A stretch of DNA of 64,000 nt from Hesseltinella vesiculosa. Lineage: Eukaryota; Mucoromycota; Mucoromycetes; Mucorales; Cunninghamellaceae. The stretch's first letter is position 1. Every line of letters starts with the position of its first letter. The notes beneath the pieces are model-generated. The model was given only the letters and a program-made list of their open reading frames with translations. It made no database searches and was not told where the DNA came from. This document shows, one piece after another, positions 1-64,000 of this stretch. Location of the stretch: NCBI GenBank assembly GCA_002104935.1, contig MCGT01000023.1, forward strand, positions 310,001 through 374,000, given 5' to 3'. A program made the translations under genes and the position numbers.

Positions 1-147
1 GGTTTGCACAGCCATCAAGTGAGGTAGGATGCCATCGTTCTCAAAAAAAAAAAAAAAAAAAAAAGCGCCGCTTTGATCTATTACCCTGAAATTTTTTTTT
101 CCTTGTCCTCATTCTCTTTCTCCTTTTCCACTTGTTGGTTCGTCATT

Positions 148-802
148 ATGAAAAAAAAGTACAAGACCAAATTCCCAGTGGTAAGTATCAGAGACTGATT
201 CAGCCGTTGATCAGCGTCGAAAAAGTCGATGTTTGGTTAGACAGCGAGCAAAAAGATGGAATGTTTCCATGGGACTTAACTGGTTGGATCTAATATAGGC
301 CCGTATCAAAAAGATCATGCAACTTGATGAAGATGTAGGCAAGGTTGCTCAAGCAACACCTATCCTGATATGTATGTACAACCTCTGGCGTAGGAAAAAA
401 AAAAACCATCGTTGGAAACGATGTTGGGAGCAAACAAGGTTTTCTAATTTATTTATTTTGAAAACGTAGCCAAAGCCCTCGAACTATTTATGCAGTCTCT
501 CATCGACCAGGCGTGTACTGAGGCTCGTGACCGAAACGCAAAACGACTAACAGTGGCTCACCTGTAAGTGTCGGGAGAAATCAAAAGGTCGAGGCAAGGC
601 GGGCATTGAGAAAATCCTGATTTTTCTCTGTTCTCGCTTGTTTACTCACACTCGCTTTCCTCTTTACCGGCCACATAGGAAGAAAACGATCGAAACAACC
701 GAGCAATTCGATTTTCTAAAGGACATTGTTGCTGACGTGCCGGACCCAACGGACAATATGGCTGTGGACGACGACAAAGGACGTTCAAAAAAAGCAAAAT
801 GA
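148..802 (+). CDS. BUR6: NC2-alpha / Bur6 (DRAP1) histone-fold transcription regulator
   Basis: Negative cofactor 2 alpha pairs with NC2-beta (Dr1) through a histone fold and binds TBP-DNA in the nucleus. Exons are 148-180, 299-371, 470-563 and 679-802, giving 107 aa. The start [11 protein letters not shown] runs into [16 protein letters not shown], and the middle reads [26 protein letters not shown] and [15 protein letters not shown]. This order and spacing match human DRAP1 closely, so the call rests on whole-domain similarity. All introns are GT-AG and keep phase. The C-terminus after the fold is short and ends in a basic KGRSKKAK tail; the long acidic or glutamine-rich tail of some orthologues is missing. 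A CHRAC/Dpb3-type histone fold is the alternative but fits less well. The cytochrome b561-like gene begins 174 bp downstream on the same strand. Confidence 0.92.
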
Positions 803-976
803 ACGCCAACCCTCATCACAACAATATACCGCTCTTTGTGTGCAACCAATGACACAAGCTTTTTTAGAAATGACGAGATTTTTTTTTTTTTTTGTTTCTT
901 TTCTTCTCTCTTTAGCACCTCTCTCATTATTTTTTCTTTCTGTCAATACACAACAACACCTTATTTTTACATATCC

Positions 977-1697
977 ATGGAAGAGGGGACACCTTTATTG
1001 TCAAGCACGATGCCAACAGAGAAACGAACACTGGATGCCTGGGGCCTTGGCCTGACTGTGGTTGGGATAGGTTTGCTTGTGGTTAGTGTATGGCAAGCTC
1101 TGGTCCATATCCCGCTCTCCGTCTTTTCCTGGCATCCATTTTTCATGACCGTGTTTTTTGTGTCGGTGACAGGAGGCATTCTTACATTGCAGCCTGCCAC
1201 GTCTCTCGATCAAAAGCAGAAAGGGCTCTCACGGCACGTTGTGTGGCAGGTCACTGCTGGCATATCGGGCTTTCTTGGGTTTGGTGCTATCTTTTACAAC
1301 AAGTTGCTCTCGCAAAAGGCGCATTTCACCTCGTAAGTGCATGTGGAAGATAGCCTTATATTGAGGAGGTGGCCTGACGTTCTCGAATAGGGCCCACGGT
1401 CAACTGGGATTGCTGGTGATTTTGCTGTTGTTGGCGCAAGTGAGCTTCGGTGGAGCGGTGGTCTATCGGTTGGCATGGAAGCGATTTTGGAAATACCACC
1501 GGATCTCAGGCTATGTGCTTGTGGTGCTGTTGCTGACGACGGTTAGTTTGGGACTGCAGGCGGATTACATTGTGTCCAATGCGACTTGGCCCGGCTTGCT
1601 GCCCTGGGGATTTGCCTTTGCTCTGGTGGCGGTGACTGGACTTTTCCTTCGGTTGCGACGCCACAAGCTGCAAGGGAAACTGACAGCAAAAAATTAA
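977..1697 (+). CDS. cytochrome b561-like transmembrane protein
   Basis: Two exons (977-1332 and 1391-1697) encode 220 aa with about five hydrophobic helices. Histidines sit where b561 domains ligate haem: SWHPFFM, SRHVVWQ, SAHGQLG and KYHRISGY. Such proteins are integral membrane electron carriers that often use ascorbate or ferric substrates; that role is from the family, not from this sequence. The start chosen is the first ATG before MEEGTPLLSS, just after a long T tract; an upstream in-frame reading is only low-complexity Phe/Leu. The short cytosolic tail ends in RRHKLQGKLTAKN. The gene converges on the DUF3020 gene with 77 bp between stops. It resembles the second b561-like gene of the window (25.6-26.3 kb) in layout but little in sequence. 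Confidence 0.8.
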
Positions 1698-1774
1698 TAT
1701 AAAATGACATGCCTTTTTCTTTTATTCCATCTTGAAGGGGGTGATGGAAAGAGCAAATAAAGGGCAAAATGTAA

Positions 1775-3439
1775 CTATGATCGATTGCCAGCATTCAGTT
1801 CCATCAAGGTCATGACGGCATCCATGGAGCCATCTTGGGCGGTTTTTTTGGCAGGAGCCTTTCCTTTTGGTGGGGATGGCGTGGTATGAGGATGGTCCAG
1901 GGGTGGGGCAGTGGCAGGCGAGTCGATGTCGGGGGTGGGCGAGGCTGAGGTTTCTTGCTGGGGTGGGGCGGGTGGTGGCAGGGTGGACGGCGGAGGGGAA
2001 TGTACAGTTGGTTCGGCTGGGGACAATGGCAGTGATCGTGGAGAGCTTGCAGCGGGGTCACTGTCTGTTGTGGTGGGAGGGGCGGCTGCGTGTTTCATGA
2101 TCTCGGCCGCCATGATTTCTATCTTTTGGTCAGCCACTTCAACCTTGGCGAGCTTGTCCTGAGCTTCGTCTTCAGGTTTGTCGAGGCCGATGGTGGTGGC
2201 GGTCAGAGACTGGGCGAGCAGCTGGCTGAGCTGGATTAGCTGTGGATTCTGAAGGGCAGCCAGCAGAGCAGCGGTGGTGGAGGCGAGGGAAGGGGTAGCC
2301 ATGTCAGGGTCAGTAGCATCCATGACGGGCTGAGAAGCTGACGGGGAGGTGGAGGAAGAGGGAGTGGCATTGGTGGTATTCTTGCTGGCCTTGTCGCCAT
2401 CCTGGTCCAAGCCAAAGACAGAGTGGTAGTGCTGCACGAGCTTTTGCTGTAGTTGGACGATGGAGTCTTCCGCAGCAGCGCTGTTGCCGGCTGGTGGCGA
2501 TGTCGTGGTATCTGCGTGCTCAATGCTGGCCAGGGCGCCGTTGACAGCATGTTTCCGTCGTTCCTTTTCATGGCGCTTTGCTCGCCGTCGTTCGAATTCC
2601 TCTTGCACCCACTCTTCCTTTTTTTCTGATTTCTCCTTGCCAAACAGCTTGTGAGCCCGCTTGTTCACTCGGCACCGGAGATCATTGTCCTTGTCTAAAA
2701 AAAAAAATAAAAGTTGGGTGGGCTTTCCTTCTTTTTTTTTGTACACGCTTACTTCGTTCTTCGTTATGAAGACGCCATCGTCGCTTCCTTGTCCGGTTTT
2801 CATCACGGATCTAAACAAAAAAGATGAGTTTTTGATCATGGGTATTCGTAAAAGAGGTGGTACCTTTTGTTTCACCATTTGCTGTCGCACTTTTTCCTCT
2901 GGGGTCAAGGGAGGCGCATTAGGGTCAGCGCCAGGGTATGTGGTTGGATCGGCAGAAGTGGGTGAAGGTGAGTCGACGGATGCAGCGAGTGAGGAAGTGG
3001 CTTTGAGAGGTTGCACAGTGTCGCACTTCAGTTCTCGAAGGACACGAGGAGGCCGAGGTTCAGTTTCTTGAGGTTGGATAGGTGGGGGTGTGTGTTGCGA
3101 GAGCTTTTGTGGTAGCTGAGTTTGTTGCTGTTGTTGGCTGAGGGCATGGAGGGCATCAAAGACGCTTTGCATGGCGGCTTCCATATTTCCAAGACAGAAT
3201 TCTTCCTGAAGGGGTAGCAAGGCAGCGGTAACAGAAGCAGCGGCATTATTAGCATCGTCGTTCATGACAGTGTCGCTGGTGTCATCGGGGTGAGGTGAGG
3301 TGGCTTCCTTTTCAAGAGGCGGGTCGACATCCATGGGGTCTGCTACACCAAGGTTGGTATCGGACTGTTGGTCAGTCATAGTCTCTTCCTTGATGGACGA
3401 CTGGTTGACGTTGGTATCGTTTTCGCTGGTTGGTTGCAT
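1775..3439 (-). CDS. DUF3020-domain nuclear protein, putative transcription regulator
   Basis: Three exons (3439-2864, 2810-2753, 2694-1775) give 517 aa. After splicing, residues around 195-255 read IRDENRTRKRRWR, NEERNKDNDLRCRV and NKRAHKLFG. This is the signature of the fungal DUF3020 block, otherwise of unknown function and often found in HMG-box-type regulators. No HMG box is visible here. A basic stretch (EFERRRAKRHEKERRKH) follows and could be a nuclear localisation signal or DNA-contact helix. The N-terminus is rich in Ser, Thr, Asp and Gln; the C-terminal 200 residues are rich in Pro, Ser, Thr and Ala and look disordered. The start ATG at 3439 is the first in frame; MTDQQSD 20 codons later is possible. 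Function beyond a nuclear role is inference. Confidence 0.72.
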   Translation of the reverse strand: MQPTSENDTNVNQSSIKEETMTDQQSDTNLGVADPMDVDPPLEKEATSPHPDDTSDTVMNDDANNAAASVTAALLPLQEEFCLGNMEAAMQSVFDALHALSQQQQQTQLPQKLSQHTPPPIQPQETEPRPPRVLRELKCDTVQPLKATSSLAASVDSPSPTSADPTTYPGADPNAPPLTPEEKVRQQMVKQKVPPLLRIPMIKNSSFLFRSVMKTGQGSDDGVFITKNEVSVYKKKEGKPTQLLFFFLDKDNDLRCRVNKRAHKLFGKEKSEKKEEWVQEEFERRRAKRHEKERRKHAVNGALASIEHADTTTSPPAGNSAAAEDSIVQLQQKLVQHYHSVFGLDQDGDKASKNTTNATPSSSTSPSASQPVMDATDPDMATPSLASTTAALLAALQNPQLIQLSQLLAQSLTATTIGLDKPEDEAQDKLAKVEVADQKIEIMAAEIMKHAAAPPTTTDSDPAASSPRSLPLSPAEPTVHSPPPSTLPPPAPPQQETSASPTPDIDSPATAPPLDHPHTTPSPPKGKAPAKKTAQDGSMDAVMTLMELNAGNRS

Positions 3440-3961
3440 GGTCCCAGGAGCAAAGCGATTGGAATGAAACTAATAGAGCACCTACTTGAGAGAATGAGAG
3501 TCAGACCAGTGTTTAGTAAACCATGGTATAACCCAATGGTCTTATCTTACCTTTTTCTTTTTCTCTTTTTATTTGTTTTTCAAACTAACAAAAAAGATGC
3601 AGGTTCTCTTTTTGTCGCAAGAGGTAAAAAACGAGGCACAAAAAAAAAAAAAAAAAAAAAAAAGAGCAAAGAGAAAAAATTTTGGGCAAAAAAATAAGCC
3701 TGAGTTTTCTGATTTTTTTTTTTTTTTTGGCAAGCGACGTGATCAAACGATACCAATACACAAAAATAAAGGTTTGTTAGGTAAGGTGTATTAAAGGACA
3801 GCTCTGGTGAACATTCCATTGCTACCACAAAACGAACGGGTGTGGACAAGTACAAGGAAGCGTAGGTGTTTTTCAATGCCGATCAGCATTCGCAATAGAT
3901 TTGGACAAGCCTCTCCTGATGGAAGGGAAAAAAAAGAGGTTTATTGTAATTACAAAGAGTT
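3440..3961. other. intergenic spacer, DUF3020 gene promoter and swi1 3' region
   Basis: The spacer holds the 5' flank of the leftward DUF3020 gene and the 3' flank of swi1. A run of about 23 A and a run of about 18 T lie at 3641-3663 and 3711-3728. I see no coding signal, tRNA or conserved RNA; the open frames here are poly-Lys or poly-Phe artefacts. Confidence 0.6.
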
Positions 3962-6801
3962 TCAGGCACTATGTTCTTTCTCTATCAAGTCTAGTAATTC
4001 AGTGAGATCAGACAAAACTTCAACGTCGGTAGAAGGCTTGAGGAGAGCCATCATTGTCTTTTCACGAAGATTGGCAACGTCTAGCACTTTGTTGGCGAGG
4101 GAAGTCAGGATGGGATCGGCCGATTTCCTGGCACCAGCATCGGGCACCCAGGTGGATGGACCAGGGAGAGGATGGGGCTGTGGCGGTTGTGATCTGGGAT
4201 GTTGTCGGGAACGACGACGACGGGAGGAGGCGAGACCATTGCCAAGCAGGTTGCGGATGACTTCCATGCCACGGCGCGTGACAACCATAAAGTGTTGATT
4301 ACCAGATTCGGCAAGAGTGATGCAGAGGCGCAGGATGGTCATCGGGATACTCTTGTCGCGCATCAATAGCTGTTCCTTGAGATCCAGATCATCGTTTGTG
4401 ATCATGACAACTTCAAACAGGCTCATCATGACCATTTCCAGTGCGGCGAGCTGGCCCATCGTGATGTTGGCGAGGACACGGCCGTCGGTGCCAAAGTAAT
4501 CTTTACAGATGACTGCAGAAAGCTCGGCCCAGATGTCCTCGATCCACGAGAATTCGTCGGCATGACTGTCGATCAGGGCGCTAAAGGTCTTTTGATTCTC
4601 AAAGCTGACGGCGATCTTGGCCCAGGTTTCAATGGCGAGCAGGGAATAATAGGTATCGATGCCGTGGGTCATAAAATCGTGGATCAAGCGAACAAAGGCG
4701 CGGGCCATGTCGATGTGTGGGATCTTGAGATAAACAGCAATGCTCGAGAAGATCATGAGCGCACTCTTGCGATGATCAAGGGTATCCATGCGTCGAACGC
4801 CAACGAACCAGGCTTCACGGCGGTGGGTGTCATCCCAGTCCTCTTCCTTGATCCCGCGTGTGTATTGGAGAAGGGCAAGTAAGGTGTGGACGAAGCGGTC
4901 GTGTCGTGCCAGGTATTCCATGTTGTGGGGGATAAACGAGAAGTTGCGAAGCAGGTTGAGGATGCACAGGCACCGCTCGCGCAGCGACAACCACATCTCG
5001 GACGAGCTATCTTCGAGCATGGGAATCAGGCTCTTCATTTCATCCAAGGACATGTCAAACAGAGTGGCATAGTTGACCTGGGTGTCGTCAGGCAGGCTGG
5101 TCCGGCGCTTTTTTAGTTCCTGCTTGACCTGGTCGGCCTCCTTGGGTCCGCCAAGCGATTCATAACCAAAGAAGTCTTGATCAAGGACATCTAGCAGTAC
5201 ATCCAGAAGGTCTTCGCACTCAGCCAGCACGAGGGGCGTATGAACAGTGACCATGGTCAAGGTATTCAAGGCGTTGGCGACCTCCATCTTCAACCCAGAC
5301 TTGAGCGACATGATAAGGGCGTGGATGTCAACGGCGCCCAGCTCGGCCAATTGGGCTACCATGGGCCGGATTTCAAACTTGTCAAAGTACTTGAGATCCA
5401 CTCCACCATAGGTCTCGATGTTGCGTGTCTTGGGCACATAGGTCACAAGATTATCGGCAGTCTCTTCTTCAGATTGATCCTTTTGTTGGACGGTAGGCGT
5501 GGAGATGGTGGGAGGAGGAGGCGTGGCTACGGCGGTGGAGGGTTGCCCGTTGGCCGCTTGGGGAGTAGATGGATCTTGGGCTGGCTGTGAGATGGCCTGC
5601 ATGGGTTGCTGTTGATGTTGGGGAGATGGTTGGGCGGGTGGCGTGTCCAGCTTTTGATGGTCGACTGCTGAGCTTTGAAGAACACTGGGTGAGGACATTT
5701 GTGGGCTGGCTGCGTGATGTGGCTAAAAGAAGGAATGAGATTCGGCTGCCTTGTGTGTTTCTTACTTACTTGACCAGTCATGAAAGGAGATGACACTGGG
5801 CTGGCTTGTTGAGTTTGCTGCATTTGTTGAAGTTGCTGCTGATAAGGATTGGAATACACGACGTTCGTCTGTGCTTGAGCTCGATGCTGAAAGGCAAAGA
5901 GTGATTGAGCTTCAGGTTGGCTATCTCTCACACACACACTCTCTCTCTTTTTTTTTTTTTTTTTTTGGTTACCAATTGAGGAGAAGAATGGGTGCTGCCA
6001 GGTTGTTGCATTTGGAAATTCTGAGCAGTGGGTGTGCTAGGTCCTATTCATGTAAAAAAAGAAAAGAGGGTTGTCAATCAAAGCGGGCATACAGGAAGAT
6101 GCGTGTGTGTTACGTACGGGCAATATCAACACCCATAGGAGACTGCTGGGGGCTGACAGCTGTGGATGTCATTGGTGAGGCAAGATTGGAAGGCGGATGA
6201 GCAATAACGGGTGACGACGATGGCGATTGTTTAACTAAGTAGAAAGGGAGATGAGCAGATGTTTATTGAAAAGGAAGCGAGCGATGGGAGAGAGGGTTTA
6301 CCTCTGTTCATGGCCATGGTGGCGGCCTGCTGCTGTTGCTGCTGTAGTAACAATGGATTAGCGTAGAGTGATCGACCTTGCTGTTGTTGCTGCTGCTGCA
6401 GTTGAGCCTGCAATACTATAGAAAAAATGAAGGATGTCAGATCGTGATTTTTTTTTTTTGCCTTTTTGCGTCAAGAAAAAGAGCTTGCCTTGATTCTGGA
6501 GCATCATGGTTTGCTGTGGTGAAAACATGGGAGTGGATGGAGACTGTGGCTGTTGTGGCTGCTGTTGCTGTTGTTGTGGGGTGAAGGGAGGCCGCATTTG
6601 CGGTGATGACATGGGCATCGAGTTCATGGGAGGCTGCATCATAGGCATGCTGCCTTGAGCCAGCAGGCTTGGATCAAAGCCTACCATGTCGTTGAAATTG
6701 AAGCTGTTCCCGTTGGCCATGCCGTTGAATCGCAAGCCATTAAGTTGATTGGCATTGTTACTGTTAGGGGAATTTTGCTGCTGTTGTTGGAACGGCAACA
6801 T
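3962..6801 (-). CDS. SWI1: SWI/SNF chromatin-remodelling subunit Swi1 (BAF250/ARID1-like), no ARID seen
   Basis: Six exons: 6801-6489, 6415-6302, 6234-6118, 6043-5973, 5886-5770 and 5722-3962; 830 aa. The first 250 residues are Gln/Asn/Pro/Met-rich with repeated poly-Gln, as in fungal Swi1. The C-terminal 500 residues carry the conserved Swi1/BAF250 C-terminal fold, with PKTRNIETYGGVDL, LGAVDIHALIMSLKSGL, ECEDLLDVL, RCLCILNLLRNFSF and a long helical repeat region. Swi1 is a core subunit of the ATP-dependent SWI/SNF remodeller. The first intron uses a GC donor (AG|GCAAGC). The ARID DNA-binding domain that normally lies between the Gln-rich part and the C-terminal fold is not visible in any exon or skipped frame. 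A Fanzor transposon ends only 90 bp upstream of the start codon. Confidence 0.87.
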
Positions 6802-6883
6802 GGTAATGAAGAAGGGTGATTTAAAAGAAAGAGGAAAGAAAGAAAAAAGGGGAGGCGGGAAAACAACAACAACAGCTACAACA

Positions 6884-6890
6884 CATCACA
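6884..6890. repeat. left copy of 7-bp putative target site duplication
   Basis: CATCACA lies directly outside the left end of the Fanzor element and recurs at 12104-12110 directly outside the right end, in the same orientation. Seven exact bases could be chance, but their position flush with both ends of the inverted repeats argues for a duplication made on insertion. Confidence 0.6.
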
Positions 6891-7059
6891 TTTATTTCTA
6901 AATCGAGAAAAAAAGCGGAGTGAGCACAAACTGAATCAATTGGAACGAGAGGCTCACCTTTTTTTAAAAAAAAAATAAACGAGACACTGCGCTAGCCAGA
7001 CTTGCATCGGTACATTCAGAGGTATCCAACAAGAGCCGACGACGCAGTATGGCACGGTT
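6891..7059 (-). ncRNA. candidate Fanzor guide (omega) RNA scaffold / 3' UTR
   Basis: In TnpB and Fanzor loci the guide RNA is usually made from the 3' end of the nuclease gene to the element end, with the guide taken from flanking host DNA. Here 169 bp lie between the Fanzor stop codon and the element boundary. On the minus strand they contain a stem GTGAGC/GCTCAC (6952-6957 with 6920-6925), 26 bases apart, and a T8/A7 self-complementary tract just upstream. The guide would then be read from host sequence beginning TGTGATGTGTTGTAG at 6890 and running towards swi1. This is inferred from position and the hairpin only; no transcript is known. Confidence 0.4.
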
Positions 7060-7386
7060 TCAGTCCGGCCAAGAGGAGGGGGGGAGTTGCGGGGGTGAGA
7101 CGTTGCCTGGGCGGGCGAAGACGGTAGGACGGCGCCCCAAGAAGATGGTGTTCCAGGCAATGGCAAGTATGTTTCGAGAGGCATTTTGGTCGCGGTGCCA
7201 GTCTGTGTTGCACGTGTTGCAGTGCTTGACAGAGTACAACTTTTGATCAGCCTCTTGACTTGCAGGGATCGTCGTGGTCGTCATGGTGTTGGTTGTGACA
7301 GTTTTGTGTGTGGCGTTGGGCCCCTCGTACGTGGTGATCGTTTTCTCAACGTGGGAATGGCGGTTGTGGGAAGCGGAGGTGGAGGA
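6892..7386. repeat. 495-bp inverted repeat, left copy
   Basis: The reverse complement of 11608-12102. I compared several segments base by base, including a seven-base homopolymer and both ends, and found no mismatch; overlapping translations in several frames are also identical. The repeat holds the last ~108 codons of the Fanzor gene (half of the zinc ribbon and the RuvC-III motif) plus about 170 bp of 3' flank. Beyond 7386 similarity stops, then resumes in diverged form near 7530-7600 after a segment missing from the right copy. Confidence 0.9.
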
Positions 7387-10300
7387 ATCATGGTCCACTG
7401 AAGTGATACCGCTATGGCGGCCGGGATCATCAGATGCAGGCACATTCGTCACAAGTGTAGTTGTAGTTGTAGTGGTGACGATGGTGCTGTCAGGGGTGGT
7501 CGTGGTCGTGGTCGTTTTCTTCTCCTTGGAGAGCCCATCACGGGAAAGAGGGCGGGTAAATTCGACGGAGGTCACTTCTGGGAACTGCATGTTTTGGGGA
7601 ACAGAGGCCTGTTGGAGGGAGTGGTCGCCGCAGGCCGAACATATTTGGCTAGTCATGTATTCATCGACGTCAACCATAAGCAGGCGACACTGGGCATCTG
7701 CTTTTTCAAAGAGTTGCCGGGTCCTTTTGGCCAGACCATGCTGAGTTTTTCGGCCACGGAATACGGACGATCCAACATTCGCAGCACCATAAAATACAAC
7801 CGGAAGTTTGGTGGCATCATGTCGCGTTGGGGCTCGCCTCCATTTGTTCCTTCTACAAAAAAATGTTTGCTGTGAGCTACCTATGCCAGTAAGTCACATC
7901 CTTTCCTTTTTACCTTGGAATTGGCTCGGTCTCGGTGATGCGGCCAACAGGATCAGCCTTGTATTTCGACCCACCCGTCAGGAAGATATTGACCAGTTCA
8001 GAGTCTTGGATCTGCTGCCATCGCCAAATTTGGAATCTTGCCTTGGCCATTCGAACCCCAGCATAGAAAGACAGGAACGTGTCAGCATGCGCGTCCATGT
8101 ATCGTAAATACGCATCCAATTCCACGGGGTCAACGGTGCGGTAGGTGGGTATGCTCGACTCAAGGCATGCGATGCCACTCTTCGTTCTCCATTTTTGGAG
8201 CTTCCGGTGGAGAGAATCGGATTTGGCGCGATACTCAGAAGAGGAAAAGTTGCGTACCTGATGAGGGCGCTTGTAGGCGGCATACTGCCGGGGGACTTGT
8301 AGGCTGGGGTATTGGCGAGACAAGTCTTGAAGCTGCTCTCCAGTCAGGTAATTGGGGGCGTCGTAGATCAATGGGTCGCAATTGTCGACAGCCACAACTA
8401 GGTCACGATCGCCAGGGTCCAGGCCCCACGGCGAAAAATACGGCCATTCCCATGGCTCAATGTCACCCAGGGTGACGCGCGGAAGCGGCTTGGACGGCTT
8501 GGACTTGGCATAGATAGCTGTCAATGAGTACCCATCTGTGGTGATCATGCCGGTAAACATATTCTTGCCTGTGTGAGTGGTGACACTATTGTTGAATGAG
8601 AGTTTGTCAATGTGAGAAAAATTTGGAGACGAAAAAAAAATAGGGGGCCACCGTCCTTTTCTACCGCTACTTACTTTCGGAGTGAGCCTGCGTTGACAAA
8701 GTAGCCAGGTTTGAGGATGGCATTTGTGCAGCCAGGCTTTGCAAATTGGGAACGGAGACCAGCCGAGATCAGGAGAGGGTGCAGTGCACTGTCATCGAGA
8801 GTTAAGTGGATGCTTCGGAAGGATGGTGTAGGATAGGCACCGAGGAGGCGTATGGTTGGTGGTCGAATGTGCTCATGCGGATAAAAGCAGCGAGCTAAAA
8901 ACGAAGGTGCATTGGCTCGTCGTTGGTTGCATTTTTTCGACCAGGTGATTTGTTTGCTTGTGACTGACACAAGTCGGGAGAGGACATGCTTGGTTGCTTC
9001 CGTCAAACTCGGCCACCGATCACTGTCAAAAAGGGCACCAGTGTTGACGGCCTGAGCCAGGGCACGGACAAGGCGACTGCGAACTCTTCGCTTCAAGCTT
9101 TTGCACTCTTTCAGCTTTGATAATTCATAATGCGCCCATGATTTGCTCGCCATTTCTTGTGGTTTTGAGGCGGCTTTGATGGTGTCAGCATTGGCATCTG
9201 CGGCAAACTTGTCCATGACGAGCATCAGGTGGAGAAAGAGATGTCGGTGTGTGGTGATGTATTTTTCCTTGATCGGGAGCAGAGGTGGCCCGTCCGAAGC
9301 GCTGGTCGTGTAACCGCGGCAATGCAAGTGGCGGGCAATAGCCAACAGGGTATCCAAGGTATCTCTACAGCCCAACTTGGCGTGGCAGGCCCATACCAGC
9401 ATGGCACTGTCAACATGGCCTCTTCTTTCATCCGTTGATGGCTGGCCTGGAGAGCATTTGCCTATGGCGACCACTGCAGCAAGGCTCTTCAAATCCACCG
9501 AAATATCTTCTTTCAGCTGGTTGATAGCTGTCGGCAAATCACCAGTGATTTCATACTCAATGGTTTCCATGGCTTCTTCCTCTTCAATTTTGATAACGGA
9601 GTTGACGATAAACTTGGCAATGGACAGCACGTCGGAGGTTTTGAGGCCCTGGAAATAAAAAAAAAATAGTGAGAGGGGATGATGAGGAGTGTCAAATCGG
9701 CTACGTCTCTTTTTTCAGGCCAGGCATTGATGTTTACCTTGACAGCCATCTCCAATCGTTTTTGGGTGATATACCACAGCCGCTCCACAAAATTTTCAAC
9801 GACAAAGCTTTGAAAGTCCACGACTTCTTGCTTTGCCATGTATTCTTGAATTTGCCCATACTTTTTGCCTTGATGGGCACCACCAAGGGGTGTGATGTTG
9901 AGATGCGGGTAAGCATGGGAGAAGAGGTCGTACATGGCTGTCAGGGTAGGAGCAAACGCACCAATCACCGGCTGGTTGGTGATGGGCTGGCCAAGGAAGA
10001 GCTGCGAGAGACTTGTAAACAACCGCGGGTGAAAGAGACATTTGGGGAAGGGTGTGGCATCGTCGAAAAGTTTGACGATCACAAACTTCAAAAACAGAGA
10101 GTGTAAGAATCGGAGCCGTGTTGCCCATCGCACGACATCACGTGTCACGCCAATGAAGCTCTGCTTTTGTCCATGAGTAAGGCTGAGACCATTGGCGAGC
10201 TTGCCTTTTCTCGAGAACCGCCGGAATGGCCCAAGCTCGGCATGGAGTATAGCATCTTTTCTGGTGTAGGAGCGTCTTGAGGGACCAACCTTGTCCTTGT

Positions 10301-10559
10301 CCACCATATCTATTTCAGCCTCAAGCTTCGCAAGTTTCTTGGACCGCTTCACCGCCAGCGATTGCTTCTTTTTGACTGTGCGTTTGGTATTAATAAAATG
10401 GGTTGACGGCCCGGCTTCTTCATCGTCAACGATGTCTTCATCGCTCTCAGAATCATGCTCATGATCGCTGTCATCAGTACTGGCTTGATCATCGCCGTCT
10501 TCTTCGGGATCATCTACAGCGATCAAAAACAAACGCTTTTCAGGAACCAAGCGCAACAT
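7060..10559 (-). CDS. Fanzor RNA-guided nuclease (TnpB-like, RuvC plus zinc ribbon), apparently intact
   Basis: Four exons (10559-9738, 9648-8675, 8585-7914, 7852-7060) keep phase and give 1086 aa with no internal stop. RuvC-I is GLDPGDRD (Asp655). The RuvC-II region has FYGAANVGS near 843, with the likely relocated glutamate in DVDEYMTSQ (Glu887). RuvC-III is HRDQNASRN (Asp1044). The zinc ribbon is CSAC (894-897) and CNTC (1034-1037), split by an unusual 136-residue Thr-rich insertion. The N-terminal 100 residues are acidic then basic, with KRTVKKK and KRSKK as candidate nuclear signals. A TGMITTDGYS block precedes RuvC-I, as in other Fanzors. The start at 10559 is about 50 bp downstream of a TATA box; the longer upstream frame has no ATG. 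Size suggests the Fanzor1 branch. All catalytic residues are present, so activity is plausible but not shown. Confidence 0.88.
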
Positions 10560-10560
10560 T

Positions 10561-10735
10561 TTTTTTTTCGGAAAGTTAACCTTGTCCCTGAAAATGCTCA
10601 ACCTTTTTCTTCTTATATAAGGCTATTTCATGGGGGGCCATACCCCTATAGTGCGTGCGATTATAAGTAGCATGTAGCATTGTTGATGAGACAAGCAGGA
10701 AGAAGAAGCGCAGAGGTCTCTTTGCTGAGAAAACC
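10561..10735. repeat. Fanzor promoter segment, tandemly duplicated
   Basis: This promoter and 5' UTR segment is similar, with scattered substitutions and small gaps, to about 11190-11335 in the same orientation. Shared marks are GAAAGTT(A)ACC near the start codon, TTCTTATATAAGGCTAT, and AGTG(A/C)GTGCGAT further upstream. With the adjoining coding fragments it shows that an extra Fanzor 5' end lies next to the intact one. Confidence 0.65.
10611..10622 (-). promoter_or_regulatory. TATA box of the Fanzor gene
   Basis: CTTATATAAGG lies about 55 bp upstream of the chosen Fanzor ATG on the minus strand. The same motif, with similar flanks, is preserved in the decayed second copy at 11239-11250, which supports its being part of the original element promoter. 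Confidence 0.55.
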
Positions 10736-10787
10736 TTAAATTTGAAACCTGATTTCCATTTTTATTTGCCAAAGAGGTTGGTGCAGA

Positions 10788-11189
10788 TTATGCAGCATTT
10801 TTCTTCAGAAATGATTCAACCACAAACTTTTGAAAACCCAGGAGCTCATGCTTGGCCATATCTTTTTGAATCTGTCCATATTTTTCCATCGATGGACACC
10901 ACCAAGAGGGGTGATATTGAGATGTGGGTAGGCGCGGGAGAAGAGACTGTATTTGTCTGTCAGAGTAGGAGCAAACACGCCGATCACAGGGTGTTTGGTG
11001 ATTGGCAAACCTCAAAAGACGGGGAGGGCAGGAAGCATAGTTGCTCCTGCTCCTGCTTGACTGTGCTTTGCTATTGATAAAATGGATAGATGGCCCAGCT
11101 ACTTCATCGTTATCATCTTCTTGTTTGGACTCGCCTACATCGGTCAAAAATAAACGTTCTGTCAAGAACTAGATTCAAGCGCTACGCAT
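10788..11189 (-). pseudogene. decayed Fanzor N-terminal fragment
   Basis: Read on the minus strand, this matches the first exon of the intact Fanzor in pieces: RLFLTDVGE against RLFLIAVDD, EVAGPSIHFIN against EEAGPSTHFIN, then KYGQIQKDMAKHELLGFQKFVVESF against KYGQIQEYMAKQEVVDFQSFVVENF. A large internal segment, roughly the counterpart of 10020-10370, is missing. The ATG corresponding to the intact start (11189) is followed within seven codons by two in-frame stops, and further frame changes occur. It cannot make a nuclease. It is more diverged from the intact gene than the inverted repeats are from each other, so it is an older copy. Confidence 0.75.
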
Positions 11190-11519
11190 TTTTTTTTGAA
11201 AAGTTTACCCTGTCGCTGAAAGTACCCAATCTTTCGCTTCTTATATAAGGCTATTCATGAGTGGCCAACCTCTATAGTGAGTGCGATCAAAAGTGGTGTG
11301 TAGCGTTGTTGAAGCTAAAGAGAAAAAGCATGTTGAATCGCTTTTACTCGAATTTTTCGTTTTAGAATTGGATGAGAAAATAGAATTAGGAATGGAAGAG
11401 CGAGAGGCAAGAGTGGAAGCAGAGAGGAACATGGTTGGAGATGGCGGTTGACGGATGGCATGTGTAGTAAAGCTGGAAGGAATGATTTCGCACCGCACGT
11501 TTTGGTAAGGGCACACTCT

Positions 11520-11934
11520 GAAGGAGGTTGGCGACGTTTTTCTCCAAACATGCAGTTCCCGGAAGTGGCGTCCGTCGAATTTACCTGTCCTCTTTCCCGC
11601 AATGGACTCCTCCACCTCCGCTTCCCACAACCGCCATTCCCACGTTGAGAAAACGATCACCACGTACGAGGGGCCCAACGCCACACACAAAACTGTCACC
11701 ACCAACACCATGACGACCACGACGATCCCTGCAAGTCAAGAGGCTGATCAAAAGTTGTACTCTGTCAAGCACTGCAACACGTGCAACACAGACTGGCACC
11801 GCGACCAAAATGCCTCTCGAAACATACTTGCCATTGCCTGGAACACCATCTTCTTGGGGCGCCGTCCTACCGTCTTCGCCCGCCCAGGCAACGTCTCACC
11901 CCCGCAACTCCCCCCCTCCTCTTGGCCGGACTGA
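11520..11934 (+). pseudogene. Fanzor C-terminal fragment in opposite orientation
   Basis: On the plus strand this repeats the end of the Fanzor gene. The first ~80 bp are a diverged match to the segment after the CSAC half of the zinc ribbon. About 145 bp, including the Thr-rich codons, are then missing, and from 11608 onward the match to the intact gene appears exact. An ATG at 11602 opens a 110-codon frame holding the second zinc-ribbon half (CNTC) and the RuvC-III motif but no RuvC-I or RuvC-II, so any product would be catalytically dead. Whether it is expressed is unknown. Confidence 0.75.
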
Positions 11935-12102
11935 AACCGTGCCATACTGCGTCGTCGGCTCTTGTTGGATACCTCTGAATGTACCGATGCAAGTCTGGCT
12001 AGCGCAGTGTCTCGTTTATTTTTTTTTTAAAAAAAGGTGAGCCTCTCGTTCCAATTGATTCAGTTTGTGCTCACTCCGCTTTTTTTCTCGATTTAGAAAT
12101 AA
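11608..12102. repeat. 495-bp inverted repeat, right copy
   Basis: Reverse complement of 6892-7386. It forms the right end of the Fanzor element and carries a second copy of the gene's 3' end and 3' flank, now pointing outward to the right. Confidence 0.9.
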
Positions 12103-12103
12103 T
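11935..12103 (+). ncRNA. second candidate Fanzor guide RNA scaffold, outward-facing
   Basis: This repeats the region after the Fanzor stop in opposite orientation, with the GTGAGC/GCTCAC stem at 12037-12042 and 12069-12074. If transcribed rightward it would take its guide from host DNA starting CATCACAATTTTTGCG. No promoter for this copy was identified, so it is weaker than the left candidate. Confidence 0.25.
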
Positions 12104-12110
12104 CATCACA
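12104..12110. repeat. right copy of 7-bp putative target site duplication
   Basis: CATCACA flush with the right end of the Fanzor element; partner of 6884-6890. An eight-base duplication with one mismatch is also compatible. Confidence 0.6.
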
Positions 12111-12277
12111 ATTTTTGCGTTGTACCAAAAAAGGCAAGTGGCATTTGTCTCGGACACGAGCGCCTGGACATGGCTTTTTTCCTCTGCTAGGCCGAAACGA
12201 GGAAGAAGCTATACATTTATCATGGTAGAAGAAGAATAAAACATGAGCCTGATTGGCTCGAGGTATGAGGTTATCTT

Positions 12278-14332
12278 TTATTGACTGCGTCTGGTAAATT
12301 TCATGCTATCGTTGCCAGTGGATTCAATATCATACAAGCGGATGGCTGAGGAGATGATACCTTTAATTTGATGTGTGGCAAACCAGCGGCCTTTTGAAAA
12401 AAAAAAAAGATGGTCAGCATTCCTATTGTCAACGGGTCCAAAATGAACTTACCAGGGCAAGCATGTCTAAGGATAAAATGAAAAGAGAGAATTGAATGAT
12501 CGAGTTGAATTGTGAGAGAGGCACTTACTTTCCCATGCCAAAGGAAACAAAGTCCTCACCAACTTTTGTGACAGATTTGTCGCCAACGTGTCGGAAAGGG
12601 TTGAATTCGTTCAAAGGCTTTTCATCTTTGCTTGGATAATGAAAATGGAGATGCCAAAAGTTGATGTAGACTTCGTCACCTGGTAGCCGAGGTTAAAACG
12701 GTTAGTTCAGAGCATTGTTTTTGCTTCCAACGGCATTTACCTGGGCGAATGACAGCACCGCTTTTTAGGACAACATCGTGTTGGGTGATGTTGGTGTGTG
12801 CGTGGCCCAGATCATTGCCACCGAATCGGAAGGCTTCGCGTAAGAAGCTATCGAGTTTGACCAGACGGCGATAGACACTGGCGGCGTTTTTGACAAAAAA
12901 GAGGTCGCGGTCAGGCTCGTCCATGGAGATTTTGCCTCGAGCTTGTTGTTCGTTGATTTCATCGGTGATGGCTTGCTCTTGCTCTTCACGGATCCCTTGC
13001 ACCAGTTGGGCATTCCTCAGCAGACCTTGCAGCATGCCGACGGCCGTTGCCACCGTTGTCAATACGCCCACAAAGAAAAACACCACCACAAATGTCGTCA
13101 GTGTCTCGACATTTTCTTGGCTGTATTCCTTGATATGCAACGTCATAGCCCATTTGAAAAAGTCGCTCTGAAAAAACTAGGTCGTTAGCAATGGCAGTGG
13201 CAGTGGCAGTGGCAGTTTTTTTTTTTTTTTTGTTACCTCTTCATTGTGGCCATTTTTAAATCTATTTCGCAGCTGCTCGTCCACAATAGCACGGAGACCT
13301 TCGCGTGCCTTGTTCATGCCATCCATTCGAGGATAGTACCACCTATAAAGATTGGCCGCGTAAATGCTTATTTTTTTTCAAGGCTGCCGTTGATCTTACG
13401 CCATATATTTCTCATGGAACCAGGGTAGGACTTGATGAGCGAGGCCCATGTTGAATTCACCACTGACACTACCGAGCATTTGCATAAACACGGACACCAT
13501 GGGCGTTTTTTCACAGATCTCGTCACCAAAAAAGGCAGACACCACAGCCGAAGCCACGCCTTCAGAAATGAATTGTGACAGCTGCGTCACCTCTAAAAAA
13601 AAATCGAATCGATAGGGATGAATGGGGCGTGACGAGACATGAAGAAAGTTGATGAGATTACCTTTGCCTTCGCCAAGTCGTTCCTTGAAATAAATATTGA
13701 ACTATGGCAAAAAAAAGAAGGTGAGCTGGCCAGGAATAAAAAAGGAGAAACTTACTCTAGTGAGAGCACGTGAACTGTATTCTTTCAGATTAGGGTTGAG
13801 TTCCTTGACAATGGCGTCTTGTACTGAGGTTTTGGGCAGTTTGTAGGGATATCGTTTGAAAAAGTGCAGGGCTTGGAACCGTTTTTCTTGGCTAACATTA
13901 AAGCTTAGGTCAGGATGCGAAAAGACTTCAGCAGCGTGGTCCATGCCAACAATTGTGACGATCTATGTAAATGAAAGGTAAGGCCATGTTTATGACAAAA
14001 TCAAGCAGCACTCACCTTGCCAAAGAGATGTGCTTTGTAGACAGAGCCATATTTCTCGTCGCAGGCTTTTAAAAATCCGGTTTTATTCTTATTGTAAAGA
14101 ACAGTCGAGCCAAAAATGGGCCATGTGTAAGGCACCATTGGAATATCATCCTGCAAACCAAAAAGAGGTTGAGTTTCCGATTTTTTTATTTTATTTTATT
14201 TTTTACCAATTTGCGGTTGGTCAGCGAATAAGCCAAAGCGATGAACGCAAGAGTGGCAGTGGATCCCACTAACCATGGCTTGTCTTTGAGATTAGTAGAT
14301 TCCAGTAGTTGACGAGCGTAAGTATCCAGCAT
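12278..14332 (-). CDS. cytochrome P450 monooxygenase, membrane-anchored
   Basis: Ten exons (14332-14207, 14150-14016, 13962-13756, 13701-13662, 13592-13400, 13342-13237, 13167-12741, 12679-12529, 12466-12453, 12390-12278) give 503 aa. An N-terminal hydrophobic helix (ATLAFIALAYSL) should anchor it in the ER. The K-helix ExxR is REAFR, the PERF-like segment is FNPFRHVG, and the haem loop is FGMGKHACPGRWFA with the cysteine ligand. The haem-ligand cysteine lies in a 14-nt microexon. The I-helix reads FFFVGVLTTVAT, lacking the usual acidic residue before Thr. It is tandem with swi1, whose start is 265 bp downstream if the transposon is removed. Substrate is unknown; the family placement among fungal P450s is not resolved here. 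Confidence 0.9.
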
Positions 14333-14393
14333 TGTTAAAAAAGGGAGAATATGGGATGATTTTTTTCTTTTTGCGATCCAGAATCAAACAAGG

Positions 14394-14401
14394 TTTATAT
14401 A
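14394..14401 (-). promoter_or_regulatory. TATA box of the P450 gene
   Basis: TATATAAA on the minus strand, about 62 bp upstream of the P450 start codon, at the spacing usual for a short 5' UTR. Confidence 0.55.
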
Positions 14402-16651
14402 AGCATTTGGATCGGCGCGTAGCAAACCCTTCGGTCCAATCTCGCTCAAAATGGAAACTTATCTCAAAGAACAAGCCTAGTGTAACTGCCTTTCGCTTTT
14501 TTTTTTCTGACCAAGTGAGCTCAGACATGTTGTTTCTTGGCAACTTCTTTGTTCCTTTTTTCATGCTAAATTGCCCGAGGCTAGCCAGTTTTTTTTTTTT
14601 GTATATTCAACGTTGATTGGTCAGCGGCCCCTTCCAATCCTCTTTCACGGCAACGGGGGCAGTTCGAGTCTGCCGTCTGCCAAGAGATGCGCAACCTGGC
14701 GCGTGTGTGTGGCAAACCCGGGTTCAGCAGATGCCATGGAAACAAACCTGTGAACCTATTTTTATATTTATTTTTTCCTTTTGGCTCAGGGAGGCATTTT
14801 CGGTGCCAAACTTTCTATGTAACTCTGTAGCTTCAGATTTATCACGGTCTGGAAACGAGACACTTTGGGTTTAGGAGGCCATTTTATTTTCTATTTTTTG
14901 GCTAGGATGGAAGATGTAACTTTATGCAGCTCTTGTTCGGCTAGCTTGTCTAAAGCTGTGTTTTTGACCATAACTGGGTACCAAACAGATTGGATAGCAT
15001 GTTGGGCGGGGATCTCAACCGATCGTTGTGATTTTTCAGCATCATTGTTATTCATACGATGTGTATCCATGAAAGCGTCACATCGATCCGATAGATCAAT
15101 AATGAAAAGCAGCAGCCTTTTTTTTTTTGAAGAATACTGAGCTGAATACCCAGCTTCATGCATTTGCACCCAAACCTTGCGTATCGTCACGGTGGCATGT
15201 CTCTCAGACACATGGTGTATTTCCACAGTATTCTCGGGATGGCTTTACATTGTCATGTGTCATTTTTCACGGCACTCTTCTTTGACCTACGCTAAGAATT
15301 GCAGCGTTTGTCTGATGCCCGCCTTATTTTATTTTGTCACACAAGCGCGGATCAAAGGCTTTCCATTCCAGCGTGCAGCAGAAGAGGGCAATAAATAGGT
15401 AAAATCAAGGTTAACTCATCCATGTACCTGACCTAGCAAGGATGACATAGATAAACAAAAGGGTCATTTGCGGGGATCATTAGGCAGTGACCAGTCAGGC
15501 CAGATTGTCGGGGAGAAAAAGGGTCACGGTCTAGACATAACACGAGATGCATCCAACCCCTTTGATCTTGGACTGGGGAAAAAAAATGAAGCCCGAAGGG
15601 CAATGTCTCGTTTGGGGGCTACCAGCCTTGTCAACTCAAGTGTCATCTGACCACAAAAAGTGAAAAAAAAAAGAGGCTCAGCTGAGAAAATATCCCTGAT
15701 TGCTGATTGTTGCGCAGTTGCGCATGTCACGCCAATAAAGACAGGTCAATGAGAATGAATCTAACGTGACAAAAAGCGGCAATGGTGGTCGTGGGTGCCA
15801 GAGGCTTTTCGTAACCATGGAAGCCTTTGTGGCGGGAAATGGGCCGGAGGGTGCTACCACGTTAAAACCGAGGAACGGTTGGTAAAGCAGGTGCTGAATT
15901 CCAAAACCTCGAGACCGAGCTGGATAGCAACGGCAGGTAATCCATGCGGCAGTTTACCAAGGAATCACTGGCAAAGGTGGTATTGTGAATTCCTTTTTAT
16001 ATAAGAGACATTGCCAAGGCTCTTTTATAATCAAATATGCAAGGGAGGTTTTTTTTTTTACAGTGTAACGATATGCATGGTGAGGTACAGTGCCAAGGAG
16101 AAAGGGCGCCAGAAAAAAAAAGCTTCCACCAGCTTACTGGCTTGGGTGATTGGAGCTGCCTACCGGTGCAAAAATCAGGAAAGGATCAACCAATTACTGC
16201 TTACTTTCTTACGAATGAGCCATCACACCAGTTTGGAAAACAAGGAAGAGAAGATTGAAAGAGGATGTGCCAGAGTGGGCCTGGTCATTGGCCACTGAGT
16301 TTTGATTTCGCGTGGCCCGTTTGCAAGGAAGCGGGGGGAGGCTTTTTCGTTTTTTTTTTTTTTTTTTTTTGGCACCAAAAAAATATTTTTTCTCTCTTCT
16401 TCCCTGCCCTTTTCATTGCTTTTTGGTGCTTTTTTATTTTAACTAATCCAATCGCCTGTTGGTTTGTTTTTATTTGCACCTTTTTTATTTAAAAGCAAGT
16501 AAGTGAAATGAACCATCATGCCGGGATCCAGAGTAGATGAAACGAAACCAACGCCTTTTTTTTTTTTTTTTGTCCCCTGTAGCCTCTGTACACAATAGTC
16601 CTATCAGGATATGCATTATTGAAAAAAAGCACTCTACATCATCATCAACTA
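14402..16651. other. 2.2-kb gene-poor spacer between P450 and eIF4G
   Basis: The spacer holds upstream regions of the leftward P450 and the rightward eIF4G gene. The open frames longer than 60 codons have no recognisable domain or start context, apart from one small TATA-preceded frame listed separately. I found no tRNA, rRNA or transposon ends. Long T tracts lie at 16350-16371 and 16557-16571, and the sequence just before the eIF4G start is short and AT-rich. Confidence 0.55.
16037..16258 (+). CDS. possible small protein, 73 aa, unknown
   Basis: A 73-codon frame starts MQGRFFF and ends KQGRED. It lies 32 bp downstream of TATATAAG (15998-16005). It has two cysteines, many charged residues, no clear signal peptide, membrane span or domain, and no close relative that I recognise. 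Only the TATA spacing supports it; it may equally be a chance frame in the spacer. Confidence 0.15.
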   Translation: MQGRFFFLQCNDMHGEVQCQGERAPEKKSFHQLTGLGDWSCLPVQKSGKDQPITAYFLTNEPSHQFGKQGRED

Positions 16652-19600
16652 ATGAATAGTACACCCAACTCTAACAACAAATCAGCCAACGCAAAGTCGA
16701 CTCCCCAAGAAGTGTTCAACTACGCTCAAGCGGCCAAACGAAACTCCCAAAACCTGGAAAAGAAGCCCGATTCATCATCACCTGGCAAGCCAGCGTCTGA
16801 CAATGCCAACGTAGCAAAATCGAACGTTAATGGTGCACCATCCAAAAAAGCCATGCCCAAACAACCTGCATCTCAGCAAACCAGCAAACCTTCTTTTGCT
16901 TCTGTGGCCAACTCGTAAGGATTCCCCAGCGCTACAGCACCCGCTCATCCTCTTCTCTTACAGATCGTCCAAGGCTTCGGGCCAGCATTCTAGAAATGCC
17001 TCTGTACAGCTACCTCAAGCTCCCCCCGATGTAGACAAATGTAAAAAAAAAAAAAAAAAAGTTGACCGATGGATCCATGTGACTCACCATTTGATATTAG
17101 CCTCCATTCAATTTGGCTCCATCAATCAAGCTGCTGAATCTACTAATGATGTCACAACTGCAAAGGTGGAGATCATCAAGACAGAAGTGACTTTTGGGAC
17201 TGTGTCCGCTTCAGAAAAGACCTCTGTGGTAAGTGGATCACCTTGTCTTCTCAATCCCCCCTGTTTTTATTTAATATTGATCGCCCCCTCATTTTGGTAG
17301 CAATCACAATCACCTCAACTGCATCCTCCTGCCTCACCTGCATCGTCCTATCAACAGCATCGTCGGGATTCTACCCACTCCAACCACTCGGCTGTCAGTG
17401 GCGATCATTCTCCTGCAAACTCTCCTCATTATCAGCATAGACAACAGCAACATTACAATGGCCCCCGTCATTACAACCAAAACAAGCACAACTACAATTA
17501 CTCGCCCAACATGCAGCACAACCAGCCTGCTTATGCCCACCCCAAGAAGCCCATGTCACCTCACATGCCAGCAGCTCCTGCTCCTGGTATGCCTGTGCAA
17601 AACTCTTGGGGAAATGCTGTGCCTCCCAATCAATACGTACGTCATCTTTCCATTTTTATCTCTTTTTCTCACCCCCCCCGCTCACTCTTCGGCCTTTTTT
17701 TTATATAGTATCAAGGCCCTCCTCAGACGTACCCTTACAATTATCAAATGCCTGTACAGTACGCCAACCCTGAGCCTCAACAAGTCTTCACCCCTCCTCA
17801 ACGCAGCCGTGCCATTGCCATTGTCAACCCCTTGACCAAAGAAGAAATCAAGCCCGAAGTCGCTCCTTCCAGCCCCTCCAAATCGGCCAAACCTGCCGAA
17901 AGCAAGGAGAAGGACTTCTTCAAGCTACCCAGCACCACCACTACCAAGGTCACCATGGTTGATCCTGCTGTCAAGGAACGTGAAGAGCGCGAGCGCCTGG
18001 AACGTGAAGAAGAGGAACGCCTGGCCAAGGAAGAAGCCGAACGCCTGGCCAAGGAAGAAGCCGAACGCAAGCTGAAGGAAGAAGAAGAGCGCAAGGCCAA
18101 GGAAGAAGCCGAACGCCTCGCCAAGGAAGAAGCCGAACGCCTCGCCAAGGAAGAAGAAGAGCGCAAGACCAAAGAAGAGGAAGAACGCAAGGCCAAGGAA
18201 GAAGAAGAACGCAAGGCCAAGGAAGAAGCCGACCGCAAGGCCAAGGAAGAAGAAGCCGAACGCCTCGCCAAGGAAGAAGCTGATCGCATGGCCCGCGAAG
18301 ATGCCGAGCGCAAGGAAGTCGAACGCGTCAAGCGTCAGCTGGACGCCGAAAAGAAAGCTGCTGCCGCTGTCGACTCACCTTCAGCCTCGCCCTCTCCCCA
18401 GCCTGAAACCGAAGCCCCTGCCACCACTGCCACGCCCGCCGCTGCTGCTGCTGACGAAAAGGCCACGGACGCCCCTGTGGATGGTGCCAAATCCACCGGC
18501 AAGCCTGGCCGCCTCGACATTGCCTCCAGCATTCCCAACCACGTCTTGGAAGGCGAAGGTCTGACCCAAAGCCCCACCACGCCCGCCCGCAAAAAGGCCG
18601 CCGCCATTCCTCGCCGCAAGATCGCCGACTTTGATTCCATCACCTACCCCGAAAGCGTGACCAAGCGTCCCACCGGCAACATCTCCATCGGTCCCATCCA
18701 ATACCATATGGAATTCATGACCCAATTCCGCACCCTCTGTCTCGATTGCTTCGAAGACCTGTCCGCCTTCCAAGATATCGGCCGCGACGACAACGAGCAG
18801 CCCCGCCAAGGTCGTCAAGGTAGCATGCAACGCCGCCAAACCTCCGAACGTGGCCGTCCCCGCACCCCCGGCACCCCCACCGGTGAAATGTATGGTGGTC
18901 GTCATGGCTCTCGTGATGGTCGTATGGATTCCATGGGCAAGTTTGCTGGCGGTCGTCCACTGTCTCATCGTGCTGGCAGCGGCGGCATGCCCGGCTCGCC
19001 TGGCTCTCCCGGCCCTATGCAACGTGAAGGCTCACACGGTGGCCGTAGCCGCTCTGGTCGTGGCGGCAAGGGTCGTCATCCTCCTCGCGAACAACCCGGT
19101 GGCCCCACCATTCCTCTGGACCAAGTCGTGCCTCTCGAAAAGAGCGAAAACCGATGGATGCCTACTGTGGTGGCTACCGGAGGTGATCAAGCCGCTGTCG
19201 AAGGCAAGGCCGATGAAGAACTGATTCCTCAAGACGTGATCGCCCGCAAGGTCAAGGCTCTCCTCAACAAGCTCACTCTTGAAAGATTCGACTCTATCAG
19301 CGACAAGATCTGGGACTTTGCTCACCAGTCGGCCAATGAAAAAGATGGCGAGACCGTGCGCGCCGTCATCCAGCTCATCTTTGACAAGGCCTGTGACGAA
19401 CCTGGCTTTGCCAAAATGTGGGCTCAGCTCTGCCACAAGCTGCACGTGTCCATGAGCGCTGCCGACGACATCCACGATGAAAGTAACACCAAGGATAAGA
19501 AGGGCAACCCCGTCACTTCTGGCCATCTCTTCCGCATGTACCTGTTCAACCGCTGTCAACAAGCCTTTGAACGTGGCTGGAAGGTTGACATGCCCGATGT

Positions 19601-21179
19601 GGAAACCACGCCCGGTGGCGAAGCCATGTTGACGGACGAATACTATGCCGCCGTCAAGGCCAAGCGTCAAGGTCTTGGTCTCGTGCAATTCATCGGTGAA
19701 CTGTACAAGCTCAACATGTTGACTGAACGCATCATGTTCGAATGTCTGACCCGTCTGTGCCGTGATCCTCAAAATGCCGAAGAAGAAGAAACCGAAACCA
19801 TGTGTAAGCTCGTTACCACCGTCGGCAAGGTGCTCGAAAACCGCAACCGCAACACCAAGACCTGGATGGAAGCCTACTTTGAACGCATGAAGGAAATGCT
19901 CGAAGCCCCCACCCTGTCTTCTCGTGTCAAGTTCATGGTCATGGTAATGTGTGCCACAGGAAAAAAAAAAACAGTCGCGAGGTCGCTCATCTTTCATTAT
20001 GTCATCTTAGGACGTGTTGGATCTGCGTAAGCACAAATGGATTCCTCGCACCAACCAACCTACTGGCCCCACCACGATTGCCCAGATCCGCGAAGAAGCC
20101 CAACAGAAGAAGAACGAAGAAAAGGAAATCATGAAGCGAGCTCCCAGCTCTCGTGGTCATACCCCTCAAGTGATGTCTCGCCAAGGTTCTCGTGCTGGTC
20201 GCAATCTTCAACGTGAAGGAACCAAGGAAGGTGCTAACAGCCCTTCGGCCGATGGTTGGAACACTGTGGGCGGCGCTGCCGGCGCTGCTCCCAAGGGCCG
20301 CAACGACCTCGCCAACTTTGGCAAGGCCGACCGTAGCAAGTCCCGCAGCAACGTGCTTGGTCCTGCCAACAGTCCTTTTGCCAACTTGAGCCGAACCAGC
20401 TCCAAGAACGCCGCCAACGATAGCAAGAAGGGCAGCCCTGTCGACAGCCGAAGCTCCAGCCCTGCTTCGTCCATGACAAACATGTTCAGCGCCCTTGGTG
20501 ACGAAGAAGAACGCCCTGTCGAACGCAAGCGCCTCAACCTCCTGCCTCGTGGCTCCACCTTGGCCGACGACGATTCTGTTGCTGCCGAGGATGACGACGA
20601 AGAAAAGGAGGAAGCTGCCAAGCCCCAACTCACTGAACAACAAATCGAACAAAAGGCCAAGAACATCATTGAAGAATACACCCATCTGCGCGATGCCAAG
20701 GTAAGCCTCGCAGACAACAAGGGTCAGACGGATGCTCACTATTTTTTTTTATTACCAACCTAGGAACTTTTGATTTGTGTCAAGGAATTGGATCAGCCAG
20801 TGGCTCTTGTCAACAAGATGTTGGGTAGCGTCGAAAAGAAGGAAGATGATATGAAAGCTGTGTGCGAAATCATCGCTGCCGTCAACAAGGAAGGATTGGT
20901 GCAAAAGGAACATTACATCGAAGCTCTCAAGCCATTCATGGAGTTCTATGAAGATTTGACGATCGATGTGCCTCAAGCCCCCAAGTTTGTCTCCCGATTA
21001 CTGGTGGCCATGGATGTTGACCCTGCTGAGGTCATGGAAATTGAAGAGCCCGAAGAGTCTGGCTATGTACCTGCCAGTGCTAAGCTCAAGGAACTCTTTG
21101 ACGCTGCCAAGGTAACCACCGTTTCTTTTCGTTCTGTTTCTTTAACTCACTTTTTTTTTTTTTTTAGGCTTCCCAATAA
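16652..21179 (+). CDS. eIF4G: translation initiation factor eIF4G
   Basis: Eight exons (16652-16914, 16964-17040, 17101-17228, 17301-17636, 17709-19943, 20011-20700, 20764-21111, 21168-21179) give 1362 aa. eIF4G is the cytoplasmic scaffold that links eIF4E, eIF4A and poly(A)-binding protein on capped mRNA. The N-terminal part is Asn/Gln/Pro/Ser-rich. A long charged helix of Lys/Arg/Ala/Glu repeats covers about 360-490. A candidate eIF4E-binding motif is IQYHMEFMTQF, a variant of the fungal YxxxFLLQF form. The MIF4G domain follows (IARKVKALLNKLTLERF, VIQLIFDKACDEPGFAKMW, LFNRCQQAFERGW). An Arg/Gly/Ser-rich segment precedes it. The last part (KELDQPVALVNKML, FVSRLLVAMDV) is a C-terminal helical region. 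The final coding exon is only 12 nt. The start is the first ATG after the T tract, not the upstream TTG. Confidence 0.93.
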
Positions 21180-21966
21180 TCATGCACATTCATCGTTTTA
21201 TTTTCATCTACATCCCTTTTTGTCACCGCTCCTTCTTATTCCTCTTGTCACGAATCTCTTATCCCATCTTCTCACGCGATTTCCCCTCTCTTTTTGAGCC
21301 CTATCCATTTGTTTTTTAAAGGTGTAGTTTGCTCCGTCTTCATCATTATCTCCCACTCAAAAAAACAGCCGATTCCCCCCTCCTTCGGCCCTCACTTTGC
21401 CCCATTATTATTAGACCCCACAAAAAACATATTGGTTGTAAATACAGTTTTTCCGTTTTGTGTGAAAGAAAAAAAAATAAAAAATCTGCTTTTTTTATTA
21501 AACATGGCTTGCCAATGAGCATGGTTGCCCAGCCTAAAGTGTGATGGACGAGGACTCTTGGCTTATCAGCGCTGACCTCTGCATGGTAGCTGACAAGTGC
21601 TGATCGTGGTGAAGTCCTAAACTGTCAAGGGGTCTTCTTTCGATAGAGGCAAGGCAAGACCAGCCAGCTCTGGCCAAACTCGACTTTGTCTGATTGACAC
21701 TGAATTTGCATGATGGTCATCCCTAGTGCTGTTTTTTCAAAACCAATTGGGTGACCCAGACGCCTCCCGAAACGATTGCCCACCCAGAGTCAGTTGGAGC
21801 AGTCGGCAACCAAAATTGGGATTGACAGAATAACCATGCATCTGTCAAATGGAGACCTGGCAAGAAAAAGTGCCTTTGTCATGCCGGAAATGAGATATGG
21901 AAGGAATTTATTGAGTTTAGCGTGAAAGGTATCGGGTAAAAAAAATAAGTAAAAATAGGAGGCATT
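21180..21966. other. convergent 3' spacer of eIF4G and myosin light chain genes
   Basis: The first ~330 bp are a pyrimidine-rich 3' UTR with AATAAA-like tracts around 21470-21500. The remaining 450 bp hold no coding signal that I can support. No repeat or RNA gene was seen. Confidence 0.55.
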
Positions 21967-22685
21967 TCATTCACCATGCTTCAATGACCGAACGAATTCA
22001 CGATAGTGGAATTGGCCATGGTCGTCCAAAGCTTGGCTCTTGAACATGTCGTCCACCTGTAGAAAAAAAAAATGCGTCTGTTAGCAAAACTGGCGACCAA
22101 CGCTCTCTTCTTCCTTTCATTCTGACCTCTTCATCTGTAAAGTGGTCACCCATGGTTGTCAGGCATTCTCTTAAACGGTCGGCGTCGATGGTGCCTGAGC
22201 CATTGTCGTCAAAGGCTGCAAAAGCGCTGGTGATGGTCTGCGTTGAGTCAATGCCGCTGAATTTTTGTGCCATCATGGTCAAAAATACTGTGAATGTAAT
22301 AGGTCCGTTGGATTCTGCCAGCATGCTTTCGATCAATTCTTTCGAGATGGGCTGGCCTATTCCACCCGTCCAAAAAAGAACACGTTTAGGATCAACCTGC
22401 TGCACGGAAATTTTTTACGATTTGTCCTTTTTTTTTTTTACCTATCCGTTCAAAAGTGTTTTGGAGGTCGGTGGTGTCGATTTTATCATCTCCATTGGAG
22501 TCCATGATCCGGAAGACTTCTCTGAATTGTTTAACTTGATGATCTTCAAAGAATTGAAAGGCGTTGGGTCCTTGCATGGGTTGGATGCTGCTACGGCGTG
22601 CTGCCTAAGAAGAGCCATGCTCGTTAATAAAATCATTCGCTGTTCAGTGCTCTATTTAGTAGTTTCGTACTTCTTTCTGGGCCAT
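21967..22685 (-). CDS. RLC1: myosin II regulatory light chain
   Basis: Four exons (22685-22671, 22604-22442, 22356-22127, 22056-21967) give 165 aa. It follows vertebrate regulatory light chain along its length: REVFRIMDSNGDDKIDTTDL, NGPITFTVFLTMMAQKFSG, RLRECLTTMGDHFTDEEVDDMF and the ending RSLKHGE. EF-hand loop 1 (residues 40-51) is canonical for calcium. The third EF-hand (DDNGSGTIDADR) also keeps many ligands; the others are degenerate. RRSS at residues 8-11 is a likely phosphorylation site, as in other regulatory light chains. It should bind a myosin II neck at the contractile ring. Calmodulin is excluded by the LTTMGDHFTDEEVD and KHG signatures and by the degenerate hands. The first exon is 15 nt. 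Confidence 0.92.
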
Positions 22686-23276
22686 GGTATCTAAATGTAT
22701 TGCACTGAAAAAGGGGAGGAGTCAAAAGATAAATAAAAAAAAACGAAGAAAGAGATGGAGGGCGAGGAAAAGGGGAAAAAAAGACGAACGGCCAAAAAAG
22801 GAAAATCAAAACTTTTGCCTAAAAAAGGGATAGGCATGGATTTCTGTTGTTGTCATTGACACCTGGGAGGCGCAGTCCGTGTATACCATTCATGGATCAT
22901 CTGCAAAAAGCTTGGTACACAGTTCGATCATGAAAAAAAAAAACTTTGACGGCAGACTGGATTTGGGCATGGGATGACGTGAGCTTGTTGCCAGGGGTTT
23001 TTCTCTCACCAGGTGTTTATTGAGGATATCATATGACGGTTGGTACGCAAAAGCCTCTTTGTTTGTGGGCTAGCATATTAGTAGATAACCATGAGCCATG
23101 TGCAAATACCAACAGTGGGAATGGTTGCGCGGGTTGGCTTGGAAACAAACGGGAGTTGATTTTCCGGCAAACTCAAAACTTGCACTCATTTTTTTTTTCC
23201 CTTTTTCCGTTTGCCTCGCCTTCTTCACTTCCCTCTTTGCTCTTATCTTTGTTTTTGACATCAAGTCTCTGCAGCA
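22686..23276. other. divergent promoter region of RLC1 and GDPD genes
   Basis: This 590-bp spacer lies between two divergently transcribed genes. It contains A-rich tracts on the RLC1 side and TCTT-rich sequence just before the GDPD start. No open frame with coding character and no repeat was seen. Confidence 0.5.
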
Positions 23277-24331
23277 ATGACTATCGAGGATCTACCACGT
23301 AAGCATTCACTTGGTCGTTACGTCCATTTGCTCTTGAGTTCTCATTCTTTTTTTTTCGTTTTATGTTTGGCACAATGCATAGCCATTGCATCAGAGGCGA
23401 TGGTGAAACCAACCGTGATTGCTCATCGAGGCTTCTGTTCTAAATATCCTGAAAACACCATACTGTCATATAGAAAAGCCATTGAAGCTGGCGCCCAGGC
23501 TCTGGAAGGCGGTATGTATTGCAGGACAAGCGCTTCAAAGAATGGAACACGAACTGACCCAGCATGTCCCCTGCATTTCCTCTTTTATCAGACATCCGAC
23601 TGAGCAAGGATAACCAGCTGGTAATGATGCATGACCTGACTTTACAACGAACAACGACAGGCACAGGGGCTGTGGGAGAGCAAGATTATTTTGGTGGGAT
23701 TGATCAGTTGACGACCAAGGACCAAGCACAGCCGATTGCGCGCATGAACGACGTCCTGGACTTGTTGCTGGAACCCACGACACCTGATGATATGTGGATG
23801 ATCATCGATATCAAGTACGACAATCCATTGGCGATCTTGGATGCGGTGCACGACCTATTGAAAGAAGAAAAATATGCTGTCCATACCGAGGTGCTTCAGC
23901 AACGCGTGGTACTTGGTATCTGGCATCCTGACTTTTTGACCAAGGTGCGTGAGCTTTTTGGTGATGCCTACAAAGTGTGCTTCATTGGCGCATCGCTCTC
24001 GGGTGCCAGGAGGCACTTTATCAACAAGGTCGATTACATTTCCCTTGCCTTTGCGGCTCTTAACGACGACGATGGCCGTGCATTTATTGGGGAAGCTCAC
24101 AGTCACGGCCAGAAAGTGCTATCGTGGACAATCAACTACGTCGAGCAGATGCATGCCTGTGTGCTGTGGGGTGTCGATGGTATTATTGGCAATGATGTCA
24201 AAGAGATGCTGGAACAAGTCAAGGCCGAGACTCTGGATTCCTCCGCTCTGAAACACACCCGCCAACGCTTGTATTATTTTTGCATCAAAAAGGTCATGTC
24301 TGTTGCCAGCTATGCTTATGTCGGCATCTAG
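23277..24331 (+). CDS. glycerophosphodiester phosphodiesterase, Pgc1-like
   Basis: Three exons (23277-23298, 23383-23511, 23592-24331) give 296 aa. GDPD signatures are present: [14 protein letters not shown] (catalytic His and Arg), ALEGDIRLSKD (acidic metal ligands), [13 protein letters not shown] (second His), IIDIKYDN, and [10 protein letters not shown] near the end. In yeast the closest family member, Pgc1, cleaves phosphatidylglycerol to diacylglycerol in mitochondria or lipid droplets; applying that substrate here is inference from overall length and the HRGF..YPENT context. The C-terminal 30 residues contain Tyr, Val and Ala hydrophobic stretches that might form a membrane anchor. The start is the first ATG, followed by a 22-nt first exon. 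The gene is convergent with NUS1, with 79 bp between stops. Confidence 0.87.
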
Positions 24332-24410
24332 CTTCATACCTTGAATAAAATCCTCTTTATCGTAGGTTTATTGCTAGTATGTATGCATTTTTTTTTTTTT
24401 TTTTGCAATG

Positions 24411-25543
24411 CTATCGACCAAACCGCTGCTCTACTTTAGCAAATTTGTACAGACAATGGGAAAAAAACGCATAATCTAGTCGATGGTGATTGGTGGCATT
24501 GCTGAGAGTGAAAAGAAAAAAAAAGATGAGATTTGGTTCACGACGACTGGCCCTGTTGCTTACATGAATTCAGTATTTTTGAGGCGCCAAGGGGAGTACC
24601 CGTTGATAAAAAGGTGATCATGAGGCAGACCATCATATACAATCATCAAATCAGGATCGGACGTGGATTCTACAAATCGCAAAAAAAAAAAAAAAAAAAA
24701 AGTCAGAGGCTGGGAGATGCCAAGGGACCCGGCCTCGATTTATTTTTTTCTGACCTTGCATGAACGTGTCGACCAGTGTCACATCAATGGTATCTGCGGT
24801 GAGGCGTTGGGTGTTGAGATGTTGATACACTTTTCGACTTGTTCGCACCAGATCCTGTTGGGCATCTTCCAAGGACAAAACCGCCAATTTCATAGCATCA
24901 TGCGATCGATCTAAAAATAGAAACCAGTGAGCAAACACCACAAGCTAGGAAGCTGATAAAAAAAAATTGCAAGGGGAAACAAGAGCGAAGAGGGATAAAA
25001 AAAAAAGGGTGCGAAGCACCATCGACGGGATATCCCATAGTGAGGACGGAGAAAGGGACGAAGGAGTAGTGACTTACCCAACCCATGCTGTTGGCAATAA
25101 TCATGAAGCGTCTGGGAGTGCTGCTTGTAGAGTGATAGGCTGAGGGATTTGAGCTTGCCAGAAGCTTCAAAAATGGTCAGTCGTTGGATGCCCAGGTGCC
25201 AAGCCCAGCAAGCAGCTTGACATTGATCCATAATGATGGCGGCCCAATCATCGTCAGATCGTGTCAGTTCAGATGAGATGGCGATGCAGAGATGACGAGG
25301 GATCTTTTGTAAATGCAGTCGGTCTTGCTCGAGATCCATGTCGGCATGGGTGAGTTGGTAGCGTCGCCAGTGTTGTGCAATGGTGCATTTAAACGATTTC
25401 AGTGCTAGGTAGCAAAGATAGCCCAGATGCAGTAGATTCAGTGCAACGATGGCCAAGCCAGACAATAGCGCATCGGTCATGGCATCTATTCCCTGCCTTG
25501 CTTGTTTCTTTTTTTTTGTCGAATACTTGGAACTGACACTCAT
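24411..25543 (-). CDS. NUS1: dehydrodolichyl diphosphate synthase complex subunit Nus1
   Basis: Four exons (25543-25078, 24910-24755, 24669-24564, 24501-24411) give 272 aa. An N-terminal hydrophobic helix (LLSGLAIVALNLLHLGYLCYLA) fits an ER anchor. RHLCIAISSELTRSDDDWA, WHLGIQRLTIFEASG, LAVLSLEDAQQDLV and SDPDLMIVY..INGYSPWRLKNTEF follow Nus1/NgBR proteins. With Rer2/Srt1-type partners it makes dolichol precursors for glycosylation. The end depends on splicing: with the last intron removed the protein ends KVEQRFGR, typical of fungal Nus1; if retained, TAA occurs at the donor itself and the product stops 29 residues earlier. The start may instead be MTDALL at 25480. The b561-like gene ends 87 bp upstream on the same strand. 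Confidence 0.87.
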
Positions 25544-25630
25544 CAGCAAATGCAATTGCAGAAAAAAGAAAAAGGAAAAGAGCAAAAAGGGGAAAGAAAA
25601 AAAAATGCTTTATTAAATGTTAAACGTGGT

Positions 25631-26291
25631 TCAATTTTTTTCGTCGATTGACGGGCCCTTTCCTTGTTGAAGCTCCGGCGAGGTTCTGTGCATGTTTGGC
25701 ATTTGGTCTTTTGCCAATCGGTATTTGTTCCATACCAAGCCAATAAAGATAACAGCCAAAAGGGCAATCCATAGGCCATAGGCAATGAACCAACCTTGAG
25801 CTGGATGCTTGATGCGCATGCCTAGGGGAATGGTGATGAGGGCAAGAATGGCCAGCAAGCGGCCCAACCAGATGTGCACAGCATTGTGCCACGGTTGTTT
25901 CTCCGGCAACGCATTGTTCGCTTTTCGCTTTCTAAAAATCATGTGATTGATCAATCCCAGCAGCACTTGCACCCAGCTGCCAAACACCACCAGGGTGCCC
26001 ATCATCTTTTTTAAAAAATGAATAAGTTCGCACTCCTTTATTTCTTTTCCTTACCGAGTGCGGTTTTGCTTTGATTTGACCACTGACGATAAAGGCACAA
26101 AAGGCCGCAATTGTCATGGGCAGGAACACGCCAATAAACATAATCCCCATGTGCGCCTTTCCCCACCATTGTTTTTTATAAGTTCGACCAAACATGGCCA
26201 AGCCAATGGCCACCGGCACCGCCAGCAGCCAAGTATACAGCATTAGCGCAATATGCGCCCAAACCAGACTGTCTCTCGTCGCCTGCTCCAT
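25631..26291 (-). CDS. cytochrome b561 / ferric reductase-like transmembrane protein
   Basis: Two exons (26291-26055 and 26005-25631) encode 203 aa with five hydrophobic helices. Paired histidines lie in WAHIALMLY, GKAHMGIMF, LINHMIF and WHNAVHIWLGR, as expected for a b561-type haem protein. The tail after the last helix is hydrophilic (NKYRLAKDQMPN) and probably cytosolic. It may carry electrons across an internal or plasma membrane; the donor and acceptor are unknown. No DOMON domain or signal peptide is present. Both splice sites keep frame. It could also be a DOMON-less relative of fungal cellobiose dehydrogenase b-type membrane domains. Confidence 0.77.
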
Positions 26292-26484
26292 TCTGGAAAC
26301 GTGATCAGATTAAGAAAAAAAGTTTAGGAAAAAAAAAAAAGTCATTTTTACGAGTCTAGTTTTTTTTATTTGGGCTGGAATGGAGGCAACAAGAACCGAA
26401 AAGGAGATCACGAACAAAAGGAGAAAACAGAAAAAAAAAGGGGGGGGGAATAGTGAAGCCATGCAGAAGAAAGGTTGTCAAATT

Positions 26485-29590
<3,106 letters not shown>

Positions 29591-30305
29591 TTTTTTCCTC
29601 GTATGACCCCCCGGTTGAAGTAACAAAATAAGAAGAAGAGCAAGAAAATCAGACACATCAAGGAAATAAACCAAAGATCATGTGACCAAAAATGTCACGA
29701 CATCGTCGTGAAAGGAGGTTTTCTCTTTTGCATCGGTTTATTTTTTGGGAGTGCGTGCCTCAGATGACAGATTTGTCTTATTGTTTTTTTTTCTGTCGAT
29801 CACCCCCTTGGGTGCTTTTTCAAAGGGTTTATTTTTTTTTTCTTGGAACCTCCACTGAGTCCCAACCTAAAGGGAAAATCACCAATCAGACAAAAGCTTG
29901 AACCGAGTATGTGCCAATGGGAAGGTGGGGGTGGTTCCGCCTTTTCCGTTCTTTTTTAAAAATGGCTTCTCCCCCGCTTCTCCTTTTTTTTTTGTTCTTT
30001 TCTTCCTTTCTGTTACTTTTAGGACCACCCCATCGCCATTCCACTCTTCTTCTTTATCCTTTCTTTTTTTACTTGAAAAAAGAAAAGAGAGAGAATAGCT
30101 CCTCATTGTCTCCTCCTACTTGTATTATTACTTCGTTCTTTTTCTTACACCTTCAAACCATCCTACACCACTTTTTTTTTTATCGCCTTTCATTTCTACA
30201 ATCCTTCTACACTTTTTATTCCTGACGTTATCTTTGATAACTACTTGTCCTCTTCTCCTTACTCCTTAGCCTTTCTACGTATCCTTCCTTTTTTTTATTG
30301 CAACC
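29591..30305. promoter_or_regulatory. divergent spacer of muskelin and Zn2Cys6 genes with CT-rich leader
   Basis: This 715-bp spacer separates two divergent genes. The right half (about 29970-30300) is strongly pyrimidine-rich on the plus strand, a pattern common near fungal transcription starts, and probably contains a long 5' UTR of the Zn2Cys6 factor. Open frames in it are only Phe/Ser/Leu-rich artefacts of that composition. No TATA box stands out. Confidence 0.45.
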
Positions 30306-31154
30306 ATGGCGTCCAATGACCAAACGATCAAACCTTTGCAAGCCCCTCCACTACCTACTTCACCGACGACCGTGACCACCATCACCACTGCAACGTCATC
30401 CGCTCCATCGTCCTCCATCACTGCTATCCAGGAACCTCGACAAAAGCGAGCCAAAATCGTTAGCGCTTGCAGTGAATGTCGACGCAAAAAAACGAAATGC
30501 AATGGCGAACAGCCTTGTCGTAACTGTCTCAAGTCGTCCGCCCAGTGTATCTATCCTACCTCCCACAATGACGACCGTCGCAACGGACCCAGTAAGCAAG
30601 CCCTGGAAGCCATTGAAGATCGCCTGAAGGTCATCGAGGATATGTTACGCACCATTATACAGGCTCAACTCTCGGCTGGTGATCTGGATCCTTCGGCTGT
30701 CAGCAAGCTGTATCATCACCACCAGCGCTCCTCCTCACCTGCACCTTACCCGTCTTATTCGTCACCTTCTACATCCACTTCGTCGCCTGCCCTGCCTCCT
30801 CCTCCTCTTCCTCCAGCCTCCTCGTCCACACCCACTTCGTTGTCCTCCCATCATCCTACATCCTTGTTGACTTCGTCGTCTACCCCGCCTGCTCCTCATA
30901 ACACCGCCAACAGTTCTCCTCCTCCTCCTTCGTCTACCCAGCCGCCTCCCCCTCATCCTCATCATGTGCCTGTGTCAGCCGCTCAGCCTTCTCCTCCATC
31001 GAGTCATGATGTCCGCCTCCCCTCTATCCGAAGCCTTTCTTCCGCTCCTGACCAGCCCTTGCCTCCTTTCAGTGGCCTTTCCGAGTATCATTATGCCGGC
31101 TCTCCTCCTCCACGTTCCAATAGAGATAGCTTTGACCGCAAGCGTAAGCGATGA
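30306..31154 (+). CDS. Zn(II)2Cys6 transcription factor, short form
   Basis: A single exon encodes 282 aa. The binuclear zinc cluster is complete, with Cys55, 58, 65, 71, 74 and 81 (CX2CX6CX5CX2CX6C) preceded by basic residues KRAK. A short predicted helix (QALEAIEDRLKVIEDMLRTII) follows and could be the dimerisation coiled coil. The rest is Pro/Ser/Thr/His-rich and looks disordered, ending NRDSFDRKRKR. The usual fungal-specific regulatory domain of about 300-400 residues is missing, so this is a short class member. It should act in the nucleus as a DNA-binding regulator; targets are unknown. The start is preceded by a long CT-rich leader. Confidence 0.9.
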   Translation: MASNDQTIKPLQAPPLPTSPTTVTTITTATSSAPSSSITAIQEPRQKRAKIVSACSECRRKKTKCNGEQPCRNCLKSSAQCIYPTSHNDDRRNGPSKQALEAIEDRLKVIEDMLRTIIQAQLSAGDLDPSAVSKLYHHHQRSSSPAPYPSYSSPSTSTSSPALPPPPLPPASSSTPTSLSSHHPTSLLTSSSTPPAPHNTANSSPPPPSSTQPPPPHPHHVPVSAAQPSPPSSHDVRLPSIRSLSSAPDQPLPPFSGLSEYHYAGSPPPRSNRDSFDRKRKR

Positions 31155-32291
31155 TGTCTACGACCCTTGCACATTTTTTTTCCCTCCCCCTATTTCTCTC
31201 TTTGATATATTATTTTTTTTACAATGTCCTCCACTCCCTTTTTTTTTTTTTTTTTTTTACCTCTTCACTTGTTGAACAAGCACAAGACGCAAGAAAAAAA
31301 CAACCTCTTAATAAATGAATTCTGTCAAACGGTTTGTCACCAAACTTCAAAAATCAGCACTTGTTGAACCAAACAAAACCTTCTTTTGAGCAAAACAAAC
31401 ACCGCCGGCGGTAGCTTCGGCGTCAACAATGGGCCGTTCTAAATGAACAAAAGTGGATGGTGGCTAACTCGCTTTGGCATGACCTGAGGATTTCAATTCG
31501 ACCAAGGGCACAACCCCTCATTTTTCATTTTTACTAAAATCGCCATTTGATCTTGCCATCTTGAGGTCACAAAAGGTGAGGCTGGGTTTGTCTTACCTGC
31601 GGTGGAGTCAACTCAGCGAAGGTTTGCGCGGGGGAAATGATCCTTGCCCACGTGTCCGCACGGCTTCCAGCTTTTAGCTGCCTTGCTTTCTTATTGACAG
31701 CTACCATGCCAAAACTTCTTGCTACTCGAACAAAAACAAAACACAAATAAAAGCATAAATCAGTGTAGGATGGCCCCACTGAATCAAGCGCTGTCAATGC
31801 CGTCAGCAGAATGGCAAGCTGATCTTGGGGTCCAATGCTAGACTTTTTTTTTTTTTTTTGACAGACATCTATCTTTGGAAACCAAATACTGTATCATCCT
31901 ATGGTTTTATTTTGTATTTTTGATGATGTCCTATTTTGAAGCCTATGCTTGAAGCCCGGCTGAAATCAGACGAAGGAGGAACAAAGCTGAAAGACCAGTT
32001 ATAGCACGAGGGAATCACCCGTAAGCTAGCATCCATCCAGCCCATTTCTTTCCTGTAGCCAATGCCGTTTTACGTCGACCATGGCTGCCGAGCTACCCAT
32101 GAGGTCAATCGCCATCGACTTCAACAAAACTGGTACTAGACATTTTGTTTGAAACTCAGACACATCCTTTTTTTGGGCAGCCCTTTTTTCTTCTTCTTCT
32201 CCTTGCCATATTTTCGTCATTCACCATTCCGAACTTCATCAGCCCTTCATCTTCCCACATCGGCTTCGTGGTTTTGCTACTGCTGAGGCTT
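31155..32291. other. spacer between Zn2Cys6 and BAG-domain genes
   Basis: The first ~170 bp are a T-rich 3' UTR with a run of about 20 T at 31240-31259 and AATAAA near 31310. The rest (about 950 bp) has no supported gene. Frames here are short and lack conserved motifs. The final 200 bp is TTCTT-rich promoter or leader of the BAG gene. Confidence 0.5.
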
Positions 32292-33107
32292 ATGGGGGTC
32301 CTCTTCTCAGCCTTCTTTGGCTGGCGCCGCATCTCTGCGAAAGAACAAGCCAATTCGATTCGACTTGCCTGGGCCAACCATCGCTACACTCTGCATTTAA
32401 CTGAAGGTATTCAGCATCTGACTGTCAAGGACCTGAAACAAAAATTCAAAGGCATCACCGGTGTCCCACTTTCCAGTATGCAGCTCAAAGTCTCTGGAGG
32501 TAAATCAAATCAGCTTACCGCTTGCGTTTCGGATGAACCCTACTCATACTCGTTCTCTTTCCTCCCTATTGTCGTTTACCTTACCAGCCCATATCAAAGA
32601 CGACTCAGCCATGTTGACCAGTGTTGGGATCCATCCTTATTGCACTGTTGAACTTTTTGGCGATCAAGTCAATGTAAAGATCACCGACTTTTTTTCTCCT
32701 CCCACCTTTGGTGTATTGACCCTTTTATCCATTGTTCCCAATAGAAAGACCAAGTTGACCAACGCACAGGTTCTGGCAACCCTGAAGAATACGCCTTGAT
32801 ACAAAAAATAGAAACCATCCAAAATAACCTGGATAATCTGCTGGCTGTGATTGCCGAGTATGAACAGATGATCCTCGACGCTCCTCCCACGCCATTGGAC
32901 GACTCACTGAAAAAGAAACTGCAGGACAAGGGCATCTATTGCTCAGAAGGACTCATGCAAGCCTTGATTCGCCTGGATTCTGTAGAATGCCCCATGGCTT
33001 TTGAAGCTGCTCGTGCCCAGCGAAAAATTAGCGTGCGCCTGGTGCAAAAACATTTAGACAGAGTAGATGGCCTCCGCAGTCAAGCAAAGACCTTGATTGC
33101 GGTGTAG
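32292..33107 (+). CDS. BAG-domain Hsp70 co-chaperone with ubiquitin-like region
   Basis: Three exons (32292-32499, 32588-32673, 32745-33107) give 218 aa. Residues 25-95 look ubiquitin-like (RYTLHLTEGIQHLTVKDLKQKF, VPLSSMQLKVSG, MLTSVGIHPYCTVELFG). The C-terminal half is a helical BAG domain (LIQKIETIQNNLDNLL, MQALIRLDSVECP, ARAQRKISVRLVQKHLDRVDGL), the nucleotide-exchange module for Hsp70. A short hydrophobic N-terminus (MGVLFSAFFGW) might be part of a membrane segment, since an upstream in-frame stretch without ATG is very hydrophobic; if an unseen upstream exon supplies a start, the protein would be ER-anchored like yeast Snl1. The first ATG in frame is used here. Intron positions keep phase. 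Confidence 0.83.
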
Positions 33108-34131
33108 ATAGAATTCTCCCAAAAGCAAAATTAAAATAATCTTCACAGCAAAAAGCCGCAATGTCAGTAGCAAGCCAAAAAAGAGGACCCTCAACAGTGG
33201 GCGGGTGGCCCTGACTCTTCCAGAATCAATGATTTTAACAAGAAGAAGGGGTTGACCTCATGAAAAAAGGCAATGTCCCGCCCACGTGCTGTAGGCCGAA
33301 ACATCATGGAAACCCTTAAAACTTGGCATTCCCTAGTTCTACCCAAGCTTTGCATGCAACCAGTTCATGACGAGAGAAGTCGTGATAATAGCTCAGGCTT
33401 TGCGTAGTGCCGAGCTAGAAACTGCCCACCTTTTTGCTGTGATGTGCCTTCTTTGCTGGTTGCCCTAGTTCAGCGCCATCATATCCAAGAACGTTTTTTT
33501 TTTTTTTTTTTTTACCTGTCATAATCCACTTCTCATCATGTACTAATTTTGTACAGCGTTTGGAGTGGATCATGCCACCCGCACTGGGAACGTGTACAGT
33601 AAATTCACGGAATGGTCGGAGAGCGAATTACATTTGGTTTTGGCTGGGCAAAGCGGCTTTTTCCATTTTTCGAAAAAACTAGCACCTGCCACACAGCATT
33701 TTTGAGTGATTGTATCTATCTAAATTTTTACATGAGTACAATAAACAAGAAATGGTGATGATCCTGAAAAAATCATGTCGATCCATGAAGGTTGCCCAGC
33801 CAAATTTGTGTCCTTTTCGTTTTCGGATCTCCGATCCACCAGCTAAAAATTCATCAAAATCGGCCATCATCTGCCAGGCCAAAATCACCATCTTCTCAGA
33901 ATCAGAAAATGGCACAGTGTCGACACCTGGAACTGGGGGGCGATGGCGAATGCTCTTTTTTATTTTTATTTTTTTTATTTTTGGCTAGTCGACTACCTTG
34001 TTCCAATGGTCAGTTGATTTCCCTTCTTGAACTTGCTTCTTAAGCGACGAGAAGGAAAAGGCGCTGAAAGAAAAAACAACGCCTGCAACCATTCTCTTTT
34101 CTTTTCCTTTTCTTTCCTTTTCCTTTCTCTT
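33108..34131. other. spacer between BAG and Irc3 genes
   Basis: About 1 kb with no supported gene. AATTAAAATAAT just after the BAG stop suits polyadenylation. T tracts lie at 33496-33513, and a CTTTTC-rich leader precedes the helicase start. No repeat or RNA gene was recognised. Confidence 0.5.
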
Positions 34132-36275
34132 ATGCTCTTTTTCAAGCGGAATCCATTCGCATTACTACGATTATATTCAACAGATCTACGAGACTATCAA
34201 CAACATTGTATTGATATATGTGTGACCAAATTAAAGCAAGGGAATAAACGCCAGGTCGTCTCGTTACCAGTAGGTAAGAAAGGGCGCTATCAAAGCTTTC
34301 CTTTCTCACCCCTGTCTATTTTTTTTTAATGCTCAAAAGGGAGTGGGAAAACTGTAAGTACTCGTCGTTGATTGCCAATCTGATGTTTGTAATCTTAATC
34401 TTGTATAATCGCAGGTGGTTATGGCCAATTTGATCCCATCCATCCCATCACCAACACGTTTTGCCACAAAGACCCTCGTGTTAGCCCACCGTGCCGAACT
34501 TTTAGAACAGGCCAAGGCTCAGATAGAGCGCTTCAACCCCACCCTTGTAAGAAACACGTTTGCTACAAATCGTATGCAATTGTGGCTTATTTTTTCTTAG
34601 CGTGTCGCTATAGAACAGGGCCGCCGCAAAGTGGACGTGGATAATGCCGATGTGATCGTGGCGTCCGTCCAAAGCCTTGGTCGCCTTGAATCACCCCGCC
34701 TGACAAAGTACAATCCCGACCGATTCAAGGCTATCCTGATCGATGAGGCCCACCATGCCGCCGCCGCTACGTATACCCGTATCCTTGATCACTTTATGCT
34801 CTCATCGGACATCTTTATTTGGGGCTGCTCCGCCACCGTCCGGCGCCACGACGGTTTGCGCCTTGGTAACGTCTTTGATGACATGTCCTTCCATCTTGAT
34901 TTCCTATCCATGATTGAAGCCGGCTGGTAAACCTTCAAGCGACCGTCTCCCTCTCATCGAGCACCTGCAGAGCAATGCTGATGCCATTTCTTCGTCTGCC
35001 ACAATAGGCTGGCACCACTCAAAGTAACAACGATCGAAACCAGGGTGGATCTATCGTCGGTCAGCATCCAGAATCACGATTTCCACCCTGGCCAGCTGTC
35101 CCTTGCCGTCAATACCACAGAGCGGAACAGCATTATCCTCAACAGCTGGACAAAATTTGCCCAGGCGGCCGATACCAAGCGCCAGTCCACCCTGGTCTTC
35201 GCCGTAGACATTGCCCACACGAAAGAGCTCTGCGAGCAGTTCCGACAAAGAGGTATCCATGCCGAATATATCACCAGCGAAACCAACGCTCGCACGAGAC
35301 AAGATCTTTTACGTCAATTTCGCGACCGCCAGTTCCCTGTCATGGTCAACTGTGGTATTCTGACCGAAGGCACCGATATACCAGCCATCGACTGTCTGCT
35401 GATGGCCAGACCCACCCGCTCGTCCATTCTCTTCCAGCAAATGATGGGTCGTGGCATGCGACTCTTCCCCGGTAAAAACGACTGCCTCGTCATCGATTTT
35501 GTCGACAACTTCAAACGCTCTGGTCTCATCACCATCCCCACCCTCATGGGCCTCGACCCAGATACCATCGCGCAAGGTACATCACTTGCCCACCTTTTAC
35601 TTCTAAAACCGCAGCTAACCTTTTCTCACTCTCTCTTTTTTCATTTACTCAGGTGAAAATATCCTGGACTTGGAAAAGAAAGCCAAAGAAGCGGAGACCG
35701 TGCTAGATCCGCTGGTGCCGATTCACAATGAGGCCGTCAAGCTCAAAATTACAGAATACGATGATTTACAGGAATTCATGACGTTGTGCTCGGGCATGGC
35801 TGCCCGGCTGCAGAACATCTCGCGCCATCCTTGGGTAGCCATTGGTGATGACAAGTTTTGTCTGTCGATCGTGGGCTACGGGCGGTTGCTCCTGACTTGG
35901 GACGCTGCCAAGAGCGAATGGGCCGGCCAGTACCAGAAAAAGCGCGGCGTCGCCTACCAGCGGGGTCAAGCCCTGCCTCTGGATGCAACCGACATTGAAA
36001 CAGCGTTGCGTGCTGCCGACACCTGGGTCCAGCAGACCCTCCATCCTGCAAATTACCATCGATGGGCCCGCTTTCGCAAGGACCCCATGACCGACAAGCA
36101 ACGTGCTGCTCTCGCTCGCTACAAAGTCATGCCGCTGGAATCTGAAGGCGCCTCTCTCACCAAGGGCCAAGCGATGGATCTCCTTACCCGCCTGTCCCTT
36201 GGCCAATCCAAGCTCTGGCGTCAGCAATGCAAGCGGATATTACAGCAAAAACAGCTAGCCCATTTACAACGATAA
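34132..36275 (+). CDS. IRC3: mitochondrial DEAD/DEAH-type helicase, Irc3-like
   Basis: Six exons (34132-34273, 34340-34353, 34415-34546, 34601-34926, 35008-35576, 35653-36275) give 601 aa. The Walker A motif VGSGKT (residues 47-52) is encoded across a 14-nt microexon. DEAH is DEAHH at 144-148, followed by GCSATVRR (motif III), TLVFAVDIAHTKEL, EGTDIPAIDCLLMARPTRS and QMMGRGMRLFPGK (motif VI). The N-terminus MLFFKRNPFALLRLYSTDLRDYQQ has Arg, Lys and Leu and no acidic residue before the helicase core, which fits a mitochondrial presequence. Irc3 in yeast maintains mitochondrial DNA by remodelling branched structures. The C-terminal 200 residues are conserved in this subfamily and end in HLQR. 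It converges on the unknown gene at 36390. Confidence 0.88.
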
Positions 36276-36389
36276 TGTCACCTATGCCAGCTTAAAGAAT
36301 TGGGTATGCAAGTTTATTCATTACGCAAGACGTAAAAATAGAAATGAGGAGACAAGAGATGCATAAAAGGTAGACTTTGGGAAGGTATG

Positions 36390-37660
36390 TCATCGGCAAA
36401 TGATTGTTAATGTGTAGAGCATCAGGGTGAGCTGGTGCGAGAGATGCGGGGATTGATTGAACCAGAGGGGCAAGCGGTAAATCAGCCAAGGGTTGCGGCG
36501 CCAGATGGGATGGCGTTGGATAGCAGGCAGGCAGGGTCGTTGGCGCGTCGTGCTGGTGACCAGGAGTCTGGCCAACAGTAAACAGGTGAATAAGAGTGGG
36601 GCGTATAATCTACGGTCACGGCAATGGTGCATAGAGGTGGGCTGGGCTGGCAATGGCGGCGGAGGCTCAGGAGGCTCTTCATCCGCCCACCAGGCTTGTA
36701 CAAGTTGCGCAGGCTTGGTCAAGGCAGAAAGGAAGGAGGATGAGGCGGGAGTAGAGATGGAGGGCGTGGGCGGGTCGTCCTTGCGATAATGATGATGGTG
36801 GTGATGATGGTGAAGGTGTTGGATGTCTTGTGCGGCGGCGGCCATGGACAGCAAAGAACTGGAGGATGGCGTGCTGGGAATGCTTGGCAAAGGAATGCCT
36901 GGATCTAAATAAGCAGAGTCAAACGCGTCATCGACCATTGTCAAGACATGCATCACATGAGCATCCAGGCGAACCTGGTGCTCATTAAGCTGGTCGTGCA
37001 TCCACTGTGGGGAACGGCGAGGGGTGGCTCTGTTGCTATCGTCAGCATCATCGTCGTCTACATCGGTCCATTGGTCGCTGCTGAGATCATCTGGTGAGTC
37101 GCTGGTAGGTCTGGGGATGGAGGCGGGGTGGAGGCTGTGGTATGCTTCTTGCAATAACTTTTGCACGGTGACGTTCATATCGTCTATGTAGCAATTGTCG
37201 GGGTCGGTGACGTCGGATTTGGAGGTGGAAGGAGACTGCCGTTGTGTGGCTTCTACGGGGGGATGTTGTTTCTGTCTATGAAAAGTGGCAGCTGGCCGGG
37301 CGGCAAGTGTCCCTTCTAGCCTAGTGGGAAATGCACATCAGGATTTTCTTGTTCGTGTCACATACTCTCCATTTTAGTTCCTTACCTTTGCAGGCGAGAT
37401 TCCATAGCTTGTAAGAGAATGAACGTATCGGTGATGGTTTGTTGCATTGTATCTAATATATCCTGTACCTGGGTATTGAAAGAAAGCGTGTTGGTAAGAA
37501 TCATTTGGCTTGCATGACCTGTGCTCGAGGCAGTGCGTCTTACATGGTCACTCAGGGCAATGGCAGAATCAGGCTGAACATTGCCATCATGGACAGTTCG
37601 AGAATAGGGAGGTGGCGGAGGAGACCCCAGCGATCGACGTTGGAGATTCTCAAAGGTCAT
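36390..37660 (-). CDS. unknown protein with C-terminal membrane segment
   Basis: Two exons (37660-37386 and 37320-36390) give 401 aa of unrecognised family. The N-terminal 90 residues are Pro/Ser-rich and then helical (QVQDILDTMQQTITDTFILLQAMESRL), likely a coiled coil. The middle is acidic (QWTDVDDDDADD) and contains a run of eight His. The C-terminus has a hydrophobic helix near 330-348 (LYAPLLFTCLLLARLLV) and a second weaker one at the end (LTLMLYTLTIIC), so a tail-anchored or hairpin membrane protein is possible. A 75-nt stretch in exon 1 (37463-37537) starts GTAAGA, ends CCCAG and is a multiple of three without stops; it may be a real intron, shortening the protein by 25 residues. No function is assigned. 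Confidence 0.6.
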
Positions 37661-37884
37661 GAGTGTGCCACAGTCTTCATGAATGGTTGATTTCAATAAA
37701 AAAGATAAAATGGAAAAATAATTGCTCCCAAGCAAAAAGGAGACTCATTTTTTACAGTTTCACAACTCCGCAGGTACAACCATTCGACAATTGTGCAACG
37801 TGCAACGGGTGCTGGATTTTTTTTTTTTTTGTGAATCATGGAAAATGGAGAGAAGTATTTCGGTGGCAACTTATTTTTTATTTC

Positions 37885-38050
37885 ATGGATGTTGATGGGG
37901 GAGAAGGGTTATTTTTTAATGGATGTTGATAGTGAAAAACAGGGGAATTTTTTTATGGGAGTTGATAGAGAACAACGGGGGGGGGAAAGGGGGTTTTTGG
38001 GAGTTGACAGAGAAAAAAGCTACTCCATGGATGTTGATGGGGAAAAAATA
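37885..38050. repeat. degenerate 25-45-bp tandem repeat at the 3' end of the AIR1 gene
   Basis: Five variants of ATGG(A/G)(T/A)GTTGA(T/C)(A/G)G, each followed by GAAAA-, GGGG- or T-rich filler, start near 37885, 37919, 37955, 37998 and 38027. The copy at 38027 lies in the last codons of the AIR1 frame (FSPSTSME on the minus strand), and the stop codon falls next to it. The others lie in the 3' UTR. Confidence 0.65.
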
Positions 38051-40437
38051 TTACGATTGGCGGTATGGGTAGTCACTGTACCCAACTTGGCCCAGGAATG
38101 CCTGGGAAGAGGGCGCAGGGGAAGGTTGAGAGGATGGGGTCGAACGAGGGAAGGACGTGGATGGGAAGAATTGGTCGGCCGGCATGTTGGGCCGATAATG
38201 GATAGGAGGCGGGGCATGGTAATGGGTGGAGGGGGATGGGTGGCTGCAGAGTGCGGACGGTAGTACAGAGGAGGAGGGTACGCGGGGGCTGGGGCCGAGG
38301 CAGATGGTTGCTGCAGCGCCTTCCAGTTATTCTGGCCGCTTAGAGCATGTTGTAAGAGTGAGGGGGGAGGGACGGAAGAGCTGGGGTTGTTTGGGCGCAC
38401 TGAGATCACAGGAGGGGGATGGGTAGGATGATGGGCCTGGTCCAACGGAAGGGGAGGGTGCAGGCCCATTTGTCTCGTGGCCCCTTCATTCACCAATCCA
38501 GCCATTTTTTTTTTTGCCTTTTGTCTCTTTCTACTTGCCGACCTCTTTTTTGTTTGTTTGGTACCCATACCATGTCGGCCAGGCGCACTAGCCGCAGGAT
38601 GAGACCCGGGTTGAGAGCTAGTGCTGGCTAGGGAGTGTGCTGGAGGCACGGGCACGTCGGGGATGGTAGCTTGGCGGGCTGCCGGGTCTTTCCCTTTGTC
38701 TGTTGTCGAGGGTAGCCGCTCGCTGGCGTTTTTGCCTTTTTTGTTCTTCTTGCCCTTCGGCTTGGCATTGCTGTCTGCGTCGTCGTGGGTTCTGGCCTTC
38801 TCATCAAGTCGAAGAGAATGGCGCCGATGGGGCACCGAGTCTTCACTTTCTGAGCGATGTCGGCGGTGTAAACGGTCACGACCGAAGGAATCCTCAGAGT
38901 CAGAAGGGTATGATCGTCTGCCATGCTTGTGTGGCCGTGGTGGTGTGGGCGAGCGGCTTCTTTTGATTGGCTTACCCGTGTTGCTCATCAGAGCAGCACG
39001 GAATGAGGTCGGCGAAGCTTGGAGATGGCCAGGCAGAGTGGGGCAATCCTATGGCAAATTTGACAAGTGTGCGTTGAATAAGAGCAGTACTGGCCATGCG
39101 ATTAGTCTAATCAACTTACGTCCCCAAAATGCCCCTCGTTAGAGCAGTTGTAGCAGTAACGGGGGGCATGGCGGCTCATGGGAACACCTTCTCCATTGGA
39201 TACGTAGAGAGAGAATACCTCCATGCACGACTGACAATAACAACGTGGAAGCGTGTTAGTGAACAAGCCCCCTTTCCAACGCCGCAGTCGCGTTGGCGAA
39301 TCATGTCACTCTGCCCAAAAACTTACTTTTGCAGTGTGATCCCTCGAGCCACAGTACTTGCAGTTATCTTTTGTTCGAGCATTTGTGCATTCCTATCATG
39401 ACAGAATAAAATAAAATAATCATGAAGAGTTGTCGACCTGCTGTCCTGCTTTTCTCGTGGTTACCATGTTCGAATGTCCGCGTTGCTTGCAGTTAGAGCA
39501 GTGCGCTCGCATGGAACATCCTCGGGTGGTGTGGCGCTCCCCACAGCTGAGACACTGAACAAAAAAAAAAAAAAAAAGAGAAGAGGTCATTACCAGTGGA
39601 CGCTTTGTGTTGCTCATATGCTTACTCGTGTACAAGACCCAGAAATATGTCCCGGGATTCCACAAACGTAGCAAATCAATGGTGCACGTCCGCGAGGCAG
39701 TCGATCTTGTTGCAAGTATTGCTATGAAAAGGTGAAGAATAAAGATAAAGGTCGGACCCACTCCCCCCCCTTTTTTTTTCTCGGTGCTTACGGTGTCATC
39801 CAAGATTTTTTGCAAAGTTTCGTTGAGCTTTGGGTCCGTAGTAGTTGAGGACGTAGGTTCGTTGATATCAAGGGTAGTCAGGTTGATATCCAAATGGCGA
39901 GTTGAGGGCATGTCCTCCACTTCGTCGGAGTCACTTACAAAGCTCTCGTACCGGGTATCATCGCTGTCAGATTGATCATAGAAAGTTTCCGCTGCAGAAT
40001 GCTCAGAGTCAGAGTCAGAGTCAGAGTCAGAAGTTTCGCTTTCTGAGGAGTCGATGGTGGCCAAAGGTAGGTGGGACTTTGAACTGGTCACTACAGGGGA
40101 AGAGGCTGGTTTTGGTACACCAGTAGGCTGTGGTTCAGAGGTCGTGATTTCGAGGGGCTGTCCTGTCAAAGATCGGCTGGGAAGAGCATTGCTGCTATAC
40201 TGCACTATACTAATCAATCGATCTTCGGTATCGCTATCTAGTTCATTGCTACTATCGCTGATCATAGAGGAGTGCAACACGAGTAGATTCAAAAAAAGGC
40301 TGTTTAGCGTTTTCCCAGTCACAATCAGATAAACAATCGCCACCGTTTCTAGCATGATCCATTGCTTACCTGTCGCCCTTGACTTCATTTTCGTATTGTT
40401 GTAGTAAAGCCAAGTCTTCTTCCTCTTCGTCAAACAT
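38020..40437 (-). CDS. AIR1: Air1/Air2 (ZCCHC7) zinc-knuckle protein, TRAMP complex subunit
   Basis: Seven exons (40437-40370, 40257-39792, 39721-39626, 39554-39465, 39392-39327, 39230-39120, 39048-38020) give 641 aa. The N-terminal 200 residues are acidic, with Ser-Asp repeats. Five zinc knuckles follow: CYVCGIPGHISGSC, CLSCGERHTTRGC (one residue short), CSNCKQRGHSNMEC, CKYCGSRDHTAKSC and CYNCSNEGHFGDDC. This is the Air1/Air2 array that presents RNA to the Trf4/5 poly(A) polymerase for nuclear exosome decay. Introns split knuckles 3, 4 and 5 at the same place, one residue before the last Cys. The long C-terminal tail is basic and Pro-rich (SRSPTPPRPHKHGRR, KQTKKRSASRKRQKAKKK) and nuclear-looking. 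The coding end runs into a degenerate tandem repeat. Confidence 0.88.
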
Positions 40438-40913
40438 AATTGGTTGCGACAGACAAACGTCCAAAAGAAAAAAAAATACACAAGGAAGAGGAGAAAATAA
40501 TGCTGTGGCGGCGGGCCACAAAAATGCCAGACGTCTGTGAGCACGATCCTTTTTTCTTCGGCTATCTTTAGATCAAATGTCGAATTGATGACTTTTAGCA
40601 AGGTCAGCTTCTATACTTACTTTATGAACATATAATAAAAGCAGTAAGCAAGGATTAAGAAAAAATAATTGTGCCCAGTAAATTTTCTCTTTTCCGAGAT
40701 GCTGATCACCGCTGTGTCTTGCAACACGGTATGGAATCCACCATTCGAAAGTCGAGATATATGGTGGTTGGAGACCGTTTGCTCATCAATATTCATATAC
40801 TCTTACTTCGCGCAGCCTTGGTGCGGGATCACCCACTACCGTTCCTTTCCCTTTCTCTTTCTCAATGGTTTCAAAACACCAGAAGAACCTAAACGGAGCC
40901 AAAAGTGGGTATT
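40438..40913. other. spacer upstream of AIR1 and downstream of the UBP-finger gene
   Basis: About 475 bp between two leftward genes. It contains the AIR1 promoter and the 3' region of the zinc-finger gene. No TATA box, repeat or further coding signal could be supported. Confidence 0.45.
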
Positions 40914-41424
40914 TTAATTTTGAGCCGATGAGCTGGAGGAAGAAGCCGCGTCCGGCAGATGAGACACAGTCAGAGTGGGTGGTGGCTGATGGAACTTGGT
41001 CTGGTAAGCAGCTAGTTTGACAGCGTCGAGGCACTATGACAAGAATACAGCAGGAGACGATGAGCTCGTACGACCCAGCAAATGCGGCCTTTCCACGAAC
41101 CTGATGAATGACGTAGTTTTCGCACTTGAAGCACCAGACAGACAAATCTGAATAGCTTAGGCATACAGGATGATTGTCGGCCTCTGCATGCTGCTTCATA
41201 TGGCCATGGCGATACCGAGAGCAAAAGATGCCCGAGCAATGGAGGCATTGCCAGTTTTCCTCAGCATCTTGGCACGAAAGGCAAGGGCTCGTTAGAAAAA
41301 CTTGCAAAGAATCAGTCGATTGGGGAAGATGAGGGCAATCGGTGATGGGCTCCACCGCATATCCAATATCCTCGTTTTGTAAGGCCAATGCATACTTGGC
41401 ATCTTGATCTTGTTCGCTGGTCAT
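40914..41424 (-). CDS. small UBP-type zinc-finger (HDAC6/USP-like) protein
   Basis: Two exons (41424-41101 and 41033-40914) give 147 aa. Residues 30-107 form a ZnF-UBP domain: SPCLSCQDAEENWQCLHC, SRYRHGHMKQHAEADNHPVCLSYSDLSVWCFKCENYVIH. The cysteines, histidines and WCF/Y core that pack against the free C-terminal Gly-Gly of ubiquitin are present, as in HDAC6 and USP5. No deacetylase or protease domain accompanies it, so it is a stand-alone ubiquitin-tail or peptide binder. The tail after residue 108 is short and Ser-rich (SSSSSAQN). Many zygomycete fungi carry such single-domain proteins; the biological role is inference. Confidence 0.85.
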
Positions 41425-41528
41425 GGCAATCTAAAAGCAAAAGTGTTAAGAAAAGAAATAAAAAAAAAAGACGCGGAGCGAGGGTTTATTACGGAATGAG
41501 AGTAAATATGAAATGAACGGAAAGGAGA

Positions 41529-42965
41529 TCAAGCTTCCAAATTAACCAAGATATCCGTAAAGCCATCCAACACTTGCTGCACCTTTTCATCGTCCATTGA
41601 GCCTTTTTGCCAACAAAAGCTGGCATGCAAGGCATTGACGCAGGTGATTGTTTGCAGGCCTAGCACGTTGGTAAAGGTTTGAGCGCTTTGCATGAACCAG
41701 AGGTCATGCAGGGTCCATTCAGAAGCCACAGGGCCAAAGCGACCAAGGTCAGAGTGTTCCATACCCCCGGCACGTTTCATCTTGTTCTTGCGCATGTCAT
41801 TCCAGTAGCCAATATACTCCTTAGGGTAGGCCAACAGGCCGAGGAACTGCCCTTTGATGCACGATTTAGCCTTGTAACTTTGGAGGTGCGTGTAGTACTG
41901 CTGTGCCAATGGCCAGAAACTGCGATTGGTGTCCGACAGGTCCTTTTTAGCATGCCACACACGGAATGATTCACCGACGTAGTTCCCCAAAGCTTGGTCA
42001 ATTTTACAAATTGGTCGGCAATTCACGGGAGTAGCCACCGAAACACTAAATCCTGGGTACACCTTTGCCCATGCAACGATAAAGGCCATGTAGACGACAG
42101 CATGCACCGAGATTTTCTTGGTTTTGGCAAGCGAGATCACCTTGGCCCATGCCTCGCCATCCACTTTACGGACACCAGCAGCGGTGTGATGAGGGTCGTC
42201 GGGGATGGCGGCTGCATCGCCTTGCCAAAGAGGTGGTCCGCGCTGTAATAAAGAGTTGGGGAGAATGGACCGTTTGATGATCCCGCCAAAGAGAGAAGCG
42301 TAGTCGCGGGCAGTAGGCCGAGGGATATCAAAAGCTTCCATGCACTTGTAAGCTGCCAGAGCCTTGTCCTGAGCAGGCTTAACGATCCAATTGCTGGGAA
42401 TGGTGTCAGCAGCCATGGGCGACGCAGGCAGGTGGCGAAGGAGACTGGACCAAAAGTGAGTCAAGCTCTTGCCGTCCATAATGACATGGCTGGTGATCAG
42501 GACAATAACTACGCCCGTATTGGTGTCGATAGAATGCTGAGCATTTTTCTTCCCATGAAACACCTGCAGACGCCAAGGTGGGAGCTGAGCCTTTGTATCC
42601 AACAGGTTTTGGTCACAAGCGTCTCTAAGGATAGCTTCAAGCGTCGACTGCTCACTCCATGGACGCACGCTGATCAGATCGGCCAAGGAGAATGGGGCAG
42701 CGACTTTGAAATGGGCAGACGATTGATCGTAGTCGGTTGGCACAAGACACAGGGTGGGGTATTCCTCAATGACACGTATAATGGCAGGGTAAAGCCAGGG
42801 CAGGTATGTAGCCGCCAAGTCGTCTTGCTGTTTAATAACGGCTGGGGCAGTAAGTTCGCCAGCACACACAACTGATCCATAACAGTTGGTTAATGACTTG
42901 GACGCTTGGTACTTTTCAAGCATTCCCAATGGAGCACGTGGGTAAGGATCTGAGGTCACTGTCAT
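41529..42965 (-). CDS. alcohol acetyltransferase-like (AATase/condensation-fold) enzyme
   Basis: A single exon encodes 478 aa, about the usual size of fungal alcohol O-acetyltransferases. The catalytic motif of the BAHD/condensation-type fold, HxxxDG, is SHVIMDGKS with His160 and Asp164. Later conserved parts include SVATPVNCRPICK and the acceptor-side helix near NYVGESFRVW. Such enzymes use an acetyl-CoA-type donor and an alcohol or amine acceptor; the substrate is not inferable. No signal peptide or membrane helix is evident. It sits 103 bp downstream of the UBP-finger gene on the same strand, without a common pathway that I recognise. Confidence 0.82.
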   Translation of the reverse strand: MTVTSDPYPRAPLGMLEKYQASKSLTNCYGSVVCAGELTAPAVIKQQDDLAATYLPWLYPAIIRVIEEYPTLCLVPTDYDQSSAHFKVAAPFSLADLISVRPWSEQSTLEAILRDACDQNLLDTKAQLPPWRLQVFHGKKNAQHSIDTNTGVVIVLITSHVIMDGKSLTHFWSSLLRHLPASPMAADTIPSNWIVKPAQDKALAAYKCMEAFDIPRPTARDYASLFGGIIKRSILPNSLLQRGPPLWQGDAAAIPDDPHHTAAGVRKVDGEAWAKVISLAKTKKISVHAVVYMAFIVAWAKVYPGFSVSVATPVNCRPICKIDQALGNYVGESFRVWHAKKDLSDTNRSFWPLAQQYYTHLQSYKAKSCIKGQFLGLLAYPKEYIGYWNDMRKNKMKRAGGMEHSDLGRFGPVASEWTLHDLWFMQSAQTFTNVLGLQTITCVNALHASFCWQKGSMDDEKVQQVLDGFTDILVNLEA

Positions 42966-43175
42966 TAGGATTAAATAAATATTACTTTAATACAATTAAG
43001 GGAATGGTAAGGGTGCAAATGCTATAATAAATTAGAAGAGTGGGGAAAGAAAGCAGTTCGACCGAAAAAAATGGCCCCTTTTTTGTGCTCATTTTTTTTG
43101 TTTCCCCGCTCGTCACTTTTCTTCGTCTTTGTTCAGTTTTTTTTTTTTTTTTTTTGTCGAGGTGGGACAGGAGCC

Positions 43176-44273
43176 ATGATCAGTCTATTTTTTATATGCT
43201 TCTTCTCCACCAATGTACTGCTAGCTTCACTCCGTCTTGAGCTTCACCTTGCGTTTGCATTGGCTGTGTCTCTTGGTTATTCACGGTGGTGGCGGCAAGA
43301 AAAAGACGCTCGCCAACGTACACTGTTGCATCCTCAATCGCATGTTCTTCATTCCTCTTCACTTCTCGACAATGCTCGCCACCTGAATACCATGCTCGAC
43401 GATATGGTACTCTCACACCCTGCTCATTGGTTGTCATTCCTTGGTATCATGCCTGCCCATGATGCTCATGCAGCTCCCAGCAACAGAATCGCCAGCCCAG
43501 CTTCTTCCCAGCCCTCCACATCGTCCTCATCTTCATTGCGTGAACAACAGCTACAGAGGCAGCATGATCAGCAAGTCGATCGATCTCATCAGCTGGAGCA
43601 GAAAGTTCTAGCGCTTGAGCAGCAGCTGGCCACAGAGAAGCAGCAGCGCCGCGAACTGGACTTGTTTGTGCGCGAGACAAATCAAGAGCTCCAGCGTATC
43701 ACCAGCCATGCATTACAGTGGGAACAGCAAGCCAAGGCGTGGCATGACCAATTGGATGAGAAAAAACACCAAATGGAGCTGCTTAGCACCAAGGCGGCTA
43801 CGCTGGAATCCAGCCTGCACGAACGTGACAATCAGCTCAAGGACCACCAGCGGCAGCTGGATCTGGCGCAGGACAGACACACTCTTGCTCTGGAACAGCT
43901 AGAGCAGGACCTCACGATCCAAAAGCAGCAACTATCACAGCAGCAGCAGGATCATCGGCAAGAACTCGAGCAGCACGCTTTGGAACGGCAGCAACTGGAG
44001 ACGAAGATCGAAGCATTGAAGCAGCTCAAGCTCACAGCGCCACCTCGTCCGTCATCTTCACAGAGCCAGCCTCATGCTGACAGCCAGTGGCAAGCCAAGC
44101 TGGACAACAAGACACGCCAATGCTCTGAATTACAGCAGATGGTGCGTCGTTTGGAGGCACTGGTCAGTGAATTGCGGCGCCAGCTGGACGACAACCTAGC
44201 TCATTTGAACGACCGGGAGCAAAAATTGCAAGCCTTTCTTTCCGACCAACAGCACGAGCCATCCATTTTTTGA
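43176..44273 (+). CDS. coiled-coil protein with N-terminal membrane or signal segment
   Basis: A single frame encodes 365 aa from MISLFFICFFSTNVLLASL, a hydrophobic N-terminus that fits a signal anchor. A hydrophilic linker (residues 35-125) leads to a long Gln/Glu/Leu-rich coiled coil from about 125 to 350 (QLEQKVLALEQQLATEKQQ, SSLHERDNQLKDHQRQLDL). The family is not recognised; it resembles tethering or sporulation-type coiled-coil proteins only in architecture. An upstream ATG at 43071 stays in frame across a T tract and would add 35 very hydrophobic residues; the later start is preferred because the T tract resembles a leader. TATAATAA at 43023-43030 lies before both. Confidence 0.6.
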   Translation: MISLFFICFFSTNVLLASLRLELHLAFALAVSLGYSRWWRQEKDARQRTLLHPQSHVLHSSSLLDNARHLNTMLDDMVLSHPAHWLSFLGIMPAHDAHAAPSNRIASPASSQPSTSSSSSLREQQLQRQHDQQVDRSHQLEQKVLALEQQLATEKQQRRELDLFVRETNQELQRITSHALQWEQQAKAWHDQLDEKKHQMELLSTKAATLESSLHERDNQLKDHQRQLDLAQDRHTLALEQLEQDLTIQKQQLSQQQQDHRQELEQHALERQQLETKIEALKQLKLTAPPRPSSSQSQPHADSQWQAKLDNKTRQCSELQQMVRRLEALVSELRRQLDDNLAHLNDREQKLQAFLSDQQHEPSIF

Positions 44274-44458
44274 TCCAGTTTACCTCCTTCATACCCTTTA
44301 GTCTCTCTATCGCCTTTTTTTACATAACCAATAAACGTACACTTTGCTATACATAGGGCCCTCCTGGTAACGTGAACCCGGAATGAATTTATCCGTGTTT
44401 TCGACTGATAAAAGCAAGCTATTTTTTCTCCATTGAAGCAGCTGAAAAAAAAAATATC

Positions 44459-45343
44459 ATGTCCACTGAAAGAGTATTCGTGGTTGGAGGAACTGGCAAC
44501 GTTGGAAAGCAGGTTGTCAAGGAGCTGGTGGCAAACAAGGTCCCGGTGACGCTGTTCGCTCGCAATCCTGACAAGGTCAAGGACATGTTTGGCGCCAGTG
44601 ACTTGGTATCAGTGGTCTCAGGTGATTATGGTGACTTGGCACCAGTCAAGCAAGGTATTCTTGGACACACGCGGTTGTTCTTGCTTTGTAGCTTCGGTGA
44701 CAGCATGGTGGCCACCAAAGGCACCATCGCTCAGTATGCTTTTGATGCGGGTGTCAAGCAAGTGGTCGATATCTCTGGCACAGCTGTAGCCTCAGCTTGG
44801 CGGTCCAACCCTCTCGGCTATATGCATTATCTGGCTGAAAAGCGCCTGGTGGAAGAGCTTCCTCGACCCAAAGGCGTGCATGTGGTGACCCTGCGTCCTG
44901 GTCGCTTCATGTCCAACACCATTACGCACGATCGCCCTTATGGCAATGTGTTGCGCGACATTGTGGCGTCTGACCACGGACAAGCCTGGATCAGTCCTGA
45001 TGACATCGGTGGTTTGGCTGCCTTGATTTTGCAGGACGACATTAGCAAGCATGGTGATGCTGTGTATGAGCTGGTTGGTGACGTTGTGACCCCTGAGCAG
45101 CGCTGTGCTCTGTTCGAAAAAGTCATTGGCCAACCGGTAACTTACCAGCGTGTCACGCCCACAGAGAACTTTGCCACACTCCAACAGCAACTGGGTAACT
45201 TCATGCCATTCTCCATTATCCTTCAGATCGCTACCTCGGTTGATGACCATGCTGCTGTGTCACTTGGACTGCCTATCCTCCTCGGAAGACAGCCCGAATC
45301 CTTGGAGGAGTTTCTTACCAAGAACAAAGTTGCTTTTCAATGA
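44459..45343 (+). CDS. NmrA-like NAD(P)-binding protein, copy 1
   Basis: A single exon encodes 294 aa. The N-terminal Rossmann motif is VFVVGGTGNVGKQVVKEL, followed by LFARNPDKVKDMFG, as in atypical short-chain dehydrogenases of the NmrA family. These bind NADP(H) and act as redox sensors, reductases or regulators; the exact role is unknown. The typical YxxxK dyad is replaced around YMHYLAEKRLVEEL, so a classical dehydrogenase reaction is uncertain. Its paralogue at 50349 has the same length and aligns along its whole length without gaps of note, including GNVGKQ, ARNP.KVK, RFMSN and the end LLGR.PE.LE.F. The interval between the two holds a minisatellite and a decayed gene, suggesting an old local duplication later pulled apart. 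Confidence 0.85.
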   Translation: MSTERVFVVGGTGNVGKQVVKELVANKVPVTLFARNPDKVKDMFGASDLVSVVSGDYGDLAPVKQGILGHTRLFLLCSFGDSMVATKGTIAQYAFDAGVKQVVDISGTAVASAWRSNPLGYMHYLAEKRLVEELPRPKGVHVVTLRPGRFMSNTITHDRPYGNVLRDIVASDHGQAWISPDDIGGLAALILQDDISKHGDAVYELVGDVVTPEQRCALFEKVIGQPVTYQRVTPTENFATLQQQLGNFMPFSIILQIATSVDDHAAVSLGLPILLGRQPESLEEFLTKNKVAFQ

Positions 45344-46203
45344 ATAAATCAGGCAAGCAGCGCTAAGCACAAGCAAATCTGAGCTGCCTCTTGCTCATTA
45401 CCACATCGTCCGAATGACCAGAGATAGTAGCCATATTTGCTTCTGACCAATGGCTAAATGCATGCCGATTTTGGGGAGGAATCGCTCGAGGTTGGATAGA
45501 GGAGAGATTTTTAGTGTGGCCAAAGTTGGCCAGCGCTCTAGAGAAAATAACGATAGGTAAAAAAGAGTGCTGCTACGCTTTTTGGTCAAATGGATCCATG
45601 TCAGCGTTTAAATGGGTGTAGAAACGGATGAATCATCCTGTTACTGAAAAGATTAAAAAGAGCGGCGATGGTGTTCCAGACAACAGTGCCGCCTTTCTCT
45701 ATTGACACCTCCGAATCTCCAGCCTGGCAAAATGGGCACCCAACTTTTCCTTACAAAAAAAAAAAAAAAAAATAGCATGCGCACCACAGCACTTTTCAGT
45801 GATTGGATTTATTTGGAATTTTGTGTGGGTGGGCAAAAGAATGAATAGCGATGGTATTAAAAAAATTAGGCTGATTGGTGTAAAAAAAAAAAAACCGAGA
45901 GAGCAAAGGTGATTCAAGTTCATGCACTTGCAAAAGATGCGTGCCGGTGTTTGTCTGGGCTTTAAGAAAAAAAGAAAAAGGAAACAGTATACATAAAACC
46001 ACTATGAGCAAGTGATTTTGTTTACGTGCAAAAAAAGAAAAGAAAAAGAGGAAAAGAAAAAAGAAGAAAGGGGCAGAGAAGGAAAAGGGTAAAATGTAGA
46101 AAAAAGAGGAAAGAATAAGAAAGAGATTGCATTATCAATTCTTAACATCGGTACCATGTACATGGCAACGATTGGAGACAATACTGGATTTAAAACGAGA
46201 CAA
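45344..46203. other. spacer between NmrA copy 1 and minisatellite
   Basis: About 860 bp with no supported gene. A tracts at 45756-45773 and 45881-45892 and a long purine-rich block (46020-46110, AAAAAGAAAAG type) stand out. The open frames here follow that composition and carry no motif. Confidence 0.5.
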
Positions 46204-46876
46204 CCCCAACAGCACCCAGCAACACCCAGCAACAGCACTCAACAGCACTCAACAACACCCAGCAACAGCACTCAACAACTCTCAACAACACTCAACAACA
46301 CTCAACAACACTCAACAACACTCAACAACACTCAACAACACTCAACAACACTCAACAACACTCAACAACACTCAACAACACTCAACAACACTCAACAACA
46401 CTCAACAACACTCAACAACACTCAACAACACTCAACAACACTCAACAACACTCAACAACTCTCAACAACACTCAACAACACTCAACAACACTCAACAACA
46501 CTCAACAACACTCAACAACACTCAACAACACTCAACAACACTCAACAACACTCAACAACACTCAACAACACTCAACAACACTCAACAACACTCAACAACA
46601 CTCAACAACACTCAACAACACTCAACAACACTCAACAACACTCAACAACACTCAACAACACTCAACAACACTCAACAACACTCAACAACACTCAACAACA
46701 CTCAACAGCACTCAACAGCACTCAACAGCACTCAACAGCACTCAACAGCACTCAACAGCACTCAACAGCACTCAACAGCACTCAACAGCACTCAACAGCA
46801 CTCAACAGCACTCAACAGCACTCAACAGCACTCAACAGCACTCAACAGCACTCAACAGCACTCAACAGCACTCAAC
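46204..46876. repeat. 10-bp minisatellite, 60 units in two homogenised blocks
   Basis: From 46271 to 46870 there are 60 head-to-tail 10-mers. The first 43 are CTCAACAACA (two of them CTCAACAACT); the last 17 are CTCAACAGCA. An irregular run of ACAGCACCCAGCAACA-like units (46204-46270) precedes it, and a partial unit ends it at 46876. The unit has no stop in any plus-strand frame, so long Ser/Thr/Leu/Asn/Gln/His frames appear; they are artefacts. The plus strand of the array has no T except in CTC (and the two CT ends) and no G outside the second block, giving a strong strand asymmetry. Confidence 0.95.
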
Positions 46877-47095
46877 GGATACGAAGTTACACTCAGCCTG
46901 GGATTGTCCAATAAAATCACTTTTCTGTTTTTGGCAAAAAAAAGGGGGGGATAGGGAAGAGAAAAGCTTACTTGCATTTTTTAACACCTTTTCCTGATAT
47001 TTCTTTCTCTTCGCCATTTCTTATAATGCCATCACACAACGTTATGCGCCTGGATAATGTCTTCATTGAACGCTTTATTGCATGTAACTGATTAA

Positions 47096-49090
47096 GTGCC
47101 CATCGCTAGCTGTAGTGATTGCAAATGTAAACGACCTCAATTGCATTTTGAAGGACGCAGATGCTGGTACCGCACTTGCATCCGCTGCCGAAACAGTGCC
47201 ACCCGCCAACGATCTCCCCCTTCTGAAGCAATGATTAACTGGGATGAGCTAGATGAATTTTATGGCCAGTTCCGTCACAACCCTGCTCTGCCTATCAATG
47301 TGCATCTTCCTGACAACCTTGTCGACTTGCCAGTTGGCGACATTGCGCGTCATTTCATTGTGCATCTCTATGAAACGTCTGGCTTTATGTTCTATTTGAA
47401 GCTTAACCATGACCCTTCAAGGCGCTCAGCTATCGCCTTTTACGCTTCCTGTACAAGCTCAAGCGAGTATTGACAACAACTTCCAGGTAAATGGGAGGAA
47501 ATTGAAAAAAAAAATCCAGTATCCGTGAATTTTCTGAACCTCCTCGTTTACTTATTGAGATTGATAAATTGCCAAAAAAAAAACGTTGACGTTTCTAACA
47601 TTTTGAACAGGCGAGACAATTGTTGAACTTGTTGCAGGCTGCTTTCCCTGTCCAGCTTGCAAGGAAGCGATCAAGACGTTTAAATCCTGCGTGACGTTCA
47701 GAAGGCATATGGCCACAGTGCATCAATTAAAGTGCAAATTTGTTTATTCCAGCAACCCCACCAACTCGACGTTTGCTTCATCAGCTCTTGCATAGACAAC
47801 ATCTGATTCATCTGATTCGTACACGCCGGAATGGTCTGTCATCGGAAGCCCAGATCCTGAAGATCACCTGTTCCATCAGAACATTGACATTTCTACCAAA
47901 TTTTACGAGTTCCAGCAAGAAGCAATCAAATCGGCGAAGAACAAATCGCTCACCGTGGAACACAACGTTCACGAAATTCTTGCTTTATCTTCGATTTTGC
48001 TTCTCGAGCGGGACAAGACCGACAAAAAGCTTCGCCAGTTCATTGACCACGACATTTGCACAAGCCTCCGCAAATCGATTCTGACGTACAATGACATCCT
48101 TGGTCACGCGTTTCCCTCAAGCATAAAGCAACTCTTGGAAGAGACCGTCAGGTCTACGGTGGCTGCAGATGCTACAGTAATAAAAAAGGCAGGGAAGAGA
48201 GAGGGAACTTGCAGTGTCTCATCTCTTTAGTGTGTAGCCGTGTTTGGCCGCTTCTCTAAGAATCATGCAGCTTATGGATGACCATAGTATGACACCCATG
48301 AATCGAATAATCTTGTCAGTCAGAAACATGTAAGGAAATAGTGCCAAAAACAAAAAAGAAAAGAATGCTCAGCTCGAAAATAGGGTGGAGCTGTTGCCCC
48401 GGGCCGTGACGGAGGAAGGACCACGCGAAGTCGAATGGATCACACGCACGTTGCAGGGCATGTTGGGCACAATGCTGGAAAACCTTGAGGAGGAAGTCAT
48501 GTTTCGCTGGTAATTCAAGGGCAAAAAAAGAAAAAAGCATAAAGCATAAAAAAAAGGAGAGAAATGGTTCTGATGTCATTTTTAAGGTCAAGCGCGATGA
48601 CCCAAAGGAAACGACAACGCGCCCCGACACATCTATCAATATCATCTGTGGACCCGAGATCGGTGATCGAGTGGGCTGTGGTGAGGCCAAGTATCAGACG
48701 AAGAATCGCAAGCTCATCCAAACGGATCTCCTGCGCGTGGCGATGCTTGCCAAGAAAGCGATCGACAGTCACCATCTACATCATTTCCTTGGATTCCTTT
48801 GTGTCGGTAAGATTGTAAATGATCCTAATTTGATATGTGATTAAACGCAATTTCATTTTCTAGGACAAAAGGCAACGTTTTCCGTGAATTTTCTGAGCCT
48901 CCTCGCTCATTTCAAGAGACGGGCGATGCAAAATGTCTTTGATGTATGCAGCCAATTTTTTCATACCGAGCAAAATCATTTCTACGTCACTTGCCCCCCT
49001 GAAGACCACACTTGTCTTGATTGCCATTGGCTCGTACTTTCAACAAAAGGCGCGTATACTTTTTTTGCGCGTGTTTTCTTTTGCAGTGGT
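47096..49090 (+). pseudogene. decayed multi-exon gene with zinc fingers and a possible PD-(D/E)xK nuclease core
   Basis: Pieces read in the same direction but not as one frame. The first 125 codons carry a Cys-rich head (CSDCKCKRPQLHF, CIRCRNS) and DIARHFIVHLYETSGFMFYLK. Around 47620-47760 a C2H2-like finger appears (CPACK..RRHMATVH). At 47955-48230 comes VEHNVHEILALSSILLLE, then near 48360-48515 EVEWITRTLQGMLGTMLENLEEE. At 48590-48810 come RPDTSINIICGPEIGDRVGCGEAKY and DLLRVAMLAKKAID, and from 48865 SVNFLSLLAHF. Plausible introns remain (48516-48588, 48808-48863). Stops separate blocks, no start ATG precedes the first block, and one segment is duplicated, so it is probably dead. Multi-copy proteins with this block order occur, as I recall, in Mucoromycota; I could not verify a family name. 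RPD..GEAK resembles a restriction-nuclease-fold core. Confidence 0.5.
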
Positions 49091-50292
49091 TGATTTTGTA
49101 AGTTATGCACTGGATAGCTTTGGCGAAGGCACTTGGCGCATTTCTCGGCGCATCAAGTAGGCCATGGAAATGGGAATGAAAAGAATGCAAAGGCAAGAAA
49201 GGAAGAAGATCTAGATTTTTAAAAACTCCAACTTCGCCTAGTTGCGTTTTCACAAGGGCCTTTGTGCTTAACAAGAAAAAAAAGTTCAGCATGAGGTGAA
49301 TAAAATCGGCGTATTACACAGCTCGTAGCCGCGAGTGGGCCGATGTAAGATTTGGCTTACGCGCAGAAACGCACAATGATGCTGAAAAAGTGACATCGCT
49401 TGGAGGCTGGCAGGGCAGCTTCGCCCATGCGCTCCACGTTTTTCAAATCCGGTTCTCCGGCCAAAAGAGAAATGAAAAAAACCAATCCCAGTTTTCAAAG
49501 CTCACCGCTTTGAGCCTAATCTCACTTTATTTTGCGCTTAAATGACCCTCCAACGTTTTTGCTTACGAGTTACCCTCCTCGTGCTATAATTCTAGGATAA
49601 ATCCGATCTAGGGTTAAATAATGGCCAGGCATGCACGTGGTGTCCCCGCCTGCCAACTGTCAACGTGGCGCTTGCTGTGTCTCTATCTCGCCGCCTTGAC
49701 ACCGTGCAACAGATCTTAAATAATGACGATGGCGGAAAATAAGGCCAATATCGGTAGATCGTCCAGCCAGCATTTACGTGATGACGCTGCTTTCCACCGC
49801 TAAATATAAAAATTAAAAAAAAACGATGTGCCAGGTAGCTGATTCAGAGTTTTACACCCATCTTGTGTTTTGATGGACAGATCAGCTCATCCGCTTGACA
49901 AGCGATGAAGAACAGGAAGCAAACGAAACAGACTCGCCTCTGCTGTCTGGTTGAGGCTGTGCACCAAGAAATCCGTTGGCTCTGGCTGTGATTCAAGTTG
50001 CAGCGCGCTCCATCTCTCCAGGTGGCGAAGGAGCTCCAATACGTGAGGAGCAAAAAGTAAATGACGCAAGTGTTGGCCTGAAAAGTCGGCTGCGACGTCG
50101 AGATCAAACAGAGGCGGTTATTCGGGTACAGATCTGAAAGAAGGTTGTTGGATTGTGGCGTGGGGGCATCGCCAAAAAAAGGCAACGAGTGATGTCGCAG
50201 GGTTCCAAAAAAGAGGGCGCAGCGTAGAAGAGAGTGAATCAAGCCGAGGTTACACATCGCAGTCGGATGTAGTTTATCCGCGTCGCTTTTTT
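49091..50292. other. spacer between the decayed gene and NmrA copy 2
   Basis: About 1.2 kb with no coding region I can support. Frames on both strands are short and lack motifs. No repeat longer than a few units and no tRNA was recognised. Confidence 0.5.
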
Positions 50293-50299
50293 TATAAAA
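50293..50299 (+). promoter_or_regulatory. TATA box of NmrA copy 2
   Basis: TATAAAA lies 50 bp upstream of the ATG of NmrA copy 2, followed by a short leader ATTATCAAAAG. Spacing fits a core promoter. Confidence 0.55.
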
Positions 50300-50348
50300 G
50301 AGGCAATGACGCGCCTCTTTTCGTTCTCTTTATTTTAATTATCAAAAG

Positions 50349-51233
50349 ATGACGTCTGAAAAAGTATTTGTTGTGGGTGGTACTGGCAACGTTGGCAAGC
50401 AAACGGTCCGAGCCTTGTTGGCGAGCAATGTGCCAGTGACTTTGTTTGCTCGTAACCCCGCCAAGGTCAAGGAACTCTTTGGCGACAGTGATCTGGTGTC
50501 TGTTGTGCAAGGTGACTTGGATGAAGATTTGACGCCCATCAAGCAAGGTATTGTTGGCCACACCCGTGCATTTTTGCTCTGCGCCCCCGAGGATATGGCA
50601 GCTACGAAAGGAACGATTGCTCAGTATGCCTTCGAAGCCGGGGTCAAGCAAATCGTCGACATCTCCTCGATCTCAGCCGGCTTTGCTTGGCGCGCCAACC
50701 TGATTGGTTATAACCACTTTTTGGCTGAAAAGCGCATGGTGGAAGAGATCCCCCGCCCCAAAGGCGCCCATGTAGTGACGCTACGCCCTAGCCGCTTCAT
50801 GTCCAACGCTATCTTGTATGACCGCCCTCATGGCAACGTGCTTCGTGATGTTGTTGCCGCCGACCAGACTCAATCCTGGATCAGTCCTAACGACATTGGT
50901 GCACTGGCTGCTCTTATCTTGCAAGACGACATCAACAAGCATGGCGACGGCGTGTATGATCTCATTGGTGACGTGGTGACGGTTGAGCAGCGAAGGGCCA
51001 TTTTTGAATCTGTGCTTGGCCAACCGATCACGTATGAACGCATCACTGCCACCGAAAAGTTTAACACGCTGAACAAATTCGTCGCGCATCTCCTGCCATT
51101 CCCTGCTATTGTGAGCCTTGCCACTCTTGTGGATGCTCCTGCCGAGCCCTCGCTCAGCTTGCCCATTCTCTTGGGTCGCGAGCCTGAAACGCTTGAGCAG
51201 TTCATCAGCAGCAACAAGGCTGCCCTGCAATAA
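50349..51233 (+). CDS. NmrA-like NAD(P)-binding protein, copy 2
   Basis: A single exon encodes 294 aa, with VFVVGGTGNVGKQTVRAL for nucleotide binding and LFARNPAKVKELFG, as in copy 1. Conserved landmarks are KQGIVGHTRAFLL, TKGTIAQYAFEAGVKQIVDIS, HFLAEKRMVEEIPRPKG, RFMSNAILYDRPHGNVLRD and LPILLGREPETLEQF. The two paralogues share most residues, with differences spread evenly, so this is an old duplication, not a recent one. Copy 2 has a clear TATA box and copy 1 does not, so they may be regulated differently. Likely a cytosolic NADP(H)-binding reductase or redox sensor; the substrate is unknown. Confidence 0.86.
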   Translation: MTSEKVFVVGGTGNVGKQTVRALLASNVPVTLFARNPAKVKELFGDSDLVSVVQGDLDEDLTPIKQGIVGHTRAFLLCAPEDMAATKGTIAQYAFEAGVKQIVDISSISAGFAWRANLIGYNHFLAEKRMVEEIPRPKGAHVVTLRPSRFMSNAILYDRPHGNVLRDVVAADQTQSWISPNDIGALAALILQDDINKHGDGVYDLIGDVVTVEQRRAIFESVLGQPITYERITATEKFNTLNKFVAHLLPFPAIVSLATLVDAPAEPSLSLPILLGREPETLEQFISSNKAALQ

Positions 51234-51337
51234 TTTGTGATTCCCTGATACTGTATCCATTCCCTAATGCCATCTAGTGAAAAATAAAATAAAAACTGGT
51301 TGTTCCTGTTCATTAAAGATTAAGAGTGGTTCGATGG

Positions 51338-54300
51338 TTAAATTTTGCGAGCGCCAATGCCAGATTTCTTCTTCTCTCGGAGCTCAGCCATGCGCTATTA
51401 AAAAAAGTCAGTTCATGCATGCCACGCGATGCTACCTTTACCTTTCGTCGTTCTTCACGTTTACGGTCCATTTCTAATTTTCGGTCCGGGTTGGTGGGCG
51501 ATGGATGGTCAGCGAGGGGAGAGGGGTGGTTGGCAGGTGTGGCTAGAGAATCTTGGTCCTGACCGAAGTTGTTGCCTGGTGTTGGGGCATGGCCTAATCT
51601 CATGCCGCTGCTGGCTGGTCGAGACGAGGCAGGCGTCATTGGAGCGCCAAAGCTGGAGATGGCGGCGGAGGGTCGGCTGGGAATGAGGGACGAGATAGGT
51701 TCTGCCTTTGTAGGTTGAGGTGAATGGCCGTTGTCCAAAGGCTCTGGAAGAAAAATGGAAAGTGTGAGTTGGCATGAACAATATTATCCAACCTGGACCT
51801 TTACCCCAGCTGTCTTCCAACTGCACCAAGTCTTCGCTTGCATTGCCCCAACCATCTTCATCCATGGATGCTGCCTTTGCAGAGGCGTCTGGAGCAAACC
51901 GGTCGGCAATGGATGATGGCCGGCTCGAGTCTAACGATGACTTGGTATCTGGGGTTGCGGCCATCTGTGGTTCAATTTCGCCAACTGGGGTGCCAAACTA
52001 GAGCGGCAAAGATGACAGGTGAGCAGACTCGATTTCACTTTTATCGTTATTACCCTGGTAATGGATGACACAGCCCAATCAGCCAGTCCTTTGGTGGCAC
52101 CGCCCAGCATGGAGGATACGCCGCCAGGGGTGGAAGGGTTGCTGCTGGCTGTGGTGGTGGGGCTTGTAGTGTCGGGTTGGTTGGTTGTAGGCGACTCCAA
52201 GGCAGTGTCTGGCATGCGATCGGCCTCGTCCTCTAGTCTTTTCATAAACACATTCATTGTTTTAAACGCCTGTGTTCTCACAGATCTATGCCGGGAAAAC
52301 AAGAGACTAAGTGACATGCTACAGGATGCAGCGTGTGCTTACTTTTCCTTGTCCAAGAGCACAGGGGCCACGCTAGGAACCACTCTTTGGCACCAGTCCA
52401 AGGGGTCATAGTATTCAGCAGTGGCAGCAAGCGCCATCAACGAGGCAATACGTGCGTGGTGGAACCCGTCACGCAACCCTCGTGTAAATGCAGGGATTAA
52501 GACTTTCTTGCGCGTCTGTAAGCAAAGGTGTGTGTTAGGTTCCCTGATGCTTGCCATGTTGCTCTTCTTACGTTGTCATTCAAGTTTTTGGCCATTTTGC
52601 CCAGGCAGATAGCAGTATTTGTACGGATGCCAGGTTCCGGGTCAACTTGCAATTTTGCCAAATACTTCAAGAGGTCGTAGTTGATAATCTTGTCGCTAAG
52701 CTGCAAGAAAGGCGGACGGTAAATAGCGTCACTTTTTTTCTTTTTTTTTTTTAATAAAAAAAAGGGGGTGTCTCTTACCTTGGGGACCAAGAGGAGAATG
52801 GCTTTGATGGTTTGCTCACGGACAAGAGGGATGGTATCGGTGAAGCCGGTGGCGACATGGGGAAAGACTTGCTGGCATACAACTTTGTCGGTAAGATGGT
52901 CGATGAACTTGGGCAAGTTTTCCAACAGGCTCACACGGATGGCGCGGTCGGGTGATGAAAACATGCGAAGGATGGGAGCCAGAAGCACTTTGTCGAAATC
53001 CTCTTCAGGCATGTGTTGGCCGATCTTCAGAATGGCGTTCAGGGCTTTGGCACCGCCTGCCCCAAATTCAAAGGCCTTGACCAATTCAGGCAGGATTTTG
53101 TAGGTGGCAAAGTCAGAGGGGATCGAGTCGACGGTGGCATCCAGCTTGCGGAAAAAGACTTCCTTTTCACGTTGGTCCTTGATGCTGATGTTTTCTAGGA
53201 AAAGGCTGATGTGGATGAAGTCGGTAGAAAAGTATCCGCCGCTACCGTTGCGAGCAATGCGCATGCCTTGATCCAAGAACGTTTCAGCATCGCCCCGATT
53301 TTGGGGGGAAGGTTGGACAAGCAAGCGGTAAGATTTAAGCATGTTGTTGGGTATGCTGCCTTGGTGTGTGAGCAGTTGATCTGGAGTATCCCAGCGACGA
53401 TTGAACACATCGTAGATCAAGCAGCCAAGTTGGTATGCATCCACAGCTGTAATAGGCAAACTAAGGTTGGCGTAAAAAAGATTCAGCAGGTTATTCACCA
53501 ACAATAGACAGAGGAAGAACCTACTCTTTGACAGCTGACCAGCTCGATTTCAGGATTTCAGGTGGAGCGTATTTTTGGGCATCGGGCACCAGTCCACCAA
53601 ATGTCTAGTGAGAAAAGTGTGTTAGGTTTCCTTTGGGCCAGCTCCGTCGGCATTTACAAAGATCATGGGGCTTTCTTCGCTCATGGAGGACAGCAGTTCC
53701 AGGCCACCCAATTTCCATTCGCCGGCTCGTGTCACGAATATGTTGCTGACACGTATGTTTCCATGCACCATGTTTCCATCGTTGTTAATGAATTTGATCG
53801 CATTCTAGCAGAAGCAGACGGCATTATTATTGGTTTATAAATCCTTTTTTGTTTGGTCTTACCGTAATTTTGTAAAGACCATACAAGGTGAGGTTGAGAT
53901 CAGGGTCTTGGTTGAGCTGAGTTGACAGTGGGTCGACTTTTTCCGTGACAAATATGATGGCTTGCTCTGTCTAAAGAGCAATGAAGATGAGTATGATGTT
54001 GCTATTTCTGCACCTGCAAGATGCGCTTACCTCCACACCGTCAATGTAAGTCAAAAGATCGGGGTGTCGTAAGGTGCGAAATCGTTTGAAGGTGTTTCTA
54101 GCCATTTGGATCTTGTCACGATGACGGGCACAGTCAAACACGAACATGGACACACTCGAATTGTCGTCCTAATTTAGAATGCACCTTAGACAGGACCAGG
54201 AATATGGAAAAGTGGCATACCTTTTTGGTCCCCTGATGAAGGGACCAGAACGGATGATCATAAAATTCGACCTTGTCGCCAAGAGTAAACGGCAAGCCAT

Positions 54301-54358
54301 TGGTATCCTTGCTTAGCAGAGAAAGGCCGCTTTTGACAAAACCAGACAAAAAGGCCAT
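51338..54358 (-). CDS. CEX1: SCYL1 / Cex1-type pseudokinase with HEAT repeats
   Basis: Twelve exons (54358-54221, 54168-54031, 53970-53863, 53804-53658, 53604-53525, 53460-52779, 52700-52572, 52515-52343, 52285-52054, 51997-51793, 51743-51442, 51394-51338) give about 796 aa. The N-terminal kinase-like domain lacks catalytic residues: the loop reads VHGNIRVSNIFV in place of HRD..N, and there is no DFG (WKLGG). It is followed by YAPPEILKSSWSAVKD and VDAYQLGCLIYDVF. HEAT repeats fill residues ~330-570 (EDFDKVLLAPILRMFSSPDRAIRVSLLENLPKFIDHL). The tail is Ser/Pro-rich, ends in a basic segment (RKREERRK) and MAELREKKKSGIGARKI, and contains SMDEDGWGNASEDLVQLEDSWG, typical of SCYL1. These proteins act in COPI traffic and tRNA export. 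Two alternative donors exist at the ends of exons 10 and 11. Confidence 0.9.
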
Positions 54359-54535
54359 TGCTTTAGTGTCAAATTGTAATAGAAAGGGTGGGGGATCTGC
54401 ACAATTAAAAAAAAAAAAGAATGGAGTAGGAAGAAAAAAAAAAAAAAGGTGGTCAAAAAGAATTCTTGGTGAGTGAAGTGCCGCGCCATACCCGCTCGTT
54501 TTTTTTTTTTCTTTGCACCTTTTCTTCCAAGATTC
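54359..54535. promoter_or_regulatory. 177-bp divergent promoter of SCYL1/CEX1 and NAE1/ULA1
   Basis: The two start codons face away from each other across 177 bp containing an A11 and an A13 run on one half and a T13 run on the other. No TATA box is seen. Poly(dA:dT) tracts of this kind keep fungal promoters nucleosome-poor. Confidence 0.5.
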
Positions 54536-56615
54536 ATGTCATTCAACAGTCAGCCCAGCATTGATTTAAAAACACAAAAATACGATCGACAGCTAAGGTA
54601 ATTCTTCCCCTCTCAAGCTAGCCTTTGCTGGTATTGGATAGTAACCACCTCTGTCGTCTTCCAAGATTATGGGCTGCGTCTGGCCAAACGGCCCTGGAAA
54701 ATGCGAACATTTGCTTGTTGCATGCTTCTGCTACAGGCTGTGAAATCTTGAAGAATTTGATCCTGCCAGGTGAAGTGCTCCAAGACATAGCCCAGGTTCT
54801 AACATTGCCTCATCTTATATCCGGTTACTAGGCATCGGCAGCGTGACAGTAGTCGACGACAAAATCGTGGATGAAAGGGATCTCGCCAGCAACTTTTTCT
54901 TGGAGCCTGGCCATGTTGGTACGAATAAAGCCGAAGCTGTTACCTCGCTGCTGACGTCTTTGAATGAAGATGTGGCAGCCAGCCATCGCTCAGAAGTAAA
55001 CCCCCCAACGCCCATATTTTCTTCTTGTCTAAAAGCTCTCTTCCTTGCACAGGCACCCCACGCCCTGATCAACGCAACGCCCCAGTTTTTCGATGCCTTT
55101 GACGTGATCTTGGCCATGGATCTCAGCGACGAGGACTTGATAAAGCTTTCCGATTTCTGTGAAACCAACAGCAAGATTTTGATCTCTGTCTATTGCAAAG
55201 GACTCTGTGGCATGTTCCGTATACAGGCGCCAGAGCACACAGTGATCGAAAGTCATCCTGAAAACGCGGTGGATCTGCGCCTGACCCAGCCTATGGATGA
55301 ACTAGCTGCTTATGCTGCCTCGTTTGACTTGGATGCCATGGACCAAACGGATCATGGCCACGTCCCTTTTGTTGTTATCCTGTTGCAATTCGTCGAGAAA
55401 TGGAAGAAAGAGGCAAGCAACTTGGAAGAAGTAGCCATGAGCTCACTTCTCCTGTTCGTCTCCTAACATAGCACGATGGCAAGCCTCCCAAGTCGTATAG
55501 CGAGCGAAACGAATTGAAAGCGCAGATCAGAGCTGCTATGCGCACGCCCGATGAAGAGAACTTTGAAGAAGCACTTGCTCAGCTGTGGCGCTTGGCCTCT
55601 TCCAACGAGGTAAGCAAAAACAGGCAAACCTGAGCTGTCCAGAGGAGGATCTGACATGCCCTTCTTTAGCTTTCCTCTGACATCCGCAAGATATTTGAGC
55701 ATCCCTCCTGTGACGTATTAACACCTGACGTGAGTTGTAGCCATGTAGCAGGGAAAAAACGAACTGCGATCTCACCCATGTAATTTTCTGCTAGTCGACC
55801 CCTTTCTGGTTTGCAGCGCGTGGGGTGCGTGAGTTTGTCAACAACCAAGGCCAAGGACAGTTGCCCCTAGCAGGCAAACTACCCGATATGAAATCTGATA
55901 CTAAGAACTACGTGGAATTGCAGTTGGTGTACCGAGACAAGGCGCGACGCGATTTGCAAACCGTCATGGAACATGTGCACCGCTTACTCCAAGAAGTGGG
56001 AGTGTCCGAGAATTATGTTCCTATGGAAATGATAGAACTGTTCTGCAAGAATGCAGCGTTTGCTAAGCTCTTGAACTACCGCAGTATCACCGACGAATAC
56101 ACAAGCCCCAACACAAAGGCAATCGGTATGTTCATCCCCGTCCTTCTCCTCTCTCTCATTTTTTTTTCCTGCTCTTTGGATAGCCGATGGCCTAGCAATG
56201 GATGAAAACATGGCCTACTATCTCGTCTTCCGAGCTGCTAGTCGATTTTATGCAAAGTACAAGCGGTACCCAGGTAAAAGCAGCAAACTGGATTCACCGG
56301 ATCCTCTTTCCAGTATCTGATCTCTCGGCTTGAGTAGGGTCAGGCTCTGACGCAGGTGGTGATATATCTCGGTTCAAGGACTTTGTGAGCGAATGGCTCG
56401 AATCGATCGGTTTGGAGGTGGACATGGAAACGCTGGCCAAGCCCGTAACGAACTACGTCTACTTCAAGAATAAAGAGGTAGCCAATCTAGGGGCTCTGGT
56501 AGGCGGACTCGTCGCCCAAGAAGCCATCAAAATGATCACCCATCAATATATCCCTATCAACAATACCTGTGTTTTCAACGGGATTGCCTCGACGAGCAGC
56601 GTGTTTGAATTGTAA
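54536..56615 (+). CDS. ULA1: NEDD8-activating enzyme E1 regulatory subunit (NAE1/APPBP1/Ula1)
   Basis: Nine exons (54536-54597, 54666-54769, 54832-54995, 55053-55412, 55472-55609, 55670-55729, 55795-56125, 56184-56273, 56338-56615) give 528 aa, near the 534 of human APPBP1. It has the inactive half of the ThiF fold ([43 protein letters not shown]), DVILAMDLSD, DEENFEEALAQLWRL, TPFWFAARGVREFV, YVPMEMIELFCKNA and the end GGLVAQEAIKMITHQYIPINN. With the Uba3 subunit it activates NEDD8 for cullin modification. The fourth intron has a GC donor; a GT donor 18 bp later would add six residues. A second acceptor choice exists before exon 9. Confidence 0.92.
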
Positions 56616-56712
56616 AAGTTTTGCGCGACCAATAAAGACTTGTTATTTCAATGATGCTTTATTTCATGAGAGAAAGAGACGCAGAGAGGAAGTGTATATG
56701 AGGAAGAGCAAT

Positions 56713-58350
56713 CTAAAGTGACTTGTGCTGTCTCATCATGCGATCAGCTACACAAGCAGTCAAAGCCGCACCAACACCGCTGCCATCGCGAGCCAAGCCA
56801 AGACGAATGGAGCGACGGACATCCTTGAATTGGGGTAGCAAGACTTCGAGGGCTTCATACATGCGCTCTTCAAACGAGGGGTAAAATTCGTAGAGCGAGC
56901 CGTCGATCCCAATGTCTACGCCTTGTTCCTCGACTTGTGTGTGTTCCACGATGGCAGCAATGGACATCGCTGCCAGACGGGCAGCCCGGGTACCTACCAG
57001 CTCAACCAATCGCTTGATGATACGTAGTTCTTCATCCTTGACATTGACTAAGTTGAGGTTGGTGTCTAGCACTTCCCGGGTGACGCCCAGGTCAACTGTG
57101 CCGTCGGCTTCAATGCTGGACATAAAGGCAGTTTCAAAGGCGTAATGAGCCGAGATGATCTCTGTGTGTTGCTGAGTGTCGTTGAACAAGAGGTTGCGAT
57201 CCATCATATCAGTAACAACGTTACGTACAATGTCGCCCAAGTACATGCCGGAAATCAGCTTTTCAAAGATCTGTTTGTGAGGGTTGATAGATTTGCGGTC
57301 GAGCTTGTTGTCAAAGCGGGTGAGAGGCAGCACGGTGCGTTCGTTGTCAAAGGCGCCGAATTCCATGTTGATGATCATTTCGTCCGACGTTGTTTTGCCA
57401 TCTTTCCACTTGCCGATTTTGCTCATGTTTTCTATATAAGCACCGTTGGACCCAGTACCGAGGATCAAGCCAGCAAGGGTAGCAGGCTTTTGATAAGCAT
57501 TGGATAGCAAGGTGCCGACGGTGTCGTTCACCAAAGCCGTCACCTTCACTGGTACATGTTTACGCAGCAAAGCATCTTGCAATAGCAACACAGGGTCCTT
57601 GCCAACTGCACCACTGCAGCTGAATCCTTTAGTCCACTGCAAAAGCACGCCTCGATTGATCTGGAGAAAAAAAATCCACGTTGGTTGTTGGGAAGCTTTT
57701 TTTTTTGGCACTCTTACTTTGGATTGAAGTACAGGGAATGAAAATGTAAAGCCAAGAGGTAACTCTTCGGTCACGTTGTCCAAGTTTTGTTGGGCCAAGA
57801 AGGTGTCGATACAGTCAGCGATATAATCTGTTTTAACAAGGTGAGACACAGTGTCCGTGGAACTTCAACCCCCCCAAAAAAAAAAAAAAACTTACCGCAA
57901 AGATCACGCATACGCCCTGTTTTAAGTTCTTCGGACACACGAGCCTTTGTAGAAACCGTCTTGAATTTGCCATTGCCTTCCAATGTCACCAGTACGACAC
58001 GTAGATTAGTGCCACCAAGGTCCAAAGCAAGATAATGACCCTTTTCTTCACCTATTCACGGGGAGGGGAAAAGGAATAGAGGTGAATTGGTATGGGCATG
58101 CATTTTTTTTAAAACTAAGCTTCTTACCAGTAAGGCGCCCTTCCACATACGATGGAATCATAGCTAATGTTTGACCTTCATTGTCGAGGCCTTTGACCAT
58201 TTCGCTCTTGAAGTGGTTCTTGATTTCTTCGAGTTTTTCCGTGCTCAGCGTGAAATCCTGTTCGATGCATTGCATATAGGCGATTTGTTCAGGCGAACCT
58301 TTGGTGACAGGCCCGATTGGGCGAGCCTTGGGAGCGGTAAATGTAGACAT
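56713..58350 (-). CDS. hexokinase
   Basis: Four exons (58350-58128, 58051-57896, 57827-57718, 57660-56713) give 478 aa, the usual length for fungal hexokinase. LALDLGGTNLRVVLV is the phosphate-binding start, LGFTFSFP and TKGFSC the sugar site, VNDTVGTLLS the catalytic Asp loop, LILGTGSNGAYIE the second phosphate motif, and DGSGVGAALTACVA the adenosine region. It phosphorylates glucose or other hexoses in the cytosol. The N-terminal region (MSTFTAPKARPIGPVTKGSPEQIAYM) is not a signal peptide. Sequence alone does not separate glucose-specific from broad hexokinases. It converges on NAE1 with 97 bp between stops. Confidence 0.93.
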
Positions 58351-59311
58351 TTTGAAAGAAATTGCAAGGGATATAGTTGATACACGAATGGGAAAAAGGA
58401 AAAAAGGGAAAGCCGAAGTATTTTTTTTTTTTTTTTTCGTTTAGGAAGGGTTTGACCAGATCGGGGTTTCGCCTTCGTTACGCATTGCCAGCATTTTTGC
58501 CACTAGCTGGTTTGGGGCCACAGGAATGTTTCATGATGTAAAAAAAAAAAAACCAGTTGATCTTTGACAAAATCCGTTCTTCCTTAGTTTATTGTTCTCA
58601 AAAAGGAGAGGCATTCTGCTAAGATTGCAGTTTGGCACGTGCACGCTAGCTCCAAACGCTTTGTTGGGTAATTCTTTCCGTCCTTTCCCAGCTGACAAGC
58701 TTACTGTGAAAAATGGCTGACGGAGAGCCACTTACTTCCGCGCTAAAAATGGAGAAACTTTCCCAGTCCGGCAAACCACTTACAATCTCAAGACTGGCTT
58801 GCATTTGAAAAAGGAGATGAGTGCCATTTACTGTTTGCATGCTAGCTATCCGTTGAAGATAAAACAAAACTGTGCTTCCAGAGTACTTGCAGTTTGGAGA
58901 GGGGAGGTGACGAAGGTGAATGACAAGCGGGCCATTTAGGAAATCCTTCCCTATTTTACAACACCAAGGTGTCGTGTTCAGGGCGTTTGTGCTCACTTTT
59001 TTTAAAAGGGTGAAGTTTTGCTTGATATAACAAAACAGGCGAGTAGGTGTGCGCCAGAGTTCCAGTATTCTGATTCACCATCAATTCCATTATCTGAGCG
59101 TTTCTTCTTATTATCTACATCTATTTTGTATTTGCATAACTTGCCTGCATCCATTGTCACCTTTGCTGGAAGGAACGGAAACGGGAATGACGGGGCTCAA
59201 CACCCCACAAAAACCAAGCAACCGACGGAGTTTCAAGGAAGTTCCAAAAAAGGATCTGACGGCCGACGAGACTTCATTTGTTTTATTTTTTTTCAAATCT
59301 ACAGATCAAGG
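58351..59311. other. spacer between dipeptidyl aminopeptidase 3' end and hexokinase promoter
   Basis: The hexokinase promoter and about 900 bp with no supported gene. Frames are short and show no domain. A T17 run lies at 58421-58438. Confidence 0.5.
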
Positions 59312-62728
<3,417 letters not shown>

Positions 62729-63075
62729 GGCAACAGCGTTGTAGGATTCAAAAAAATCAATAAAAGAGAGGAAGGAAAAAAAGTAGTGTGAAGAGAAGCA
62801 AGGAAAAGAATGGCTGGCGGAGAGAAAAGAAAAGGAAATCGTTGCCAAAAAAAGAAACGGGTGGCACAGACGCTTAGAAAAAGGGGGCTGTTTCAATTGC
62901 GCGAGAGCCCGTAAGCGGGAATGGGTATTGCTGATTTTAGTGAAGGAAGGGATTGGCGGAGAGCTGGCCTCTGCCCAATGGTTTCCATGCAGAGTCAGAT
63001 GATTTGGACAAACACAAATTGTTTTATTTCAATAGAGGATGGTGGTGGGGATGCAGGGTGGGAAGGATGGCTATT
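62729..63075. other. spacer between enolase 3' end and dipeptidyl aminopeptidase promoter
   Basis: About 350 bp between two leftward genes. It contains the peptidase promoter with AAGAGAGGAAGGAAAAAAAG-type sequence and the enolase 3' UTR. No gene or repeat seen. Confidence 0.5.

Positions 63076-64000
<925 letters not shown>

Follow-up and report, generated by a model that had tools for sequence, protein, structure and literature searches.

The window, a 64,000-nucleotide stretch of Hesseltinella vesiculosa DNA, carries a Fanzor1 gene within a small mobile element whose long inverted ends hold the gene's own 3' coding part and which putatively makes use of a guide RNA. We consider this reading as a whole likely, and the membership of the protein in Fanzor1 firm. 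The element with its copies and arms, the spliced frame with its catalytic residues and an insert in the zinc ribbon can be read from the DNA itself. The parts of the element are as follows:

6887 to 12102, minus strand: Fanzor-carrying mobile element of about 5.2 kb, 3' terminus ...GAAATAAATGTG (6887), 5' terminus ...GAAATAA (12102), with two further copies
6892 to 7389, minus strand: 3' inverted arm, the last ~109 Fanzor codons and the 3' region, 498 nt with 2 mismatches to the other arm
11605 to 12102, plus strand: 5' inverted arm, a second copy of the Fanzor C-terminal codons and 3' region, facing outward (repeat comparison)
6887 to 7056, minus strand: candidate guide-RNA scaffold region, at the position seen in described Fanzors (PMC10432273, available part)
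11938 to 12102, plus strand: second copy of the candidate scaffold region, in the other arm (arm comparison)
10788 to 11255, minus strand: degraded, incomplete second copy of the region coding for the Fanzor N-terminus, lying upstream of the gene (self-comparison; direct repeats D1, D2 and D4)
11539 to 11609, plus strand: further inverted Fanzor remnant, like 7531-7601 (repeat comparison)

A DNA search of the genome (27.05 Mb, 85 contigs; Mucorales, Cunninghamellaceae) revealed three near-full copies, namely the window copy, C16:215250-218748 (99%) and C45:710412-713900 (97%). When the two sister elements were matched together with their flanks (L039, C16:211500-221400, 98.1%; L040, C45:708000-717900, 96.8%), homology extended over about 5.2 kb and was absent from the flanks, with L039 being 13 nt shorter at its 5' end. 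Three copies with ends identical but for these 13 nt and with unrelated flanks demonstrate that the Fanzor gene is carried by a transposable element. Five mini-copies with both arms were also found, at C45:857442-857890, C10:113069-113498, C7:402028-403215, C78:444464-445328 and C78:306967-308386. No transposase domain was detected by Pfam in the eight further ORFs of the element, and no target-site duplication was common to the element copies compared. GAAATAA is reached at nine ends; ATGTG comes next in six, one end in each of six elements, the other ends of the window element and of L040 have GAAATAA without ATGTG, and a remnant on C85 continues with ATATG. The remaining ends, some of which belong to single arms, break off between GAAA and GAAATA or earlier. 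The 7-nt word CATCACA lies near both ends of the window copy (6876-6891 and 12102-12112; 5 of 2000 shuffles) and is possibly a target duplication or a chance match; it overlaps the conserved ATGTG, and no counterpart was seen in the other copies.

Two observations concern the surroundings of the gene and the element. Like the window gene with its duplicate at 10788-11255, the gene of the nearest relative found, P0001 (L064), is closely preceded by a degraded piece of the sequence coding for its N-terminus, in the same orientation. The 3' end of the element lies ~90 bp upstream of a Gln-rich ORF on the same strand (6361-6801, minus, no Pfam match), after which comes an ORF with a BAF250/SWI-SNF match (3965-5698, minus). 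If these two ORFs form one gene, the insertion would lie in the promoter of a chromatin remodeller.

The gene is read on the minus strand, with the parts listed here:

7060 to 10559, minus strand: Fanzor gene in the earlier model, an open frame of 1086 codons after splicing
10581 to 10680, minus strand: probable exon 1 (MLHATYNRTHYRGMAPHEIALYKKKKVEHFQGQ), resembling the P0001 N-terminus, with the same following intron phase and a similar piece at C29
10514 to 10580, minus strand: probable intron 1 (donor GTTAAC), in phase 1 like its P0001 counterpart, containing the start codon of the earlier model
9738 to 10513, minus strand: exon 2 (splicing, P0001 gene structure)
8675 to 9648, minus strand: exon 3 (splicing)
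7914 to 8585, minus strand: exon 4, with the WED TDG motif and the RuvC-I Asp (codon 8419-8417) (splicing, motifs)
7060 to 7852, minus strand: exon 5, with the alternative RuvC-II Glu (codon 7662-7660), the zinc ribbon and the RuvC-III Asp (codon 7191-7189) (splicing, PF07282)
7222 to 7629, minus strand: Thr-rich insert of 136 residues between the CxxC halves of the zinc ribbon, also in P0001, L065 and L066

The first-pass annotation had proposed three introns and an intact frame of 1086 residues. In-silico splicing of these introns (9649-9737, 8586-8674 and 7853-7913; 89, 89 and 61 nt; all GT..AG) left 3261 nt encoding 1086 residues with no internal stop, and the spliced protein contained every active-site and zinc-binding residue named in that annotation, D655 (GLDPGD), E887 (DVDEYMTSQ), D1044 (WHRDQN) and the four cysteines (CSAC, CNTC). 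The start was examined against P0001, a 1077-aa H. vesiculosa protein that can be placed whole on contig C12 of the same genome and shares 47% identity with the window protein across 99% of the searched region (residues 130-1086). The annotated P0001 gene has five introns, of phases 1, 0, 1, 2 and 2, one more than the window gene, which fits four of them in place and phase (1, 0, 2, 2). Three are the introns of the earlier model (0, 2, 2). The fourth, of phase 1, follows a first exon that is YNLTDYRGMSPRHVALYKKEKR in P0001 and YNRTHYRGMAPHEIALYKKKK in the window (10680-10581), where a 67-nt GT..AG stretch comes next and leads in phase into the acidic region. A paralogue on C29 (L067, itself with stops) has a similar first-exon piece, YNRRHYRGLTRLEIAFY, followed by a stop. 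The unmatched P0001 intron (63 nt, GTGCTG..AAG) has no counterpart in the window gene.

Because the exon and intron places and phases of P0001 and the C29 piece match, the likelier product has the extra 5' exon and is 1104 aa long. Thus, the introns and frame of the earlier model stand, but its start probably does not, codons 1-15 being probably intronic (10580-10514). The earlier description of the locus had the gene right and lacked the mobile element, the inverted ends with the 3' part of the gene, the zinc-ribbon insert and this probable 5' exon. In the 1104-aa numbering used below, the residues are D673, E905, D1062 and C912/C915/C1052/C1055. The intron-1 donor is GTTAAC in the window copy compared to GTAAAC in both sister copies, so the ATG of the earlier model could still serve in place of exon 1 if the donor fails. 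The splicing of the window gene as given here is what we infer from these comparisons.

With the exon-frame model, the window copy was the only one of the three near-full copies without a frameshift, in agreement with the earlier claim of intactness. In L039, a single deletion in exon 3 (five-exon numbering) breaks the frame, and L040 has three frame-breaking indels, one in-frame indel and a changed acceptor of the earlier model's second intron; neither has an in-frame stop once the codons are matched. The pN/pS ratios among the three copies were 0.43, 0.36 and 0.27 (no multiple-hit correction, two copies broken), below 1 by one-sided binomial tests against the site numbers (p = 0.008, 7e-6 and 8e-8). 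Together with the identity and the shared introns of P0001, this indicates that the open frame is more than chance. It is possible, at about a one-in-three level of belief, that the window copy is instead recently stranded, its frame intact because it is young and the gene silent or inactive in an element dying like its two sisters. The frame-breaking indels of the sisters, which come with no in-frame stops, indicate that decay there is recent; the first-intron donor of the window copy deviates, and degraded Fanzor remnants lie within the element. Against this, the window copy has lost none of its RuvC or zinc residues, the earlier model's three introns retain their GT..AG ends, and pN/pS is below 1. 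That the window protein is an active nuclease seems to us moderately probable from its sequence.

The arms of each element contain the second CxxC and the RuvC-III Asp within the last ~109 codons, followed by 168 nt to GAAATAA. An ORF in the 5' arm of the window element (11602-11934, 110 aa) scored 21.9 bits against PF07282, below the cut-off. In L040 (C45), both arms share changes at alignment columns 54, 57, 115, 175, 243, 369 and 409 and a 3-nt gap at 246-248, and the changes shared in L040 are missing from the other four arms compared. In the window element, changes at columns 275, 350, 435 and 461 are common to both arms. The presence of arms in all three elements and of private changes shared within one element implies exchange between arms, such that the arms of one element would evolve together, a claim that rests on the variants private to both arms of one element. 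By mismatch count (2/498, 10/482 and 7/490 within elements, compared to 5 for W3-A3, 15 for W3-B3 and 13 for A3-B3 between elements), two of the three elements fit homogenisation of the arms and L039 goes against it.

Published Fanzor work describes a guide RNA from the right or 3' end, a guide derived from the flank and cleavage by RuvC (PMC10432273, available part). In the H. vesiculosa family, the corresponding 3' region is kept in 13 arms. The predicted RNA fold of the candidate scaffold had a z of -1.88, a value that 9 of 200 shuffles also reached. Applied to 13 arms, RNAalifold predicted 35 pairs, one of which was changed on both sides (in five arms); applied to 16 arms, it predicted a different fold of 20 pairs, three of them changed on both sides in one arm each. 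When the window sequence's own fold was taken, none of its 25 pairs was changed on both sides, and the observed values were reached by 495 to 500 of the 500 shuffles, so this fold is unproved. A search of 13 sources with an RNA-fold model detected only the two window arms and nothing at P0001 or at the other Fanzor loci included, and an Rfam scan of window 6000-13000 gave no match. Averaged over 12 arms, identity was 0.939 immediately past the stop, 0.919 across the T/A tract and 0.952 in the final part, compared to 0.928 and 0.916 in pieces of coding sequence, which is no clear excess.

Under the reading that we prefer, the 3' region beside the element end would be transcribed as the guide-RNA scaffold, with flanking host DNA as the guide, and the protein would bind the guide RNA through RuvC/TNB and cut matching DNA at RuvC. 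Cutting after excision, or of empty sites, may help the element to persist or to spread, and the transposition enzyme would be supplied from elsewhere. Fanzor is a proven eukaryotic RNA-guided DNA endonuclease, and its role for its element is left open in the available part of PMC10432273. Since the candidate scaffold is present in both arms, guides may come from both ends. It is conceivable, though we think it unlikely, that this is a two-ended OMEGA system in which both arms encode an outward full scaffold and one Fanzor is loaded with guides from both flanks; repair of Fanzor-made breaks with the opposite arm as template would maintain the likeness of the arms by concerted evolution, and the foldback mini-copies would be extra guide donors. 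With a putative guide region in both arms, private shared changes, broken sisters and mini-copies in one mould, the family is a testable case for whether guides come from one end or two and for the part of Fanzor in keeping arms alike.

Among the known systems compared, SpuFz1/Spu-1 of Spizellomyces punctatus is also a Fanzor1 in an inverted-repeat element in which no transposase was found, according to the available parts of PMC10432273 and PMC3627910. It also has mini 'ghost' loci, which the foldback mini-copies of the window family resemble, and a guide RNA from the 3' end region (PMC10432273, same part). Spu-1 has repeats of 30-33 nt in a 2.1-kb element with one 633-aa ORF (PMC10432273 and PMC3627910, as available), whereas the window element has 498-nt arms holding coding sequence, four probable introns and a product of about 1100 aa. 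Fanzor1 elements in Mucorales also include MCi-2 and MCi-4 of Mucor circinelloides. In the available part of PMC3627910, the copies of MCi-2 are alike in their 3' region and ill-defined at the 5' end, with no recognisable TIRs and with 11-12-bp TSDs, and MCi-4 has MuDR-like TIRs and 9-bp TSDs. P0001 differs from the window gene in its surroundings: the 5.7 kb read there contain only four short inverted pairs of 20-26 nt (73-76%) and no long ones. This would suit a Fanzor recruited to a host function, for example in gene control or defence, instead of serving the element, a reading that is improbable for the window gene, which lies inside a multi-copy element with homologous ends and mini-copies.

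The identification as a Fanzor, which the first-pass annotation had also made, is supported by several lines of evidence. The spliced protein matched PF07282 (Pfam TNB) at 34.3 bits compared to a cut-off of 26.3. It has DPG at RuvC-I (D673-P-G), and E905 occupies the alternative Fanzor position earlier assigned to it (DVDEYMTSQ), six residues before the zinc finger (first Cys 912); both are Fanzor fingerprints in the available text of PMC10711439. The Bao-Jurka motif D-X(125,275)-[TS][TS]XX-C4 zinc finger-X(5,50)-RD, taken from the available part of PMC3627910, is present when the spacing inside the C4 finger is left free. The pattern in the accessible portion of PMC10711439, used there for prokaryotic relatives, has 12-18 residues between CxxC pairs and 120-160 (our reading of the printed 120160) from DPG to Glu, and the window protein has 136 and 229; the pattern was not built to define Fanzor1, for which insertions in zinc finger and RuvC are described in the same portion. 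The TDG motif reported there for the Fanzor1 WED domain is found as ITTDGYSL; three other families of the genome have TDG or SDG at the aligned position, and P0001 has TNG.

Structure and database comparisons gave weaker signals. In a PDB search with the single sequence, SpuFz1 appeared at E 2.8 alongside unrelated chains. A two-row profile of the window protein and P0001 matched SpuFz1 weakly (E 0.023), in two stretches in order, the RuvC helix region and then DEYxTSxxCxxC. TranC chains reach the same E 0.023, and TranC and Cas12m chains match this profile weakly at E 0.023 to 0.26; a different RuvC/TnpB-like family (Cas12, TnpB or TranC-like), to which such matches would point, is very improbable in view of the introns, the DPG, the alternative Glu six residues before the first Cys, the TDG motif and the fungal paralogues. 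An AlphaFold2 model of P0001 with window exon pieces was of low confidence (mean pLDDT 40.5, pTM 0.26), too poor to judge the RuvC fold, REC or the REC2 pair of kinked helices, and Foldseek with a low-confidence exon 5 + P0001 model gave 1181 matches at E <= 10, none of them at E <= 0.001. Protein searches of a 5.8-billion set returned P0001 only (7989, 1377 and 7993 candidates scored), the first of them probably flooded by Thr-rich words. The method needs shared exact words, so finding a single relative is no evidence that others are missing elsewhere. Phages and IMG/VR, queried with P0001, gave no match.

The zinc-ribbon insert is conserved in P0001, where it is 139 aa long. Of 135 aligned residues, 51 are identical with the window protein, 22 of these being Thr-Thr, and the alignment scored 161, compared to 500 shuffles that averaged 13 and did not exceed 60. 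The insert is also found in the broken paralogues L065 and L066, and beta strands were predicted at it in the two low-confidence models (P0001 + exon pieces; exon 5 + P0001). Parasitella parasitica is a mucoralean fungus. Its PpFz1 is also a Fanzor1 with an extra inserted domain, located in RuvC (FRI, which binds cyclophilin; PMC11423790, available part), whereas the window insert is in the zinc ribbon; the window protein appears, on our reading of its alignment with other families, to have no insert at the RuvC place. According to the available part of PMC10711439, Fanzor1 proteins reach about 800 residues and have insertions in REC, RuvC and zinc finger, so an insert in the zinc finger is not as such new. 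We came across no such insert of this size at this position in the available parts of the Fanzor literature examined. With the conserved zinc-ribbon insert there is a second departure in architecture, located elsewhere in the protein than the RuvC insert known from PpFz1.

Other Fanzor loci are not rare in this genome, with at least 46 PF07282 matches, the window copy not among them. One other, more numerous family gave 10 matches; seven of them, counting the locus of the query itself, cover all 1330 bases of the query at 96-100% identity, and the C2 copy of this family (L003, C2:120612-123809) has long open exons with putative splice junctions. The earlier statement that intact Fanzors are few among many broken copies is therefore doubtful for this genome. 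Most full-length copies of the L003 family are 96-98% identical and have a long low-complexity RuvC insert with AIAIAIA runs. This family combines a RuvC insert with a short zinc ribbon, and the window family has the reverse. As we read it, the RuvC insert of the L003 family probably corresponds in place to the FRI domain of PpFz1.
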